This document shows positions 1 through 64,000 of a DNA stretch of 64,000 nucleotides, piece after piece (the first letter of the stretch is position 1; each line of letters starts with the position of its first letter). Location: the NCBI RefSeq assembly GCF_900142885.1, contig NZ_FRCL01000005.1:124001-188000 (forward strand), in the 5' to 3' direction. The notes beneath the pieces were generated by a model, which saw only the letters and a program-made list of their open reading frames with translations, ran no database searches and was not told where the DNA came from. This DNA comes from Flavobacterium xinjiangense. Its GTDB lineage: Bacteria; Bacteroidota; Bacteroidia; Flavobacteriales; Flavobacteriaceae. The position numbers and the translations under genes are program-made.

Positions 1-335
1 CAAAAAATAATATAAAAAATGAACTTTTTGTTGCCGGTAACGGAGTCGAAGCCCTAGATATGCTGCGTACATCAATTGTTCCTTTGCCAAGAATTATTAT
101 TTTGGACATTAATATGCCAAAAATGAATGGGATTGAATTTCTTAAAAATTTAAGAGATGATGAAAATCTTAAAAACATATCTGTCTTTGTCATGACTACT
201 TCTAATGAAGATAGTGATAAGATTAATGCTTACAATCTTAATGTTGCGGGATACATTTTGAAACCATTGTCTTTTGAAAAATTTATTACTTCAGTTGCTA
301 CACTAAAGAATTTTTGGTCATTATGTGAGATGTAA
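1..335 (+). CDS. Stand-alone response regulator receiver protein (5' end outside window)
   Basis: This is the C-terminal part of a CheY-like receiver. The reading frame is open back to the window edge (codons from base 3), so the ATG at 60 is internal and the true start lies upstream. Phospho-acceptor Asp sits in LDINMP, the switch Thr in MTTS and the conserved Lys in LKPL. No output domain follows; the gene ends after the last receiver helix. It lies 20 bases before a second receiver gene and is probably co-transcribed with it and the hybrid kinase. Such single-domain receivers act as phosphate carriers or protein-interaction outputs; which one applies here cannot be told. Confidence 0.9.
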   Translation, partial: KNNIKNELFVAGNGVEALDMLRTSIVPLPRIIILDINMPKMNGIEFLKNLRDDENLKNISVFVMTTSNEDSDKINAYNLNVAGYILKPLSFEKFITSVATLKNFWSLCEM

Positions 336-355
336 AATTTTAAACAATATAATCT

Positions 356-772
356 ATGGTAGGTGCAAACATATTATTAGTGGATACTTGTAAAACTTAT
401 TTCGAAAATGCTGCAAAAGCATTTTCTGAAATCGGTATCCAGGCTACTTTACGTTTTGCAAAGAACGACATCGAAGCATGGTCAATGCTTAAAGGAGATG
501 ATAAATTATTGCCAATACCAAAAATTATGTTGATTGATATTAATGCTGAAGGATTAAACGGCATTGATTTAATAAATAAGATTAGACTTGATTTTGAACT
601 AAAATCGATTTTAATATTCGTGGTCAGCGATGTAAATAACAGTGAAAATAAACGTGCTGCTTTAAACTTGAATATCGCAGGATATATGCATAAGCCATTT
701 GAAAAAGGAGAAATGATCGATTTTTTTTCAACTTTGAATGATTATTGGAATAGTATAGAATTTTCAAGCTAA
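356..772 (+). CDS. Stand-alone receiver protein with degenerate acidic pocket
   Basis: A 138-residue receiver-only protein related to the preceding one: both end with an L-N-L/V-N-V/I-A-G-Y segment before the conserved K-P and then F-x-x-x-x-x-T-L-x-x-x-W. Asp in LIDINAEG, Ser in VVSDV and Lys in HKPF are present. After beta-1 (ILLVD) the usual second acidic residue is missing; the sequence reads D-T-C-K. That pair normally binds the Mg2+ needed for phosphorylation, so phosphotransfer may be weakened or changed. It sits 13 bases upstream of the hybrid kinase gene, pointing to a shared transcript. Confidence 0.88.
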   Translation: MVGANILLVDTCKTYFENAAKAFSEIGIQATLRFAKNDIEAWSMLKGDDKLLPIPKIMLIDINAEGLNGIDLINKIRLDFELKSILIFVVSDVNNSENKRAALNLNIAGYMHKPFEKGEMIDFFSTLNDYWNSIEFSS

Positions 773-785
773 AATAAATTTAAAC

Positions 786-3140
786 ATGGCTGTTACTTTA
801 AAAATATTAATAATTGATGACGACAAAGTCGATACGGTAACCATAATTCGTTCGATATCACATTCGGGAATTATTGCTGATGTTGAAAGTGCTTTTTCGG
901 CTCGAGATGGAATAGAAAAGATTAAGTCAGTTAATTATGATTTGATCTTTTTAGATTATATGATGCCGGATAGTGACGGAATTTCATTTCTGAAAAAACT
1001 AAGAGATTTAGATATAGAAACTCCAGTTATTTTTGTGACTTCGCAAGGGGATGAAAAAATTGCAAGTCAGGCTATATTAGGAGGCGCGTCAGATTATATC
1101 CCAAAAACATTATTGACTCCTGACGGTGTTTCGCAAAGTATTAGAAACGCACTTAAACTACACGAAAGTCTTATCCTTCGTAAAAAGACGGAGGTAGCTT
1201 TAAAACTAAATGCAAAAAGACTTTTTGAAGCGCAACAACTAGCAAAAATAGGAAGCTGGGAAATTAATCTAAAGGACGGTGAAGTATTTATTTCGGATCA
1301 ATTCTATTCTATTTTTGAAATCGAGAATGATAATAGGCCGACGATTGACCTGTTAAAATCACGGTTGATTAATGCGACTGATGTCCTACTTTTTGAAAAG
1401 AACCTTAACTACGTTAAAGAAAATAATTCAGAAGTACAGTTTACCCACAGTTTAATCAGTAAAAACGGTACAATCAAATATATCAACGAATATATAAAAT
1501 GCTTGAATGGAGAACAGAATGAACCACTCAAAATTTTAGGGACTATTCAAGATGTCAGTGATCAAAAGGAAATAGAAAGAGAATTAATAAAAGCAAGAGA
1601 TTTAGCAGAACAATCAACTCGCGTAAAAGAGCAGTTTCTGACTAATATGAGTCATGAAATTCGTACGCCAATGAATGGAATTCTGGGATTTGCAAAAATT
1701 CTGGATGGCACTAATTTAGATGACGAACAAAAGCAAAGTGTCAATGCTATAAAGAGAGCAGGTAAGAATTTAATGATTGTCATTAATGATATCCTAGATT
1801 TCTCTAAAATTGAAGCTGATAAAATGATATTTGAAGAAGTAGATTTTTCTTTGTCTCAAAATATAAAAGCAGTAATTGAGCTACTTTCTCCAATTGCAAA
1901 CGATAAAAAAATAAAATTAATTTTTAACATTGACAACACAATAGATAATTTTTTGATTGGAGATCCTACAAGATTGTCCCAAATTTTAATCAATTTGATT
2001 GGAAATGCCTTGAAATTTACGGATAAAGGGTATGTTGAATTAATTGTTTCTCAGTTGAAAGAATCAGAAACGGAAAGTTTTTTAGAATTTGCAATAATTG
2101 ATACCGGAGTAGGTATTCCTCACGATAAAATCGATTCAATTTTTGAAAGTTTTAATCAGGCGTCAAATGAAACAACAAGAAAATTTGGAGGGACAGGTCT
2201 AGGGCTTACCATAACCCGCAGACTTATTGAATTGCAGGGAGGTTCAATTGCAGTAGAAAGTGAAATTGATAAAGGAAGTAAATTTTCATTTTTAATTCAA
2301 TTTAAAAAGGCGCAAAAAGGAATTGTTAAAACGGTGAAATTAAAGAAAGAGAAGATAAATCCTGATTTCCTGAAAAATACTAATATCCTTTTAGTCGAAG
2401 ATAATGAACTCAACCAACTTTTAGCGGTTAAAGTTTTTGCGAAATTTGATAAAACAATTGATATTGCCGATAATGGAAAAATTGCAATTGATAAAATAGA
2501 GAAAAACAGCTATGACATCATTTTGATGGATATTCAAATGCCGGAAATGGACGGTATTGAATTAACCAAGTACATACGAACACACTTTGGAGCGAAATCA
2601 AAAACACCAATAATTGCATTAACTGCGCATGCCACTTCAATTGAAGAAAAACGTTGCCTAGATAATGGGATGAATGATTATCTATCTAAGCCATTTGATT
2701 TTAATGAATTAATTGAAAAAATATATCATAATTTAATGAATGCTAATAATAACAGTTTTATTGACGAACCAAATCAGGAAATAAATACCCCAAAACTTGT
2801 AGATTTTACCTATTTAAATGAATTTGCCGAGGGTGACGCGGCTTTTATTCAAAAGATGGTAGATTTGTTTATGCAAAATCTCCCTTTGGCTTTAGAAATA
2901 ATATTGAATTCAAACCAAACGGATGATATTAAAATTTTAAAAGCTGAAATTCATAAATTGAAATCGTCAATCACTTTGTTAGGAATTGTACCTGCATCTA
3001 AAAGTATTGAAATCATTGAAAATGAAATCGAAGTAAATCCTTTCGGTGAGAAGCGAAAAGAAGAAGTTGAAAAGTTTAATGACATCTGCCAGCAGGTTTT
3101 TGCAGAATTGGAAATGCGATGTGGTTATGCCAATAAATAG
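786..3140 (+). CDS. Hybrid sensor histidine kinase REC-PAS-HisKA-HATPase-REC-HPt
   Basis: A 784-residue multidomain phosphorelay kinase with no membrane segment, so cytoplasmic. Order: N-terminal receiver (about 5-125, Asp57 in FLDYMMP), a PAS-like sensor region (about 145-265, ending in G-T-I-Q-D-V-S-D-Q), HisKA dimerisation domain (His290 in MSHEIRTP), HATPase (N box LIGNALKF, G1 DTGVGIP, G2 GGTGLGL), second receiver (about 530-650, Asp582 in LMDIQMP) and a C-terminal HPt domain (His723 in EIHKLKSS). A full His-Asp-His-Asp relay is therefore encoded in one chain, and the HPt could pass phosphate to the neighbouring single receivers. The signal is unknown; an N-terminal receiver suggests it is itself controlled by another kinase. 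Confidence 0.95.
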   Translation: MAVTLKILIIDDDKVDTVTIIRSISHSGIIADVESAFSARDGIEKIKSVNYDLIFLDYMMPDSDGISFLKKLRDLDIETPVIFVTSQGDEKIASQAILGGASDYIPKTLLTPDGVSQSIRNALKLHESLILRKKTEVALKLNAKRLFEAQQLAKIGSWEINLKDGEVFISDQFYSIFEIENDNRPTIDLLKSRLINATDVLLFEKNLNYVKENNSEVQFTHSLISKNGTIKYINEYIKCLNGEQNEPLKILGTIQDVSDQKEIERELIKARDLAEQSTRVKEQFLTNMSHEIRTPMNGILGFAKILDGTNLDDEQKQSVNAIKRAGKNLMIVINDILDFSKIEADKMIFEEVDFSLSQNIKAVIELLSPIANDKKIKLIFNIDNTIDNFLIGDPTRLSQILINLIGNALKFTDKGYVELIVSQLKESETESFLEFAIIDTGVGIPHDKIDSIFESFNQASNETTRKFGGTGLGLTITRRLIELQGGSIAVESEIDKGSKFSFLIQFKKAQKGIVKTVKLKKEKINPDFLKNTNILLVEDNELNQLLAVKVFAKFDKTIDIADNGKIAIDKIEKNSYDIILMDIQMPEMDGIELTKYIRTHFGAKSKTPIIALTAHATSIEEKRCLDNGMNDYLSKPFDFNELIEKIYHNLMNANNNSFIDEPNQEINTPKLVDFTYLNEFAEGDAAFIQKMVDLFMQNLPLALEIILNSNQTDDIKILKAEIHKLKSSITLLGIVPASKSIEIIENEIEVNPFGEKRKEEVEKFNDICQQVFAELEMRCGYANK

Positions 3141-3264
3141 AGGAGTTATAAATTGATATTTAAATACAATTTTAAGAGTTTTTAATCAACATGTTTTCTT
3201 TAAAAAAAACAATTATTTTAAGTTACACCTGTTTAATTTTGCTTTAAAAAAATAATAGTAAAAA

Positions 3265-3624
3265 ATGAAAATATTAATTGCTGAGGATGATGAGATGATG
3301 TTAAAAACCATGGAGTTTAAACTAAGTCGCGAAGGATATAAAGTCATTTCATGTAGTGATGGCAAAGAAGCATTAGAAAAAATAGTCTCGGAAAATCCCG
3401 ATTTAATTATTTCCGACATAGAGATGCCGTTTGCTTCAGGTCTTGATATAGTAAATAAAGTAAAAATCGAATTGAAACTGGATATTCCAATCATTATTTT
3501 GTCTGCCGTAGGTTTAGAAAAAACGGTGTTGAAAGCTTTTGAATTAGGTACAGATGATTTTATAACCAAGCCATTTAGTCCAAACGAATTGATAGTAAGG
3601 ATTAAGCGATTGTTGATGAGATAA
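3265..3624 (+). CDS. Single-domain response regulator (receiver only)
   Basis: A 119-residue complete receiver: acidic pair in AEDDE, phospho-acceptor Asp51 in ISDIEMP, Ser80, Lys102 in TKPF. The sequence resembles OmpR-class receivers but stops without a winged helix. It follows the hybrid kinase by 124 bases on the same strand and has the intact pocket that the receiver at 356 lacks, so it is the better candidate for a phosphate acceptor from the kinase HPt domain. That partnership is inferred from position only. Confidence 0.9.
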   Translation: MKILIAEDDEMMLKTMEFKLSREGYKVISCSDGKEALEKIVSENPDLIISDIEMPFASGLDIVNKVKIELKLDIPIIILSAVGLEKTVLKAFELGTDDFITKPFSPNELIVRIKRLLMR

Positions 3625-3702
3625 ATAATAATCAAATCTGCCCATACGTTGCGAGTTTTGATGTTCACGAGTTCTAACAAATACTCAGTAATATTAATGT
3701 GT

Positions 3703-4326
3703 TTAATAGTAAATATCTAAAACAATATTTCCTTTAGAGTTGTCAATTATTTTTTCAATTCGGGAATAATAGATATCATTTACCATAGGACAACCAAAAC
3801 TGTAACCTATTGGTTTATCTTGTTCTTCATAAGGCAATTTTTGATTTTTATGCAACACAATGTTTCGTACTTCTGCATTGTTGTTTGTAGCATCTAATCC
3901 ATATAATTTGTAGGCTTTACCGTATTGTCCATAGTAGCTATTCCCTACAGAATATTTGCCTAATGAAGTACAAAGGGAATTATTTTCATTACTGAATTTT
4001 AATTTCCCCTCCGGATCAATTCTTGAACCAAAACCTTGAGCAACTAAACCCTGATCAATTATTTTATCATTTTTTAAGTCATAAATGAAAAATCTGTTTT
4101 TTCCAGACATGATTTCCATATCGATAAAAAAAGCAATTTCATTATTATAATTTGGATTTGTGCGGACTAAATCCTTTATAATATTAACATGTTTTAAAAG
4201 CTTTTCTTCTATTGAATTATCTGACTCAGAAATTGTAGAAGTTGTATTCCCCAAACTTTTTGATGAAATTGTTAAGCTCAATAATAATGTTCCAATTAAA
4301 ATTAAAGCAAAAATGATTCTTCTCAT
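3703..4326 (-). CDS. Murein L,D-transpeptidase catalytic domain family protein (YkuD_2 type)
   Basis: A 207-residue exported protein. The ATG at 4326 gives a clear signal/anchor segment (M-R-R followed by a 17-residue hydrophobic run); the frame stays open upstream but without plausible protein character. The C-terminal half has the family's catalytic pattern: His159 in VLHK, then S-F-G-C with Cys179 as the expected nucleophile, and an upstream G-F-G-S-R segment. Family members form or edit 3-3 peptide cross-links in periplasmic peptidoglycan. It converges on the receiver gene at 3265-3624, with 78 bases between and no clear terminator. Confidence 0.85.
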   Translation of the reverse strand: MRRIIFALILIGTLLLSLTISSKSLGNTTSTISESDNSIEEKLLKHVNIIKDLVRTNPNYNNEIAFFIDMEIMSGKNRFFIYDLKNDKIIDQGLVAQGFGSRIDPEGKLKFSNENNSLCTSLGKYSVGNSYYGQYGKAYKLYGLDATNNNAEVRNIVLHKNQKLPYEEQDKPIGYSFGCPMVNDIYYSRIEKIIDNSKGNIVLDIYY

Positions 4327-4796
4327 TTTGTTGTTTTTTAGATAGACGTAAAGTTTTTGTAGATTAATGCTAACTTCTTGCGGCTGTGATGATTTCGGGG
4401 AATATTGGCCGTGTTTTATTACTTTACAAAGATATAAAAAAAGCAATTAATCCAACAAACATGACTTTTTTAGAATGCTCTAATTGCAAGTAACTTTCAG
4501 TTGTTGATATTGAACAGATCGAGATTCTAAGTTTGAAACTCACTCATATCCGGGTAACTGACAGCTGTTTTCTAGCTTTTTTAAAGTGATTTTCATAAAA
4601 TGACAATTATTATTGTAAACTGTTAAATTTTGATACAAAAACGATAAAGTAAGAGGAGTAACATAAAAATAAATTTAAATAATTTAGGGCAAATAGTTTG
4701 CAGCGACGAACAAAAAAAAAGGAATGACAGCCAAAATTTTAGAACTATATTTGCGGCCTTGGTATTTACGCTGAGATCGATACGATTTTTTTTATA
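4327..4796. other. Intergenic region between L,D-transpeptidase and SDR genes
   Basis: 470 bases separating divergent genes. It must hold both promoters. The only motif I can point to is a TATATTTG box at 4746-4753, given separately. I see no protein-like frame, tRNA or long hairpin. Confidence 0.6.
4746..4753 (+). promoter_or_regulatory. Candidate -7 box (TAnnTTTG) of the SDR gene
   Basis: TATATTTG matches the Bacteroidota -7 consensus TAnnTTTG and lies 43 bases before the ATG at 4797. I did not find a matching TTG/TTTG element at the usual 17-23 base spacing, so this is tentative. Confidence 0.35.
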
Positions 4797-6347
4797 ATGA
4801 GGATGAATGAAATAGATAATAACAGTGCAATTACTTCAGAAGAAATTGACAAGTGCATCGCTATTTTGGCACAATTGAATACAAATACAGACCAAATATT
4901 TGATATTCCTGCAGACCAAAGAATTGCTTTGATTAAAGCGGCAGGTCAGTTTTCCAGACCGAATCGCGATGAGTTTTCACGCAGAGTTAAGGATGGTAAA
5001 CTTGCAACCAAACGCAAAATGGAAAAGAGGGACAAAACGGCCCGTAAGGAAACAGGAATACGCCATGCGCGTGAAGCGAGTGTTTTTGTTGCACCAAAAT
5101 TGCTGGCCATGAATGATTTGGCTAATAAAGAACAACTAGAATTAGAGACACCCAGAAATTGTTATGTCTGTAAAACGGAGTTTACTAAATTGCATCACTT
5201 TTATGATACCATGTGTACCGATTGTGGCGATTTTAATTATGCAAAACGTTTTCAAACTGCTGATGTAAAAGGACAAATTGCGGTTATAACAGGTTCTCGA
5301 TTAAAAATAGGATATCATATCACATTAATGCTTTTGCGAGGAGGAGCAACAGTTATTGCAACCACTCGGTTTCCGGTGGATTCGGCTTTGCGTTTTGCTA
5401 AGGAAGATGATTTCATTGAGTGGGGGCATCGTTTAAAGATACATGGATTGGATTTACGTCATATTCCGAGTGTCGAGATTTTTTGCAATTTTATTGAGCA
5501 AAAATACGAACGTTTAGATATTCTAATCAATAATGCGGCGCAAACGGTGCGACGGCCAGCCGGATTCTATACCCATTTAATGGAAAACGAAGAGCGCCTA
5601 ATAGCGTCTTTGCCAAAATACGCACAGGATTTATTACTGGATCATACCGATTGTTTGGAGGAATTAAAAGTGTTGACTGCTGGAGTTTCGTCTAATCAAA
5701 ATATGCCGGTAACCTGGCATGGACCGGAACCGGGAATAGGATTAAGAGCTTCTGCCAAATTATCTCAGATTCCTTATAGTTTTGATAATACACTGGTGGC
5801 GAATGAAGTTTTCCCGAAAGGGGAGTTGGATGCTGATTTGCAACAAGTAGATTTGAGAAAGACCAACAGCTGGCGTTTAAAGCTGGGGCAAATAGAAACG
5901 ACGGAAATGATTGAAGTGCAGCTTGTGAATTCGGTAGCGCCTTTTGTATTGTGTAACCGACTTTCTGAAGTAATGAAAAAAGACAATACCGGACAAAAAC
6001 ACATCATTAATGTGTCAGCAATGGAAGGGAAGTTTCATCGTTTCTTTAAAGAAGCTAGACATCCTCATACTAATATGGCCAAAGCAGCTCTCAATATGCT
6101 TACCCATACCGCAGCAGGAGAACTGGCGAAAGTCGGGATTTTCATGAATGCAGTAGATACCGGTTGGGTAACAGATGAAGATCCAGCAGAATTAGCCAAG
6201 AAGAAACAGGAACTGGAAGATTTTCAACCGCCACTAGATATTGTTGATGGCGCGGCGCGGGTTATGGATCCGTTGTTTGACGGAATTAATACAGGAAAAC
6301 ACTGGAGCGGAAAATTCTTAAAAGATTACAATCCTATTCCTTGGTAA
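4797..6347 (+). CDS. Large SDR-family oxidoreductase with zinc-ribbon insert and atypical active site
   Basis: A 516-residue protein, about twice the length of classical SDRs. The N-terminal 120 residues are charged and helical, then a four-cysteine ribbon follows (Cys122, Cys125, Cys140, Cys143). The Rossmann domain begins at about 160 with [10 protein letters not shown], a changed glycine motif, and has N-N-A-A at 245-248. The catalytic Ser (S407 in N-V-S-A-M) and Lys429 are present, but the Y-x-x-x-K tyrosine is Thr425 (H-T-N-M-A-K). I recall similar long proteins with H-T-N-M-A-K in plants and protists, so this is probably a real subfamily rather than a broken enzyme. Substrate unknown. 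A decayed copy of its last 89 codons lies at 8493-8760. Confidence 0.88.
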
Positions 6348-6675
6348 TATTCATGAGTTCATAAAGATCACCGATATCCCCGCGAGGTTAAACCCTTTTT
6401 TGAAGGAGAATTCGGTCACAATAATAATTTGCTATGCAAGGTTATTGAGTCCTCCATTTGGCATTTCACGGCTTATACTTTTAGAAGTAAAAAAAGAAGG
6501 TTAAATGTTGTTAAAGTGTAATTAAGCAGAACTGTACAGTAAAAGCATCATCCGCGTCTGTCCAACAATTAACCTTCTTTTTTATTTCTTTTAATCTTGT
6601 TGTTTTGCGTGTATCTAATTTTATTTTTCAAACGTTTCTGTTAGAGTTGGCGAAACATGAATTTTTAAAAAAGTA
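6348..6675. other. Intergenic region with a long inverted repeat
   Basis: About 330 bases after the SDR gene. The first 140 bases are free of stops in two forward frames but give no protein I recognise. The remainder carries the inverted repeat at 6490-6583, listed separately. Confidence 0.5.
6490..6583. repeat. 21-bp inverted repeat flanking a 52-base spacer
   Basis: Arms at 6490-6510 and 6563-6583 are complementary at 20 of 21 positions (core GAAGGTTAA / TTAACCTTC with A and T runs outside). The spacer holds a perfect 10-base palindrome at 6531-6540 (ACTGTACAGT). It sits between convergent genes, so it may act as a bidirectional terminator, but the spacer is long for that; a small miniature inverted-repeat element is the alternative. 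No target duplication is evident. Confidence 0.6.
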
Positions 6676-7170
6676 TTAATTTTTCGGTTGTGGGTCAGGC
6701 GCAAAGTTAGCATGCACCAATTTCCATTTTCCTCCTTGCTTAACATACACACGCGTTGATTTGGCACGATTTGTTTTGGTTTCTCCGTCTTTGTTTTTTG
6801 AAACACCGGCAAAATTGTAAGTAAGAATGGCTGTATCTCCGTAAACCTGTACTTTGGAGTTCAACATTTCTGCTGCTACAACACGATTTGGATCTTTTCC
6901 ACCAGGTTCAGATAATCTCATCGCCATGGACTTGCCATCAAGACGCGTAGAATAATCCGCATTAAATTCGGTGTAATCATCTGCGATGTTTTTAAACTGC
7001 TCCGCAATATTTCCCGGATCAGTCATTTCAGCTGCCCATTGGGCTTTAACAATGTTAATAATTTCATCAGCCGTTTGCTGATTTGCCTGCGCGCAAATAG
7101 TGTATGGCATAAGAGCCACACCAAAAATCATAATGAATCTAGTAATTAAATTTTTCATTTTATTTTGCAT
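6676..7170 (-). CDS. Exported NTF2/SnoaL-like (DUF4440-type) protein
   Basis: A 164-residue protein with a signal peptide (K-N-L-I-T-R-F followed by a hydrophobic stretch ending in T-I-C-A-Q). Two ATGs, at 7170 and 7158, could start it; both leave a full signal. The mature part has the cone-shaped NTF2-like pattern: helices with an A-D-D-Y segment, then strands such as V-Q-V-Y-G-D-T-A-I-L-T-Y-N and the closing K-W-K-L-V-H. Members bind small molecules or catalyse simple isomerisations; the role here is unknown. It is likely periplasmic. Confidence 0.75.
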   Translation of the reverse strand: MQNKMKNLITRFIMIFGVALMPYTICAQANQQTADEIINIVKAQWAAEMTDPGNIAEQFKNIADDYTEFNADYSTRLDGKSMAMRLSEPGGKDPNRVVAAEMLNSKVQVYGDTAILTYNFAGVSKNKDGETKTNRAKSTRVYVKQGGKWKLVHANFAPDPQPKN

Positions 7171-7655
7171 TTAGTTTATGCCTACTCTATTCGGTTTTCG
7201 GCTCCCCCTTTTTATTATTTTGCAGGAATACATTTTTATATCCTTTACAAGTATCTTGAAATTTTTTTTTGTTGAAATATGGTAGGTTGGCAATTGATAT
7301 GACTATTTAAAAGTACTTCAGATAGAAAGTCAACTAACAGCGTTATGCTATCTACGGAGTGCACAATGATTTTTATTGAGAACCATCAGCAATCATTTGA
7401 TTACAAAAGCCATTTTTCAGTAAATAGCTTGTTCCTCGCAAGCGGTTTTAAACAGTTCTTTTAATGTATTGGCACACACCTTCATAGTGACATCGGAAGT
7501 ATGCGAATGCTAGGAATATTGGTTTATATGCGCAATTTTTTGCAGTGTACGGTAATTTTGCAAGCTGAGGGCATTCCTTCGCATTTTAAATTAAGAAGGC
7601 GAGAGTGACTTGATAACGTGGGATAAATAAAACGAGTTTTGAATCACGAGCAATT
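7171..7655. other. Intergenic region containing a decayed archease gene
   Basis: 485 bases with no intact gene. The archease remnant at 7245-7509 (minus strand) fills most of it. The remaining 145 bases before the next gene show nothing I can identify. Confidence 0.6.
7245..7509 (-). pseudogene. Archease pseudogene (two frame-shifted remnants)
   Basis: Reading the minus strand, bases 7509-7417 encode H-S-H-T-S-D-V-T-M-K-V and T-L-K-E-L-F-K-T-A-C, the archease N-terminal signature (H-T-A/S-D-V...T-L-E-E-L-F). After a stop and about 31 bases, bases 7385-7245 in another frame encode I-V-H-S-V-D-S-I-T-L-L-V-D-F-L-S-E-V-L, the archease middle motif (LLvdfLsEvL), then run to a stop. The start and C-terminal portion are gone. 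Archeases activate the RtcB RNA ligase. Recognition is from motif memory, not from a search, but two collinear motifs in order make chance unlikely. Confidence 0.7.
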
Positions 7656-8066
7656 TTATCCTTTGGAAGCCATTGCTTCACCATAAGAGTCGTAATATTC
7701 TCTATGCTCATATAATTTACCATCTCTGAAATAGAATGCCATAGCCCAATCGCCAGAATAAGGGGTTCCTGTTTTCTTGGATTTTGCATCCCAGTGTCCA
7801 AGGGCAACTACCTTATCGCCTTCTCCAATAAGTTCCCTCACCTCAAATTTGGGAAAATCCTTATTTGCATAAATAAGCCTAAAAAATTCTTCCACTCCTT
7901 TTTTTCCGTTGTAAACCTGTGCATAAGGCAGTATCTCTGTGGGTCCAGGACAGGTCCATATAATATCATCGGTAACAAGGTCGAGAATAGCTGGAACATT
8001 ACCTTGCCCGAAATAGTCATAGACGGCTTGGGCAATCTTTTTATTTGTCATTACTGTTGTATCCAT
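7656..8066 (-). CDS. SnoaL-like / nuclear transport factor 2 family protein
   Basis: A 136-residue cytoplasmic protein with no signal peptide. It has the SnoaL-like fold pattern: helix with A-Q-A-V-Y-D-Y-F-G-Q-G, L-V-T-D-D-I-I-W-T-C-P-G-P, then G-K-K-G-V-E-E-F-F and the final strands R-D-G-K-L-Y-E-H-R-E-Y-Y-D. This is the family of ketosteroid-isomerase-like small enzymes and binding proteins; the Asp/His placement is consistent with an active pocket but the substrate cannot be assigned. It lies between two decayed genes and seems intact. Confidence 0.82.
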   Translation of the reverse strand: MDTTVMTNKKIAQAVYDYFGQGNVPAILDLVTDDIIWTCPGPTEILPYAQVYNGKKGVEEFFRLIYANKDFPKFEVRELIGEGDKVVALGHWDAKSKKTGTPYSGDWAMAFYFRDGKLYEHREYYDSYGEAMASKG

Positions 8067-8492
8067 TTTTGATAGTTTTATAGTTTGAAATATGTCTCAG
8101 ATAAATTGCAGGCGACGTTTGCGCTACTTATATCGATTGCTTTGCCCAATACTTCAGATGCAAAAAAAGATTAAATTTATCAGAGTATTGCAGGCTAATT
8201 TTTCTTCTAGTCATGCAAATAAAAAAGATGTAAAAGAAGTCATTATTATGTGCTTGAAAAACAGTCCAACTAGGGTATAACGTTGCCATGTCTTTTTTAC
8301 AATTATTTACATAGGGCGGATAAGAAAGAACTAAAGTACTACTTTATTTGTGATAAATAAAATATAAAACACTGATATTTAGTAGTATAGTTATTTTATA
8401 GGGATTCCACTAAAGCAGCTTTTTAGAAATTGTTTCCAGAAATTACAGGGTCCACGAAAATACCTATAGGTTGGCAGTGAAAATATTTTGAG
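8067..8492. other. Intergenic region upstream of the SDR remnant
   Basis: 426 bases with no assignable gene. A 62-codon forward frame at 8092-8280 is open but unlike any family I know. The region merges into the decayed SDR copy at 8493 and may itself be degraded coding sequence. Confidence 0.45.
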
Positions 8493-8760
8493 GCGAAAGC
8501 CGCTTTGAATATGTTTACTCATACCGCTGCAGGAGAATTAGCAAAAGCCGGTATATTTATGAATGCGGTGGATACGGGTTGGGTAACCGATGAAGATCCA
8601 GCAGAATTAGCTAAAAAGAAACAAGAATTAGAGGACTTTCAACCTCCTTTAGATATTGTTGACGGTGCCGCACGGGTTATGGACCCGTTGTTTGAAGGAA
8701 TTAATACTGGAAACATTGGTGTGGGAAATTCTTAAAAGATACAATCATATTCGTCGGTAA
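8493..8760 (+). pseudogene. Decayed partial copy of the zinc-ribbon SDR gene (3' end only)
   Basis: This stretch aligns end to end with 6078-6347 of the intact SDR gene, starting at A-K-A-A-L-N-M and ending at the stop codon. By hand alignment there are about 42 mismatches and two single-base deletions over 270 bases, roughly 84% identity. Most mismatches are silent third-position changes, while the deletions (near 8712 and 8740) destroy the last 20 codons. A TTG-initiated open frame (8505-8735) covers part of it but lacks the Rossmann core, so it cannot be a working SDR. Confidence 0.85.
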
Positions 8761-8855
8761 TAATCAAGATTTCCTATAAAAAAAGAATAAAACCCAAATA
8801 ATCGTTTCAACCAATGCACGACTAAAGTAGCGTTTATTTATAGAATATTTGTGAG

Positions 8856-9251
8856 TTATGGCTTAGATGCAAATTTCATTTCTTTTTTTAACAAATATTT
8901 TTCGGTTATAATAATGATTGTAATTCCGGCAATATAAGTCAGTAAATCGATCCATGAGAATGAAGTTCCAATAACCGTTTTGACAATTTGTGAATTTTCT
9001 AAGCTTAGCTTTTCTACAATATTTAAAAATTGAAGAAATTCAATAGTAAAGCAGATAATTAAAACGAATAGTGCAACGTTTAAAACGGGCAATTTGAGAA
9101 ATGATTTTAAAAAACAATACATTAGAATAACAACCAAAACATCTCCAAGATATGGCCTAATAAAATCATCGTGGATAAATAGGGCAATCAAAATTTCAAT
9201 AAAAAAAATTAAACCAGCGAAAGCAAAGTAGTTTTTGTTAAATGTCAGCAT
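8856..9251 (-). CDS. DUF2809 family small membrane protein
   Basis: A 131-residue protein with four hydrophobic segments, matching the DUF2809 (YjgA-like) pattern: F-I-R-P-Y-L-G-D-V-L-V-V after the first membrane helix, F-T-I-E-F-L-Q-F in the third region and a short loop with G-T-S-F-S-W-I-D-L-L before the last helix. The ATG at 9251 (M-L-T-F-N-K) matches the usual family start; the frame continues upstream for 18 codons that look unrelated. Function unknown; inner membrane. Confidence 0.8.
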   Translation of the reverse strand: MLTFNKNYFAFAGLIFFIEILIALFIHDDFIRPYLGDVLVVILMYCFLKSFLKLPVLNVALFVLIICFTIEFLQFLNIVEKLSLENSQIVKTVIGTSFSWIDLLTYIAGITIIIITEKYLLKKEMKFASKP

Positions 9252-9349
9252 GATATTTATTTGGTTCATAAGACAAAAAGCCATTTTAAAAAAATAAAAT
9301 GGCATTTTGTTATCTTTAGCTAGATCCTTTTTAATAGACGGTTCGTTGT

Positions 9350-11104
9350 TTATAATTTGATACTTTTCTCGTGACCCAATTCGGAATATCGAATTGAAAA
9401 ATCATGTGTTTTAAGATTTGATTGCAATTGCGCAAATTCGCCATCATTGGTCCAAATTATATTAATTTCCTCATCAGTAGTTTCCTTAAAGGCTACTGTA
9501 CCTGAAAATGCCTTTGAAGTATTTCTTAATCGAATAATTTCTAACTGTTTGGTCACTACTTCTTTTTTTAGACCGTCTTCAATATCTTTTAAACTTAAGG
9601 TAGTTCTATTAATTTCTTTATGCCCATCTTTTCCCGCTTTTTCAACTGCTTCGTAATCATTTGCTCCAGCAAAAATATCTAAATACCATATTTGAGGAAT
9701 CCCCGGCATAAACATTTGAATAGCTCTGGCCAAGAGTAGTTTTTGCTCATTTTCACCTAAAGCACTAAAATAAGTGGCATTGACTTGATAGTAAGAGATT
9801 TTTTTACCTTCTGCTCCATAAAGATTTTTTACTTTACCACCACGTTCTATAATAAGATCCATCATTTCTGAAATTTCCTCATCATCTAAAAGTCCCTTAT
9901 GATAAACGCCGTTTACCTCTTTGCCTTTTAAATCCAATACTGGAATACCATCATGACATCCAAGCATATTAACAGTTTTGAATCCTTTAGTAATGATTTC
10001 TTTTGCCCAAGTCATTAGCGCTTTATTGGTGCCTTTTTCGATTGCATGAATAGTGAGGCCGGGAAGAAAAAAATCATAAATAGCATAACCTTCGTCAGCA
10101 ACTTCATCATGAAGATGCAATCCGAACTCCGCATGGATTTCAGGAAGTAGTACTAAATTATTCTTTTTTGCGATTTCATTAATTTTTGCTAAATAATCCC
10201 AAGTCCCCGGCTTGTTAAAAAAGTTGGTTTCTCCTATTTCTTTGTGTAAATAGGCAAATGCATCCAATCTCAAAATCTGGCCGCCATAACTTGCTACCTT
10301 GGCTAACACTTCTTCATAAAATTCCCAGACTAATGGCGATTTTGCATTGACATCCATTTGACCTAAATAGGTGCGATTTCTATTCAGTATCTGCAGTACA
10401 TCTGCTTTAAACGAAGACTGATCGCCTAAATCTAAAGACTGTAAATCTTGGTTTTCGTCAATAGCCCTGTTTGCTTTTTCGCAAATCTGAACTGCGTTTT
10501 CCGTACTTAAATTCGCTATAGATTTTAAATCTGCTGTCGAAATTTTTTGATAGGTGACTTTTTGGTAAAATGTATTCCAATATGGTTTTTCTTTTCCATC
10601 AGGAAATAAAACTTTTAAAATAGGAAGGCCTGATTTGCGCATAAAAAGCTTGTCCAAAAAATCTTTTTTAGGAACAATTACTCCATCTTCGTTAAGGTCC
10701 CCGTTGCCTTGCCAGAATTCGTTCCAGTCGATAAAAAAGTCTTTAAATTTAGATTGATCACCATTTTTAATTAAATCTTTAAATTGCGGTGAAGCAACAG
10801 ATAAATGATTTAAAACAATGTCAAACTTCAACATAATATTTAATTCACGTAAAGCCAGCAGATCTTTTTTTGAAACCAATTCTTCATTAATGTCATAATT
10901 TATAATCGAAAAGCCTCGATCTAAGTCACTATTAAAAAAGGTAGGTAAAACATAAAAAAGCGAAAATGTATTTTTAAACTGTGGCATTTTTAACATGGTA
11001 ACAATATCGCTCAAATTGGTTCCCATGCTATCTGGATATGCATTTAGCATTACTCCATTACTAATGTTAGAAGTATTTTTCTTATCGGAATTTAATTCTG
11101 TCAT
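9350..11104 (-). CDS. GH13 subfamily 18 sugar phosphorylase-like alpha-amylase family protein
   Basis: A 584-residue (beta/alpha)8 glycoside hydrolase of family GH13. The catalytic triad is visible: nucleophile Asp281 (L-R-L-D-A-F), acid/base Glu322 (L-P-E-I-H) and Asp385 (G-C-H-D-G-I). The overall match is to the sucrose-phosphorylase group: N-A-Y-P-D-S near the start, D-I-V-L-N-H at 95-100, Y-Q-V-N-A-T-Y-F-S-A-L-G and the C-terminal G-H-K-E-I-N-R-T. It is longer than typical sucrose phosphorylases (about 490-505 residues), with extra sequence around 165-250. No signal peptide, so intracellular, as expected for a phosphorolytic enzyme. The true glucosyl donor cannot be read from sequence, and no transporter or kinase accompanies it. 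Confidence 0.87.
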   Translation of the reverse strand: MTELNSDKKNTSNISNGVMLNAYPDSMGTNLSDIVTMLKMPQFKNTFSLFYVLPTFFNSDLDRGFSIINYDINEELVSKKDLLALRELNIMLKFDIVLNHLSVASPQFKDLIKNGDQSKFKDFFIDWNEFWQGNGDLNEDGVIVPKKDFLDKLFMRKSGLPILKVLFPDGKEKPYWNTFYQKVTYQKISTADLKSIANLSTENAVQICEKANRAIDENQDLQSLDLGDQSSFKADVLQILNRNRTYLGQMDVNAKSPLVWEFYEEVLAKVASYGGQILRLDAFAYLHKEIGETNFFNKPGTWDYLAKINEIAKKNNLVLLPEIHAEFGLHLHDEVADEGYAIYDFFLPGLTIHAIEKGTNKALMTWAKEIITKGFKTVNMLGCHDGIPVLDLKGKEVNGVYHKGLLDDEEISEMMDLIIERGGKVKNLYGAEGKKISYYQVNATYFSALGENEQKLLLARAIQMFMPGIPQIWYLDIFAGANDYEAVEKAGKDGHKEINRTTLSLKDIEDGLKKEVVTKQLEIIRLRNTSKAFSGTVAFKETTDEEINIIWTNDGEFAQLQSNLKTHDFSIRYSELGHEKSIKL

Positions 11105-11239
11105 TTTTTCTGATTATAGTTGTGGTTTGAAATTTCAGTTTGTTTTTTTGATGCTGATGTGCAATGATCTACTATTAAAAAAAGGTTAGGACTAAATTAA
11201 TATTTTTTTCGGTTTGATACTAATTTTTAAATACTAGAC

Positions 11240-11254
11240 CCACTTTAAGTGGGC
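11240..11254. repeat. Short perfect hairpin upstream of the GH13 gene
   Basis: A 7-bp stem around a single base, about 135 bases upstream of the GH13 start codon. It could be an operator or a processing site; no poly-T tract follows, so it is not a standard terminator. Confidence 0.4.
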
Positions 11255-11416
11255 CGAAAAGGAAATCATGTCAAACTCCTGTCGAACTAAACCTTCGGTT
11301 GTGCTAATCGGATTTTAACTACTTTGCTAATATAATTAAAAATAAGTAATGTATTGTATAGCTAAATCTTCGCTTAAGGGGGTTTTGTATTCACAGTATC
11401 GCTAAAAAGTTTAGTC

Positions 11417-11457
11417 AAAAAAAATCGCCTCGTAAAATATCGGGACGATTTTTTTTT
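11417..11457. terminator. Intrinsic terminator, A/T-flanked hairpin
   Basis: An A8-TCG arm pairs with CGA-T8, with a partly paired inner stem. It lies 73 bases downstream of the lipocalin-like gene and works on either strand. Confidence 0.75.
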
Positions 11458-11529
11458 GTTCTTAATAGTAATATTGAATTTCAAATATTCTTTTTTGAAA
11501 CCAGTTTGTTTTTGGGCTTAAACCAATTT

Positions 11530-12018
11530 TTAATTTTTGCTAAATGCTAAAAAATCCTTTTGATCGTTGCGTTCTATAACCTCCCTTAATTTGATATAAC
11601 TGGCAGATTCATTAATAATTTCCCAATCATCTATTATTTCCACAAAATGAATTGGGGTTGTAAAAGTAATGTCGAATTTAAAATTAGATAAAGTGTCGAT
11701 ATAGCCATTTGTATCTGTAATTGACCATGTTCCTTTATATGTATTTGTTCCTTCAGTGGCTATTAATTCGTTATTTGCTCCAAAACTAAAATTAAATGAA
11801 TCGAAATTAATTGTTTCATTGAGATTGGAATCCCAATAAAAAGTTATTTTCAAAGTTCCTTCGGTAACAATAATAGTAACATTATTTTGGTTAGCTATTG
11901 GTGTTATACCCTTTAAGTAATTACCTGTATTAAAATCATTTGCTGGTGGTGGGCAAGTTGCATTAATTTTAATAATGATTAATACGGGCTTTAAACTGAA
12001 TTGTCGTAGTGTTTTCAT
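11530..12018 (-). CDS. Lipocalin-like secreted or surface protein
   Basis: A 162-residue protein resembling the small lipocalin-like domains common in Flavobacteriia: an initial strand, Y-W-D-S-N-L-N-E-T-x-x-F, F-S-F-G-x-N-N-E-L-I-A-T, Y-K-G-T-W-S-I-T-D, then F-x-x-I-x-D-D-W-E-I-I and a final strand. The N-terminus (M-K-T-L-R-Q-F-S-L-K followed by V-L-I-I-I) is a poor signal peptide with a lone Cys in T-C-P-P-P; it may be a damaged lipoprotein signal. Ligand unknown. It stands alone between terminator and the SDR operon. Confidence 0.6.
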   Translation of the reverse strand: MKTLRQFSLKPVLIIIKINATCPPPANDFNTGNYLKGITPIANQNNVTIIVTEGTLKITFYWDSNLNETINFDSFNFSFGANNELIATEGTNTYKGTWSITDTNGYIDTLSNFKFDITFTTPIHFVEIIDDWEIINESASYIKLREVIERNDQKDFLAFSKN

Positions 12019-12171
12019 AGCAAATAAATTAAAGGATTAAATTTTAATATATTTTACATAAATAACCAGTAGTCCTATTAAATTTACGAATTAATAATGA
12101 TTTATTTGTTAAAATTACAGGGTATTTTTTAGTGATATTACTTTTCTTAGCCTTATCGTTAAGACACACTA

Positions 12172-13011
12172 TCAATACGCTCTACCGATGAACGGGACAT
12201 TATTTTGATTTCCAATGCTGTAGGACTTAAATTTATTTATATGATTATTGGCAATCATTTTAATAATGAACGAGGGCAACAGCTTATCAATTATTAAAAA
12301 CAGTTTGTTCATACGTCCGGGAATAATGATTTCTTTTCGGTTTAATAAGCCTTTAATGGCTATTGGTGCAACTTCTTCAGGATTCATTATTGATTGACGT
12401 GCCAGCCAGTTATTTGATTTATTGGTCATTATTATTGTTGCATTGGTATTCATGCCGCCTGGACAAATTACAGTTACATTTATTCCATCTGAACTCAATT
12501 CCCCGCGCAAGCTTTTCGAAAAAGAATAGATATAAGATTTAGTGGCGCCATACACTTGTTTTTTTGCCAAATAAAAGAAACTGCTAAGACTGCCTACATT
12601 TAAAATATGGGAGGGTTTATTCGTTTTCAACATGTCAAGAAACAAGCTGGTGAGTAGTGTAGTGACGATCACATTTAATTTTACTTGCTTTTGATAAAAA
12701 TCGACATTTCCTTCGCTAAAAAACATGGTACTGCTTATCCCTACATTGTTGATAAGCATGTTAACAGAAAGCTGAAGTTCATGTACTTCTTTGAAAACCA
12801 AGAAACAATTCTCTTCTATAGAAAGGTCTTTTTCTATAGCAAGCACTTCAATTTCGTATTTTTGTTTTAATGATTCAGCGAAAGAATTAAGTTTGGATTT
12901 AGGCAATGCCACAAGAATTAAGTTCATTTTTCGCGATGCACATTCAATTGCCAATGCTTTTCCAAATCCTTCACTGGCACCAGTTATCAGGGTATATAAA
13001 TTGTTACACAT
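12172..13011 (-). CDS. Classical SDR-family NAD(P)-dependent oxidoreductase
   Basis: A 279-residue classical short-chain dehydrogenase. Cofactor motif T-G-A-S-E-G-F-G at 14-21, N-N-V-G at about 88, catalytic Ser in G-S-L-S-S and Y-G-A-T-K (Tyr and Lys present), then C-P-G-G after the active site. The C-terminal third (about 215-279) resembles the membrane-associated SDRs that act on lipids or steroids. Its ATG overlaps the end of the epimerase gene by 8 bases, making it the last gene of a five-gene operon. The substrate is unknown. Confidence 0.88.
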   Translation of the reverse strand: MCNNLYTLITGASEGFGKALAIECASRKMNLILVALPKSKLNSFAESLKQKYEIEVLAIEKDLSIEENCFLVFKEVHELQLSVNMLINNVGISSTMFFSEGNVDFYQKQVKLNVIVTTLLTSLFLDMLKTNKPSHILNVGSLSSFFYLAKKQVYGATKSYIYSFSKSLRGELSSDGINVTVICPGGMNTNATIIMTNKSNNWLARQSIMNPEEVAPIAIKGLLNRKEIIIPGRMNKLFLIIDKLLPSFIIKMIANNHINKFKSYSIGNQNNVPFIGRAY

Positions 13012-13993
13012 GACTTTGATTTTTTAAAAAGTGAATAGTTTGTTTTAATGCGTCTTCCAATGGAGTTATTTGGTAGCCCAACTCTTGGGTTGCTTTCTCG
13101 CTGGAAAATGTATAATTATTAAAAAGATAATCTATTGACTTAGTAGTAAAACGAGGATGATTTCCTGTGATTTTGTAATTCAATAGTTGTAAAAAAGCCA
13201 ATCCTTTTAGGGTATTTTTTGAAAGTTGGATAATATGTTCGTTGCTGGAAGAAATGGTTCGAATTTGTTCAAAAAATTTCTGGTATGAAATATTGATTCC
13301 TCCCAAAATATATTTTTCGCCACTTTTTCCTTTTTCCATGGCCAATAAATGACCGTTTACGATATCATCTATAAAAGCGAAACAAACCTTGTAGGTACCC
13401 GGTGATGGAATAAAGGTGATTCTTTTTTTTAGGAAAAGTTTTATTACAGCATTAGCAGTAAGGGAATGAGAACTATTTCCAGGGCCGTAAATTTTTGATG
13501 GACTCACTACAACGGCGTTCATTCCCTCATTAGCATATTGAAAGATTATTTCTTCTCCCATTTTTTTAGATAAATCATAAACACTTTCAATCTTGGTAAG
13601 GCGAGTGTTTTTTTCGTTCAAAGGCTTATTAAGCGATGATCCAATGACGCCGCAAGTACTGGTGAAAAGTGATTTTTCTACACCTGTTTCTAAGGCTGCT
13701 TGCATTACATTACGGGTGCCTTCAACATTTACATTATAAAAAACAGTGGGGTCTTTTATACATAAACCCACTCTGGCCGCTGTATGATAAACTTGACGGC
13801 ATCCCTTCATGGCAACCAGCAAGCTTTCTTTTTGCAGAATATCACCTTCAAAAAGAGTAATATTTGGATGTTGCAATATATTTTTTGCTGAAGCAGAACG
13901 AACAATTGCATGAACCTCATTTCCCATATCTGCAAGTGTATGAGCCAGATTATTGCCAACATATCCTGTGGCGCCTGTTATTAAAATTTTCAT
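13004..13993 (-). CDS. NAD-dependent epimerase/dehydratase (extended SDR)
   Basis: A 329-residue extended SDR. G-A-T-G-Y-V-G at 7-13 is the NAD(P) motif; the catalytic Y-D-L-S-K (Tyr/Lys) follows at about 140, and P-S-K-I-Y-G-P-G is typical of the 3-beta-hydroxysteroid dehydrogenase / dihydroflavonol reductase side of the family. It overlaps the CPBP gene by 4 bases upstream and the SDR gene by 8 bases downstream, so translation is probably coupled. Together with the next SDR it suggests two successive redox steps on one small molecule, which is inference from position. Confidence 0.87.
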   Translation of the reverse strand: MKILITGATGYVGNNLAHTLADMGNEVHAIVRSASAKNILQHPNITLFEGDILQKESLLVAMKGCRQVYHTAARVGLCIKDPTVFYNVNVEGTRNVMQAALETGVEKSLFTSTCGVIGSSLNKPLNEKNTRLTKIESVYDLSKKMGEEIIFQYANEGMNAVVVSPSKIYGPGNSSHSLTANAVIKLFLKKRITFIPSPGTYKVCFAFIDDIVNGHLLAMEKGKSGEKYILGGINISYQKFFEQIRTISSSNEHIIQLSKNTLKGLAFLQLLNYKITGNHPRFTTKSIDYLFNNYTFSSEKATQELGYQITPLEDALKQTIHFLKNQSHV

Positions 13994-14679
13994 GACTTTG
14001 CTATTTTAAAGTTATTTAAATTCAATCGGTAAATATTAAGTTCATAAACCAATGAAAAACCAATGTGAAGAATAATGGCTGGCCATACCGCATCAAATAT
14101 GATGCTTAAAACACAAACCAAAATTCCAAAAGGAATGCAAGCGCACATTTCTTTTTTGCTGTTAAAAATGTGTACTAAAACATAAAGGAACGTATTTGCC
14201 ACAACGGCTAATGGAGCTCCAACCCAACTTATACTATCAAAAAGTAGAAATCCCCGGAACCATAATTCATAAGCAAGCAGAAATAAAGCCCGGATTATGA
14301 AATAGGAAATAAAGAAATCTGGGAATAAATGAGTAAGACTTTCAGGTAATCCCCGTTTTTTTTCATAGGCAGATTTACTTTGTTTGAATGCAAGGATTAC
14401 CATTGCGATAAAAATCAGAAGGTATAGAAAGATTAAAATAGGATCAGGGGTTTTATTGCCTGCCAACACTTTTAAAATGGAATGTTTCAACAAAATTCCA
14501 GGAACAAGTCCAAGCACAATTATCCCTATGATATGGAACCCAATTAGTTTACCGGGTTTTGACGTCAATTCACCATGATCATTGATTAATCTGCTACTAT
14601 TGTTGGTTTTGCCTATCCAACTTAGGACAAAAAAGAGAACATAGCTGATGATATAGATTATACTCTTTGTTGCTTGCAT
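13990..14679 (-). CDS. CPBP-family intramembrane glutamic protease homologue
   Basis: A 229-residue membrane protein with about six hydrophobic segments. The CPBP (Abi) pattern is partly kept: E-L-W-F-R-G-F stands for the E-E-x-x-x-R motif (only one Glu before the Arg), F-L-Y-V-L-V-H is the second motif with its His, and a final His lies in I-I-L-H-I-G-F. Bacterial members include prenyl-protein-type proteases and immunity proteins. With the first Glu changed to Tyr (Y-E-L-W-F-R) activity is uncertain. Third gene of the operon, overlapping the epimerase start. Confidence 0.78.
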   Translation of the reverse strand: MQATKSIIYIISYVLFFVLSWIGKTNNSSRLINDHGELTSKPGKLIGFHIIGIIVLGLVPGILLKHSILKVLAGNKTPDPILIFLYLLIFIAMVILAFKQSKSAYEKKRGLPESLTHLFPDFFISYFIIRALFLLAYELWFRGFLLFDSISWVGAPLAVVANTFLYVLVHIFNSKKEMCACIPFGILVCVLSIIFDAVWPAIILHIGFSLVYELNIYRLNLNNFKIAKS

Positions 14680-14689
14680 GACTGTTGTT

Positions 14690-15385
14690 TTATGGTTTAA
14701 GAATTATTTCTGCTGAATAGAAGGAATGGTCAATCTTAATTTTAGTGCAAATGCCCTCTTTGTAATAAAAGCAATTGCTGTTGCCATTGGGGAACTTCAT
14801 TTTGTATCCTCCATCCTCCGTTTTTGTTATTTTGACAAAGCACTGCTGCCTGTCACAATACACAGAATTTGAAGTTATGGGCTCTTGAAAATACAGACTC
14901 AACAAGTTTGTGTAGACAGTAGGAAATGCAAGTTTTACCTTTTCTCCGTTTTCCAATACTTCATATTTATCTTCAACGAGCTTTGTTTGTTTGTCCAATT
15001 TTGTAGTGCCATTGGTTTTTCTGAACTGAGAGGAATAAATCAGTTTTCCATTTTCAAAAGTGGAAGACTCTCTTGTAAACAGTGTGATTGGTAAAATGAC
15101 TTTGGTTTTTATTTCAGAAACCAATAATAGTTCTGATTTATTTCCGGTACTATTTTTTTCAATTCGCAACCAGCCTATGTCATTTCTCCCTTGCATTATT
15201 TTGTAATTCAGCTGCACGTTTTGGGCGATTGACACTATAGGCAAAAGCAACATAAGTCTGATTAGAAGACTGTCATAAATAGTATGGATGCTGACTTTCA
15301 AAAATTTACTTATTTTTGAATAGGTCTTGATCCACCTTTGGACTTTGTACTTTTTTAATAAAGTATAAATAATAAAAAGGATCAT
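14690..15385 (-). CDS. DUF6134 family exported protein
   Basis: A 231-residue protein. From about residue 55 it matches the flavobacterial DUF6134 layout: a strand with Y-K-I-M-Q-G-R-N-D-I-G-W-L, repeated beta strands (T-F-E-N-G-K-L, Y-E-V-L-E-N-G-E-K-V) and an acidic or aromatic middle with Y-F-Q-E-P. A hydrophobic segment ending in V-S-I-A-Q looks like the signal, but 44 residues precede Met45, which is unusual; a later start (ATG at 15253) or an altered N-terminus is possible. It begins 12 bases after the lipoprotein gene. No known function. Confidence 0.72.
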   Translation of the reverse strand: MILFIIYTLLKKYKVQRWIKTYSKISKFLKVSIHTIYDSLLIRLMLLLPIVSIAQNVQLNYKIMQGRNDIGWLRIEKNSTGNKSELLLVSEIKTKVILPITLFTRESSTFENGKLIYSSQFRKTNGTTKLDKQTKLVEDKYEVLENGEKVKLAFPTVYTNLLSLYFQEPITSNSVYCDRQQCFVKITKTEDGGYKMKFPNGNSNCFYYKEGICTKIKIDHSFYSAEIILKP

Positions 15386-15397
15386 GATTTCTAAATA

Positions 15398-15760
15398 TTA
15401 GTTTCCGGGAAATGTAAAATCTCCGAAGCCAAAATCACTCATTTCTATAGCTCCATATACAGTAACAGCCACTAAGCCAAGAGACAATATTAATCCTATG
15501 GTTTTCAATGTCGAAAATTTTTGCACTTTGATTTCTTTAAGTTGAGAGGTAGGAATGTTTACTGGATGATTCTTAATCACAAAAGTGGTTATGCTGTCAT
15601 TTGCAGACTTTAATTCTGCCTTGGTAAATTTTGTGTCTTGTCTTATTTTATAATTTTCGCCGACAACTAATTGCGTTTCTTTCAAATCGATGGCTTTATA
15701 GGTATAGCAACTTTGGAATAAGAAAGAAATAATAATGAAGTAAATAATAGAATTTTTCAT
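15398..15760 (-). CDS. Small lipoprotein of unknown function, first gene of the operon
   Basis: A 120-residue protein with a lipobox (F-L-F-Q-S-C, Cys18). The mature part has a beta-rich segment (V-V-G-E-N-Y-K-I-R-Q, I-T-T-F-V-I-K-N-H) that resembles the short RNA-Sm-like or 'bacteriocin-like' lipoproteins with a regulatory I-P-x-S-Q-L-K-E-I motif, then a hydrophobic helix (T-I-G-L-I-L-S-L-G-L) near the C-terminus. It leads the five-gene operon and sits 101 bases downstream of the AraC-type regulator. Confidence 0.75.
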   Translation of the reverse strand: MKNSIIYFIIISFLFQSCYTYKAIDLKETQLVVGENYKIRQDTKFTKAELKSANDSITTFVIKNHPVNIPTSQLKEIKVQKFSTLKTIGLILSLGLVAVTVYGAIEMSDFGFGDFTFPGN

Positions 15761-15786
15761 GATTTCTAGACTTTTAAATTCAGTCT

Positions 15787-15794
15787 CAAAATTA
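15787..15794 (-). promoter_or_regulatory. Candidate -7 box of the five-gene operon
   Basis: On the minus strand this reads TAATTTTG, matching TAnnTTTG, 26 bases before the lipoprotein ATG. A TTG lies 24 bases further upstream, one base outside the commonly quoted spacing. Confidence 0.4.
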
Positions 15795-15838
15795 TGACAA
15801 GAGAGAAAAGGAAGTGTCCAAGATTATCCAACTTACAA

Positions 15839-15867
15839 AAATCAGGACAAGTTATTGTAAATCAGGA
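15839..15867. promoter_or_regulatory. Direct repeat, candidate AraC-type operator
   Basis: AAATCAGGA occurs at 15839-15847 and again at 15859-15867, a period of 20 bases or about two helical turns. The second copy overlaps the stop codon of the regulator gene. AraC-family activators usually bind direct repeats on one face of the helix upstream of the -35 region, which fits this position relative to the operon promoter. Confidence 0.45.
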
Positions 15868-16983
15868 TAGTAAGGAAGTATGTTTTTCCTTAAACTCAGA
15901 AGGAGTAACATTGGTAAATTTCTTGAAAGCGGTATAAAACGTTGATTTAGAGTTAAATCCGCATTCTAATCCAATAGCGACTACTGTATAAGTCGAGTAA
16001 TTTGATTTTATCAGGTATTTTTTTGCTTTTTCGACTCTCAAATAATTAATATAGTCCGAAAAATTGTATCCGCTTTCTTGATTAATTAAGTGAGATAATT
16101 TGCTTGTACTTATTTTCATTTCGGAAGCCAATTTTTCTAAACTAAATGTTGGATCACGAAACCTTTTATTTTTTTCGATGTAGGTTCTTATCTGTTGAAA
16201 TTTATTTTCTTCTACATGGTTGCTGTTTGGAATACTACTTTTATTTTTCTCATCAACCGCAATTGTTTTTCTTAACTGAATGCGTTCCGTCATCAAAGAA
16301 TAATTGTAAAAGCCTTGATAACTAATCCAATATAATAGCGAAGTACTGCTCAAGCGCAAAGGATAATAAATGAAAATTTGGGGATTCATTGTTTTGTCTA
16401 AATTTAATAAAATGGCACAAACCCACATAAGGATGACAATACTTCCAATAAACATGAAATTTTTCAGCCATTTCAAATTATCAAAAGCCAACACTTGCTG
16501 GTACAATTCTGAATATTTAAAAAGTATTAAAATTGCGTTTATAAAAAGATATATGGAGTAAGAAGCATTAACAATCTCTTCTATTTGTGCATATTTTGCA
16601 ATAAAGAGACTTTTGTTTTCATTGTAGAAATAGGGAATAAGTACAATTCGTATTCCTACTTCCAAAATAAATAGGCCAAAGGATATGTAAACATAGGAAG
16701 AAACTTTTTTTTCAATCTTCAAGTAATGAATTAAAAAAATATAAAAAGAGGGAAAAATAAGTACATACCAGGGAATTTGTAATCTTTGAATAAAAAAAGG
16801 GGCATTTGTAAATAGAGTTTCCAATAAGCAAGCTTGAAGGTTATTGAGCATCAAAAAGGCAACCACAAGATTGAGGTATATAATAGATTTGTCTTTTCCG
16901 TTTTTGGAGAATTGAGTGGCAATTATAAAAATAATTCCTAGTAATACTCCTGAAATCATTAAAAAATTGAATATGTGTCTCAT
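15862..16983 (-). CDS. Membrane AraC-family transcriptional regulator (multi-TM sensor + HTH)
   Basis: A 373-residue protein from the ATG at 16983 (a TTG seven codons upstream is the alternative). The first 230 residues form about seven hydrophobic helices; the last 100 hold an AraC-type double helix-turn-helix: F-S-L-E-K-L-A-S-E-M-K-I-S-T-S-K-L-S-H-L-I-N, then V-A-I-G-L-E-C-G-F-N-S-K-S-T-F-Y-T-A-F-K-K and T-P-S-E-F. It is a one-component membrane regulator. The five-gene operon begins 101 bases downstream on the same strand and is the likely target. Confidence 0.88.
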   Translation of the reverse strand: MRHIFNFLMISGVLLGIIFIIATQFSKNGKDKSIIYLNLVVAFLMLNNLQACLLETLFTNAPFFIQRLQIPWYVLIFPSFYIFLIHYLKIEKKVSSYVYISFGLFILEVGIRIVLIPYFYNENKSLFIAKYAQIEEIVNASYSIYLFINAILILFKYSELYQQVLAFDNLKWLKNFMFIGSIVILMWVCAILLNLDKTMNPQIFIYYPLRLSSTSLLYWISYQGFYNYSLMTERIQLRKTIAVDEKNKSSIPNSNHVEENKFQQIRTYIEKNKRFRDPTFSLEKLASEMKISTSKLSHLINQESGYNFSDYINYLRVEKAKKYLIKSNYSTYTVVAIGLECGFNSKSTFYTAFKKFTNVTPSEFKEKHTSLLS

Positions 16984-17004
16984 CTTTATTTTTTTAATAA
17001 TCAA

Positions 17005-17461
17005 CAGACCTTATTCATTTAATCGGTCTGTATTTTTTTCAGCGCGGTAATTATATTAAGATGGTAGTTTAAGTTGATGAATGATTGTTTGTTAGACATC
17101 AACATTGAATCCAAATAAGTAAAAAATATCAAATCATACAAGCATTGAGGTTTAAGTCAATGGATTTGATTATCTGCATCAAAAAATTGTAGGTAACAAT
17201 ATATTTTTAAATATCTAGAGTCGTAAATGAGTTTTTTTGATACAACTAATTTACAAAAATATCAAGTAATATATTAAATAGAATGACTTTATTAAATAGC
17301 ATTAAGATGTAATATGTTGATTTTTAATATTTTAATTTTATTGAGGCTATTCAAAATTATAATTCATAAAAAATCCGACTTGCTTTTCACAAATCGGATT
17401 AATAGATAGGATATATTTAACTGATAGCCAAAAATAGGATTGGGACAAACCTTCCTATTGA
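17005..17461. other. AT-rich intergenic region
   Basis: About 460 bases between two regulator-like genes. It holds the terminator at 17368-17400 and presumably the AraC gene promoter. No protein-like frame or repeat seen otherwise. Confidence 0.55.
17368..17400 (-). terminator. Intrinsic terminator of the AraC-like sensor gene
   Basis: AATCCGA pairs with TCGGATT, followed on the minus strand by a T run. The sequence closely resembles the hairpin at 18432-18465. Confidence 0.75.
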
Positions 17462-18244
17462 TTACTTGAAAATAATTCTGTTTTTTGAATTGATAACTTT
17501 ACTGTAAAGTGTTTCAACAGCATAGTTTTTAATGAAATTAGGTATCTTTTTTAATTCGTTAATTTGGTTTAGAGTCGAGCGTTTGATTGCGCGTGACATT
17601 TTAATCAAATTATCGGTATTGTCTTCGATTTCTAAGGCTAATATTGATTGTAAGATTTCTTTTTTGATTGTGTGGCCAATCATGCCATGCGATGTAACGT
17701 CATCTAATTGCTCGAATTTTTCTGCGATTTTTAGATTTTGTAGACCTTGGTAACTATAATTCGGCTCTCTATGCAAAAATGTCTTCTTCAATTGTGAAAT
17801 TAAGGAACTGTTAGCGTGTGCTGCTTCTTCAGTTTCCACTTTTATAAGAGAAAGTTTAACAGGTATATTTTTTTGGAAATGTAAAATAGTATTTATACTT
17901 CGGGTACTGGTTACTACTGCCGAATGGTGTTTTCTAAGGATTGATTTGTGTCCAGATATACCAAAGCTATGTTTGACGGATCCCTCAGTGCAGTACGCAA
18001 ATAAAATGGAAGATTTACTTAATGGTTCAATACTTAGCAAGGTTTCATCAGAAAAAGTAATGCTGGCCTGAATAGAGGTGATGCCATTTATAAAAGTTAC
18101 TCCATCAATATTTCCCTTAATTAAATTGGAATCTAAGGCTAATTTAAATTCGTTATTATTTGAATTTAAAACTCCTTTGAAGGAAGTTTCCAGTTCATTA
18201 AAAACTTTGTTAATGGTTCCGGCATTAAGATAAATATTTTTCAT
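17462..18244 (-). CDS. AraC-like sensor domain protein without DNA-binding domain
   Basis: A 260-residue soluble protein of unassigned family. The first 150 residues look like the cupin-like N-terminal domain of AraC regulators (beta strands with F-A-Y-C-T-E-G-S-V-K-H-S-F-G and a long loop). The rest is helical, including I-L-Q-S-I-L-A-L-E-I-E and L-N-Q-I-N-E-L-K-K-I-P-N-F-I-K, which is where AraC proteins enter the first helix-turn-helix, but the chain ends within 20 residues at a real stop and a terminator. It may be a truncated regulator or an anti-regulator; the assignment is tentative. Confidence 0.5.
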   Translation of the reverse strand: MKNIYLNAGTINKVFNELETSFKGVLNSNNNEFKLALDSNLIKGNIDGVTFINGITSIQASITFSDETLLSIEPLSKSSILFAYCTEGSVKHSFGISGHKSILRKHHSAVVTSTRSINTILHFQKNIPVKLSLIKVETEEAAHANSSLISQLKKTFLHREPNYSYQGLQNLKIAEKFEQLDDVTSHGMIGHTIKKEILQSILALEIEDNTDNLIKMSRAIKRSTLNQINELKKIPNFIKNYAVETLYSKVINSKNRIIFK

Positions 18245-18431
18245 AAGGCATACTTTTAAATAATTAGAAAAAGAAAATAGACTCCGTTTATTTTAACTAT
18301 TTTGATATATTCAAAGTACGTGATTAGACGAATTTTTTTTGTTACGAAATTATTTAGAAAAGTTTCATAATTAATTGATTAATAGATGTAATCAGATTTC
18401 CTGGTAGATTTTTACCAATAGAAGAATCCAT

Positions 18432-18465
18432 AAAAAAATCCGACTTGCTTTCGCAAATCGGATTT
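18432..18465 (-). terminator. Intrinsic terminator of lpdA
   Basis: AAATCCGA-C-TTGC pairs with GCAA-A-TCGGATTT around a 4-base loop, with a T run on the minus strand. It lies 50 bases past the lpdA stop, and is nearly the same sequence as 17368-17400. Confidence 0.8.
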
Positions 18466-18475
18466 ATATTGTTTT

Positions 18476-18503
18476 GTGGAGATGCACTGCAGTGCATCTC
18501 TAC
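18476..18503. repeat. 28-base near-perfect palindrome
   Basis: The inner 22 bases (18479-18500, centred on CTGCAG) are a perfect palindrome and the outer three pairs extend it with one mismatch. It resembles the GTAGAGAC...GTCTCTAC palindromes scattered in many bacterial genomes, so it may be one copy of an interspersed repeat. Confidence 0.65.
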
Positions 18504-18514
18504 GCGTTTTATGT

Positions 18515-19903
18515 CTATAAATGGATTACTTCGCCATAGGCATCAGCCACGGCTTCCATAACGGCTTCACTCATCGTTGGGTGCGGGTGAATTGATTTTA
18601 GGATTTCGTGTCCTGTAGTTTCCAGTTTACGTGCTACAACCGCCTCAGCAATCATATCCGTAACTCCGGCTCCAATCATGTGACAACCCAACCATTCGCC
18701 GTATTTGGCATCAAAGATTACTTTTACAAAACCATCTGGTGTTCCGGCAGCTTTCGCTTTTCCAGAAGCCGAGAACGGGAATTTACCAATCTTTAATTCA
18801 TATCCTTTTTCTTTAGCTTGTTTTTCAGTTAAACCAACAGATGCTATTTCAGGAGTTGCGTAGGTACAACCTGGTACGTTTCCGTAATCGATAGGTTCTA
18901 CGTGTAATCCTGCAATTTTTTCCACACAGTTGATTCCTTCGGCAGAAGCTACGTGAGCTAATGCTTGTCCTGGTGTAACATCACCAATGGCGTAATAACC
19001 CGGAATGTTAGTTTGGCTATAATCGTTTACTAAAATTTTATCTTTGTCAGTAGCGATACCCACTTCTTCAAGACCAATGTTCTCAATATTGGTTTTGATT
19101 CCAACTGCCGAAAGCAAGATTTCTGCTTCCAGAACTAATTCTCCTTTTGCTGTTTTTACAAATGCTTGTACACCTGCTCCAGTTGTGTCAATTCTTTCTA
19201 CAGAAGAGCTGGTCATGATTTTGATTCCCGCTTTTTTCAAAGAACGTTCCATTTGTTTCGAAATGTCTTCGTCTTCAACAGGAACTACATTTGGCATGAA
19301 TTCAACTATGGTAACATCAGTTCCCATGGAATTATAGAAATGTGCAAATTCTACTCCAATTGCTCCAGAACCTACGATTATCATCGATTTTGGTTGTGTT
19401 GCTAAAGTCATTGCTTGACGGTATCCTATTACTTTTACGCCATCTTGTGGCAAGTTAGGCAACTCACGAGAGCGTGCTCCAGTGGCAATGATGATATGGT
19501 CTGCTTCATATTCAGTAACTTTTGAATCTTTATCAGTAACATCAATTTTTTTTCCTGGTTTTAGCTTTCCAAAACCATCGATGACGTCAATTTTATTTTT
19601 TTTCATCAGGAATTGAACTCCTTTGCTCATTCCGTCTGCAACAGTTCTGCTGCGTTGTACTACCGCAGGAAAATCTTTGTCAAATGATGAAACAGTCAAT
19701 CCGTAATCAGAAGCGTGTTTTAGATAATCAAAAACCTGAGCTGATTTCAGCAATGCTTTTGTTGGGATACAACCCCAGTTTAGACAAACTCCACCTAAGT
19801 TTTCTTTTTCAATTACGGCCACTTTAAAGCCTAATTGTGATGCTCTTATGGCGGTAACATATCCTCCAGGACCACTTCCTAAAACTATAATATCGTATTT
19901 CAT
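18515..19903 (-). CDS. lpdA: Dihydrolipoyl dehydrogenase (E3)
   Basis: A 462-residue flavoprotein, full length. FAD-binding G-S-G-P-G-G at 9-14, redox-active disulfide Cys40/Cys45 in G-G-V-C-L-N-W-G-C, NAD-binding V-G-S-G-A-I-G near 178, and the C-terminal H-P-H-P-T-x-x-E with catalytic His441 and Glu446. It reoxidises the lipoyl groups of the pyruvate and 2-oxoglutarate dehydrogenase complexes and possibly the glycine cleavage system. No E1/E2 gene is adjacent. A hairpin terminator follows. Confidence 0.96.
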   Translation of the reverse strand: MKYDIIVLGSGPGGYVTAIRASQLGFKVAVIEKENLGGVCLNWGCIPTKALLKSAQVFDYLKHASDYGLTVSSFDKDFPAVVQRSRTVADGMSKGVQFLMKKNKIDVIDGFGKLKPGKKIDVTDKDSKVTEYEADHIIIATGARSRELPNLPQDGVKVIGYRQAMTLATQPKSMIIVGSGAIGVEFAHFYNSMGTDVTIVEFMPNVVPVEDEDISKQMERSLKKAGIKIMTSSSVERIDTTGAGVQAFVKTAKGELVLEAEILLSAVGIKTNIENIGLEEVGIATDKDKILVNDYSQTNIPGYYAIGDVTPGQALAHVASAEGINCVEKIAGLHVEPIDYGNVPGCTYATPEIASVGLTEKQAKEKGYELKIGKFPFSASGKAKAAGTPDGFVKVIFDAKYGEWLGCHMIGAGVTDMIAEAVVARKLETTGHEILKSIHPHPTMSEAVMEAVADAYGEVIHL

Positions 19904-20164
19904 TTCAAAGTTTTTTATTTGTTTTTTATTGGTAAAATGAATTCGTAAAAACTTATTTCATTTTGTGTTTTCTTATTTAATTGATTGGGCGAATTTAAGG
20001 ATTTATTCTGTTTTGAGAAAGTTTCAAAGTAATAAAGTAATAAAGTAACAAATTTTCAGAAATTCACTATTATTTTAAATGTAATTACTTGAACTAACGG
20101 CTATGAAACCTTATCAATTAAAACTTTGTGCTATTTTCGCATAAACAAATAACCGAATCAAAAG

Positions 20165-21919
20165 TTAATTCGCTACTGAAAACTGGGAATCATACAAGTT
20201 CTTGTAATACCCACTTTCGCGGTTGATTAATTCCTGATGCGTTCCTTGTTCTACGATCAATCCTTTATCCATAACCACAATTTTGTCAGCGTTTACGATA
20301 GTTGCGAGACGGTGAGCAATAACTATAGAAGTTCTTCCTTCAGTAATAGTTTCGGTGGCTCGCTGAATCAATTCCTCAGAATAGGTATCGATTGAAGATG
20401 TCGCTTCATCCAGAATAAGTATACTTGGATTACTCACATAGGCTCTCAAAAACGCAATCAATTGGCGTTGTCCGGATGATAGCATTACACCGCGTTCTTT
20501 TACGTCAAAATCATAATTATCAGGCAAACTCATGATGAAATCGTGCACCCCAATTTTTTTGGCTGCAGCCAAAACTTGTTCACGAGAAATAGCGGGGTTA
20601 TTTAATGTGATGTTATTGAAAATAGTATCAGCAAAAAGGAAAACATCCTGCAGAACCACCGCAATTTGATTGCGTAACGAACTTAAAGTATAATTCTCGA
20701 TGTTGTGATTGTCAATATAAATAGAACCGCTGTTTATTTCGTAAAAACGGTTTAACAAGTTTATAATCGTTGATTTTCCTGCACCTGTAGAACCTACAAT
20801 GGCAATGGTTTGACCGGCATTTACTTCAAGATGAATTCCTTTAATTACATCTTCTTCAGGAATATAACCAAAACGTACATTTTCAAATCTAATATCGCCT
20901 TTAAAAAGTGGCGCTTCAATTGTTCCTGTATCCTGAATTTGATCTTGAGTGTCCAAAATATCAAAAACACGATTGGCGGAAATCATCCCCAATTGCATCT
21001 CGTTAAATTTATCCGCGATTTGGCGCAATGGATTAAAAAGCATTCCTATGAACATTGTATAAGAAAACAAATCTCCAAAAGTGGTAAAATGATCACCGTT
21101 TAAGATTTTCATTCCGCCGTATAAAACGATAAAGCCTAATGTTAATGACGAAATAATATCAGCAATTGGAAAGAATATGGAGTTATAAAGAATGGTTTTT
21201 ATCCAAGCTCTGTTGTGTTTATCATTGATTTCTTTGAATTTTTCGAACTCAATATCTTCCCTGTTAAAAAGTTGTACGATTTTCATTCCCGTCACTCGTT
21301 CCTGAACAAAGGAGTTCATATTAGCAATTTGCGTACGCACTTCCTCAAAAGCCACTTGCATTTTCTTTTGGAAAATTCGGGTGATGAAAACCAGAATTGG
21401 CATGGCAACAATTACAATCCAAGTCAAGGTCCAGTTCATGTAAAACATAAAAGCCAGTACCACAACCATTTTCATCAAGTCACTGATAATCATAAATAAT
21501 CCCTGACTGAAAATTCGCGCAATCGATTCAATATCCGAGACCGAACGTGTCACCAGTTGTCCCACAGGAACCAGATCAAAATATTTCATTCTGAAACTTA
21601 GAATATGGCGAAATAGCTTGGTTCTAATGTCTTTCACAATGTCCTGCCCAAGCCAGTTGGCCCAATAAACAAAGAAAAATTGCGAAAATACTTCCATCAA
21701 AAGCACAATTCCCATCAAGATTACATACAGTAATAATCCATGCTGGTCTTGCGTTTTTATGTAGCCATCAACGGTTTGTTTTAATAAATAAGGACGCAAA
21801 GCCGCGAATACCGAAAGCGATATGGCAAAAATAATCACGCCATTAAAACGCCATTGATATGGTTTGGTGTATTGTAGTATTCGTTTGAATAATCGGGTAT
21901 CAAATGCTTTTGCTTTCAT
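20165..21919 (-). CDS. ABC transporter, fused permease/ATPase (MsbA-like)
   Basis: A 584-residue half-transporter: six membrane helices in residues 20-310 (type-I exporter fold), then an ATPase domain with Walker A G-S-T-G-A-G-K-S-T, Q-loop V-V-L-Q-D, signature L-S-S-G-Q-R-Q-L, Walker B I-L-I-L-D-E-A-T-S and the H-loop A-H-R-L. It works as a homo- or heterodimer exporting a lipid, peptide or drug; nothing in the context fixes the substrate. It lies 62 bases downstream of truA on the same strand. Confidence 0.93.
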   Translation of the reverse strand: MKAKAFDTRLFKRILQYTKPYQWRFNGVIIFAISLSVFAALRPYLLKQTVDGYIKTQDQHGLLLYVILMGIVLLMEVFSQFFFVYWANWLGQDIVKDIRTKLFRHILSFRMKYFDLVPVGQLVTRSVSDIESIARIFSQGLFMIISDLMKMVVVLAFMFYMNWTLTWIVIVAMPILVFITRIFQKKMQVAFEEVRTQIANMNSFVQERVTGMKIVQLFNREDIEFEKFKEINDKHNRAWIKTILYNSIFFPIADIISSLTLGFIVLYGGMKILNGDHFTTFGDLFSYTMFIGMLFNPLRQIADKFNEMQLGMISANRVFDILDTQDQIQDTGTIEAPLFKGDIRFENVRFGYIPEEDVIKGIHLEVNAGQTIAIVGSTGAGKSTIINLLNRFYEINSGSIYIDNHNIENYTLSSLRNQIAVVLQDVFLFADTIFNNITLNNPAISREQVLAAAKKIGVHDFIMSLPDNYDFDVKERGVMLSSGQRQLIAFLRAYVSNPSILILDEATSSIDTYSEELIQRATETITEGRTSIVIAHRLATIVNADKIVVMDKGLIVEQGTHQELINRESGYYKNLYDSQFSVAN

Positions 21920-21946
21920 ATTTTTTCTTTAAGCCTTATGTTTTAG

Positions 21947-21982
21947 GCTTTAGGCATATTGCTTAAAGCTTATACCTAAAGC
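21947..21982. repeat. Imperfect inverted repeat between truA and the ABC transporter
   Basis: Arms 21947-21958 and 21971-21982 match at 11 of 12 positions (GCTTTAGGCATA / TATACCTAAAGC), and TTTAGGC is tandemly repeated beside them. The right arm reaches the truA stop codon. It may attenuate read-through into the transporter gene. Confidence 0.5.
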
Positions 21983-22716
21983 TATAAATAATCGTATTCT
22001 ATTTCGGTTAAATACAAACCATGCGCCGGAACCGAAAAACCAGCTTTGTCTCTATTTTTACTTTTAATAATAGCATTAAAATCAGCTAATGTAATCTTGT
22101 GTAAACCAATATTTATCAAAGTACCCACAATGGCGCGAACCATATTCCGTAAAAAACGATTCGCCGAAATCGTAAAAATCAGTTTTTCGTTTTCTTGTTT
22201 CCAATAGGCTTCAAAAATCGTGCAATCAAATGTGTTTACATCGGTATTTACTTTAGAGAAACATTGAAAATCAGTATAATTAAACAATATTTCAGCGGCT
22301 TCGTTCATCAAATCCACATCTAGCGGCTGATGAAAATACAAACTTTGTTCTTGCAAAAAAGGATTTTTGAGTGTGTTGATGTGATATTCGTAGGTTCTTT
22401 TTGTAGCGTCAAAACGAGTGTGCGCTTCATCGTGAACGGGAATAATATCATAAACTGCAATGTCTTTTGGCAAGTAGGAGTTGAGCTTGTGTACCAGATT
22501 CGGAATGTCAAAAGGCGTTTCAAAATCAAAATGGGCGTACATTTTCTTGGCATGAACGCCAGTATCTGTTCGTCCCGCTCCCATTAGATTAATCTCGGTA
22601 TTCAATATGGTAGAAACGGCCTTGCTCATCGTTTCCTGCACTGACGAAGCATTAGGTTGGTATTGCCAGCCATGATAATGAGTTCCGTTGTATGCTAATT
22701 TTATAAAATACCTCAA
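21982..22716 (-). CDS. truA: tRNA pseudouridine(38-40) synthase TruA
   Basis: The family starts at M-R-Y-F-I-K-L-A-Y-N-G; here that Met is a TTG codon at 22716. An in-frame ATG at 22773 exists, but the extra 19 residues are encoded by an intergenic repeat-like stretch, so the TTG is preferred, giving 244 residues. Catalytic Asp51 lies in G-A-G-R-T-D-T-G-V-H-A; R-F-D-A-T-K-R-T-Y and N-R-F-L-R-N-M-V-R are the other family motifs. It modifies U38-40 in the anticodon stem of several tRNAs. Confidence 0.93.
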   Translation of the reverse strand: MRYFIKLAYNGTHYHGWQYQPNASSVQETMSKAVSTILNTEINLMGAGRTDTGVHAKKMYAHFDFETPFDIPNLVHKLNSYLPKDIAVYDIIPVHDEAHTRFDATKRTYEYHINTLKNPFLQEQSLYFHQPLDVDLMNEAAEILFNYTDFQCFSKVNTDVNTFDCTIFEAYWKQENEKLIFTISANRFLRNMVRAIVGTLINIGLHKITLADFNAIIKSKNRDKAGFSVPAHGLYLTEIEYDYL

Positions 22717-22847
22717 GTCAATTTTTTTGAAGCTACAAAGATACTTATAAATTTTTTTGCCACGAAGTCGCATAGGCGCAAAGTTTGTTAAGTTTCAATT
22801 TGATTTTTTATTTGGAATTCGAATGTTTAATTTTGCCATAAAATTCT

Positions 22848-22950
22848 AGCCCTGATAGTCCCGAAGTTTCGGGAAAAATCCGTTTCTGTTTTTCCTTTAA
22901 GACAGAAAAGATTGCGACGTATAGCAAGAAACGAGCAAAACGAACTGTCG
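22848..22950. repeat. Structured intergenic element, copy B (ATCC-hairpin-AGAT type)
   Basis: Contains a CCCGAA/TTCGGG hairpin (22860-22873), then ATCC, a TTTCTGT/ACAGAAA stem (22883-22889 with 22902-22908) and AGAT, followed by G-C-rich AGC repeats. The same order is found, on the opposite strand, at 58801-58924. From memory this layout recurs between genes in many Bacteroidota genomes; I know no accepted name. Confidence 0.5.
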
Positions 22951-22963
22951 AAGTAAATAGTTT

Positions 22964-22988
22964 CAAATTGCTTCGTGCCTCGCAATGA
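22964..22988 (-). repeat. TCATTGCGAGG-type interspersed repeat segment
   Basis: The minus strand reads TCATTGCGAGGCACGAAGCA and on to the next six bases. This motif is common as an interspersed palindromic repeat in bacterial intergenic DNA. It abuts the phosphodiesterase start by 9 bases, so it may overlap its promoter or leader. Confidence 0.5.
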
Positions 22989-22997
22989 TACCTAAAT

Positions 22998-23495
22998 ATG
23001 AAAAAAATTCTACTACTTTCCGATACGCATAGTTATATTGACGATACAATTTTAAAATATGTTGCCCAAGCTGACGAAGTTTGGCATGCAGGAGATATTG
23101 GCGATTTGGCTGTGACTGATGCGATAAAAAAACTAAAGCCGTTGCGATGTGTTTATGGTAACATTGATGACGCCAAAGCAAGATTGGAATTTCCGTTGCA
23201 CAACCGTTTTATGTGCGAAGGAGTGGATGTGTGGATTACCCATATTGGCGGTTATCCGGGGAAATACAATTCAAATATTAAAGCGGAGATTGTTGCAAAT
23301 CCTCCAAAATTATTTATTTGCGGACATTCGCATATTCTGAAAGTAATGTTCGATAAAAAACACAATCTGTTGCACATGAATCCAGGAGCAGCAGGAAAAA
23401 GTGGTTTTCATCAAGTGCGTACCATGTTGCGTTTTGTGATTGAAGGCGATAAAATAAAAGATTTGGAGATTATTGAAATCGAAAAAAAGCCGTAA
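22998..23495 (+). CDS. YfcE/MJ0936-type metallophosphoesterase
   Basis: A 165-residue calcineurin-like phosphoesterase of the small one-domain type. All metal motifs are visible: D-T-H at 9-11, G-D-I-G-D, G-N-I-D-D, T-H-I-G-G, G-H-S-H and N-P-G-A. Members hydrolyse phosphodiesters; the natural substrate is usually unknown. It is divergent from truA and convergent with the histidine kinase gene, only 6 bases apart. Confidence 0.92.
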   Translation: MKKILLLSDTHSYIDDTILKYVAQADEVWHAGDIGDLAVTDAIKKLKPLRCVYGNIDDAKARLEFPLHNRFMCEGVDVWITHIGGYPGKYNSNIKAEIVANPPKLFICGHSHILKVMFDKKHNLLHMNPGAAGKSGFHQVRTMLRFVIEGDKIKDLEIIEIEKKP

Positions 23496-23501
23496 TTTAT
23501 T

Positions 23502-25196
23502 TTAATGTACTACAGGAACTAAAATAGAAACTGATGTGCCAGAATCTAATTTTGAATTAATGGTCAAGTTTCCATGTAAATTATTAATCCGCGACCTAGT
23601 TTGATTAAGGCCAAAACCCTCGATAATTTCGAACTTATCAGTGTCAAAACCTTTTCCGTTGTCATGGATGTGAATGTGGATTGATTCATTATATTCGTGA
23701 ATAGTCACCGTGCCTTTTTTTGCCTGACTGTGTTTAGTTATATTGTTTAAGAGTTCAGAAACAATAAAATACATTTTCATCTCGAAATCTTCATTATACC
23801 TAATTTTTGTGGGTACAGCACTGGAATATTTAAAATCTATTGCAGAGTTTGAATTTTTTTCGCATAAATCCTCGAGTGCATAAAATAAACCAAATCGTGC
23901 CAAAAGTGTCGGCATAAGCTCGTGAGATAAATCCCGTACTTTATCATGTGCTTCTTTTAATAGTACTTTAGTTTTTACTATTTCTTCCGGTGGTGTTTGG
24001 TTTTGTGAAGTGAAAACAGTCAAATGCAATCCTGCGGAAGACAATAAAGCGCTAATATTATCATGTAAAAAGGAGGCGATTTTTTTTCGCTCCGTTTCTT
24101 GACCGTTAATAGAGGCGTTTATGATATTTTCCTGAATTTTACTTTGAATATCTTTAAGTTTATTGTTTTGTTTTAGCCTCGTATTTTGAAAGAAAAAGTA
24201 AAAGAGAATGATTATCAAGATTAAAGAAGCTATTATTATAACGCTTATTTGTTTATTTTTATATTGTCGTTCAATCAATACTTGTTGGCTTGTCTGATAT
24301 TTAGCTTCGATATTATCGATCTCTCTTTTATATTGATCTAATTCGAGATTTATGCCGGCTACATTCACTTTTTTGAGCTTTTCTTGATTATTGAGTTCAG
24401 CAGAAATGGTATTGTAAGTAGCCAGGTTTTCATAAGCTTGTTGATACTGACCATTTTTTAATAAAAATTTAGAATACTCAAGATGTGAAAATGACAAATC
24501 AGATTTCTCTTTTCCTTTATTTCCTAGTCTAATGGCATTTTTAAAAAAAAGATTTGCTGTTTCACGTTCCATTTTATGACCGTAATACATTCCGTTAAGC
24601 ATATTTAAGGCTACTATCGTGCTTTCGTCACCATGTTTTTTATGATGTTTATTAATGAATTGTAAATAGGGGTAACCATTATCAAAACGTCCAATATCAA
24701 AATAGGCCCAAGTGATGTTGAGTTTTGTAAAAACAATTTGACTTGAATCCTTTATTTTTGTACTGTATTCCAGAGCTTTTTTATAATAAAAAATTCCTTT
24801 TTCATACTGTTTTTTGTCAAAGCAATAGATGTTTCCCAGATTATTATAGAGCCAATTTCTTAGTTGGTAATTTTTGGTTTTATTAGCGTACACTAGGCCC
24901 TTATTATAGTAAAAAAAAGCTTTGTCAAATTCAGACATTTCATCAAAATTTGCCCCAATAGTGTTGTAGATCGTGGCAATTAGATTATCATCTTTAATGG
25001 TAATAGCATAATGCAACGCAATTCTGGATTTAACCAGTGATTTTTCAAACTTGTCCTCTTTCATATATTGGCAAGCCTCTTTTGCTAAAAAAGTAATTTT
25101 TTCTTTAGAGGGTATTTTTTCTTTAGCCTCTATGCAAGTACTGAAAAGATTCAGTAATAAAAGAAACAAAAAAATGATTCGGTTTTGTTGTGACAT
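23502..25196 (-). CDS. TPR-containing sensor histidine kinase (HisKA_3 type)
   Basis: A 564-residue kinase. Signal peptide at the N-terminus, then tetratricopeptide repeats (about 35-290, for instance Y-N-T-I-G-A-N-F-D and Y-N-N-L-G-N-I-Y) that would lie in the periplasm, one membrane helix at 318-337, a HisKA_3 domain with His378 (A-S-F-L-H-D-N-I) and a HATPase domain (N box E-L-L-N-N-I-T-K-H, G box D-N-G-K-G-F-D). The LuxR regulator gene upstream at 25374-26036 on the same strand is the likely partner. Signal unknown. Confidence 0.92.
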   Translation of the reverse strand: MSQQNRIIFLFLLLLNLFSTCIEAKEKIPSKEKITFLAKEACQYMKEDKFEKSLVKSRIALHYAITIKDDNLIATIYNTIGANFDEMSEFDKAFFYYNKGLVYANKTKNYQLRNWLYNNLGNIYCFDKKQYEKGIFYYKKALEYSTKIKDSSQIVFTKLNITWAYFDIGRFDNGYPYLQFINKHHKKHGDESTIVALNMLNGMYYGHKMERETANLFFKNAIRLGNKGKEKSDLSFSHLEYSKFLLKNGQYQQAYENLATYNTISAELNNQEKLKKVNVAGINLELDQYKREIDNIEAKYQTSQQVLIERQYKNKQISVIIIASLILIIILFYFFFQNTRLKQNNKLKDIQSKIQENIINASINGQETERKKIASFLHDNISALLSSAGLHLTVFTSQNQTPPEEIVKTKVLLKEAHDKVRDLSHELMPTLLARFGLFYALEDLCEKNSNSAIDFKYSSAVPTKIRYNEDFEMKMYFIVSELLNNITKHSQAKKGTVTIHEYNESIHIHIHDNGKGFDTDKFEIIEGFGLNQTRSRINNLHGNLTINSKLDSGTSVSILVPVVH

Positions 25197-25373
25197 AAAA
25201 AGGGATATCTATCTGCAAGGATGTTAATTATGGTTCAAACTTCTTATTTTTTTAAATTAAAAATAAATAATTTTTTCTAATAATTCGAATATGACTTAAA
25301 ACCCATGATTATTACATTTTTTTATTTGAAGAGAAATGTGTTTTTGATTTTAAAAAACAGTTAAAACAAGAGC

Positions 25374-26036
25374 TCATGATTTAATCAAGTTGTTTTTAAT
25401 AGCGTATTTTACTAAGCTGATTGTGTTTTTTAGTTTTAGTTTTTTCATTATATTTTTGCGATGGGTTTCTACTGTATTTATACTTATATACAATTGTTCG
25501 CTGATTTCTTTACCACTGTATTCTAATGAGATTAATGTAATGATTTCTACTTCTCGTCCCGTCAATAGAGAATTTATGGTAGGAATTAAATTATTTAATT
25601 TTGGATTGTCTTTGGTTACATTATTGAATATTTTTTCTCTTACGATTTCACTGAAATATTCTTCACCTCTATAGACAGCCTGAATAGCTTCGACAATATT
25701 TTCTCCTGCACATTGCTTAGTAAGATAGCTGCTTGCACCCAATTTCATAATTTCTTTTATTAACTTCAAATCATCGTAACTGGAGAGAATTATTACTTTG
25801 CAGGGGAAACCTTTTTCGGCAAATTCTTTAATGACTGCTATGCCGTCTTTCAGTGGCATGTTTATGTCCAGAATAAGAACGTCAGTTTTGTTTTGAGTGA
25901 CTTCGTTATAAAGGTCAGCGCCGTTTAAAGAGAACCCAACCACTTCAAAGTTTGGAATGGTTTGCAGCAACGAGCTAATACCGTGTATTAGTATTTGATG
26001 GTCGTCGGCCAGATGGATTCTTATTTTTGGCATCAT
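25374..26036 (-). CDS. NarL/LuxR-family response regulator
   Basis: A 220-residue regulator: receiver with acidic pair D-D-H, phospho-acceptor Asp57 in L-D-I-N-M-P, Ser in I-L-S-S-Y, Lys in L-T-K-Q; then a LuxR helix-turn-helix at about 155-215 with L-T-G-R-E-V-E-I and T-V-E-T-H-R-K-N-I-M-K-K-L. A second ATG one codon in could also start it. It is followed 177 bases later by its probable kinase. Targets unknown. Confidence 0.93.
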   Translation of the reverse strand: MMPKIRIHLADDHQILIHGISSLLQTIPNFEVVGFSLNGADLYNEVTQNKTDVLILDINMPLKDGIAVIKEFAEKGFPCKVIILSSYDDLKLIKEIMKLGASSYLTKQCAGENIVEAIQAVYRGEEYFSEIVREKIFNNVTKDNPKLNNLIPTINSLLTGREVEIITLISLEYSGKEISEQLYISINTVETHRKNIMKKLKLKNTISLVKYAIKNNLIKS

Positions 26037-26138
26037 ATATTTTTTGCTATAATCAAATTTATAAAAAAATCATTAACATTTCATTTAATAAGATTTTTAT
26101 TATTTTTAAAACATCAAGATTTATTATAAGACACAAAA

Positions 26139-26164
26139 AAACCCGAATTGTTACATTCGGGTTT
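26139..26164 (-). terminator. Intrinsic terminator of the DUF4293 gene
   Basis: AAACCCGAAT pairs with ATTCGGGTTT around six bases, with A residues on the plus strand giving a T run on the minus strand. Confidence 0.85.
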
Positions 26165-26194
26165 CCTTCGCACTAATAAACTAAGTTTATAGGT

Positions 26195-26608
26195 TTACCT
26201 CAATCTGTCCACAGATTTTACAAGATCTTCATCCTTCTTGATGGCTTTATTAGCTAAAACTAATAACACGATAGTCAAGATAGGTAGAAACATCCCAATA
26301 CCTTTCTCCGAAACCATTTGTGTTTCTCCAGATAGATTTAGTGAACGATATACAAACAATCCTAATAAAATCAAATTTAATATGATGTTCAATCTGCCAA
26401 TAACAAATTGATTTTGTCTTTTTTTATAGGAAACAATACTTAATACAGAAAGCGTAGTACTTAGCCCCAATATTATAACATAAAATTGGTCTTGCATAAA
26501 ATAATAATCGCTGCCATCCTTCATTGTCCATAGAGGAATAAAAAAAGGTAGTATTCCTGTAACTACGAAAGCAATAAATAAATAGATGGTCTGAATTCTT
26601 TGTATCAT
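26195..26608 (-). CDS. DUF4293 family membrane protein
   Basis: A 137-residue protein with four membrane helices, beginning M-I-Q-R-I-Q-T-I-Y-L-F, the hallmark of DUF4293. It is found next to rho in many Flavobacteriia, as here, divergently transcribed. The function is unknown; inner membrane. Confidence 0.9.
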   Translation of the reverse strand: MIQRIQTIYLFIAFVVTGILPFFIPLWTMKDGSDYYFMQDQFYVIILGLSTTLSVLSIVSYKKRQNQFVIGRLNIILNLILLGLFVYRSLNLSGETQMVSEKGIGMFLPILTIVLLVLANKAIKKDEDLVKSVDRLR

Positions 26609-26789
26609 GATTTCAATTTGTTTTACAAAAATATATTTTTCTTTTTAATAAATACTATTGCATGATTAAATTTTATTCGTATTATTGCATAACAATACCG
26701 TAAGCACTTCATACTGCGGTTGATTCAAAATAAAATAGTTTACTACCTATCTTTAGATTTTCCAAATTAATTAAATTCAAAGAACATTC

Positions 26790-28634
26790 ATGTTTGATAT
26801 TTCTGCATTAAAAGAAATGAAGCTATCTGAGCTTCAAGAAATAGCTAAGTCAGCTAAAACCATAAAGTTTAACGGTGTAAAAAAAGAGACTTTAATTAGT
26901 CATATTTTAGAGCATCAGACCGCTAGCGTTGATACAACATTAGAGAAAAATAAGGAAAGCAACGTTGTTTCAATTGTTGATAAAAGGCAAGAAGAAACAG
27001 TTGAGGATGATAAGCCAAAAAGAGTGAGGATTGTTCCTGTAAAAAAAGTAGCTATTCAAAGAAATCCAACAATTTCTAGTACAGAACTGGAAGAAACTCC
27101 GAACGAATTTACTGCGCCTGTTGAAGTAAGCACTCCCGAAGCGAATGTTGCTGCAACGGATAGTTCTGAAAGTAGTGTAACAACGGAAACTGAAAATAAA
27201 GCGCCTAAAATTGTTAAATTCAGTAAATCAGCTTACGAGAAGAAAATTGCTTTAAAAAAGGATAAAGAAGAAGTAAAGGAAACAGCGAAAGAAACTGAAG
27301 CAATTACCGATTCAGCAACTGAGGAAAATGGCGAAGTTCCAGCACCAATAAAAAAAATAAATCCAAATCAATTACATAAGCAGAATCCCAATCAAAATAC
27401 AAACCCAAACCAAAATACGAACGGAAATGGGAACGGAAATGGGAACGGAAATGGGAATGGAAATCAAAATCCAAACTTTAAAAACAAGAAAAGCAATTTT
27501 AAAGATTCTGATTTTGAATTTGACGGGATTATAGAAAGTGAAGGGGTATTAGAAATGATGCCTGACGGTTATGGTTTCTTGCGTTCTTCGGATTACAATT
27601 ATTTGGCTTCGCCAGATGATATTTATTTATCGACATCGCAAATTAGATTATTCGGTCTTAAAACTGGAGATACTGTAAAAGGAGTGGTTCGTCCACCAAA
27701 AGAGGGGGAGAAATTTTTCCCGCTTGTGAGAGTTTTAAAAATAAACGGACATGATCCTCAAGTAGTTCGTGATAGAGTTTCATTCGAGCATTTAACTCCC
27801 GTTTTTCCATCTGAAAAATTCAAATTGGCTGAAAAGCAAAGTACCATCTCGACGCGAATTATCGATTTGTTTTCACCAATTGGTAAAGGTCAACGTGGTA
27901 TGATCGTGGCACAACCTAAAACGGGTAAAACCATGTTGTTGAAAGATATTGCAAATGCAATTGCAGCGAACCATCCAGAAGTTTATTTAATCGTTTTATT
28001 GATAGATGAGCGCCCGGAGGAGGTTACTGATATGCAACGCAGTGTGCGTGGGGAAGTAATTGCTTCTACTTTTGACAGAGAGCCGCAGGAACATGTGAAA
28101 ATTGCAAATATTGTTCTTGAAAAAGCAAAACGTTTGGTAGAATGTGGTCATGATGTAGTTATATTGTTAGATTCTATTACTCGTTTAGCAAGAGCTTATA
28201 ATACCGTACAACCTGCATCAGGAAAAGTATTGAGTGGAGGTGTTGATGCTAATGCATTACAAAAACCAAAACGTTTCTTTGGAGCTGCACGTAACGTTGA
28301 AAATGGAGGTTCATTGAGTATTATTGCAACAGCTTTGACAGAGACAGGTTCGAAAATGGATGAAGTTATTTTTGAAGAATTTAAAGGTACAGGAAATATG
28401 GAATTGCAATTGGACAGAAAAATTGCAAACAAACGAATCTTTCCAGCTATCGATTTAACCTCTTCAAGTACAAGACGAGATGATTTATTATTGGATCAAA
28501 AAACATTGCAACGCATGTGGATTATGCGAAAATACCTTTCGGATATGAATCCGGTGGAAGCGATGGATTTCATTAATGACCGTTTCAAGAAAACAAAAAA
28601 TAACGAAGAGTTTTTAATCTCAATGAATGATTAA
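26790..28634 (+). CDS. rho: Transcription termination factor Rho with long disordered insert
   Basis: A 614-residue hexameric RNA helicase. The N-terminal Rho domain (residues 1-45, [14 protein letters not shown]) is followed by about 180 residues of charged, then Asn/Gly-rich low-complexity sequence, and only then by the RNA-binding cold-shock domain (about 250-320, [12 protein letters not shown]) and the ATPase (Walker A around 374-381, [24 protein letters not shown]). E. coli Rho is 419 residues. Such inserts are a known feature of Bacteroidota Rho and can affect RNA binding or condensation. Confidence 0.97.
27422..27463 (+). repeat. 12-bp tandem repeat inside rho
   Basis: GGAAATGGGAAC is repeated about three and a half times, encoding alternating Asn-Gly. 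Copy number is likely to vary between strains by slippage, always in frame. Confidence 0.75.
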
Positions 28635-28707
28635 TAAAAAAAGTTTAAAGTTTTTTTTAGTTTAAGGTTTAAAGTTAGAGAAGCATTAAGCTGAAAAATA
28701 TTCCCAT

Positions 28708-28740
28708 AAAAAAAAGTCCTCAATTTCGAGGACTTTTTTT
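28708..28740. terminator. Bidirectional intrinsic terminator between rho and the methyltransferase gene
   Basis: A-run plus AGTCCTC pairs with GAGGACT plus T-run around six bases, between convergent genes. Confidence 0.88.
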
Positions 28741-28753
28741 ATAGGAATAAATC

Positions 28754-30007
28754 TTAAATCTTAACTTTTTCAGGTCTTTCAGGTTTTTCGACCGCTTCTT
28801 TTCTTTCTAACAAAGCCATATAGAATCCGTCAAAACCAGATTCTGAAGCCAATATTTTTTGATCTTTTATGAAATCAAATTGTTTCCCGATATCTGTAGT
28901 TAAGAAACGAGCAATTTGATCTTGGTTTTCTGATGGTAATATAGAACACGTAGCATACACTAATTTACCACCGGGTTTTACAATTTTAGAATAGCTTTCT
29001 AAAACTTCCGATTGTATTTTACGGATGTTATCAATAAACTCTGGTTTTAATTTCCATTTAGCATCTGGATTTCTTTTCAAAACTCCTAAACCACTACAAG
29101 GTGCGTCAATTAAAACACGGTCTGCTTTTTCGTGTAGTTTTTTGATGATTTTTGTAGAATCAATAATTCGGTATTCAATATTAAAAGCACCGTCTCTTTT
29201 GGCTCTGATTTTTAATTGCTTCAATTTGCTTTCATACAAATCCATAGCGATTAATTGTCCTTTATTTTCCATCAAAGAAGCAATATGTAATGTTTTTCCT
29301 CCTGCACCAGCGCAAGTATCAACTACTCGCATTCCTGGTTTTACATCAAGAAAAGCAGCCACTAATTGTGAATTGGCATCCTGAACTTCAAAGAAACCTT
29401 GTTTAAAAGCATCAGTTAAGAAAACATTAGCTCTTTCTTTTAGAACTAAAGCATCAGGTTGATTTTTCAACGTTTCTGTCTCAATGTTTAAATCCATTAA
29501 AATAGCACGAAGCGCTTCTCTGGTTGTCTTCAGTGTGTTTACTCTTAGGATAACCTTTGCAGGCTGATTTTGAGCCGTTATTTCCGTTGCCCAAACTTTT
29601 TCTCCTAATTCTTTAACTCCTAATTCATCCATCCAGTCCGGAATAGATTCTTTCAAAGCTCTCACTTTCGAAAGTTCGTCAAAACGTCCTTTAATTTTTC
29701 GTTCTGGAGTTCCTTCCAGCTGGCGCCAATCAGGAATAGGGTAGCCTCTTAAAACCGCCCATACTGAAAACATTCTCCAAAGATTGTCTCTGTCGAAAGG
29801 TTCTTTTACTTCTGCTATTTCTGCGTATAATCTTTTCCAACGTACGATTTCGTAGATGGTTTCAGCAACAAATTTTCTGTCAGAGCTTCCCCAACGTTTG
29901 TCTTTTTTTAAGGATCTTGCTACCACTTTATCAGCATATTCGCCTTCATTAAAAATAGCGTTCAAAGCATCGATGGTAGTATAAACTAAATTTCTGTGTA
30001 ATCTCAT
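28754..30007 (-). CDS. RsmB-type rRNA (cytosine-C5) methyltransferase, NOL1/NOP2/sun family
   Basis: A 417-residue SAM-dependent RNA methyltransferase. The N-terminal 130 residues carry a NusB-like RNA-binding region; the catalytic domain has the SAM loop D-T-C-A-G-A-G-G-K-T at 230-239, the motif IV D-A-P-C (Cys304) and the motif VI A-T-C-S (Cys354, expected nucleophile). This matches 16S rRNA C967 methyltransferases, though RNA target within the family cannot be fixed from motifs alone. Single gene, converging on rho. Confidence 0.88.
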   Translation of the reverse strand: MRLHRNLVYTTIDALNAIFNEGEYADKVVARSLKKDKRWGSSDRKFVAETIYEIVRWKRLYAEIAEVKEPFDRDNLWRMFSVWAVLRGYPIPDWRQLEGTPERKIKGRFDELSKVRALKESIPDWMDELGVKELGEKVWATEITAQNQPAKVILRVNTLKTTREALRAILMDLNIETETLKNQPDALVLKERANVFLTDAFKQGFFEVQDANSQLVAAFLDVKPGMRVVDTCAGAGGKTLHIASLMENKGQLIAMDLYESKLKQLKIRAKRDGAFNIEYRIIDSTKIIKKLHEKADRVLIDAPCSGLGVLKRNPDAKWKLKPEFIDNIRKIQSEVLESYSKIVKPGGKLVYATCSILPSENQDQIARFLTTDIGKQFDFIKDQKILASESGFDGFYMALLERKEAVEKPERPEKVKI

Positions 30008-30094
30008 TTTAAATAATTGAGGTGCAAAGGTACTATTAATTGACCGAATGTTATATTTTTAATAATGAATGTTGTTTTTAATTTTTTAATAAAA

Positions 30095-30125
30095 AAAAAG
30101 CACTGTTTCTAAAACAGTGCTTTTT
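30095..30125 (-). terminator. Intrinsic terminator of kup
   Basis: AAAAAGCACTGTTT pairs with AAACAGTGCTTTTT over a short loop, 25 bases past the kup stop. Confidence 0.88.
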
Positions 30126-30149
30126 ATGAATTTTATGTATATAAAATAC

Positions 30150-32111
30150 TTATTTAATTCTAGTTAAACCTATATTTTGAGGTGCATGAAGGACCATTGG
30201 GAATTTCTCTACTTTTACGGAGCTACTATCGAGACCAAATGCTCTTTCTTCGGATAAACTTAGTTTTTTAATGAAGAAATAGGAGTTCATAACTATTTTT
30301 TCATGCCATCTCAAGTCACTATCATTAGAAAGAAATTTTTCAGACAAAACAAATTTGAAATCACCAATGATGTTGTTTTTATTCAAAGATTCATATCCAC
30401 TAGTAATGTCTACTTCTCCTTTTTTCACCATATCTCTGATTACCTCTCTAAACATCAAGTTTATTTTTGTAGGTTCTCTGAAGCCCAGATTAAAGTCAAT
30501 ACGATAGATATCATCTTTGACAATTTCTGTTACCCTATATTCTGTTTTGTAAGGCTCTGTTAAGATATTGACGTGTACAAACCAGTAAATATCAGCTCGT
30601 TTAGGTCTTTTTTGTAAAATAGAATACATCACTTTTTCTTCTATTTCATCCGCTCTACCCGCATTTGTCATATAAACAAGATGTGTTGCGTATTTAGGAA
30701 TAGATAAATCAGTGCTTAATTCGATCAACACTTTTTTGTAGTCTTCTATTTTTACAATTTTCGTATAATTTTTGTTGATTTTCTTAGCTAAATACCAAAT
30801 CGTCATAATTGAAATTAGCACTATAGCTATAAAAAGTGTTACGTAGCCACCTTCTGCAAATTTTGTGATGTTGGCGATAAGGAAACTGAATTCTATTACT
30901 AGGTAGGTTGCAATTACTGGAATAATGAAATACAATTTAACTCTTTTCATTATCAGATAATAATTAAGTAAAATCGTAGTCATTATCATACATAATATAA
31001 TAGCCAGACCATACGCATGTTCCATATTACTGGATTCTTCAAAATGCAGTACGATACCAACACATCCAAAAAACAACAGCCAGTTTATGGAAGGAATGTA
31101 AAGTTGGCCTTTTAACTCAGTAGGGTACTTAATTTTTACTTTGGGCCAAAAATTCAAACGCATAGCCTCATTTATTAATGTAAATGATCCGCTAATTAAT
31201 GCCTGTGATGCAATTACGGCAGCAAGTGTTGCAATAACAATCCCTATTGGTTGGAACCAATCTGGCATAATAAGATAGAAAGGATTTCCGTTTTTCCCGC
31301 CTAATGTCAGTAATGATTGCCCTTCATGATGAATTAAATAAGCCCCTTGTCCAAAATAGTTTAGTACTAATGCCGTTTTTACAAAAATCCAACTTATTCT
31401 AATGTTTTTTCGACCGCAGTGACCCATGTCTGAATATAAGGCTTCAGCACCAGTGGTACATAGAAATACAAAACCTAATACAAAAAATCCGTCCGGATGG
31501 ATAGACAATAAATGATAAGCGTAATATGGGTTTATTGCTTTGAAAACTTCCGTATGCTGCGCAATCTGTATTACTCCAAGAATAGCAAGCATTCCAAACC
31601 AAATCATCATCATTGGCGCAAAAAATTTACCAACTAATTTAGTTCCAAACTGTTGAATGGTAAACAATACAAATAGAATTCCTATTACAATTGGTATTGT
31701 ATTCATTTGGGGGTAGTACGTTCTAATTCCCTCAACAGCAGAAGATACTGAAATTGGGGGTGTAATTATTCCATCGGCCAGTAAGGCACTTCCTCCAATA
31801 ATTGCTGGTACAATGAGCCACTGAATTTTCGTTTTTTTGACTAGGGCATACAAGGCAAAAATACCACCTTCGCCATGATTATCTGCACTCAAGGTGATAA
31901 TGACATACTTGATTGTAGTTTGTAGGGTAAGGGTCCAAAATACGGCTGATATGCCTCCTAAAACAATATCTGCATTTATAATATGATCGCCAAGTATGGC
32001 TTTCATAACATATAAGGGTGAGGTTCCAATGTCACCGTAAATTATACCTAAAGAAATTAATAACCCGCCTAATGTCAATTTACTGTGCAAGTCTTTGTGC
32101 GATGCGCTCAT
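30150..32111 (-). CDS. kup: KUP/HAK/KT family potassium uptake protein
   Basis: A 653-residue transporter with about twelve membrane helices in the first 450 residues and a soluble C-terminal domain. Family motifs: G-I-I-Y-G-D-I-G-T-S-P-L-Y near the N-terminus, G-G-E-G-G-I-F-A-L-Y-A-L (as N-H-G-E-G-G-I-F-A-L-Y) and A-D-G-I-I-T-P-P-I-S-V. It takes up K+ in symport with H+. Monocistronic with its own terminator. Confidence 0.95.
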   Translation of the reverse strand: MSASHKDLHSKLTLGGLLISLGIIYGDIGTSPLYVMKAILGDHIINADIVLGGISAVFWTLTLQTTIKYVIITLSADNHGEGGIFALYALVKKTKIQWLIVPAIIGGSALLADGIITPPISVSSAVEGIRTYYPQMNTIPIVIGILFVLFTIQQFGTKLVGKFFAPMMMIWFGMLAILGVIQIAQHTEVFKAINPYYAYHLLSIHPDGFFVLGFVFLCTTGAEALYSDMGHCGRKNIRISWIFVKTALVLNYFGQGAYLIHHEGQSLLTLGGKNGNPFYLIMPDWFQPIGIVIATLAAVIASQALISGSFTLINEAMRLNFWPKVKIKYPTELKGQLYIPSINWLLFFGCVGIVLHFEESSNMEHAYGLAIILCMIMTTILLNYYLIMKRVKLYFIIPVIATYLVIEFSFLIANITKFAEGGYVTLFIAIVLISIMTIWYLAKKINKNYTKIVKIEDYKKVLIELSTDLSIPKYATHLVYMTNAGRADEIEEKVMYSILQKRPKRADIYWFVHVNILTEPYKTEYRVTEIVKDDIYRIDFNLGFREPTKINLMFREVIRDMVKKGEVDITSGYESLNKNNIIGDFKFVLSEKFLSNDSDLRWHEKIVMNSYFFIKKLSLSEERAFGLDSSSVKVEKFPMVLHAPQNIGLTRIK

Positions 32112-32188
32112 GTATATTTTTTAAAAAACTCGTCAAATTTACTCTTTTAAAAGATATTAGAGCATTTTATTTAAAAAAAGGCATAAAA

Positions 32189-32217
32189 AAAAACACGGTC
32201 TTTGGAACCGTGTTTTT
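32189..32217 (-). terminator. Intrinsic terminator of the repeat-protein gene
   Basis: AAAAACACGGT pairs with ACCGTGTTTTT around seven bases. Confidence 0.88.
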
Positions 32218-32236
32218 GGAATCTAATATTATTTTT

Positions 32237-33643
32237 TTAGGATCTTCTGTTATTGTTCCTTTGAGATGAATTATCTCTTTGAGATTCTGTTCTTTGTGGA
32301 GCTGTTTCTCGAGATGAATTGTTTCTATTTTCAGAATTACCTCTCTGTGATTCTGCTCTTTGCGGTGCAGCTTGACCTGAAGGATTCGATCTGTTTTGAG
32401 AATAGTCTCTTTGTTGACCTTGTCTTTGAGGAGTAGCTTCACTGGAAGGATTGGATCTGTTTTGAGAATAGTCTCTTTGTTGACCTTGTCTTTGAGGAGT
32501 AGCTTCACTGGAAGGATTGGACCTGTTTTGAGAATAATCTCTTTGTTGACCTTGTCTTTGAGGAGCAGCTTCACTAGAAGGATTGGATCTGTTTTGAGAG
32601 TAATCCCTTTGTTGGCCTTGTCTTTGCGGAGAAGCTTGACCTGAAGGATTCGATCTGTTTTGAGAGTAATCCCTTTGTTGTCCCTGTCTTTGAGGAGTAG
32701 CTTCACTAGATGGATTAGATCTGTTTTGAGAATAATCCCTTTGTTGGCCTTGTCTTTGTGCACCAGCTTCTCTAGAAGGATTGGTTCTGTTTTGAGAATA
32801 ATCTCTTTGATGGCCTTGTCTTTGTGCGCCAGCTTCTCTAGAAGGATTGGTTCTGTTTCTAGAATTTACCGTTTCATTTCGGGAACCCAAATTTCTGTCA
32901 CCTCTTCTTTGATCTAGTTCGTAACGATTTGTTACTTGCGTATTTCTTCTTGAAAAGGCGTAGTTAGGATGTTGTCTTTCATAGCCATTAGAACGTCTTG
33001 AACTATATAGGTTAATTGCTACATTACTTCTTCGAGAGCTTACGTAATTGTAATTGTTATTCACGTTCAAACAAATATTGATGTTGCTTCTGTATCTGTA
33101 TATTGGGTATGGATTCCAAGCGTAATAATAGCTAGGGTAGTAATTCCAATTCCAACTAGAATAATAAGGGCGATAGTTAAAAGACCAAAAAGAAGCGTAA
33201 AAGAAGGGAGTGGTATAATAAACAGGTTCGTAAATGTAATTTTCACCATATAGGAATTCATCGCCAATGACTTGAACATGAACATTGTTATATCTGTCTT
33301 TTTCAACATCAATAGTTGCTACATCCTGATACAAATCTTGGTCAATAACGGATTGTATAATAATAACGTGGGTTCTATTTTCAACGGATTCAATAACCCG
33401 TAAATAATCAACTTCATCATCATTATTCAAATCTAAATTTGATATTTGAAGTTTAGGATCATTCAATCGTCTTTCAAAATCTTGAAGATTTCGAGAATCA
33501 CCAAAAATTGATGCAATAGCTCTTAGATCTAAGTTATCGCTAATTTCTGAATTCATTGCGTTTACTGAAGTCCTGCCTTGCGCTTGTATTTGTGTTGCGA
33601 AAACAGTAGTCAATAGACTCAATAGTAGTAGTTTCGTTTTCAT
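32237..33643 (-). CDS. Secreted protein with C-terminal 22-residue tandem repeats
   Basis: A 468-residue protein from the ATG at 33643, which begins a signal peptide ending in Q-I-Q-A-Q. Residues 25-120 form a soluble domain with D-Y-L-R-V-I-E and a predicted beta pattern; 120-200 is Tyr/Trp/Pro-rich. The last 200 residues are about nine copies of a 22-residue unit close to R-Q-G-Q-Q-R-D-Y-S-Q-N-R-S-N-P-S-S-E-A-T, the final two degenerate. The tail is strongly basic and probably disordered. No function is known to me; cell-surface or periplasmic. Confidence 0.75.
   Translation of the reverse strand: MKTKLLLLSLLTTVFATQIQAQGRTSVNAMNSEISDNLDLRAIASIFGDSRNLQDFERRLNDPKLQISNLDLNNDDEVDYLRVIESVENRTHVIIIQSVIDQDLYQDVATIDVEKDRYNNVHVQVIGDEFLYGENYIYEPVYYTTPFFYASFWSFNYRPYYSSWNWNYYPSYYYAWNPYPIYRYRSNINICLNVNNNYNYVSSRRSNVAINLYSSRRSNGYERQHPNYAFSRRNTQVTNRYELDQRRGDRNLGSRNETVNSRNRTNPSREAGAQRQGHQRDYSQNRTNPSREAGAQRQGQQRDYSQNRSNPSSEATPQRQGQQRDYSQNRSNPSGQASPQRQGQQRDYSQNRSNPSSEAAPQRQGQQRDYSQNRSNPSSEATPQRQGQQRDYSQNRSNPSSEATPQRQGQQRDYSQNRSNPSGQAAPQRAESQRGNSENRNNSSRETAPQRTESQRDNSSQRNNNRRS
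32270..32865 (-). repeat. 66-bp tandem repeat array inside the secreted protein gene
   Basis: A 66-base unit is repeated about nine times with near identity between the central copies. Because 66 is a multiple of three, every frame repeats, which produces spurious long open frames on both strands. Boundaries are approximate. Confidence 0.85.
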
Positions 33644-33707
33644 AATTAATGGTATTAAATTTATTATTTTTTCAATATCCAATTATTGTGCCAATAAATT
33701 TAAAGAT

Positions 33708-33724
33708 ATATGGTAATACCATAT
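33708..33724. promoter_or_regulatory. Dyad symmetry in a divergent promoter region
   Basis: ATATGGTA and TACCATAT flank a single base, giving an 8-bp perfect half-site dyad. It lies between the divergent genes starting at 33643 and 33759, where an operator would be expected. Confidence 0.4.
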
Positions 33725-33758
33725 TATATCGTAAATTAGCCTAAATAATTGTATCTAA

Positions 33759-34823
33759 ATGAAGAATTTTTTTTTAACAGTGTTGGCTTTTTCTTGTTTA
33801 TGGTCTTGTAAGACAATTAATTATGGCAATAAAAAAAGTATAAATGCTACCTTTGAATCGGTCGAAATTGATACTCTTTTTCAAGATAAAATCAGCATTA
33901 GAGCCATAGCGATCGATAAAAATATAGTTTGGTACGCAGCTGATAACTCAAGATTCGGTTTTTTTGATTTGGAAAAAAATCAAAAGACTGAAAGTACCAT
34001 TGGTACTGATAAATCAAAAGCAGAGTTTAGAAGTATTGCTCAAACGACAAATAATATTTTTATTTTAAATGTTTCCAATCCTGCTTTACTGTATAAAATT
34101 CCTAAAGATGGTTCAAAAGCAAAATTAGTTTATCAAGAAAATAACGAGAACGTTTTTTACGATAGTATGCAATTTTGGAATGATTCAGAAGGAATTGCGA
34201 TCGGAGATCCGCTAACAAATTGTTTCAATATAATAACTACACGAGACGGTGGTAATTCCTGGAATAAGATTGTGTGCGATAAATTGCCGCAACTTAGTGA
34301 GGGAGAAGCAGCATTTGCGGCAAGCAATACTAATATTGTAATTAAGGGAAATAGAACATGGATTGTTTCCGGAGGAAAGAAAGCAAGAGTTTTTTATTCG
34401 CCAAATAAAGGGAATTCTTGGGAAGTTTTTGACACGCCGATAATTCAAGGAAAAACAATGACTGGGATTTTCACCGCCGATTTCTATGATTCTCAAAACG
34501 GATTTGTTGCCGGAGGAAATTATGAATTTCTAAACCAAAATTTTGGAAATAAAGCATCGTCAGACGATGGAGGAAAAACTTGGAATTTACGTGCTGAAAA
34601 TCAGGGATTCGGGTATGCTTCCTGTGCGCAATATGTACCTGGTGGTAAAGGTAAAGCACTTGTTGTTGTAGGTGCATCAGGATTGTATTATTCCTCAGAC
34701 AGTGGAAATACATGGAAACAGTTATCTAAGGATTCCAGTCTTTTCACGATTCGATTTATTGATAATCATACCGCAATAGCGGCAGGTAAAAATAAAATGG
34801 TTCGCATCGTTTTTAAGAAATAA
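33759..34823 (+). CDS. Ycf48/BNR-repeat lipoprotein
   Basis: A 354-residue lipoprotein (lipobox L-W-S-C, Cys17) forming a beta-propeller. Four Asp-box-like turns are visible: T-R-D-G-G-N-S-W, S-P-N-K-G-N-S-W, S-D-D-G-G-K-T-W and S-S-D-S-G-N-T-W. Genome annotations often call this group oxidoreductase; the sequence shows only a propeller, and no catalytic residues can be assigned. Anchored in the periplasm or on the surface. Confidence 0.85.
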   Translation: MKNFFLTVLAFSCLWSCKTINYGNKKSINATFESVEIDTLFQDKISIRAIAIDKNIVWYAADNSRFGFFDLEKNQKTESTIGTDKSKAEFRSIAQTTNNIFILNVSNPALLYKIPKDGSKAKLVYQENNENVFYDSMQFWNDSEGIAIGDPLTNCFNIITTRDGGNSWNKIVCDKLPQLSEGEAAFAASNTNIVIKGNRTWIVSGGKKARVFYSPNKGNSWEVFDTPIIQGKTMTGIFTADFYDSQNGFVAGGNYEFLNQNFGNKASSDDGGKTWNLRAENQGFGYASCAQYVPGGKGKALVVVGASGLYYSSDSGNTWKQLSKDSSLFTIRFIDNHTAIAAGKNKMVRIVFKK

Positions 34824-34866
34824 AAAAAACCTAAACAAAATATTTTATTTTGTTTAGGTTTTTTTT
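34823..34866. terminator. Bidirectional terminator between convergent genes
   Basis: A long stem (AAAACCTAAACAAAAT with its complement) flanked by A and T runs, between the propeller gene and the Spy-like gene. Confidence 0.88.
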
Positions 34867-34881
34867 AAATCAGCAAAGAAC

Positions 34882-35343
34882 TTAATCTCTTCTCGGACCT
34901 TTATCTCTGTATTGTTGTAAAAGTTTTCTATTGAAATTCTCTTCTGATTTGCGGAGTTTAATGATTTTTGTAGCTGGAATAATTCCTTTCAGTGTTGCAA
35001 TGAAATTTTTTCGCAAAACGAATAATTCTTCTTCTGTGCTTTCCATTTGATTCAAGAAAGCGCTAGCTTCTTTTTCGGTCATTTTATCTAAAGTTTCGTC
35101 ATTCATTCTCCTCATGAATGATTTCATTTTTTGATGTCTTAATTCAAATTGTTTATCATCAAAAGTGTTGTAGACAGGCCAAAATTTCTCTGCTTCACTA
35201 GAAGTTAACTTTAATTCAGTTGTTAAAAAAGCGACTTTCATAGCTTTAATTTGTTCTTTTTTTTCTCTCATTCCTTCGCCTTGGCCATAAAAGCTGAAGG
35301 AGATTAATAATAATAGGATTGGAAATAATTTTTTAAGTTTCAT
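34882..35343 (-). CDS. Spy/CpxP-like periplasmic protein, third gene of the ECF sigma operon
   Basis: A 153-residue protein from the ATG at 35343, with a signal peptide ending in F-Y-G-Q. The mature part is all helical and rich in Lys, Glu and Met, with L-T-S-S-E-A-E-K-F-W-P-V-Y, which resembles the L-T-x-x-Q motif region of Spy/CpxP and of zinc-resistance sensor proteins. Flavobacterial annotations call it sensor of ECF-type sigma factor. It would act in the periplasm as a chaperone or stress sensor. Confidence 0.78.
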   Translation of the reverse strand: MKLKKLFPILLLLISFSFYGQGEGMREKKEQIKAMKVAFLTTELKLTSSEAEKFWPVYNTFDDKQFELRHQKMKSFMRRMNDETLDKMTEKEASAFLNQMESTEEELFVLRKNFIATLKGIIPATKIIKLRKSEENFNRKLLQQYRDKGPRRD

Positions 35344-35373
35344 TGTTTTATTTTTCAAGTTCAATTTTAATTT

Positions 35374-35796
35374 TTATTCGATAAGTAAATGTTGCATATC
35401 AGTATCTGTAGTTAGAATGTCTTCAATAACTTTGTCTTCAGCCGAAGAAACCGGTTGCATTTTAGCAATATCTTCCGTTTCTAACTCACTAATTAAATCA
35501 TATTGATTAAGGCTAGACTGATAGGCTAGATAATTTTCCAAAGTCGTTTGGTCTAATTCTTTTGGAGTTGTTGAAATACTGGTATAAATTGGAATCATTA
35601 GTGCGAGTACTAAAAGCGCAGCAACCATCATGATTACCGCTTTTCTTTTTTGAAAAATCGAGATCACTTTTGGTTCACTTTCGGGTAACTGCTGTAAAAC
35701 TTTGGCCGAAAAATGATCAAAATAATGGTCTGGAGTTTTGAATCCTGACTCAATTTTAGGTTCGTTTTCTAATTTAAATTCTTTCATAATACTCAT
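35374..35796 (-). CDS. Single-pass membrane protein, candidate anti-sigma factor
   Basis: A 140-residue protein (a second ATG at 35787 is equally possible). It has a soluble N-terminal part with F-K-T-P-D-H-Y-F-D-H-F, one membrane helix at about 53-70 and an acidic C-terminal part outside. That topology and its position immediately after the ECF sigma gene (24 bases) argue for an anti-sigma role, but there is no recognisable zinc-binding anti-sigma motif. Confidence 0.7.
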   Translation of the reverse strand: MSIMKEFKLENEPKIESGFKTPDHYFDHFSAKVLQQLPESEPKVISIFQKRKAVIMMVAALLVLALMIPIYTSISTTPKELDQTTLENYLAYQSSLNQYDLISELETEDIAKMQPVSSAEDKVIEDILTTDTDMQHLLIE

Positions 35797-35820
35797 TAGA
35801 CTTAATTAAATATAAAAGGT

Positions 35821-36363
35821 TTAATTTGCCGTTACAAAGGCTTCTATCTTTTTTACTGCATGGTGATACGATGCTTTTAAAGCACCGACTGAAGTTCCCA
35901 GGATTTCCGAAATTTCTTCATATTTAAGTTCTTCACAATATTTCATTTTAAAAACTAATTGTTGTTTTTGAGGTAAATTAGCAATTGCTTTTTGTAATTT
36001 AAGTTGGATTTCATTTCCGTCAAAAAACACATCTGCTTGTAAATTATCAATAGTTTTATTTTGTAATTCCTCTGATGAAATTCGGTTAATTTTTGATTTC
36101 TGATTTAAAAAAGTCAGTGCTTCATTAGTGGCAATACGATACATCCAAGAAAATAATTTACTTTCACCTTTGAAATTTTTTAAATATTGAAAAACTTTCA
36201 CAAACGTATTTTGCAAGACATCATCTGCATCGTCGTGGTGTAATACAATATTTCGGATATGATTGTATAACGGTCTTTGATATTCTAGCAAGAGTTCTTT
36301 AAACGCTTCATTTTGCGTTTTAGGGTTCAATAACTTTTTAATGAATTCCAGTTCTTCTTGCAA
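35821..36363 (-). CDS. ECF-type RNA polymerase sigma factor
   Basis: A 180-residue sigma-70 family member with region 2 (D-D-A-D-D-V-L-Q-N-T-F-V-K-V-F, W-M-Y-R-I-A-T-N-E-A) and region 4 (L-P-Q-K-Q-Q-L-V-F-K-M-K-Y, Y-E-E-I-S-E-I-L-G-T-S-V-G-A-L-K). The start codon is TTG at 36363; an in-frame stop lies 18 bases upstream and no earlier ATG is available. First gene of the operon with the anti-sigma candidate and Spy-like protein. It probably directs a cell-envelope stress response. Confidence 0.9.
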   Translation of the reverse strand: MQEELEFIKKLLNPKTQNEAFKELLLEYQRPLYNHIRNIVLHHDDADDVLQNTFVKVFQYLKNFKGESKLFSWMYRIATNEALTFLNQKSKINRISSEELQNKTIDNLQADVFFDGNEIQLKLQKAIANLPQKQQLVFKMKYCEELKYEEISEILGTSVGALKASYHHAVKKIEAFVTAN

Positions 36364-36424
36364 GGTTTTTTTATCTGTTTAGAATAGAATTTATCAAATA
36401 GGTTTAATCGAATCAAAAAAATAA

Positions 36425-37678
36425 TTAAAATTCAGAAGGAATCTCTACTTCTTTAACCGGAGCAGGAACAGTCTTTTTTGTTTTTGGAACAACTGCTTCT
36501 GTTTTAGCTTTTGGTGTAGCAACTGCTGTTTTAGTTTTTGGTGCAGTAACGTCAGTATTAGCTTTTGGAGGGACAACATCAGTTTTAGGGGTTACAACAT
36601 CAGTCGGATTTGGCATAGCTTCTACTTTTTTTGTCATAACATTAATTTTATTAACCACAATTTTTGGTTTTGTAGGGTAATATATTTCAGTTACCCATTT
36701 AGAAGGGCTTTCTGTTTCGGTTTTACCAATGGTATAGACTTCAATATGAGATAAAGAAGGATCAGCGACAATTTGTTTTGCATTACGATAGGCTTTGGCT
36801 TTATCAAGTGCTTTTACAATGTGCGAATAGTCACCGGTCAAAGTTGTTTTTATGGCTTCATACGCTTCTAATTTTCCGGTTAAGAGGTCGCTTCCTGCAC
36901 TCGTATATATCTGATTTTTGATTGGAACGCAAATGGATATTTTCGTGAGGCCATTTACAAGATCATAAGTATGGTATATTACAAACGGTTTTCCGGCTAA
37001 AGGAAGATTGTTTTTTTTGCAAAAAGTAATTATTTTTGGAGTAACGATTCTGAAATTTTTGATAACTTTTGAAATTTCACTGGTGAAGGTTTGATGCAAA
37101 TAAAAGGTCTCAGGCATTTTTACCAAACCATCTACTTTTACGGCATAGGTATTTATTTCATAATCCAGCGTTTTATCTAAGTTAGCAAGACTCTTTTCGT
37201 ACATGCCCCCAATAACTTTATCAACGCCCCCATTAAAAGCGGTGTAAATCTTAAAAATAAAGCTCATTTTACCAGTAGTTTTCCAAGTAACTTTTGTTCC
37301 ACCCACAGTGTCTTTGAAACTCCAGAACACATTGGAAGCGGTTCCTTCATAATTCATTTTTTGCGCTATACTATCGTTTTCTTTTACAAAAAAAGTTTTC
37401 ATGTTTCCATTACCCTCTTTTCCTTCCCAGGAATAAGATGCTCCTTTTCCAACAGTATTTTGCGGATAATTTATTTTCATTTCGGGATCTTGAGCTATCC
37501 AAGAACCAAAATTAGCCCAGTTCTTATAATCATTTACATAATTATAAACCGCTGCTTTAGGCGAATTAATAACTTTATTTCGTTCTACCGTATAATCTCC
37601 TTTTTGCGTTGCCACAAAAATTGATAATGCTACTATACTAAGTAAAACTAAAAGAAATAAATATTTTAAAATCTTCAT
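36425..37678 (-). CDS. Membrane-anchored SRPBCC-GyrI-like fusion with Lys/Pro/Thr-rich tail
   Basis: A 417-residue protein. An N-terminal membrane helix (residues 4-23) is followed by an SRPBCC/START-like domain (about 30-175, Y-N-Y-V-N-D-Y-K-N-W-A-N-F-G-S-W) and a GyrI-like effector-binding domain (about 180-340, P-F-V-I-Y-H-T-Y-D and G-D-Y-S-H-I-V-K-A-L). The last 65 residues are a low-complexity tail with repeated T-P-K and A-P-K units. Both domains bind small ligands. It lies 61 bases upstream of the sigma gene on the same strand, so it may be co-transcribed with the stress operon. Confidence 0.82.
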   Translation of the reverse strand: MKILKYLFLLVLLSIVALSIFVATQKGDYTVERNKVINSPKAAVYNYVNDYKNWANFGSWIAQDPEMKINYPQNTVGKGASYSWEGKEGNGNMKTFFVKENDSIAQKMNYEGTASNVFWSFKDTVGGTKVTWKTTGKMSFIFKIYTAFNGGVDKVIGGMYEKSLANLDKTLDYEINTYAVKVDGLVKMPETFYLHQTFTSEISKVIKNFRIVTPKIITFCKKNNLPLAGKPFVIYHTYDLVNGLTKISICVPIKNQIYTSAGSDLLTGKLEAYEAIKTTLTGDYSHIVKALDKAKAYRNAKQIVADPSLSHIEVYTIGKTETESPSKWVTEIYYPTKPKIVVNKINVMTKKVEAMPNPTDVVTPKTDVVPPKANTDVTAPKTKTAVATPKAKTEAVVPKTKKTVPAPVKEVEIPSEF

Positions 37679-37992
37679 GATATATTGGGGGTTATATCCC
37701 GTAAAGTTATAAATTTTATTAATAAACTAAAGGAACTATAAAATAATAATAAAATTGGTAGTTCAATCTGAAGCTGGTTTAGGTGCAATAGCAACTTAAA
37801 ATTGGCAACATAATTGTTTATTAAAAGTCGTTCAAAGTTAACAGGCTACAAAAACACACTTTGGAACAGAACGAGGCTAGTTATTTTTTGATCGTACTTT
37901 AGCAGAAAATATTCTGTACTTTTTATCTATTATTCAAAGATGGCGTATATTTGTTGAATAATAATTTATTAAACACTTAAATATCATTAATA
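37679..37992. other. Intergenic region between divergent genes
   Basis: About 310 bases separating the SRPBCC-GyrI gene and the M49 peptidase gene. AT-rich; no motif I can defend and no open frame of note. Confidence 0.5.
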
Positions 37993-40029
37993 ATGAAATT
38001 ACTTAAAATTGCTGGATTATTTGTGACTCTAACGGTTTCTGTTATTTGTAACGGACAAATAGCAAAAACTGCCGAAGCAAAAATTACAGAGAAAGCTCCT
38101 TTTGATTATGTTGTAGAGCAATTTGCTGATATTAAAGTATTGCGTTATCAAATTCCGGGTTGGGAAAACCTAACTTTAAAAGAACAAAAGTTAGTTTATT
38201 ATTTGACGCAAGCAGGAACATCAGGACGAGATATAATGTGGGACCAACATTATAAATACAACCTTAAAATCAGAAAAGCATTAGAGCATATTTACCAAAA
38301 TTATGCAGGGAAAAAAACTTCAGAAGACTGGAAAAACTTTGAAATATACCTAAAAAGAGTTTGGTTTTCAAATGGAATACACCATCATTATTCCAGCGAA
38401 AAAATTAAACCGGGTTTTTCTGCAGCATACCTTAGCAGTTTGATGAAAGCTACTAAAACAACTTTATCACCTTCTGTTACAGCAATTATTTTTAATGATG
38501 TGGATACAAAAAGAGTAAATCTTGATGAATCTAAAGGTTTATTAGAAGGTTCTGCAATTAATTTTTACGAAAAAGGAATTACATTAAAAGAAGTTGAAGA
38601 TTTTTACGCTAAAAAAACAAGTCCAGATCCTAAAAGGCCCTATTCTTATGGTTTGAATTCTAAATTGGTTCGAAATGCAAAAGGACAATTAGAAGAAAAA
38701 GTTTGGAAAAGCAAAGGAATGTATGGTGCAGCTATCGATAAAATTATTTATTGGTTAGAAAAAGCTAAGGGTGTAGCCGAAAATAAGAAGCAAGGTGACG
38801 CGTTAGGTTTGCTTATTAACTATTACAAAACAGGTAGTTTAAAAACTTGGGATGATTACAATATTGCTTGGTTGCACGCAACTGAAGGGAATATTGATTA
38901 CATCAATGGTTTTATTGAAGTATATAATGACCCATTAGGATATAGAGGTTCGTATGAAGGAATCGTTCAGATCAAGGATTTTGATATGTCGGCAAAAATG
39001 GAAGTTGTTTCTAAAAATGCCCAATGGTTTGAAGATAATTCCCCTTTAATGCCAGAACATAAAAAGAAAAATGTTGTAGGTGTTTCCTACAAAACAGTAA
39101 TTGTTGCGGGTGAATCGGGAGATTCTTCACCAGCTACGCCTATTGGAGTAAACCTTCCAAATGCCGATTGGATTCGTGCGGAACATGGTTCGAAATCAGT
39201 TTCTTTGGGTAATATTATTGATTCTTATGCTAAAGCTGCAGGAAAAGGAAAATTGCAGGAATTCGCAAATGATGAGGAGGAAATTGCTTTGGCTAAAAAA
39301 TATGGTGAAATAGGGGATAAGATGCATACTGCTTTACACGAAGTGGTTGGTCATGCTTCAGGACAAATAAACCCTGGTGTAGGAACTCCAAAAGAATCAT
39401 TAAAAAGTTATGCTTCCACTCTTGAGGAAGGTAGAGCTGATTTAGTTGGTTTATACTATTTATACAATCCTAAACTACAAGAATTAGGATTAGTTGATGA
39501 TTGGAAAAAACTGGGAATGGAATCTTATGACAGTTATATCCGTAATGGTTTAATGACGCAGTTAGTTCGTTTAGAATTAGGCGCAAATATTGAGGAAGCA
39601 CACATGAGAAACCGTCAGTGGGTAAGTTCATGGGTTTTTGAAAAAGGGAAAAAAGACAATGTTATTGAGAAAATAACTCGTAATGGGAAAACTTATTTCA
39701 ATATTACTGATTATGAAAAATTACATGATTTATTCGGACAACTATTAAGAGAAGTACAACGAATTAAATCGGAAGGTGACTTTAATGCGGGAAAAGCATT
39801 AGTGGAAGACTACGGTGTAAAAGTAGATCAGAAATTACATGTTGAAGTTTTAGAACGTAATAAACAATTCGCTTCGGCAGCCTATAGTGGTTTTGTTAAT
39901 CCAGTATTAGTTCCAAAATTAGATAAAAAAGGGAATATTATTTCTATCGAAGTAAAACAACCAAAAACATTTGCGGAACAAATGCTGAAATATTCTAAGA
40001 ACTTTGGGTTTTTGCCTTCGGAAAACTAG
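37993..40029 (+). CDS. Secreted dipeptidyl peptidase III (peptidase family M49)
   Basis: A 678-residue zinc peptidase with a signal peptide (cleavage after I-C-N-G-Q). The M49 signature is complete: H-E-V-V-G-H with His449, Glu450 and His454, and E-E-G-R-A-D-L with Glu479 as the third zinc ligand. Eukaryotic DPP III is cytosolic; the signal here puts the enzyme in the periplasm. It removes dipeptides from the N-terminus of oligopeptides. Databases often mislabel this group dihydrofolate reductase. Single gene with its own terminator. Confidence 0.92.
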   Translation: MKLLKIAGLFVTLTVSVICNGQIAKTAEAKITEKAPFDYVVEQFADIKVLRYQIPGWENLTLKEQKLVYYLTQAGTSGRDIMWDQHYKYNLKIRKALEHIYQNYAGKKTSEDWKNFEIYLKRVWFSNGIHHHYSSEKIKPGFSAAYLSSLMKATKTTLSPSVTAIIFNDVDTKRVNLDESKGLLEGSAINFYEKGITLKEVEDFYAKKTSPDPKRPYSYGLNSKLVRNAKGQLEEKVWKSKGMYGAAIDKIIYWLEKAKGVAENKKQGDALGLLINYYKTGSLKTWDDYNIAWLHATEGNIDYINGFIEVYNDPLGYRGSYEGIVQIKDFDMSAKMEVVSKNAQWFEDNSPLMPEHKKKNVVGVSYKTVIVAGESGDSSPATPIGVNLPNADWIRAEHGSKSVSLGNIIDSYAKAAGKGKLQEFANDEEEIALAKKYGEIGDKMHTALHEVVGHASGQINPGVGTPKESLKSYASTLEEGRADLVGLYYLYNPKLQELGLVDDWKKLGMESYDSYIRNGLMTQLVRLELGANIEEAHMRNRQWVSSWVFEKGKKDNVIEKITRNGKTYFNITDYEKLHDLFGQLLREVQRIKSEGDFNAGKALVEDYGVKVDQKLHVEVLERNKQFASAAYSGFVNPVLVPKLDKKGNIISIEVKQPKTFAEQMLKYSKNFGFLPSEN

Positions 40030-40041
40030 AAGAATAATTTC

Positions 40042-40079
40042 AAAAAAAATGCTCACCTTTTCAAGTGGGCATTCTTTTA
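40042..40079. terminator. Terminator between the M49 gene and the small membrane protein gene
   Basis: AATGCTCAC pairs (one G-U) with GTGGGCATT, followed by T-rich sequence; A-run on the other side. Confidence 0.75.
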
Positions 40080-40097
40080 TTCCAAAAAATAAAGATT

Positions 40098-40286
40098 CTA
40101 ACGTTTGAAAAATATTTTTATCATAAATAGAATTCCAATAAAAATTAAAAAACCGATTAATATCTTGTAATTTCCTTCGTAAAATATTTTGTGCATTTTT
40201 ACATCCTTTCGGTAAGCAATTACCATCGCAATAACAAAAGCAACAAAAAAACAGCCTGCAAATATCAATTGTCCTTGACTAAACAT
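40098..40286 (-). CDS. Small two-helix membrane protein
   Basis: A 62-residue protein: M-F-S-Q-G-Q, helix 8-24, a basic loop (Y-R-K-D-V-K-M-H-K) and a second helix at 42-59, ending K-R. The short size and regular membrane pattern, plus a separate promoter region and convergent terminator, support it as real. I recall similar uncharacterised proteins in other flavobacteria. Function unknown. Confidence 0.75.
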   Translation of the reverse strand: MFSQGQLIFAGCFFVAFVIAMVIAYRKDVKMHKIFYEGNYKILIGFLIFIGILFMIKIFFKR

Positions 40287-40367
40287 AGTTTAAATTATTT
40301 GCAACAAAAATAGTTAATAGTTTAGAAATAGTTGCTAATTTGCCTTTTCATTTAAAAAATAAAAAAG

Positions 40368-40754
40368 ATGCAAAAACAAATTGATTCAGTTAAGGTATTT
40401 CATACTGCATTTAAAATAGGACATAGCGAAATTCCAACAGCTGATTTGGGAGAAAGCAAACATACCCTTCGTTATAATTTAATGAAAGAAGAAAATGAGG
40501 AATATCTTGAAGCAGTTCAAAACAATGATTTGGTAGAAATTGCTGATGCCCTTGGAGATATGATGTATATTCTATGTGGGACTATAATTGAACATGGTTT
40601 GCAACACAAAATTGAAGCAGTTTTCGATGAAATTCAGCGTAGTAATATGAGTAAGTTAGGAGAAGATGGAAATCCTATTTATCGTGAAGACGGCAAGGTT
40701 ATGAAAGGCCCTAATTATTTCAAACCAAATTTTTCAAAAATACTTGGAGAATAA
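40368..40754 (+). CDS. MazG-like / phosphoribosyl-ATP pyrophosphohydrolase-like protein
   Basis: A 128-residue all-alpha NTP pyrophosphatase. The metal-binding pattern is visible: E-E-N-E-E-Y followed by D-A-L-G-D-M-M-Y. The C-terminal part (I-Q-R-S-N-M-S-K-L and P-N-Y-F-K-P-N) matches the stand-alone PRA-PH/MazG-like type found in Bacteroidota and phages. It probably hydrolyses a nucleoside triphosphate; the exact substrate is unclear, and it is not part of a his operon here. Confidence 0.87.
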   Translation: MQKQIDSVKVFHTAFKIGHSEIPTADLGESKHTLRYNLMKEENEEYLEAVQNNDLVEIADALGDMMYILCGTIIEHGLQHKIEAVFDEIQRSNMSKLGEDGNPIYREDGKVMKGPNYFKPNFSKILGE

Positions 40755-40830
40755 GGAACGGATTCAAATTGTTTGAATTAGGCGATAGAAATTTATTTTT
40801 AAATTGGGTTACGCGAGTTCGAGTAATATA

Positions 40831-40868
40831 AAAAAAAGCGATTTTCATTATGAAAATCGCTTTTTTTT
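40831..40868. terminator. Bidirectional terminator between MazG-like gene and ilvE
   Basis: AGCGATTTTCAT pairs with ATGAAAATCGCT with flanking A and T runs. Confidence 0.9.
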
Positions 40869-40886
40869 ATACTTGAAATCTAAAGT

Positions 40887-41954
40887 CTATACTTTAACAG
40901 TCCAACCAAAAGTATCTTCAGCTAGTTTATTTTGAATATTAGTTAATTTATCTTTTAGTTGCAATGCCATTGAATTCTCATTTTTAGGTAATTCATAATA
41001 AACATCTTGATAAGAAAATCCAGAGATAGGACTAACTACTGCGGCCGTTCCAGCACCGAAAATTTCTTTCAAGCTTCCATTTTTGGAGGCTTCAACAAGT
41101 TCAGAAACTAAAACAGGACGCACATCTACATTAATTCCTTCACTTTTGGCTAACTCAAGCAAAGTCTTTCTAGTCACACCATCAAGAATTCTTTCACTTA
41201 CTGGAGCGGTAAATAATGTATCGTTTATTCTAAAAAATACATTCATTGTCCCAGCTTCTTCCAGTTTGGTATGTGTGGCATCATCGGTCCAAATCACTTG
41301 TTGGAAACCTTGTTTGTTAGCTAAACTAGTAGGGTAAAATTGTGCAGCATAATTTCCGGCAGCTTTTGCAGCTCCAATTCCGCCATTAGCCGCTCTGCTG
41401 TAATGCTCAGCGATAAGAACCTTAACTTCACCTGCATAATAAGCGCTTACCGGTGATAAAATGATCATAAATTTATAATCATCAGATGGGTTCGCTATTA
41501 CACCAGTTCCTGTAGCGATCATAAATGGTCTGATGTACATGGAATTTCCTTTACCTCTTTTTATCCATGCCTCATCTAATTGAAGTAATTCCTTCAAACC
41601 GCTCATAAATATGTCTTCTGGCACTTCTTGCATTGCCATTCTAACAGCTGATTTATTGAAACGTTTGTAGTTCTCATCAGGTCTAAATAACCAGATTGCA
41701 TCATCCTCATCTTTGTAAGCTTTCATACCTTCAAAGATAGCTTGACCATAATGGAAAACTCTTGTGGAAGGGTCTAACAAAAAGGGCGCATAAGGCTTAA
41801 TGACTGGTTTTTGCCACTCTCCGTTTTTAAAATCACATTCAAATAAATGATCTGTAAAAACAGAACCGAAGCTTAAGTTTTCAAAGTCTACTTCATTAAT
41901 TTTTGTAGTAGCTGCTTTTATTATTTCAATTTTGCTAGTTTGAGTTGTACTCAT
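40887..41954 (-). CDS. ilvE: Branched-chain amino acid aminotransferase
   Basis: A 355-residue fold-type IV PLP enzyme of the longer (eukaryote-like) BCAT type. H-Y-G-Q-A-I-F-E-G at 68-76, Arg/Tyr in Y-I-R-P-F at 140-144, PLP-binding Lys197 in G-I-G-A-A-K, and E-E-A-G-T-M-N downstream. It makes or breaks down Val, Leu and Ile by transamination with 2-oxoglutarate. Monocistronic. Confidence 0.94.
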   Translation of the reverse strand: MSTTQTSKIEIIKAATTKINEVDFENLSFGSVFTDHLFECDFKNGEWQKPVIKPYAPFLLDPSTRVFHYGQAIFEGMKAYKDEDDAIWLFRPDENYKRFNKSAVRMAMQEVPEDIFMSGLKELLQLDEAWIKRGKGNSMYIRPFMIATGTGVIANPSDDYKFMIILSPVSAYYAGEVKVLIAEHYSRAANGGIGAAKAAGNYAAQFYPTSLANKQGFQQVIWTDDATHTKLEEAGTMNVFFRINDTLFTAPVSERILDGVTRKTLLELAKSEGINVDVRPVLVSELVEASKNGSLKEIFGAGTAAVVSPISGFSYQDVYYELPKNENSMALQLKDKLTNIQNKLAEDTFGWTVKV

Positions 41955-42259
41955 AATATGATAGTATTTTTTATATTTTTATAATTGAAGAACAAGAATA
42001 TTAAAATCTTTGATTTTTTCACAAAGCGAACATTGTTATTTGCAAAATTAAATAAAAATCATCGAAATCCTTGTGATAAAACTATTAATTATAGGATTTA
42101 ATTGTGATTTATTTATATTTAAAAAAATCGAAATAATTTGACTTAATTTATATCAAATAGATAAAAAATATAGAATTTTTTAGATGATACGTTTTAGTTT
42201 TGACTAAATTTGACCTGATCATAGCGCATAAAAACTACTAATAAACTCAATTTTTAATT
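41955..42259. other. Intergenic region between divergent ilvE and mnmD
   Basis: About 305 bases, AT-rich. It holds a TAnnTTTG box for mnmD at 42205-42212; I see no leader peptide or attenuator in front of ilvE. Confidence 0.5.
42205..42212 (+). promoter_or_regulatory. Candidate -7 box of mnmD
   Basis: TAAATTTG fits the TAnnTTTG consensus, 47 bases before the TTG start. No clear upstream TTG at proper spacing. Confidence 0.35.
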
Positions 42260-42922
42260 TTGAAAAGAGAAATTATTCAAACTCTTGACGGTTCTACAAC
42301 TATTCACATAGAAGAATGGGACGAATGTTATCACTCTAAGCATGGAGCAATTCAAGAAGCACAGCACGTTTTTATAAAAAATGGATTGTCCTTATTTGAA
42401 AATAAGCACTTGTCTATTTTAGAAATTGGTTTTGGAACGGGCTTAAATGCATTCATCACTTTTCTAGAAGCAAAAAAACTAAATCAGACGATTGACTATG
42501 TTGGAGTTGAAGCATACCCAATTTCTGCAGATGAAGTTCTTTCCATGAATTATGTTGCGGAGTTGAATGCAGCGAATGATAGCGCCATTTTTAAAACCAT
42601 GCATGAGAGTAACTGGGGGGAAGAAATCAATTTAAGCAAAGATTTTTCATTGATAAAAAGAAAGCAATTTTTTGAAGCAATTGAAGATATTGAGAAATTT
42701 GATTTAATATACTTCGATGCTTTTGGTTACCGAGTACAGCCAGAATTATGGAGCACTGAAATTTTTCAAAAAATGTATAATGCACTTAAACCAAATAGCG
42801 TTCTTGTTACTTATGCAGCGAGAGGAGTAGTGAAGAGAAGCATGATAGAAGTTGGCTTTAGCGTTGAAAAGCTCGAAGGGCCTCCCGGTAAAAGAGAGAT
42901 GTTTCGTGCTCGAAAAACATAG
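42260..42922 (+). CDS. mnmD: tRNA (mnm5s2U34) methyltransferase MnmD
   Basis: A 220-residue SAM-dependent methyltransferase of the stand-alone MnmD type. It begins at a TTG codon: an in-frame stop lies 18 bases upstream and no ATG precedes K-R-E-I-I-Q-T-L. Motifs: H-S-K-H-G-A-I-Q-E-A at 26-35, the SAM loop E-I-G-F-G-T-G-L-N, and F-D-L-I-Y-F-D-A-F-G-Y. It does the last methylation of the wobble uridine; E. coli has it fused as MnmC, and the oxidase half is absent here. Confidence 0.92.
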   Translation: MKREIIQTLDGSTTIHIEEWDECYHSKHGAIQEAQHVFIKNGLSLFENKHLSILEIGFGTGLNAFITFLEAKKLNQTIDYVGVEAYPISADEVLSMNYVAELNAANDSAIFKTMHESNWGEEINLSKDFSLIKRKQFFEAIEDIEKFDLIYFDAFGYRVQPELWSTEIFQKMYNALKPNSVLVTYAARGVVKRSMIEVGFSVEKLEGPPGKREMFRARKT

Positions 42923-43055
42923 AGAATCAATACAGATGTTTTTTACTGCTAAAATAAAAAATCAAAAAGAATGTTAATATGTAATGTTCTATCTATTTAA
43001 AATGTATTTTTACAGTAGCTAAAAATCAAGATCTAACCTATAATATTATTTTAAT

Positions 43056-43253
43056 ATGTCAAAAATCATGTTTGATTACACAAAATCAATACTAGAAAGA
43101 GTAAGTTTTGATCCAATACTTTTTTGTAAAGAATTAGAAAAAGCCATAAAAACCCTATTACCGTTTGAAATGGAACAATTACGAGAATGGTTATTAAATT
43201 TCACGATCGAAAAACCAGAATTGAAACAATGCTTGCTTATCGTCAATTCATAA
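43056..43253 (+). CDS. Small conserved hypothetical protein
   Basis: A 65-residue cytoplasmic protein, largely helical: F-D-Y-T-K-S-I-L-E-R-V-S-F-D, then F-C-K-E-L-E-K-A-I and L-L-P-F-E-M-E-Q-L-R-E-W. I recall near-identical small proteins in other flavobacteria, which supports it being real; no function is known. It ends at a terminator shared with oxyR. Confidence 0.75.
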   Translation: MSKIMFDYTKSILERVSFDPILFCKELEKAIKTLLPFEMEQLREWLLNFTIEKPELKQCLLIVNS

Positions 43254-43255
43254 AT

Positions 43256-43285
43256 AAAAAAGGAACCTTAATCGGTTCCTTTTTT
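43256..43285. terminator. Bidirectional terminator between the small protein gene and oxyR
   Basis: AAAAAAGGAACC pairs with GGTTCCTTTTTT around six bases; it touches the oxyR stop codon. Confidence 0.88.
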
Positions 43286-44226
43286 TATTTTTTCTGAATT
43301 GGACTTACAATTTGAACATTGTGAAAAACAATTGCTCCTTTTATAACTCCGGCAATTGTGCTTCTTAGTGCATCAATTATTTGTATTTTTAATTCGCTTT
43401 TTGGGAAAATTAAACTGACTTCACGTGCAGGTTTAGGTTCCTTAAAATGACGCAACTTCAGTTTGTCTGACTCTTTCAAATCTAAAGTGTGCAGATAGGG
43501 CAGGAGTGTCGTTCCTAAACCCTCATCGGCTAGTTTTATTAATGTTTCAAAACTGCCGCTTTCAATTTGAAAATGATTAAATTCATTTTTACCCTGGCTT
43601 TTGCATAAATTCAAAATTCCATCTCTAAAACAGTGTCCGTCTTGTAATAACAAGATTTCATCCAGATTTAAGTCAGACACTTCAATCTCTTCTTTTTGAA
43701 AATTTTGATGACTCTCTGGAATATAAGCTACAAAGGGTTCAAAATACAAAACAATTTCTTTAATTTTTTCTTCCATCAATGGAGTTGCTGCTATTGCCGC
43801 ATCCAGATGACCGTTGTTGAGTTTTGTTATAATCTCTTCGGTGTTTAGCTCTTCGATTATGAGTTTTACCTTTGGATATTTTTTTATGAAATTATTCAAA
43901 AACATAGGTAACAGTGTAGGCATGATAGTTGGGATGATTCCTAATCTAAACTCACCTCCTATAAAACCTTTTTGCTGTTCAACAATATCTTGAATTCTAT
44001 CCGCTTCATTGACAATGTTTTTGGCTTGATTCACAATTTTTTGTCCAATATCCGTCAACTGAATTGGTTTCTTGGATCGATCAAATATCTGAATGCTTAA
44101 TTCTTCTTCTATTTTTTGAATTTGCATGCTCAAAGTCGGTTGGGTAACAAAACATTTTTCGGCAGCAAGTGTGAAATTTTTATGTTCGGCTACAGCCAAA
44201 ACATATTTTAATTGAGTGATTGTCAT
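43285..44226 (-). CDS. oxyR: LysR-family hydrogen-peroxide sensor OxyR
   Basis: A 313-residue LysR regulator from the ATG at 44226 (M-T-I-T-Q-L-K-Y). The helix-turn-helix is at about 18-37 (T-L-A-A-E-K-C-F-V-T-Q-P-T-L-S-M-Q-I). The redox pair lies in G-H-C-F-R-D-G-I-L-N-L-C at Cys199 and Cys208, the same numbering as E. coli OxyR, which also supports this start. Peroxide forms the disulfide and turns it into an activator. The divergent dps is its classic target. Confidence 0.93.
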   Translation of the reverse strand: MTITQLKYVLAVAEHKNFTLAAEKCFVTQPTLSMQIQKIEEELSIQIFDRSKKPIQLTDIGQKIVNQAKNIVNEADRIQDIVEQQKGFIGGEFRLGIIPTIMPTLLPMFLNNFIKKYPKVKLIIEELNTEEIITKLNNGHLDAAIAATPLMEEKIKEIVLYFEPFVAYIPESHQNFQKEEIEVSDLNLDEILLLQDGHCFRDGILNLCKSQGKNEFNHFQIESGSFETLIKLADEGLGTTLLPYLHTLDLKESDKLKLRHFKEPKPAREVSLIFPKSELKIQIIDALRSTIAGVIKGAIVFHNVQIVSPIQKK

Positions 44227-44246
44227 TTTTATAGTAATTTCTGATA

Positions 44247-44306
44247 CAAATATAAAAACAATCAATTTAATTTATAGTACAAATTTTGTTTTCTTGCATA
44301 AATTTG
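44247..44306. promoter_or_regulatory. Divergent oxyR/dps promoter region
   Basis: A TAnnTTTG box points each way: TATATTTG on the minus strand at 44247-44254 for oxyR, and TAAATTTG at 44299-44306 for dps. The 44 bases between them are where OxyR would bind; no unambiguous OxyR operator consensus could be picked by eye. Confidence 0.45.
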
Positions 44307-44323
44307 TAACTAAATAAAAAATA

Positions 44324-44803
44324 ATGAAAACTAACATTCTAGGATTACCAGTTAAAGAATCCGAATTAATAATATCGGAATTAAACACATTATTGTCAAA
44401 TTTTCAAGTATACTATCAGAATTTAAGAGGAATTCATTGGAATATTCGCGGTAAGCGTTTCTTTGATTTACATGTAAAGTTTGAAGAATTGTATAATGAT
44501 TCACAATTAAAAATCGACATGATTGCTGAGCGCGTGCTGACTCTTGGTGGTTCTCCATTTCATACTTTTGAGGATTACATTAAAAATAGTCAGTTGCCTG
44601 TAGGTAAAAATATTTCTATTGATGAAAAAGCAATTCACCTAATAGTAAACTCATTATCTCATTTATTGAAAATTGAAAGAGAAATTCTAAACAAATCTGC
44701 AGAAATTAATGATGAAGGGACAAATTCAATGATGAGTGGCTTTATTGCAGAACAAGAAAAAACAATTTGGATGATGCAAGCATGGCTGGAAGAAGGTTTG
44801 TAA
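44324..44803 (+). CDS. dps: Dps family DNA-binding ferritin-like protein
   Basis: A 159-residue four-helix mini-ferritin. The ferroxidase site residues lie in G-I-H-W-N-I-R-G and F-D-L-H-V-K-F-E-E-L-Y. As a dodecamer it stores iron, consumes peroxide and shields DNA. It is transcribed away from oxyR, and a terminator follows 20 bases downstream. Confidence 0.94.
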   Translation: MKTNILGLPVKESELIISELNTLLSNFQVYYQNLRGIHWNIRGKRFFDLHVKFEELYNDSQLKIDMIAERVLTLGGSPFHTFEDYIKNSQLPVGKNISIDEKAIHLIVNSLSHLLKIEREILNKSAEINDEGTNSMMSGFIAEQEKTIWMMQAWLEEGL

Positions 44804-44823
44804 TATTAGATTTATTTAAAAAG

Positions 44824-44860
44824 AAAAACCAGAGGAGATGAGTTCTTTCTGGTTTTTTTT
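44824..44860 (+). terminator. Intrinsic terminator of dps
   Basis: AAAAACCAGA pairs with TCTGGTTTTT and continues into T residues. Confidence 0.82.
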
Positions 44861-44932
44861 ATAATGTTAATTTTTTTTTAAATTCAATAAAGCTTTTACT
44901 TTTGTCAAAAACTTTGCACTATTTTTGCGACA

Positions 44933-45214
44933 ATGAAAATAACTGCTCAAATATTATTATTTGTTTTTATTAGCTTTCTTATAACTCCAACAATTGTTTG
45001 TTTGATAGAGAAGGACAGTGATACGTCTATTGTTTACAGTTTTTCTGAAGAAGAGAAAGCGCATAAAGAAATTAAGGCAGTTTTTATTTCCCATATTTCA
45101 TTTGAAGATCTACCTGAGTTGAGTTACAAGTCAAGTCTTATCTTTTCCGAGAATTTATCAAAACATGATAAAATAACCTCGACCATATTTATTCCCCCGC
45201 CAAACCAGGTTTAA
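44933..45214 (+). CDS. Small hypothetical membrane or exported protein
   Basis: A 93-residue protein with an N-terminal hydrophobic segment (I-L-L-F-V-F-I-S-F-L-I) that may be a signal anchor, then an acidic region (S-F-S-E-E-E-K-A-H-K-E-I-K) and an end I-F-I-P-P-P. A TATTTTTG box ends only 5 bases before the ATG, which would give almost no leader. It precedes the SulP gene by 86 bases. Family unknown. Confidence 0.65.
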   Translation: MKITAQILLFVFISFLITPTIVCLIEKDSDTSIVYSFSEEEKAHKEIKAVFISHISFEDLPELSYKSSLIFSENLSKHDKITSTIFIPPPNQV

Positions 45215-45300
45215 TACAATGTTGATTTTATTTTTATGAAATCAAATTTTCACATTTTTCAATGTGACAAACTCTTTGTGTTAAATTTTAGTTCGGTATT

Positions 45301-46956
45301 ATGACAAAAAAAATCAATCTTTTTGCTAACCTTAAATCTGATTTTGCGTCTGGTTTAGTGGTTTTTTTGGTGGCGCTTCCATTGTGTTTAGGTATTGCAA
45401 TGGCTTCAGGTGCTCCCTTATTTTCAGGAATTATTTCGGGAATTATTGGAGGAATAGTGGTGGGATATTTAAGTACATCACACATAAGTGTTTCTGGCCC
45501 GGCAGCGGGTTTAACTGCCATTGTTCTTACAGCAATCACAGATTTAGGAGCTTTTGATGTTTTTTTAACCGCGGTTTTTATTGCGGGTTTAATACAGTTG
45601 GTATTAGGATTTGTCAAAGCGGGAAGTATTTCAAATTATTTTCCTACGAATGTTATTGAAGGAATGCTAGCCGGTATTGGAATTATTATTATTCTAAAAC
45701 AATTGCCTCATGCTTTCGGTTATGACAGTGATTTTGAAGGAGATCAATCCTTTCTACAATTGGACGGGAGCGACACGTTATCCTCATTATTTAGTATCTT
45801 TAATTATATTCAATTAGGCTCAATAATAATTACAGTTCTGTCATTAATAATATTGATTGCTTGGGATAAAGTTCCTTTTTTGAAAAAATTAAAATTAATT
45901 CCTGGTGCGCTTGTAGCGGTAGTTGTTGGAGTGATTTTAAATGAAGTTTTTACTGCTGCAGGAAGTACATTAGCTATTGCAAAAGAACATTTAGTTTCCC
46001 TGCCTGTTCCTGGAAGCTTAGAAGAATTTAAGTCTATTATAGTAACGCCAAATTTCTCAGGAGTAACAAATCCTAAAGTTTGGGTAATTGCTTTAACTAT
46101 TGCCATTGTAGCTTCGATTGAGACTTTATTGAGTATTGAAGCAGCTGATAGAATGGATGTTCAGAAACGATATACAGATACCAATGTAGAGCTGAAAGCC
46201 CAAGGAATTGGAAATATGGTAAGTTCTCTTTTAGGAGGTTTACCGCTGACATCTGTAATTGTACGTACTTCAGCAAATAATAATTCTGGAGCTAAATCGA
46301 AAATGTCAGCTATTATTCATGGACTTTTTCTATTGATAAGTGTGCTTACAATTCCGTTTGTTTTGAATAAAATCCCCTTGGCTACTTTGGCGGCAATTCT
46401 TTTATTAGTTGGATATAAATTAGCCAAGCCAGCGACATTCTTACATTTTTTGGAAAAAGGAAAATACCAATTTGTTCCTTTTATAGCAACATTATTGGCT
46501 GTTGTTTTTACTGATTTGTTGAAAGGAGTGGCATTAGGAATTGTTATTAGTATTATTTTTGTTTTAAAAGGAAACCTCAAACGAGCGTATAGTTTTAGAA
46601 AAGAAGAATATGCAGATGGCGATGTGATTCATATTGATTTGGCTCAAGAAGTTTCTTTTTTAAACAAAGCGGCAATAAAACTGACCTTAAATGATATTCC
46701 AGAAAACTCAAAAGTAGTTATTGATGCGAAGGATACCGTTTATATTGCGCATGATATTTTAGACTTGATTCACGAATTTAAAACCACAAGAGCCATTGAT
46801 AATAATATAAAAGTCAAGCTAAAAGGGTTTAAAAAAGCATATCAATTAGAAAATACTTCGGAGACACAAAATCATGTTACAATCGAGCATTATTATGACT
46901 TTGCAAAAAGAAAAATGGTAAAAAAGGAAGTGCAAGCAGAAGTATTTCCAGAATAA
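45301..46956 (+). CDS. SulP family inorganic anion transporter
   Basis: A 551-residue permease. The first 430 residues hold about twelve to fourteen membrane helices with the SulP features L-P-L-C-L-G-I-A-M-A-S-G-A-P-L and I-S-V-S-G-P-A-A-G-L; the C-terminal 90 residues form a STAS-like domain (S-F-L-N-K-A-A-I, V-V-I-D-A-K-D). Bacterial members take up bicarbonate or sulfate. The carbonic anhydrase gene 98 bases downstream makes bicarbonate the likely ion. Confidence 0.9.
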   Translation: MTKKINLFANLKSDFASGLVVFLVALPLCLGIAMASGAPLFSGIISGIIGGIVVGYLSTSHISVSGPAAGLTAIVLTAITDLGAFDVFLTAVFIAGLIQLVLGFVKAGSISNYFPTNVIEGMLAGIGIIIILKQLPHAFGYDSDFEGDQSFLQLDGSDTLSSLFSIFNYIQLGSIIITVLSLIILIAWDKVPFLKKLKLIPGALVAVVVGVILNEVFTAAGSTLAIAKEHLVSLPVPGSLEEFKSIIVTPNFSGVTNPKVWVIALTIAIVASIETLLSIEAADRMDVQKRYTDTNVELKAQGIGNMVSSLLGGLPLTSVIVRTSANNNSGAKSKMSAIIHGLFLLISVLTIPFVLNKIPLATLAAILLLVGYKLAKPATFLHFLEKGKYQFVPFIATLLAVVFTDLLKGVALGIVISIIFVLKGNLKRAYSFRKEEYADGDVIHIDLAQEVSFLNKAAIKLTLNDIPENSKVVIDAKDTVYIAHDILDLIHEFKTTRAIDNNIKVKLKGFKKAYQLENTSETQNHVTIEHYYDFAKRKMVKKEVQAEVFPE

Positions 46957-47054
46957 AGAAACAAACTAATTATGTACAAACGTTTAAATTCTGTTACTTT
47001 ACATGATTAAAGGACAATTTTTTAAAGTTTTGAAAAATATTAAAAACTAAAATA

Positions 47055-47690
47055 ATGGATGATTTTTATAAAAAAATATTAGATAATAATAAGCAATGGG
47101 TCGAAACTTCTTTAGCAAGCGATCCAAATTATTTTCAAGATTTAGCCAAAGGACAAACTCCGCCCTTATTGTGGATAGGTTGTTCAGATAGTAGGGTTCC
47201 TGCTAACGAAATAGTGGGTGCAAAACCAGGTGAAGTTTTTGTTCACAGAAATATTGCCAATATGGTCGTACATTCTGATATGAATATGTTAAGTGTTCTG
47301 GATTATGCCGTTAATGTTTTAAAAGTAAAACATGTTTTAGTTTGTGGTCATTATGGTTGTGGTGGTATAAAAGCGGCTATGGGCAATGACTCCATCGGAA
47401 TTATTGACAACTGGATTCGCCATATAAAAGATGTTTATCGTTTGCATAGCAATTATTTAGATTCTATCGAAGATGAAACAGAACGTTTTAACACATTTGT
47501 TGAAATCAGCGTAAAAGAACAAGTTTTCAATTTGGCTAAAACTTCTATAGTACAATCGGCTTGGAAAAATGGTCAGGAGTTGACTTTACACGGTTGGGCT
47601 TATGGTCTAAATTCAGGTTTTGTTACTGATTTAGAAGTTAATATCAGTTCCAATAATGATTTGGATGAAGTATACCAATTGAAATTTTAA
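47055..47690 (+). CDS. Beta-class carbonic anhydrase
   Basis: A 211-residue enzyme very close in layout to E. coli Can. Zinc ligands Cys43, His99 and Cys102 and the Asp45-Arg47 dyad are all visible (G-C-S-D-S-R and C-G-H-Y-G-C-G-G). It interconverts CO2 and bicarbonate in the cytoplasm and forms a probable operon with the SulP transporter, supplying bicarbonate for carboxylases. Confidence 0.95.
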   Translation: MDDFYKKILDNNKQWVETSLASDPNYFQDLAKGQTPPLLWIGCSDSRVPANEIVGAKPGEVFVHRNIANMVVHSDMNMLSVLDYAVNVLKVKHVLVCGHYGCGGIKAAMGNDSIGIIDNWIRHIKDVYRLHSNYLDSIEDETERFNTFVEISVKEQVFNLAKTSIVQSAWKNGQELTLHGWAYGLNSGFVTDLEVNISSNNDLDEVYQLKF

Positions 47691-47695
47691 ATATA

Positions 47696-47887
47696 AGCCG
47701 CTCTCGAGCCTTCGGTATGGACCCAAAACCGGATTGGATATTAAACACGAATTTCACAAATTTGCACAATTCGTGTAAATTCGTGAAATTCGTGTTTGAC
47801 TTTTTAATATCAACTTAAAAATCAGTGTGAATCTACTTCATCCCTATTACAAACTTGTTTCCAAGTGTAGCTCTCGAGCGGCTTTTT
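47696..47887. repeat. Nested inverted repeats in the carbonic anhydrase downstream region
   Basis: Outer arms AAGCCGCT (about 47696) and AGCGGCTT (about 47876) each sit beside the same 9-base GCTCTCGAG; the right arm runs into a T tract, so it can serve as a terminator arm. Nested inside is the 21-bp palindrome at 47743-47797. Confidence 0.55.
47743..47797. repeat. 21-bp near-perfect palindrome built of ATTCGTG heptamers
   Basis: Arms 47743-47763 and 47777-47797 pair at 20 of 21 positions around a 13-base loop, and both arms consist of overlapping AATTCGTG/CACGAATT words. Similar sequences recur between genes in Flavobacterium from memory. Confidence 0.7.
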
Positions 47888-47889
47888 TA

Positions 47890-49092
47890 TTATTCGATTT
47901 CTTCCAGATTTTCATTAAATGCCGAAGGTAAAAGCGTTGGGATAAATTTAATCAAAATAGGAAGGAGTAAACTTCCTCCAGGGAGTAAAAATATAGTCAA
48001 TGAAGGTATGGTTTTACAAATATCCAATATTTGTTTCTTAACTTTTTTCTTTTCTTTTTCGTTTAAATCTCTTCGGGTGGAATAGGCCAGCAATACCATT
48101 AATTCTTTGCTTTGGACTATCTCCTTGACCAATCGCTTTTTATTGCGACTGATTAGGGTGACAACACTTTGGGTGGTATGGTCGTAAAAATGCTTAACAG
48201 GATTCGAATAATTAAAGTAAGGGATATCCTTTTTATGTTTTGTAATAAAGAGATTGGTACTGCTAATACTGCGATCGACAAATTCTTCTGAAACGGATAG
48301 GACATTCGCTAAAGAATGTAAAAAATAGGCTTCGTTATTTTCTATTTTTCCATCGCTCCATAAAGCCATTCCAGCAACATCAATAAGATAGTATTTCTCA
48401 AGGTCATTTGTAAAATAATCCAATTGGATTGTTTCTAAATTCTGAACTGAATTCTTCGAAAATTTACTGTAACGTATCGAAGCTTCAAAAAGCTTAATCA
48501 ATAAGTCATCATATTGCGTTTTGTTGGACTTTACTTTCAATGCCAGTGTTACAATATTAACAACCGTTTCCTCAATTTTTTTTAGATATTTTTCAGGGAT
48601 GGATCCATGAATTAAATATTGGCGAAACGCCAGTACATCAATAAACAATAAGGCATTTGTTACCAGATGCGAAAAGTTTTTACTGATGATTGTATCATTA
48701 GTTTGAACGCGTTCATCAATGATTTTTTCGAGAGTAAGCGAAGGCGAATTTTTAGGTAATATTTTCTTAAAGATGTTAAATCCCTGAGGATTCATTTGAT
48801 TGTAAAAAGCAACAGTTTGTTTGATGAAATTTTCCGGACTAATTTCTTTTTCCGTAGAGCAAAAAGTAGCGTATAAGGTATTTAATAAAGCAACTTTAGA
48901 AATCTCTTGCTTGAACCAGCCTTTGGTTTCAATAGGACTTTTAGTTTCAAAAGAGATTATGTGTCCATATATAAATCCTGTTTCTCTAACCTGATGGTAA
49001 AAGGTATCAGTGGTCTGAGAAGCATTCTCTAGTGAAAATTTTTGTTCTATAAAAAATTTATCTATCCAACCGGACGCCGAAGGGTTAATCAT
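47890..49092 (-). CDS. LETM1-related protein
   Basis: A 400-residue soluble, mostly helical protein. The C-terminus (about 345-400) matches the LETM1-type ribosome-binding-like segment: L-D-I-C-K-T-I-P-S-L-T-I-F-L-L-P-G-G-S-L-L-L-P-I. Before it is a TerB/DjlA-like helical region with A-L-W-S-D-G-K-I-E-N-N-E and an N-terminal helical domain. Flavobacterial annotations call it LETM1-related biofilm-associated protein; I cannot add evidence for biofilm involvement. Confidence 0.75.
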   Translation of the reverse strand: MINPSASGWIDKFFIEQKFSLENASQTTDTFYHQVRETGFIYGHIISFETKSPIETKGWFKQEISKVALLNTLYATFCSTEKEISPENFIKQTVAFYNQMNPQGFNIFKKILPKNSPSLTLEKIIDERVQTNDTIISKNFSHLVTNALLFIDVLAFRQYLIHGSIPEKYLKKIEETVVNIVTLALKVKSNKTQYDDLLIKLFEASIRYSKFSKNSVQNLETIQLDYFTNDLEKYYLIDVAGMALWSDGKIENNEAYFLHSLANVLSVSEEFVDRSISSTNLFITKHKKDIPYFNYSNPVKHFYDHTTQSVVTLISRNKKRLVKEIVQSKELMVLLAYSTRRDLNEKEKKKVKKQILDICKTIPSLTIFLLPGGSLLLPILIKFIPTLLPSAFNENLEEIE

Positions 49093-49177
49093 TGCTTTAA
49101 TTTGAAGCTACAAAGCTATGTTTTTTTATAGTTATGTAGAAAAGTTTAGGTTAAGTTTTAATTACTTATTGGAAATA

Positions 49178-49747
49178 TTAATCACGGGCTTTTTTATTTT
49201 GGGAGCAGAGATTTATAATTTCAGTGATTCTAATATTTCTTGTTTTTTCTCTCTTGGCTTGATTGAGCCAATAGAGATAACTTTTTCTGTAGGATGGACT
49301 AAAATTTTTATAGTTTTCGAATGCAAAACTATTGTTATTAAATGCTATTTCTAGATCGGATGGAATAATCAAATCCTCTACAGCATCTAATGAGGTCCAC
49401 GATCCATTTTTTTTAGCTATTTCAACTTTTGCTAATCCACTTTCGTGCATCAAATTTTCTTGGATGAGTTTTTCTATATATTTTTTATTGAGCTTACTCC
49501 AAACACTTTTATCTTTTCTGGGTGAAAAAACCTGTTTACGCCGTTCTTCGTCCATTTTTGTTACTGTGGAATCGATCCACCCGAAACAAACGGCAACTTG
49601 CACTGCCTCTTCCCATCGCATACTTTCAAATTCACTCCCAACTTTATAAAAAATTAAATACACGCCTTTTGAAGCGTGATGATTTTCATTCAACCAATCA
49701 CGCCATTCTTTTGTGTTTTTGAAATAATGGTGTTCTTTATCTTCCAA
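49178..49747 (-). CDS. YdeI/OmpD-associated family protein
   Basis: A 189-residue protein of the YdeI (bacteriocin-protection, DUF1801-like) family: H-Y-F-K-N-T-K-E-W-R-D-W-L at the start, V-C-F-G-W-I-D-S, K-Q-V-F-S-P-R-K-D-K-S-V-W-S-K-L-N-K and the late A-K-R-E-K-T-R. The start is TTG at 49747 with an in-frame stop right upstream. Cytoplasmic. In E. coli a homologue affects resistance to polymyxin and cationic peptides; the role here is untested. Confidence 0.85.
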   Translation of the reverse strand: MEDKEHHYFKNTKEWRDWLNENHHASKGVYLIFYKVGSEFESMRWEEAVQVAVCFGWIDSTVTKMDEERRKQVFSPRKDKSVWSKLNKKYIEKLIQENLMHESGLAKVEIAKKNGSWTSLDAVEDLIIPSDLEIAFNNNSFAFENYKNFSPSYRKSYLYWLNQAKREKTRNIRITEIINLCSQNKKARD

Positions 49748-49763
49748 TTAAAATTTTTAAAAA

Positions 49764-50291
49764 CTATTTAATAATAGCGGAACATGCTACTCTTCCTCCG
49801 GCGTTTCCTGTGGGTTGTGTAACGAAATCATCAGTCCCTTGATGAACAATAAGCCCTTTTCCTATGATATCTTTAGTTGCATCTCCACAGCCAATACACC
49901 ATTCATCCGTTGTTATAGTAATCGTTCCATTTCCTTTTTCATCTGCTGTAAAGTTTCCTATATCTCCTTTATGATGTTCGCCAACTCCCCATTTTCCATG
50001 TTTTTTGAATGTTGGGTTCCAATGACCGCCTGTGGAACTTCCATCGGCAGCTGAACAATCTGATTTTTCATGAATATGTATCGCATGCGCTCCAGGTGTA
50101 AGTCCTGCTAATTTGGCGACGAAAGTGACTTTACCGTTTTTTTCTGTAAAAGTTGCTGTTCCAGAAACAGTACTATTGCTTTTTGGTTCAAAGGTAAGGT
50201 CTAATTTTTTAGAATCATTTGAACTACTGCTCGTTTTGCATCCAATCATAACAGATAAAACTAGCGCAATTGAAAGTGTTATTTTTTTCAT
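49764..50291 (-). CDS. sodC: Cu,Zn superoxide dismutase lipoprotein
   Basis: A 175-residue periplasmic enzyme with a lipobox (V-M-I-G-C, Cys18). Metal ligands lie in H-A-I-H-I-H-E-K, G-G-H-W-N-P, H-G and G-E-H-H-K-G-D; the disulfide Cys pair is in K-S-D-C and V-A-C-S. It removes superoxide arising outside the cytoplasm. It is immediately followed, 17 bases away, by the YdeI-like gene. Confidence 0.94.
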   Translation of the reverse strand: MKKITLSIALVLSVMIGCKTSSSSNDSKKLDLTFEPKSNSTVSGTATFTEKNGKVTFVAKLAGLTPGAHAIHIHEKSDCSAADGSSTGGHWNPTFKKHGKWGVGEHHKGDIGNFTADEKGNGTITITTDEWCIGCGDATKDIIGKGLIVHQGTDDFVTQPTGNAGGRVACSAIIK

Positions 50292-50587
50292 ATTGAGTTT
50301 TTATTATAAAAAATTTATTACGTAAAGTTACTCCATTTTTAACAAAAATACCCGAATGAAAACATAAAATTGCAATTTAAGCTTATTGATTTTTTATCGC
50401 TTTATAGCGCCACTTTCTGCTGTGAATTTTACAAAAAGAATTTTTAATTTCAATACATAAAGTTTGTATTTTTGATAGCAGTTTATTATGCCATCCTTAG
50501 TTGGTCAACATCCAATTTGCCAAAGAATAATTATTGAGAAAGAAAATCGTTTTTTTTTCTTTTGATAAAGACAAAATATTTTTTATT

Positions 50588-51502
50588 ATGAATCGTAAAG
50601 AAGCAGCAAAATCTGGTTGGGAATTATTAAAACGAACATATAAGGAATTTGATGATGATAATGCTATTAAATTAAGCGCTTCATTATCCTATTACACTAT
50701 ATTTTCATTACCACCATTATTAATTATTATTTTGTCAATTTTTAGTTTTTTCTTTGGACGTGAGGCTGTTACAGGGAGGTTTTTTGGTCAGATTAACGGA
50801 ATGGTTGGGAATCAGGCAGCGCTGCAAATTCAGGCAACCATTAAAAATATAGAGCTGACGGATAGCAATACCTTTGCTGCGATATTTGGAGGGATTATGC
50901 TATTAATAGGCGCTTCCGGTGTATTTGCAGAAATACAAAGTTCCATTAACTTTATTTGGGGATTAAAAGCAAAACCAAATAAGGGTATTATGAAGTTTAT
51001 CAAAAATAGAATCATGTCATTTTCAATGATTGCGTCTGTTGGATTTTTATTGTTGGTCAGTTTAACGGTCAATACCGTTATGGATGTTATCAATGAGCGA
51101 TTATTGCGATATTTTCCGGACTTAACCGTTTATTTATTTTACGTATTTAATATTCTGATTTTATTTTCCACAACCACTATACTGTTCTCCATTATTTTTA
51201 AAACGCTTCCCGATGGTTACATTGCTTGGAAGGACGCCATAATTGGTTCTAGTTTCACTTCTTTTTTCTTTATGTTTGGTAAGTTTGCTATCGGTTTTTA
51301 TTTAGGAAGTTCAACTGTAGCAACCGTTTATGGAGCCGCCGGTTCCGTAATTATCATTTTAATATGGGTATATTATTCTGCCATCATTTTGTATTTTGGT
51401 GCCGAATTTACAAAGGTTTATGCCAACGTGCATGGTGATAAAATTATTCCGAATGCATACGCTGTTGGTATCAAAGTAGAGGTGATCGAAGTTAAAAAAT
51501 AA
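50588..51502 (+). CDS. YihY/BrkB family membrane protein
   Basis: A 304-residue protein from the ATG at 50588 (M-N-R-K-E-A-A-K); the frame is open upstream to a TTG but without family-like residues. It has six membrane helices and the family pattern A-I-K-L-S-A-S-L-S-Y-Y-T-I-F-S-L-P-P and G-A-A-G-S-V-I-I-I-L-I-W-V-Y-Y. Older literature called it a tRNase BN; the membrane topology argues against that. Function unknown. Confidence 0.88.
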   Translation: MNRKEAAKSGWELLKRTYKEFDDDNAIKLSASLSYYTIFSLPPLLIIILSIFSFFFGREAVTGRFFGQINGMVGNQAALQIQATIKNIELTDSNTFAAIFGGIMLLIGASGVFAEIQSSINFIWGLKAKPNKGIMKFIKNRIMSFSMIASVGFLLLVSLTVNTVMDVINERLLRYFPDLTVYLFYVFNILILFSTTTILFSIIFKTLPDGYIAWKDAIIGSSFTSFFFMFGKFAIGFYLGSSTVATVYGAAGSVIIILIWVYYSAIILYFGAEFTKVYANVHGDKIIPNAYAVGIKVEVIEVKK

Positions 51503-51633
51503 GATACTTTTTTTTTAGCTATTAACAGTAAGGAAGTTACAATTTGATTTTTTTTCAGAGCTATTATTTTACGCAAATCTTAATGTTTTGGCAACGTTAT
51601 TGATAACATTTCATTTCAATAAAAAACAGACGC

Positions 51634-52065
51634 ATGAAAAAAATAATTTTATCGCTAACTATTTTATGCTTGGCATTTATTTCCTGCAATTCAATTAAAA
51701 CATCAAGTGCTACAACAGCCTCACTTGAGGGAACTTGGGAATTGAATTATATTACAGGACCAAGAATTGCTTTTGGAGGATTGTATCCAAACAAAAAGCC
51801 AACTATTATTTTTGATGTGAAAGAAAACAGAGTGTCCGGTGACGCCAGTTGCAACAGATACAGTGGAAAATTAAACGTTGATGGAAATAAAATCAGTTTC
51901 AAAGATCCAATTGCAATGACTAAGATGATGTGTATGGATATTCAAGGGGAAGAGGTTTATATGTCAACACTTCAAAAAATTGATTCTTATTCTATTTCCG
52001 AAGATGGAAAAACCTTGAATTTTATCATGGGAGATATTGCAATGATGCGTTTTGAGAAAAAATAG
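51634..52065 (+). CDS. META-domain lipoprotein (HslJ-like)
   Basis: A 143-residue lipoprotein (Cys18 in F-I-S-C). The META domain is clear: G-T-W-E-L-N-Y-I-T-G, S-G-D-A-S-C-N-R-Y-S-G, I-A-M-T-K-M-M-C and M-S-T-L-Q-K-I-D-S-Y. The domain is found in E. coli HslJ, linked to novobiocin resistance and heat stress. Periplasmic or outer-membrane anchored. Confidence 0.9.
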   Translation: MKKIILSLTILCLAFISCNSIKTSSATTASLEGTWELNYITGPRIAFGGLYPNKKPTIIFDVKENRVSGDASCNRYSGKLNVDGNKISFKDPIAMTKMMCMDIQGEEVYMSTLQKIDSYSISEDGKTLNFIMGDIAMMRFEKK

Positions 52066-52148
52066 GGAGGTATTTATTCCTATTGGTCTTTTTATGGATC
52101 TTATTGTTTATTGCTTAAAGAATGATTTAAATCAAATAAATAGAAATC

Positions 52149-52670
52149 ATGAAAACAAAAAATATCTTTTTAGTATTGTTGCTTTCACTTGTTGTTACGA
52201 TGAGTTTTGCTCAGGAAAAAACTAGAAAACAGTTAAGGGAAGCTCGTAATATTGAAAAACAAAAACAGACGGAGATTTTGGTAAATTCCAAAGAATTCGT
52301 TTTTGTAGCAAGAAATGCTTCGCCTCAGGGATTCAGTAGTGTAGATTTAACGACAAATCCCAATTATATAAAATTTCAACCTGATTTTATCAAAAGCGAA
52401 ATGCCTTTTTTTGGGACAGCTTATAGTGGTGTTGCCTATCGCAGCGATGGAGGATTAAATTTTGAAGGAAAACCACTGGAATATACTTTTAAAAAAGAAA
52501 AGAAAGCATATCAAATAAAAGCAGTAGTTAAAGGGCAAAATGATGTATATACGATGTTTCTCTCTGTTTTTTTTGATGGTAGTGCATCACTTTCCATTAA
52601 TTCCAATAATCGCAGTATAATTTCCTATATTGGAGAAATAAGACCCATAGAAAAAAAGGAAATACAATAA
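52149..52670 (+). CDS. DUF4251 exported protein
   Basis: A 173-residue protein with a signal peptide ending in S-F-A-Q, a charged helix (R-K-Q-L-R-E-A-R-N-I-E-K-Q-K) and a beta-rich domain with F-V-F-V-A-R-N-A and L-P-F-F-G-T-A-Y as M-P-F-F-G-T-A-Y, the DUF4251 hallmark. A Bacteroidota-specific family without known function, in the periplasm. It follows the META gene by 83 bases. Confidence 0.88.
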   Translation: MKTKNIFLVLLLSLVVTMSFAQEKTRKQLREARNIEKQKQTEILVNSKEFVFVARNASPQGFSSVDLTTNPNYIKFQPDFIKSEMPFFGTAYSGVAYRSDGGLNFEGKPLEYTFKKEKKAYQIKAVVKGQNDVYTMFLSVFFDGSASLSINSNNRSIISYIGEIRPIEKKEIQ

Positions 52671-52688
52671 TTTTTAAATTTATTATAT

Positions 52689-52726
52689 AAAAAAACCGTC
52701 TAGTTATTTCAACTTGACGGTTTTTT
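52689..52726. terminator. Bidirectional terminator between DUF4251 and acyl-CoA dehydrogenase genes
   Basis: AACCGTC pairs with GACGGTT, with A-run and T-run either side, between convergent genes. Confidence 0.82.
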
Positions 52727-52760
52727 AAACAAATAAATTCAACTAAAAACTATTTTCTAA

Positions 52761-54566
52761 TTAGTAACAGTATTCATTTTTCTCTACTAATTTTGAAGTA
52801 ATTGCTTCTCTTAAGGCTACAATATTTGGCATGTTCGTGTATTTTGTAAAACGACGTAATCCCATTAACATCATACGTTGTTCATCTCCTTCAGCAAAAG
52901 AAATAACACTTTCTTTCCCTTTTTGAGTAACGATATCTACCGCTTTGTATAAATATAATTTTGCCATGGCAATTTGCTCTTGTACTTTAGCTTCTCCTTC
53001 TTTTTTCGCTAATTTTTCTGTTCTAAGAATAGTACTTTCAGCCATATAGATTTCGATCAAAATATCCGAAGCTGCCATCAATAATTGTTGGTGTGAATCT
53101 AAATCCGGACCGTATTTTTGAACAGCTCCACCAGCAACCATTAAGAATGCTTTTTTCAATTTGCCAATCATTTCTTTTTCCTCAGCAAACAATTCAGAAT
53201 AGTCAGGAGTTTCAAATGATGGAATTCCCATTAATTCTTCTTGTACTTTTGATGCAGGTCCCAGTAAATCAACATGACCTTTCATCGCTTTTTTAATCAA
53301 CATACCTACAGAAAGCATTCTGTTGATCTCGTTAGTTCCTTCGTAGATACGAGCAATACGCGCATCTCTCCAAGCACTTTCCATTGGTGTGTCTTCAGAG
53401 AATCCCATTCCACCAAAGATTTGAATTCCTTCATCAGCGCAATTTTGAACATCTTCTGAAACAGCTACTTTTAAAATAGAACATTCGATAGCAAATTCCT
53501 CAACACCTTTCAATTCTGCTTCTTGATGTGTAGTACCTTCAGCTTCACGAGCTGTAATTCTATCTTCAATATTTTTTGCTGCTCTGTAAGAAGCACTTTC
53601 ACCAGCATAACAACTCGTTGCCATTTCAGCTAATTTAGCACGAATCGCACCAAACTGAGAAATTGGAGTGTTGAACTGGATTCTTTCATTTGCATATTGC
53701 ACAGATCCAGAAATTACTCTTCTTTGCGCGTCCAAACAAGCTGCTGCTAATTTGATACGACCCACATTCAAAGCATTCATGGCAATTTTAAAACCGTTTC
53801 CTCTTTCAGAAAGCATGTTTTCAACCGGAACTTTCGTTTCATTGAAGAAAACCTGACGAGTAGAAGAAGCACGAATACCTAATTTATGCTCTTCTTCACC
53901 CATTGAAATTCCGTTATCAGCGGTATTTTCCAGGATAAAACCAGTAATATTTTTATCATCACCAATACGAGCAAAAACGATGAATAAAGAACAAAATCCT
54001 GCATTCGAAATCCACATTTTTTGTCCTGTGATAGAATAATATTTTCCGTCTTCAGATAAAACTGCTTTTGTTTTTCCAGAATTAGCGTCAGATCCTGCGC
54101 CTGGTTCTGTTAAACAATACGCGCCAAACCATTCTCCAGAAGCTAATTTAGGAACGTATTTTTGTTTTTGTTCTTCTGTTCCGTATAAAGTGATTGGCAT
54201 TGTTCCAATTCCGGTATGTGCTCCAAAAGCAGTTGAGAAGGATCCCGTTGCTCCCGAAATATAATCACAAACTAACATGGTAGATACAAATCCCATTCCT
54301 AATCCACCATAAGCTTCAGGTACAGCAACTCCTAAAAGTCCTAAGTCACCTGCTTTTTTCATGGTTTCTTGAGTATACGCATAATCTTTTTTCTCAAAAC
54401 GATCTTTGTGTGCCCATAATTCTTTATCTACAAACTCTTTTACAGAGTCACGCATCATTAATTGCTCTTCTGAAAAATCTTCCGGAGTAAAGATATCTTC
54501 GCACTTTGTTTCTTTAACCAAAAACTGACCACCACGGGTTACGTTTTTTTCAATTGTATCTGCCAT
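52761..54566 (-). CDS. Acyl-CoA dehydrogenase (VLCAD/ACAD9-like length)
   Basis: A 601-residue flavoenzyme. The acyl-CoA dehydrogenase core covers about 20-425 (A-Y-C-L-T-E-P-G-A-G-S-D-A, M-W-I-S-N-A-G-F, Q-I-F-G-G-M-G-F-S and Y-E-G-T-N-E-I-N with the catalytic Glu), and about 170 extra residues follow as in very-long-chain enzymes. It carries out the first, FAD-linked step of beta-oxidation. It follows thiolase and the HAD/ECH gene on the same strand, 65 bases after the former. Confidence 0.94.
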   Translation of the reverse strand: MADTIEKNVTRGGQFLVKETKCEDIFTPEDFSEEQLMMRDSVKEFVDKELWAHKDRFEKKDYAYTQETMKKAGDLGLLGVAVPEAYGGLGMGFVSTMLVCDYISGATGSFSTAFGAHTGIGTMPITLYGTEEQKQKYVPKLASGEWFGAYCLTEPGAGSDANSGKTKAVLSEDGKYYSITGQKMWISNAGFCSLFIVFARIGDDKNITGFILENTADNGISMGEEEHKLGIRASSTRQVFFNETKVPVENMLSERGNGFKIAMNALNVGRIKLAAACLDAQRRVISGSVQYANERIQFNTPISQFGAIRAKLAEMATSCYAGESASYRAAKNIEDRITAREAEGTTHQEAELKGVEEFAIECSILKVAVSEDVQNCADEGIQIFGGMGFSEDTPMESAWRDARIARIYEGTNEINRMLSVGMLIKKAMKGHVDLLGPASKVQEELMGIPSFETPDYSELFAEEKEMIGKLKKAFLMVAGGAVQKYGPDLDSHQQLLMAASDILIEIYMAESTILRTEKLAKKEGEAKVQEQIAMAKLYLYKAVDIVTQKGKESVISFAEGDEQRMMLMGLRRFTKYTNMPNIVALREAITSKLVEKNEYCY

Positions 54567-54631
54567 TTTTTTATTTTTTTGATGTTGTTGTTAATGTTCT
54601 AAATCCTAAGTTAACGGATGGAAATCTATGA

Positions 54632-55813
54632 CTACAAAAGTTCGTAAATCCCTGCTGAACCTTGACCAGTTCCCACACACATACTTACAATTCCGTATTT
54701 GCTTCCTCTGCGTTTCATTTCGTCAAATAATTGAACAGACAATTTTGCTCCGGTACAACCCAGTGGGTGACCTAATGCAATCGCTCCACCATTGACATTG
54801 ATGATATCAGGATTTAGGTTTAATTCTCTCGTTACGGCTAATGCTTGTGATGCAAAAGCTTCATTCAACTCAATTAAATCAATATCGTTTAAGGTTAATC
54901 CCGCTTGCTTCAATGCTTTTGGAATTGCTTTTACAGGTCCAATTCCCATAATTCTTGGTTCCACTCCAGCTGATGCAAAGTTTACCAAACGGGCGATAGG
55001 AGTAAGGTTCAATTCTTTTACCATTTCTTCGCTCATGATTAGAACAAATGCTGCTCCATCACTCATTTGAGAAGAGTTTCCAGCAGTTACACTTCCGTTA
55101 GCTTCAAAAACCGGTCTTAAACCTGCCAAAGCTTCTACAGAAGTTCCTGCTCTAGGACCTTCATCTTTATTTACGATATATGATTTAGTTTCTTTTTTAC
55201 CATTTTCATTGATAAACGTTTGTTCCACAGTAATAGGAACAATTTGTTTGTCAAATTTACCTTCGGCTTGCGCTTTAAGGGCTTTCTTGTGTGAGTTATA
55301 AGCAAACTCATCTTGGTCCGAACGAGATACATTGAATTGTTTGGCAACCGCTTCCGCAGTTAGTCCCATTCCCCAATAGTAATCTTCGTTTCCAGCTTTT
55401 GCAACAGCATAATCCGGAGTTGGTTTATAACCTCCCATTGGAATAAAACTCATGCTTTCGGCTCCACCTGCAATTATACAATCCGCCATTCCCGACTGGA
55501 TTTTGGCTGTAGCCATACCAATAGTTTCTAATCCTGACGCGCAATAACGGTTTACGGTTACACCCGGAACATCTTCGATTTTCAATCCCATTAAGGAAAT
55601 TAATCGTCCCACGTTTAGTCCTTGTTCTGCTTCCGGCATCGCATTTCCTACCATTACGTCATCAATACGTTTTTTGTCGAAATCAGGCAACTCATTCATC
55701 ATAAACTGAATCGTTTCTGCTGCCAATTCATCAGGACGTTTAAATCTAAACACACCTTTTGGGGCTTTCCCCACGGCTGTTCTGTATGCTTTAACTATAT
55801 AGGCTGTTTTCAT
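54632..55813 (-). CDS. Acetyl-CoA acyltransferase (3-ketoacyl-CoA thiolase)
   Basis: A 393-residue thiolase: nucleophile Cys91 in N-R-Y-C-A-S-G, His349 in G-H-P-L-G-C-T-G-A and Cys379 in S-M-C-V-G-T-G-Q-G. It cleaves 3-ketoacyl-CoA to acetyl-CoA. The gene begins 4 bases after the HAD/ECH stop, so translation is probably coupled and the two proteins may form the usual trifunctional-type complex. Confidence 0.95.
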   Translation of the reverse strand: MKTAYIVKAYRTAVGKAPKGVFRFKRPDELAAETIQFMMNELPDFDKKRIDDVMVGNAMPEAEQGLNVGRLISLMGLKIEDVPGVTVNRYCASGLETIGMATAKIQSGMADCIIAGGAESMSFIPMGGYKPTPDYAVAKAGNEDYYWGMGLTAEAVAKQFNVSRSDQDEFAYNSHKKALKAQAEGKFDKQIVPITVEQTFINENGKKETKSYIVNKDEGPRAGTSVEALAGLRPVFEANGSVTAGNSSQMSDGAAFVLIMSEEMVKELNLTPIARLVNFASAGVEPRIMGIGPVKAIPKALKQAGLTLNDIDLIELNEAFASQALAVTRELNLNPDIINVNGGAIALGHPLGCTGAKLSVQLFDEMKRRGSKYGIVSMCVGTGQGSAGIYELL

Positions 55814-55817
55814 TTTT

Positions 55818-58208
55818 TTAGTTTCTTAGAGGTTTCCCTTTGGTTAACATAAATTGGATTCTCTCCAATGTTTTTCTTTCCGTACACAATGACAAGAAAG
55901 CTTCACGTTCCAAATCCAATAAATATTGTTCGGTTACTAAAGTTGGTTCTGATAAATCACCACCAGCCATTACATAAGCTAGTTTGTTAGCGATTTTTTT
56001 GTCGTGTTCAGAGATGTATTTTCCGGCTTCCATTTGGTCAGTTCCTACTAAGAACATTCCAAGAGCTTGTTTTCCAAGAACTTTCACATCACTTCTGCGA
56101 ATCGGTTGTGTGTAACCCGCTTCGGCCATTAATAAAGCGTGTTTCTTCGCTTCCGCAATTTGACGGTCTTTGTTCACTACGATGATATCTTTCCCTTGTT
56201 GTAAAAGTCCGGTATCAAAAGCTTCGTATCCTGAAGTAGACACTTTTGCCATAGCAATTGTCAAGAAATATTCTTGCAATACATTCAACTCCACGTCATT
56301 TTTATGAAATAAATCGGATGCACGCAATGCCAATTCTTTCGAACCTCCACCACCTGGAATTACTCCAACACCAAACTCCACTAATCCCATATACGTTTCC
56401 GCTGCAGCAACTACTTTATCGGCATGTAAGCTCATTTCACAACCACCGCCAAAAGTCATTCCGTGTGGCGCAACCACAACTGGAATTCCGGAGTAACGTA
56501 CGCGCATCATCGTGTCTTGGAACATTTTGATCGCCATGTTCAGCTCATCATATTCTTGCTCAACTGCCATCATGAAAATCATTCCGATATTGGCACCCAC
56601 AGAGAAATTCGCTGCTTGATTTCCAATAACCAGACCTTGATATTCTTTTTCAGATAAGTCAATCGCTTTATTGATGGCTGCCAAAACATCACCGCCAATC
56701 GTATTCATTTTAGACTGGAATTCTAAATTCAAAATTCCGTCTCCTAAATCTTGTATAATTGCTCCGCTATTGCTCCACACTTTTTTGCTTTCGCGTATGT
56801 TGTTCAGGATGATAAATGAATCCTGACCTGGAACTTTAGTTTGTGATTTTGTTGGAATATTGTAGAAAAAAGTTGCTCCTTCTTTAATAGAATAAAAACT
56901 AGAACTTCCAGAAGCCAACATATCATTTACCCAAGCAGCTGGTTCAAGACCTTCCGCTTTCATAATTTCGATTCCTTTTGCAACACCAATGGCATCCCAA
57001 ATTTCGAAAGGACCATTTTCCCATCCGAAACCGGCTTTCATCGCATCGTCAATCTTGTATAGTTCGTCTGAGATTTCAGGAATTCTGTTCGAAACATAAG
57101 CAAACATTCCGGCAAAACTTTTTCTGTAGAATTCTCCCGCTTTGTCTTTTCCTTTTACCAGAACTTTAAAACGGTTAATTGGTTTATCAATCGTTTTTGT
57201 CAGTTCCAAAGTTGCAAAAGAAGCTCTTTTAGCCGGACGGTACTCTAAAGTATCTAAATCCAAAGACAAAATATCCTTGTCTACTTTTTTATAAAAACCT
57301 TGACCTGTTTTGCTTCCTAACCATTTATTCTCCATCATTTTATTGACGAAATCTGGTAATTTGAACAATTCGTGTTGCTCGTCATTCGGGCAGTTTTCGT
57401 AGATTCCGTTGGCAACATGTACCAAAGTATCCAATCCAACTACGTCAACGGTTCTGAAAGTAGCCGATTTTGGACGGCCAATAACAGGACCAGTCAATTT
57501 ATCCACTTCTTCAATCGTAAGTCCCAATTCTTTTACCAAATGAAACAAACTCTGAATCCCGTAAATACCAACTCTATTCCCAATAAACGCAGGAGTATCT
57601 TTGGCGACAACCGAAGTTTTACCCAAGAATTTCTCTCCATATCTAGTAAGGAAGTCCAATACTTCTTTTGAAGTTTGTGGGCCAGGAATAATTTCGAATA
57701 ATTTTAAATAACGCGCAGGATTAAAAAAGTGTGTCCCGCAGAAGTGTTTTTGAAAATCTTCGCTTCTTCCTTCACTCATAAAGTGAATTGGAATTCCAGA
57801 GGTGTTTGAAGTTACCAAAGTTCCCGGTTTTCTGAACTTTTCAATTTGTTCAAAAACCATTTTTTTGATGTCCAAACGTTCCACTACAACCTCAATAATC
57901 CAATCAACAGCTGCAATTTTAGCCATGTCATCGGTAGTATTTCCAGTTGTGATTCTGCTTGCAAATTTCTGACTATAAATAGGCGATGGCTTCGATTTCA
58001 GGGAATTAGCTAAATGCTCATTCACTAATCTGTTTCTTACGATTTTGCTTTCCAGAGTCAGCCCTTTTTTGGCTTCCGCTTCGGTAAGTTCTCTTGGAAC
58101 GATGTCCAACAGTAAAACTTCAACTCCAATGTTGGCAAAATGGCAAGCAATTCCTGAACCCATAATTCCGGATCCTATTACTGCAACTTTTTTAATTGTG
58201 CGCTTCAT
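55818..58208 (-). CDS. 3-Hydroxyacyl-CoA dehydrogenase / enoyl-CoA hydratase fusion
   Basis: A 796-residue bifunctional beta-oxidation enzyme with the dehydrogenase first: NAD motif G-S-G-I-M-G-S-G at about 12-19, H-F-F-N-P-A-R with the catalytic His near 162, second half-domain to about 430; then the enoyl-CoA hydratase from about 470, with the oxyanion-hole loop F-S-V-G-A-N-I-G and G-G-G-C-E-M-S. E. coli FadB has the reverse order. It pairs with the thiolase directly downstream, and overlaps the MarR gene by 17 bases upstream. Confidence 0.94.
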   Translation of the reverse strand: MKRTIKKVAVIGSGIMGSGIACHFANIGVEVLLLDIVPRELTEAEAKKGLTLESKIVRNRLVNEHLANSLKSKPSPIYSQKFASRITTGNTTDDMAKIAAVDWIIEVVVERLDIKKMVFEQIEKFRKPGTLVTSNTSGIPIHFMSEGRSEDFQKHFCGTHFFNPARYLKLFEIIPGPQTSKEVLDFLTRYGEKFLGKTSVVAKDTPAFIGNRVGIYGIQSLFHLVKELGLTIEEVDKLTGPVIGRPKSATFRTVDVVGLDTLVHVANGIYENCPNDEQHELFKLPDFVNKMMENKWLGSKTGQGFYKKVDKDILSLDLDTLEYRPAKRASFATLELTKTIDKPINRFKVLVKGKDKAGEFYRKSFAGMFAYVSNRIPEISDELYKIDDAMKAGFGWENGPFEIWDAIGVAKGIEIMKAEGLEPAAWVNDMLASGSSSFYSIKEGATFFYNIPTKSQTKVPGQDSFIILNNIRESKKVWSNSGAIIQDLGDGILNLEFQSKMNTIGGDVLAAINKAIDLSEKEYQGLVIGNQAANFSVGANIGMIFMMAVEQEYDELNMAIKMFQDTMMRVRYSGIPVVVAPHGMTFGGGCEMSLHADKVVAAAETYMGLVEFGVGVIPGGGGSKELALRASDLFHKNDVELNVLQEYFLTIAMAKVSTSGYEAFDTGLLQQGKDIIVVNKDRQIAEAKKHALLMAEAGYTQPIRRSDVKVLGKQALGMFLVGTDQMEAGKYISEHDKKIANKLAYVMAGGDLSEPTLVTEQYLLDLEREAFLSLCTERKTLERIQFMLTKGKPLRN

Positions 58209-58659
58209 TTTCTATTTTTTCAGTGTGATTAAATATGTTTTTGTCGAGAATTAATTCGTTGATGGTTTCGGCCACTTCAATAAAATGCTGCAGCTTCTCC
58301 TCAGCGATATGTTGTTTCACGGTTTCATTAAATTTTAAAACCGTATTCTTAGATAATTCTCTTTTTTCTTTACCAAAATCAGTCAGGTAAATCAAAACAC
58401 CACGACCATCTTCAGGGTTTTTCTTTCTTATGATCAATCCCTTTTCCTCCATAGATTTCAGGGTTCTGGTAAGACTTGTGGCTTCCATTCCCATTTTTGG
58501 GCCCAAAGCCGTAGAGGGTGTTCCCCCTTCCTTGTCAATACTCAACAAAGCAAAACCGGTGGCCATGCTCGCGTCATATTTAGAAGCTTCTTCATTATAC
58601 ATTCTGGCAACCGCTTGCCAGGTAGCTCGTAGTATGTAATCTATTGTTTTGTCTTTCAT
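58192..58659 (-). CDS. MarR-family transcriptional regulator of the beta-oxidation operon
   Basis: A 155-residue winged-helix protein. The recognition region is around 62-90 (L-T-R-T-L-K-S-M-E-E-K-G-L-I) and the wing is R-K-K-N-P-E-D-G-R-G-V-L-I-Y-L-T. It is the first gene of the operon with HAD/ECH, thiolase and acyl-CoA dehydrogenase. By analogy with fatty-acid regulators it would repress until an acyl-CoA binds; no operator was identified. Confidence 0.9.
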   Translation of the reverse strand: MKDKTIDYILRATWQAVARMYNEEASKYDASMATGFALLSIDKEGGTPSTALGPKMGMEATSLTRTLKSMEEKGLIIRKKNPEDGRGVLIYLTDFGKEKRELSKNTVLKFNETVKQHIAEEKLQHFIEVAETINELILDKNIFNHTEKIENEAHN

Positions 58660-58800
58660 AGGGAACTATATCGATTTCAAATATAATAAAAAAATACTAT
58701 GCATGCATAATAAATTAAATTATTTTTTGTTAAAAAGTACTAAATATAAATAAATACCACTGAATTTGCGCAAATTGAATGGTATTTTAACGAATTTTTT

Positions 58801-58924
58801 GGGCGCGTCCCTCCATTTTGCTTCGTCGTTCCTCCTCGCAACTCCTGGTCGGGCTGTTCGTTGTATCTTTTATTCCGCAGGTTTCATAAAAGGATGTCAC
58901 TTCCATCCCTCGCGCAAAACCTGC
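58801..58924. ncRNA. Structured intergenic element, copy A (possible ncRNA or repeat)
   Basis: GC-richer than its surroundings, without a coding frame. Paired segments: GCGCG (58803-58807) with CGCGC (58911-58915); TTTTAT (58868-58873) with ATAAAA (58886-58891); and GCAGGTTT (58877-58884) with AAACCTGC (58917-58924), the last crossing the others. Read on the minus strand it gives ATCC-hairpin-AGAT-ACAACG-ACAGC, as in copy B at 22848-22950. Class uncertain: an interspersed repeat is as likely as an RNA. Confidence 0.45.
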
Positions 58925-59063
58925 AGATTAGAAATAATTGGATTTGTAGTTTAATTGGTGGGATTAATTATCGAATCTGTTGATGAGATACTTCCTTCGT
59001 CAGTATGACAAAGGAGGAACTGTAATAATGATTAGAGAATTATTATAGTCATGAATTAAAAAC

Positions 59064-59096
59064 AAAAAACCACGAACATCAATTCGTGGTTTTTTG
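59064..59096 (-). terminator. Intrinsic terminator of the hydrolase gene
   Basis: AAAAAACCACGAA pairs with TTCGTGGTTTTTT around six bases, 17 bases past the stop codon. Confidence 0.9.
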
Positions 59097-59112
59097 TATG
59101 ATAAATATTTTT

Positions 59113-60165
59113 CTAAGCCTTTTTAAACTCCCCGTTATCCACATCTTTCAAGAACTTGATGACGCCCGGAAAATAGGTTGTAGGGTCATCGTATTGCGAA
59201 AGGTGGCTTCCGTTGGGACATAATAAGAAACGTCCGTTTTGAACTTCTTTAGACATCCATTCCATGTGCTTGGGATCCATAGTGTCATATTTGGCACCAA
59301 TAACCAGCGTGGGAACACTAATCGTTTTAAGTTTGGCAGTGACATCCCAGTTTTTTAAAGAAGCATTTCCTGTAATTCCAAATTCACTTGGTCCTTGCAT
59401 ATACACATACACATTTGAGTTGATGTGTTTGAAAGCTCTGTTTATGGATTCGGGCCATTGATCAACAGGCATTCTTAAAATGTGTTCCGTATAATAGTAT
59501 TTAAAAAGCAGTTCGGTGTATTTTGGATTGGTATAATCCTTATTCTTTTCAAATGTTTTTATTTGATCAAAAACTGCTTTTGGAAGTTTTGGACCCAGTA
59601 CTTCTTCGGCATATTTGTTATAAGCAGGTGCGCTTGCCATCATATTGGAGATAATCAGTCCTTTTAGGTTCTTTTGGTATTTCAAAGCGTATTCCATCGC
59701 GAGGATTCCGCCCCAGGATTGCCCCAAAATATAAAAGTTGGTATTGTCACAACCTAATGATTTGCGAACCTGTTCCACTTCCTCCACAAAACGTTCGTTT
59801 GTCCACAAACTGTTGTCATTGGGTTGATCGCTGTAATACGAACCTAATTGATCGTAATAAATGTATTCAATACTTTCATTAGGGAAATACCCATCAAAGC
59901 ATTCATACAATTCATGCGTCAATCCAGGACCGCCATGAAGCAGCAATACTTTTATTTTTGGATTGTTACCAACAGTTTTTGTCCAGACTTTAAAAGTGCC
60001 TTTTGGTGTCTTTATCGGAATCATTTTGATACCGCCCGTAAGCTGATCGTCCCGTTTAGAGAAATCTAAATAATTTGCTTTTATCGAATCTTCCTTATGT
60101 TTTTCTTGGCAATTAGAAAAAAAGAATACACTTATAACGGAGCAAATTAGTACTTTCAGTTTCAT
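59113..60165 (-). CDS. Alpha/beta-hydrolase lipoprotein, proline iminopeptidase type
   Basis: A 350-residue lipoprotein (Cys19 in F-F-S-N-C). The alpha/beta hydrolase fold shows H-G-G-P-G at 77-81 (oxyanion hole), nucleophile Ser150 in G-Q-S-W-G-G, the acid in K-Y-D-T-M-D and catalytic His in G-S-H-L. This matches the S33 proline iminopeptidase group, which removes N-terminal proline from peptides. Anchored in the envelope. It lies 22 bases after the acyl-CoA ligase gene on the same strand. Confidence 0.88.
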   Translation of the reverse strand: MKLKVLICSVISVFFFSNCQEKHKEDSIKANYLDFSKRDDQLTGGIKMIPIKTPKGTFKVWTKTVGNNPKIKVLLLHGGPGLTHELYECFDGYFPNESIEYIYYDQLGSYYSDQPNDNSLWTNERFVEEVEQVRKSLGCDNTNFYILGQSWGGILAMEYALKYQKNLKGLIISNMMASAPAYNKYAEEVLGPKLPKAVFDQIKTFEKNKDYTNPKYTELLFKYYYTEHILRMPVDQWPESINRAFKHINSNVYVYMQGPSEFGITGNASLKNWDVTAKLKTISVPTLVIGAKYDTMDPKHMEWMSKEVQNGRFLLCPNGSHLSQYDDPTTYFPGVIKFLKDVDNGEFKKA

Positions 60166-60187
60166 AACGGGAGTGTTTTACAAAATG

Positions 60188-61963
60188 TTAGTTGTATATT
60201 TTATGGAATAAATCAATGTATTTTTCCATTACTATTTTTCGTTTTAGTTTTAACGTTGGAGTCAATTGTCCGCCTTCTATAGACCAAACATCTGGCGTCA
60301 GTTCAAAACGTTTGATTTTCTCCCAGTTACCAAATTTTTCATTTAAAGTATCAATCTCTCCCTGAATTCGTTCAATCACTTTTTCGTTCGAGATAATTTC
60401 TTCATTGCTTTTTCCAATATCCAGTCCGTGAATAGTAGCCCATTCTTTGACAAATTCGAAATTAGGTTGTATGAAAGCAGCCGGCATTTTTTGTCCGTCA
60501 CCAATCACCATGATTTGCTCAATGAAACGGGATTGTTTCATCGTATTTTCAATCAATTGTGGAGCGATGTATTTTCCTCCTGAGGTTTTGAACATTTCTT
60601 TCTTGCGATCGGTAATTTTCAAGAATCCATCAGCATCAAAAATCCCAATATCCCCAGTATGGAAATAACCGTCGGTGATTACTTCCTTGGTTAATTTTTC
60701 ATCTTTAAAATAACCCATCATCACGTTAGGTCCTTTGCAAAGGATTTCGCCGTCTTCAGCAATTATCACCTCTACATTATCAATTACTTTCCCCACAGTT
60801 CCCACTCTGAAACCTTTGTTTCTCATATCGTTTACGGATATTACGGGTGACGTTTCAGTCAAGCCATAACCTTCCATCACGGGGATTTCTGCAGCTGCAA
60901 AAACTCTGGCTAATCGGGGTTGCAAAGCGGCACTTCCTGAAACCATTAAATCCAAATTCCCGCCTAAACCTTCTTTCCATTTGCTGAAAATCAATTTTCG
61001 GGCAATTTTAAGTTGCATTTCATACCAAAAACCGTTGGCTCCGTATGGCTCGTATTTCAGGCCTAAATCAATAGCCCAAAAGAAAAGATTCTTTTTAATT
61101 CCTGTTAGTTCAGTTCCTTTGGCATAAATTTTATCATAAACTTTTTCCAGAAGTCTTGGTACAGCAGTAATTACCGTTGGTTTTACTTCTTTAAGATTAT
61201 CACTGATTTTATCAATTGATTCTCCAAAATATACGGAAACACCATAATATTGGTATAAATATAAAATCATTCTTTCAAAAATATGACAGATAGGAAGGAA
61301 ACTCAAAGCACGACTTTTCCCTGCTTCAAAAGGAATTCTCGTTGCACTGTCCAAAACATTAGATACAATATTTCTGTGTGAAAGCATGACGCCTTTTGGT
61401 CTTCCCGTTGTTCCTGAAGTATAGATAATAGTCGCTAAATCTTCTGTTTTAACACTGCCTTTTCGGTATTCAACATCATTTTGATTTCCCGTGTCTACAC
61501 CAACAATCAATAACTCATTCCAGTTTTTACAACCTTCAATCTCATTAAAGGAGTATACTTCTTTTAGATTCGGAACTTTATCTCTAATCAAATTAACTTT
61601 GCGAAGTACCTCAGCATCCGACACAAAACAATAAATAGCACCCGAATGATTCAGGATATATTCATAATCTTCTTCAGAAATGGTTGGATAAATAGGAACA
61701 GTTTGGGCTCCGGTTTGTAAAGCCCCAATATCCATAATATTCCATTCAGTTCTGTTATTGGAGGAAATAATGGCAATTTTATCGTCCTTTTGAATGCCCA
61801 TTCTCAAGAGTGCCCTAGAAACCGCATTGGCTTTGGCTATGTATTCCTGAGTAGAAGTTTTTACCCAAACACCGTTCTGCTTACTTACTAAAGCATCCGG
61901 AATGTTAGTGTATTTTTCTTGCTGGTAATAAGGGAAATCAAAAAGGCGAGTGATAGCTATCAT
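60188..61963 (-). CDS. Long-chain fatty acid-CoA ligase (AMP-forming)
   Basis: A 591-residue adenylate-forming enzyme. The P-loop-like motif Y-T-S-G-T-T-G-R-P-K-G is at about 186-196; M-E-G-Y-G-L-T-E-T-S-P and Y-F-H-T-G-D-I-G-x-x-D-x-D-G-F-L-K-I-T-D-R-K-K are the other two signature regions. It activates fatty acids for the beta-oxidation genes nearby, or for lipid synthesis. Transcribed with the hydrolase downstream. Confidence 0.94.
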   Translation of the reverse strand: MIAITRLFDFPYYQQEKYTNIPDALVSKQNGVWVKTSTQEYIAKANAVSRALLRMGIQKDDKIAIISSNNRTEWNIMDIGALQTGAQTVPIYPTISEEDYEYILNHSGAIYCFVSDAEVLRKVNLIRDKVPNLKEVYSFNEIEGCKNWNELLIVGVDTGNQNDVEYRKGSVKTEDLATIIYTSGTTGRPKGVMLSHRNIVSNVLDSATRIPFEAGKSRALSFLPICHIFERMILYLYQYYGVSVYFGESIDKISDNLKEVKPTVITAVPRLLEKVYDKIYAKGTELTGIKKNLFFWAIDLGLKYEPYGANGFWYEMQLKIARKLIFSKWKEGLGGNLDLMVSGSAALQPRLARVFAAAEIPVMEGYGLTETSPVISVNDMRNKGFRVGTVGKVIDNVEVIIAEDGEILCKGPNVMMGYFKDEKLTKEVITDGYFHTGDIGIFDADGFLKITDRKKEMFKTSGGKYIAPQLIENTMKQSRFIEQIMVIGDGQKMPAAFIQPNFEFVKEWATIHGLDIGKSNEEIISNEKVIERIQGEIDTLNEKFGNWEKIKRFELTPDVWSIEGGQLTPTLKLKRKIVMEKYIDLFHKIYN

Positions 61964-62308
61964 TATAAAATAATTGAATTTTATCGCAAATTAAATAAAA
62001 ATTAACGATAATTTTTGTTTTTCAAAAATTAAATGGAAAAATTAAACAACGACGCTGATATTCAGCGAAATCGTTTTCTTTAAATAGTAATAATGAAGTG
62101 GTGTTATAGAGAAAAATATCAATATCAGCTCCGATGCAAACTTTAGTGCTAGTGATACTGTGTTTTTTAAAATTACCTGATATCATTTTGCCTGATTACA
62201 GTTAGTTCTAATTTAATTACATAAAATTAATTTTTACACTATTGATTGTCAAGCTTTTAAATAAAATTAACTATATTTATAGTAGTATTAACTAAAAACA
62301 GTATAAAA
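61964..62308. other. AT-rich intergenic region between divergent genes
   Basis: About 345 bases. It must carry both promoters; I found no complete promoter pair, hairpin or open frame worth reporting. Confidence 0.5.
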
Positions 62309-63244
62309 ATGAAAAAAGCATTACTAATTGTGATGGTGGTTTTTACTTACATCACTTACGCACAAAAAAAAGCGAATGGTACTATTTATATGGATCATCC
62401 GGCAATTAATGTGGTTGAATCGATGACTAAAGCTTTTGTCAGCGGAGATGCTGACAAGGTAGCCAGTTTTTTAGCTGATGATTTCAAATCTTTCAATGGC
62501 ACTGACATGAATGAAAAAGCAGGAGATAAGGCCTCCTTTTTAAAAAGAGTGAAGTATTGGAAAGATAATATTGATTATCTAAGTATCAAACGTTCAACAG
62601 GAGCTTATCCGGATGCATTAGAATATATAGATGATGCTCAAAAAGATGTTGTTTGGGTGCAGACATGGGAAGATGTAAAAGGAGTGCATAAAAAAACCGG
62701 CGTAAAAATAGATATGCCTTTGCATCAATTATTTGTGGTGAATAAAAACAATAAAATTAAATCAATTACAAAATATAATAACAATAGTATTTTTGATGAA
62801 ATTGGAAGCAGTTCTGATGAAAGAAAAAACGGTACGATATACAATCATCACGACTATATTAACAAGGTTAGGGCCATGATCTATTCATTTGAAAACAAAG
62901 ACTATGATAAATCCTATAGTTTTTACGATAAAGAGGCAAAATTCAGAAGTATTAATATGGCTCCAGATGAAAAAAGCATGACCTTGGATCAGATGAAAGA
63001 AAATGATAAAAAATTAATGGCACAATTTGACATTACAAGTATTGATGTGGTTGGCTACCCTGACTATTTAAACTATGAGATGGGTAATGCAAAAGTGGTG
63101 CAATCTTGGTGGAATTTTAATATGACCAGAAAATCAGACAATAAAAAAATTGTAATGCCAATACTTTTTATTGACACTTTCAATGATAAAGGATTGATTG
63201 TTGATGAAATTGCTTACTACAGTGAGAAACTCATGGAGAAATAA
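62309..63244 (+). CDS. Exported protein with two NTF2-like domains
   Basis: A 311-residue protein with a signal peptide ending in I-T-Y-A-Q. Two related halves are visible, each opening with G-T-I-Y-x-x-H and a helix (V-V-E-S-M-T-K-A-F / V-R-A-M-I-Y-S-F), then D-D-F-K-S-F-N-G-T-D or E-A-K-F-R-S-I-N, and ending with V-V-x-x-W-x-x-x-x. This suggests an internal duplication of a SnoaL-like domain. Periplasmic; ligand unknown. Confidence 0.75.
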   Translation: MKKALLIVMVVFTYITYAQKKANGTIYMDHPAINVVESMTKAFVSGDADKVASFLADDFKSFNGTDMNEKAGDKASFLKRVKYWKDNIDYLSIKRSTGAYPDALEYIDDAQKDVVWVQTWEDVKGVHKKTGVKIDMPLHQLFVVNKNNKIKSITKYNNNSIFDEIGSSSDERKNGTIYNHHDYINKVRAMIYSFENKDYDKSYSFYDKEAKFRSINMAPDEKSMTLDQMKENDKKLMAQFDITSIDVVGYPDYLNYEMGNAKVVQSWWNFNMTRKSDNKKIVMPILFIDTFNDKGLIVDEIAYYSEKLMEK

Positions 63245-63277
63245 TTATTGCCAATAAAAGAATCATTCTTTGTAAAT

Positions 63278-63310
63278 CATAAAGCCGAAACAAACTGTTT
63301 CGGCTTTATG
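63278..63310. terminator. Bidirectional terminator
   Basis: A perfect 14-bp stem (CATAAAGCCGAAAC with GTTTCGGCTTTATG) around five bases, between convergent genes. Confidence 0.88.
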
Positions 63311-63354
63311 ATTTTGTAGCAACGTGACGGGGATATATTCGCCAATTGGCAAAA

Positions 63355-63795
63355 TTATTCTACATAGTCTTTACTTCTGTCTCCCAAAATAAACATTTTC
63401 TTTTTTTCAAAGTGAATAGAAAAATGCGCGTTTATCCATCCTTCATTAGTTTCACTTCCAGTAGTTGTTTCTTTGTTTTTGTACCAAAGCGTATAGACCG
63501 CATAATTAAATCCTTTTTGGTATTTGGGCGTCCCGTTTTCAAAGCATTCCATACCCCAAATCATAGTTGTTTTTGATAAGTCATCCAGCTGAAAAATCCC
63601 TGTTCCATCTGGATTTAATTGCACGATAGGTTCTGCTGCTCCTTCAAATAAATAGGTTCCGGTTATGGGGTAATCAATAGTTGTAGTTAGATAATGGATT
63701 CCATCTTTGGCGGAGATTTTATCGATGTTATTTTGAGCATAACTGATAGTTGCAAAGAGCATCAATGCTAAAAACGAGAGTATAAAGTCTTTCAT
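63355..63795 (-). CDS. Exported hypothetical protein
   Basis: A 146-residue protein with a signal peptide ending in I-S-Y-A-Q and a beta-rich mature part: G-T-Y-L-F-E-G, V-Q-L-N-P-D-G-T-G-I-F-Q-L, I-W-G-M-E-C and a late F-S-I-H-F-E-K-K-K-M-F-I-L. This is the pattern of small beta-sandwich or lipocalin-like proteins of Bacteroidota, but I do not recognise the family. Confidence 0.72.
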   Translation of the reverse strand: MKDFILSFLALMLFATISYAQNNIDKISAKDGIHYLTTTIDYPITGTYLFEGAAEPIVQLNPDGTGIFQLDDLSKTTMIWGMECFENGTPKYQKGFNYAVYTLWYKNKETTTGSETNEGWINAHFSIHFEKKKMFILGDRSKDYVE

Positions 63796-64000
63796 TTGTT
63801 AAGGCTAGATATAAGGTTGTTAGCCAAATCTAGTTAATTGTATTTTTTTGAGCAAATAATATGCTATAAATAAAATGCAACAGTTTTAATGCTCGAAATT
63901 ACTTGGGTCGCCTGTATAATGGTAATGAAGTGTAACAGGCCAGCGCTTCGGCGCCAAAATCCCCTTCTTCGCTGAATGTCAATACAAACAATGCTTTCAA

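Follow-up and report, generated by a model that had tools for sequence, protein, structure and literature searches.

Dispersed copies of the Flavo-1 motif in Flavobacterium keep paired arms and carry tips that appear to be exchanged

The Flavo-1 RNA motif (RF01705) was catalogued in 2010 from comparative genomics without a function (Weinberg et al. 2010, PMC2864571), and a review ranks it among its most abundant small-RNA families (PMC9029176). Its name or accession also occurs in PMC3765529 and PMC7682815. In the passages retrieved by name and accession, no function is described, as the preliminary description of this locus had supposed (PMC2864571, PMC9723704, PMC9029176). The family itself is already known, and those passages contain no description of it as a dispersed repeat or of exchange of its tips. 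Rfam models Flavo-1 as an sRNA gene of 76 positions. The copies described here have the same arms, the same helix and the same residence in the Bacteroidetes, but one form (type B) adds a variable paired outer stem, and the family acts as a dispersed repeat with an exchangeable apex.

Integron attC sites are folded as single-stranded DNA (ssDNA) on one particular strand and combine a conserved irregular stem with a highly variable terminal structure. These features are like those proposed for Flavo-1, which differs in having copies dispersed through the chromosome. REPs and REPINs of RAYT type are also short, intergenic and present in many copies, with a TAG foot on the 5' side of an irregular hairpin that is specific to one strand (PMC3733652, PMC8266576); the foot of RAYT REPs is GTAG, their recognition is strand-specific, and those of E. 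coli have a stem irregularity (PMC8266576). Flavo-1 differs from these in lacking GTAG, in its larger helix and in having no linked or co-occurring RAYT gene at the loci and in the genomes tested. REPs of the CGTC type are likewise dispersed palindromes, reported in Bacteroidetes, without a dedicated transposase, but have stems of 8–9 bp, loops of 4–5 nt and a CGTC foot (PMC3733652); the Flavo-1 helix is longer and irregular, and its foot is TAGC or GCGTGA. Two Flavobacterium species are included in a table of REP counts from a paper with no match to the search by Flavo-1 name and accession (PMC12306157).

Two copies in the analysed window

The window is a stretch of 64,000 nucleotides from Flavobacterium xinjiangense (contig NZ_FRCL01000005.1, positions 124,001 to 188,000, forward strand). 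The preliminary description reported one layout in two segments on opposite strands, and this is confirmed on both strands. Positions 22848-22950 (+) read AAAATCC, GTTTCTGT...ACAGAAA, AGAT and an AGC-containing tract; positions 58924-58801 (-) read ACATCC, TTTTAT...ATAAAA, AGAT and then ACAGCCCG. With the RF01705 gathering score of 42 bits as the threshold of membership, copy 2 is a Flavo-1 member by score (E 1.6e-7 in Rfam), and copy 1 falls under the cut-off (E 0.025). In copy 1, the left arm is interrupted by a short palindrome of foreign origin, TCCCGAAGTTTCGGGA, and the right arm has AGCAAG in place of the usual AGCNGG. In five relatives scanned at this site, G007 and G032 each score 79.8 bits, and nothing above the cut-off is present in G048, G113 and G120. 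Because the same site scores this highly in two relatives, copy 1 is read as a probably decayed Flavo-1 copy, with its membership resting on orthology.

Table 1. Features of the two Flavo-1 copies in the window
Feature	Position	Strand	Evidence
Putative -7 promoter-like box, TAATTTTG	22828..22835	+	sequence; similar boxes in relatives by eye
Flavo-1 copy 1 core, TAGCCC-foot type, left arm degenerate with an extra small palindrome	22844..22935	+	Rfam, 30.1 bits; orthologous sites
Copy 1 3' extension, long form of the second-helix region, ...ACGAGCAAAACGAACTGTCGAAGTAAATAGTTTC	22936..22964	+	layout as in long-form copy C17:220483
Calcineurin-like phosphoesterase gene, downstream of copy 1	22998..23495	+	PF12850, E 4.3e-28
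Copy 2 outer stem, 3' half, ACGCGC	58803..58808	-	sequence; type B comparison
Copy 2 second-helix region with small REP-like palindrome	58809..58842	-	sequence
Flavo-1 copy 2 core, type B, GCGCGAGGGAT foot	58843..58920	-	Rfam, 48.9 bits
Copy 2 outer stem, 5' half, GCGCGA, unpaired in the Rfam model	58910..58915	-	pairs with 58803-58808

Copy 1 lies between a tRNA pseudouridine synthase gene (truA; PF01416) and the phosphoesterase gene. The box ahead of it fits TAnnTTTG, which we take to be the Bacteroidota -7 consensus. Since no -33 box at proper spacing is seen in the sequence before it, the promoter is putative; if used, it would make copy 1 the first part of the mRNA that covers the gene at 22998. 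In copy 2, the outer stem halves form 5 bp, and the sixth position is an unpaired A-A. The limits first given for this segment, 58801-58924, correspond to the full copy including the outer stem, which extends beyond the reach of the Rfam model.

Small REP-like palindromes accompany both copies, ATTGCTTCGTGCCTCGCAATGA at 22967-22988 (+) beside copy 1 and GCTTCGTCGTTCCTCCTCGCAA at 58820-58841 inside copy 2, and palindromes of this type serve as the apex in a few Flavo-1 copies. Elsewhere in the window, a DUF805b RNA match at 7179-7211 (-) scores 35.5 bits against a cut-off of 35.6, and a long, AT-rich, near-perfect intergenic hairpin at 40816-40879 gives weak matches to microRNA families.

Distribution, anatomy and pairing of the family

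The 3.9-Mb F. xinjiangense genome contains at least 105 matches to RF01705 at E<=10 and at least 87 above the cut-off; the latter are taken as the firm ones because 10 of 14 control genomes also have a match at E<=10, and none of the 14 has one above the cut-off. Whole-genome searches scored up to 150 candidates per genome (15 in the survey of 296 genomes), and all such counts are lower bounds. Flank analyses used the 96 F. xinjiangense matches with E<=0.022 and left out the 9 weaker ones. All 13 genomes of the genus sample, F. xinjiangense included, are positive, with from at least 3 to at least 94 matches each at E<=1e-5, a threshold at which the 14 control genomes give none. At E<=1e-7, Flavo-1 is found in 35 of 296 genomes of the phylum sample, again with F. 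xinjiangense included, and in 15 of 139 genera. A left-arm pattern matches at least 120 stretches in named genomes; among the 80 listed, 79 are from Bacteroidota, mostly Flavobacterium, Chryseobacterium and relatives, and the other is a Nitrotoga MAG contig. The element occurs across Bacteroidota, as the preliminary description stated. Carriage by phages was considered and rejected, as viral contigs scanned with three exact patterns yielded 0, 0 and 1 match. The sole viral match, at 8472-8496 of contig L380, is a Flavo-1-like type B left arm.

With genes taken as the longest open frames rather than from a gene finder, 88 of the 92 F. xinjiangense copies of at least 30 bits are intergenic, 3 lie within an open frame and 1 is incomplete. 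Relative to their neighbours, the intergenic copies are oriented -E- (antisense to both) in 38 cases, +E+ in 22, -E+ in 19 and +E- in 9. Between genes in tandem, antisense copies are only weakly preferred (38 to 22, p 0.052), and the upstream neighbour is directed away in 57 of the 88 (p 0.007).

The anatomy was drawn from the 96 F. xinjiangense copies with flanks and from 243 distinct copies. A TAGC foot stands 5' of helix I in 124 of 126 copies that were not fetched by a TAGC-containing pattern; the TAGCCC form is the common type. Helix I has the form CCxGATz GnAGY GnA AATCC [apex] GAT TGnARC GnA z'AGCyGG, in which two pairs separate two 3x3 internal loops, each with GNA in both strands, and which includes one A-G mismatch; a second arm subtype, GCATCC/GATA, is common. 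On the 3' side, GGA is followed by a region that is either short or 30-32 nt long and then by CTCC or a variant of it. An outer stem, GCGTGA/TCACGC, characterises type B copies, to which the 58.8-kb copy belongs; its closing motif was found in 35 of 39. Among these 35, pair 1 is G-C in 26, A-T in 6 and other in 3, pair 2 is T-A in 33, C-G in 1 and other in 1, pair 3 is G-C in 22, T-A in 8, A-T in 4 and other in 1, and pair 4 is A-T in only 21; the closing motif was the best-pairing one in the stretch, a choice that biases these counts toward pairing.

Some copies carry a module of ~47 nt (TTACTTCAC...GGAGTTCAGTGAATTTCATTTG) that interrupts one or the other arm of helix I at GATT/G (C32:49182, C16:173127 and C31:15325 in F. 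xinjiangense, and sites 14 and 25 of the G033/G097 comparison below), and looks like a second small element nested within Flavo-1. Head-to-head pairs of Flavo-1, ~100-170 nt apart, occur at C16:44433(-)/44631(+) in F. xinjiangense and at C1:495491(-)/495736(+) in G039; the two pairs are possibly orthologous.

Pairing is kept in the arms while the bases vary. The x-y pair of 243 copies is T-A in 115, C-G in 89, A-T in 22, G-C in 10, T-G in 6 and C-A in 1, so that 236 are Watson-Crick pairs against 39% expected from composition. In the 237 copies that could be parsed, z-z' is Watson-Crick in 234, G-T in 0, A-C in 2 and other in 1, and Y-R is Watson-Crick in 218, G-T in 12, A-C in 2 and other in 5. 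In a 12-row alignment of F. xinjiangense copies, picked by a strict pattern (12 of 17 matching) that favours conserved arms, 99% of the cells of eight named pairs are paired against 82% after shuffling, and the covariation score of 0.555, reached by 0 of 500 shuffles, compares with 0.186 for shuffled rows and a maximum of 0.093 for slid ones. Counter-cases are found at three sites shared by G033 and G097, where x-y is broken in G097 (site 11, G-G; sites 17 and 23, C-A). True covariation sits in the outer arms (x-y, z-z' and Y-R) and in the type B outer stem. The preliminary description had proposed a structured element with pairing preserved, to be abandoned if further copies were lacking or their stems did not covary; the 87 copies above the cut-off and the covariation of the outer arms bear it out. 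If Flavo-1 is a DNA-level repeat, such covariation alone is no proof of RNA.

Tips and presence at orthologous sites

Genomes G033 and G097 provide a comparison of the same sites in two species. From 105 copies with flanks, 47 have any flank match, and 25 distinct sites are orthologous by both flanks, with identities of 81-95% on the left and 81-96% on the right; matches of a single flank or with discordant flanks were dropped. Flavo-1 is present in both species at 19 of the 25 sites, a proportion in which shared sites are over-represented by the choice of stretches around copies of both genomes, and is absent or truncated in one species at 6 (sites 7, 10, 12, 19, 22 and 24). By eye, 10 of the 19 shared sites have apices of different families in the two species (5, 6, 8, 11, 14, 16, 17, 18, 20 and 21), with flanks and outer arms kept, and 9 have the same or nearly the same apex (1, 2, 3, 4, 9, 13, 15, 23 and 25). 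At site 8 the apex is the sole difference, between flanks that are 94% and 93% identical. At sites 1, 6 and 21 the arm subtype switches on both sides together, and at sites 14 and 25 the ~47-nt module is present in one species only.

Of 106 tips of the two species, 68 fall into 9 clusters, 8 of which hold both species, although one of the 8 consists solely of the two orthologous tips of site 9 and clustering comes readily to T-rich tips. A single tip palindrome is repeated at 4 positions of the genome, each within a Flavo-1 match, one of which (C24:112736) reaches only 17.2 bits. Other repeats of the genome were considered as the origin of tips and mostly rejected, as a match outside the copies (at least 14 nt with at least 5 G/C) was found for 4 of 47 F. 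xinjiangense tips and for 0 of 47 shuffled tips in 342,019 bases searched. The tip finder recovers part of the copies (45 distinct F. xinjiangense tips for 87 copies above the cut-off). On these comparisons, tip change appears to be replacement by recombination or copying, outpacing point change. The preliminary description had treated TTTCTGT/ACAGAAA and TTTTAT/ATAAAA in the two window segments as covarying stems. They are apices of different families, and because apices are replaced wholesale at 10 of 19 orthologous sites, their difference is probably mostly tip replacement; covariation does hold in the outer arms and type B outer stem.

The six sites at which the species differ show the presence/absence expected of a MITE or mobile element, and may reflect either gain or loss; the empty sites are too divergent in sequence for a target-site duplication to be read. 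At site 1, the upstream gene ends with the TAG of the element as its stop codon in G113, G007, G033 and G097, and in F. xinjiangense, G032, G048 and G120 the element is absent and the frame ends at another stop. This would fit insertion at the gene end, and later loss in the other genomes could also explain it.

The site of copy 1 offers a longer view. The intergenic region between truA and the phosphoesterase gene was read in 24 of 30 loci, including that of F. xinjiangense, the two genes being apart in the other 6. By eye, Flavo-1 is present in 15 of the 24, again including F. xinjiangense, behind a similar -7-like box, and these 15 copies differ in their apices, their x-y pairs or an extra module. 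The remaining loci are a remnant in G120, a deletion in G002 and 7 with unrelated intergenic DNA. Persistence at one site in many species could hint at a host function, and counts against the mobile-repeat reading that we prefer.

The folded strand and competing explanations

Mispairs in the tip stems indicate which strand folds. Among 214 distinct tips, G-T exceeds A-C by 46 to 5, or by 37 to 5 when distinct contexts are counted (one-sided binomial, 2e-7). Strand-symmetric mutation predicts equal numbers of the two, and therefore one particular strand appears to fold. The excess is 31 to 3 (101 tips) at loci retrieved with a left-arm DNA pattern, all outside the tip bases fixed by the pattern, and 16 to 2 (114 tips) at the remaining loci. 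By orientation, in classes that are small, it is 6 to 0 for -E- (31 tips), 3 to 0 for -E+ (15 tips), 1 to 1 for +E+ (17 tips) and 0 to 0 for +E- (5 tips). Terminator hairpins, a weak positive control in which chance hairpins are included, give 139 G-T to 89 A-C in 884 hairpins. The z-z' pair has no G-T bias, which counts against the reading favoured here.

Whether the folded strand is RNA or ssDNA is less clear-cut. Sense TAnnTTTG boxes within 250 nt upstream of 96 copies are at background level, with 2 full -33/-7 matches and with this promoter class being the only detectable one; outward-pointing boxes are enriched 25-100 nt from the 5' end of the element. This lack of sense promoters and the wobble bias by orientation, which is present in -E- and -E+ copies, argue that read-through RNA is not the form under selection. 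Two further features are DNA-like. The tip loops (142 of the 214 tips) contain 467 T to 74 A, and terminator-like hairpins of the same genomes contain 1666 T to 1760 A. Among 8 plus-strand F. xinjiangense copies, helix I is best in 6 with RNA parameters, and its outer part is best in all 8 with DNA parameters. Neither window copy, folded alone, has the consensus helix as its best structure with RNA or DNA parameters. Compared with shuffles, the z values of the two are -1.89 and -2.65 as RNA and -2.30 and -0.47 as DNA; one copy thus beats its shuffles as RNA and not as DNA, a result that speaks against ssDNA. G-U tolerance is equally expected from RNA and also counts against the ssDNA reading. 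Finally, elements folding as lagging-strand ssDNA would be predicted to switch strand between chromosome halves, and the lack of such a switch in the single-contig genomes G010, G048 and G039 (150 of 220 matches listed) counts against ssDNA. On the single contig of G048 (C1), the listed copies are 40 plus to 16 minus over its whole length, without a switch. We lean toward a folded single strand, with ssDNA likelier than RNA, on sequence data that accommodate both.

In line with its Rfam type (Gene; sRNA), Flavo-1 could be a functional RNA, made by read-through or from its own promoters and bound by a protein in cis or trans. The one-strand wobble is what G-U pairing predicts, the pair of 3x3 internal loops with their GNA motifs suits an RNA, and copy 1 occupies a gene's 5' leader directly after a -7-like box, where the element recurs in relatives. 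Data on F. psychrophilum point both ways: several Flavo-1 matches coincide with 5' transcribed regions, and the matches are indistinctly sense or antisense of transcribed regions, with many in none (PMC9723704). The missing sense promoter signal of the TAnnTTTG class, the 38 of 88 intergenic copies that are antisense to both neighbours and retain the wobble bias, and the T-rich tip loops weigh against it; the same promoter result, for that class, speaks against an independent sRNA gene. We regard an RNA function as possible but doubtful. A structure that serves the host as DNA, for example a non-mobile cruciform or hairpin to which a nucleoid protein, gyrase or a domain-boundary factor binds close to promoters and the ends of genes, would account for long retention at one site across many species, for the boxes of the upstream divergent gene 25-100 nt away and for the near absence from viral contigs. 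It sits poorly with the variation in copy number within one genus and restriction to 35 of 296 phylum genomes, or with the presence differences between G033 and G097, and a cruciform alone offers no explanation for a wobble bias that needs one strand. We consider such a structure improbable.

Movement by the Y1 transposases of these genomes, as REPs of RAYT (TnpA_REP) type, was raised by the TAG foot and by both F. xinjiangense PF01797 genes (one below the Pfam cut-off), each of which has a Flavo-1 copy ~1 kb downstream, one gene on; the CCxGAT stem with its A-G irregularity and the strand-specific fold also favour it. However, G precedes TAG in 1 of 124 copies, the base otherwise being C, T or A, and the foot is therefore not GTAG. 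At other PF01797 loci, Flavo-1 is above the cut-off at 1 of the 20 tested (of 24), near the expectation from copy density of about 0.9 by our arithmetic, with one look-alike by eye at locus L114. Most PF01797 loci are flanked by other palindromes (22 by eye, the gene frame having been misread in L114 and L115), and numbers of Flavo-1 copies and PF01797 matches are discordant (94 and 0 in G004, 40 and 0 in G011, 11 and 0 in G012, 3 and 2 in G002). RAYT identity is largely refuted here and is now very unlikely. Comparison of PF01797 and Flavo-1 counts found no transposase that tracks the element, which also counts against the mobile repeat that we prefer. The Y1 genes themselves are bracketed by paired palindromes of several families, e.g. 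GCTAGCGCGAGC...GCTCGTGCCC, at L031, L113, L118, L120, L122-L124 and L126-L129. The look-alike, 3' of the Y1 match in L114, is a type B form by eye, GCGTGAGGGACAGCAGCGG...GGATGGCCCGGCC, below the Rfam gathering score.

High copy number, intergenic location in both orientations, presence/absence, covariation of the arms, strand-specific wobble and replacement of the apex together lead us to read Flavo-1 as a REP/MITE-like dispersed chromosomal repeat, foldable on one strand and with a swappable tip; we are about evenly divided over whether this is correct. Such an element would enter intergenic DNA, could persist there for long periods and would stay foldable on one strand. The folded strand may be ssDNA exposed at replication or recombination and recognised by a protein, and short-tract recombination (gene conversion) may exchange the apex, using the ~20-30 nt of constant arm that copies have in common on each side. 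A bolder proposal, which we hold to be rather unlikely, is that Flavo-1 forms a class of its own among repeats that fold as a single strand, with an apex resembling a cassette, in which the constant arms, two-fold symmetric with GNA-RY-GNA on both strands, are recognised as ssDNA by an enzyme that both moves copies and overwrites apices, leaving a limited set of tip families among ~100 sites per genome.

Should Flavo-1 be a repeat at the DNA level, each flavobacterial genome of this kind receives scores of questionable sRNA genes from annotation pipelines. The replacement of apices at orthologous sites turns a question that dates from 2010 into a test of strand, transcript and binding protein. 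It also provides a process that can be measured, a short-tract exchange among dispersed hairpins, and laboratory lineages would allow it to be followed.
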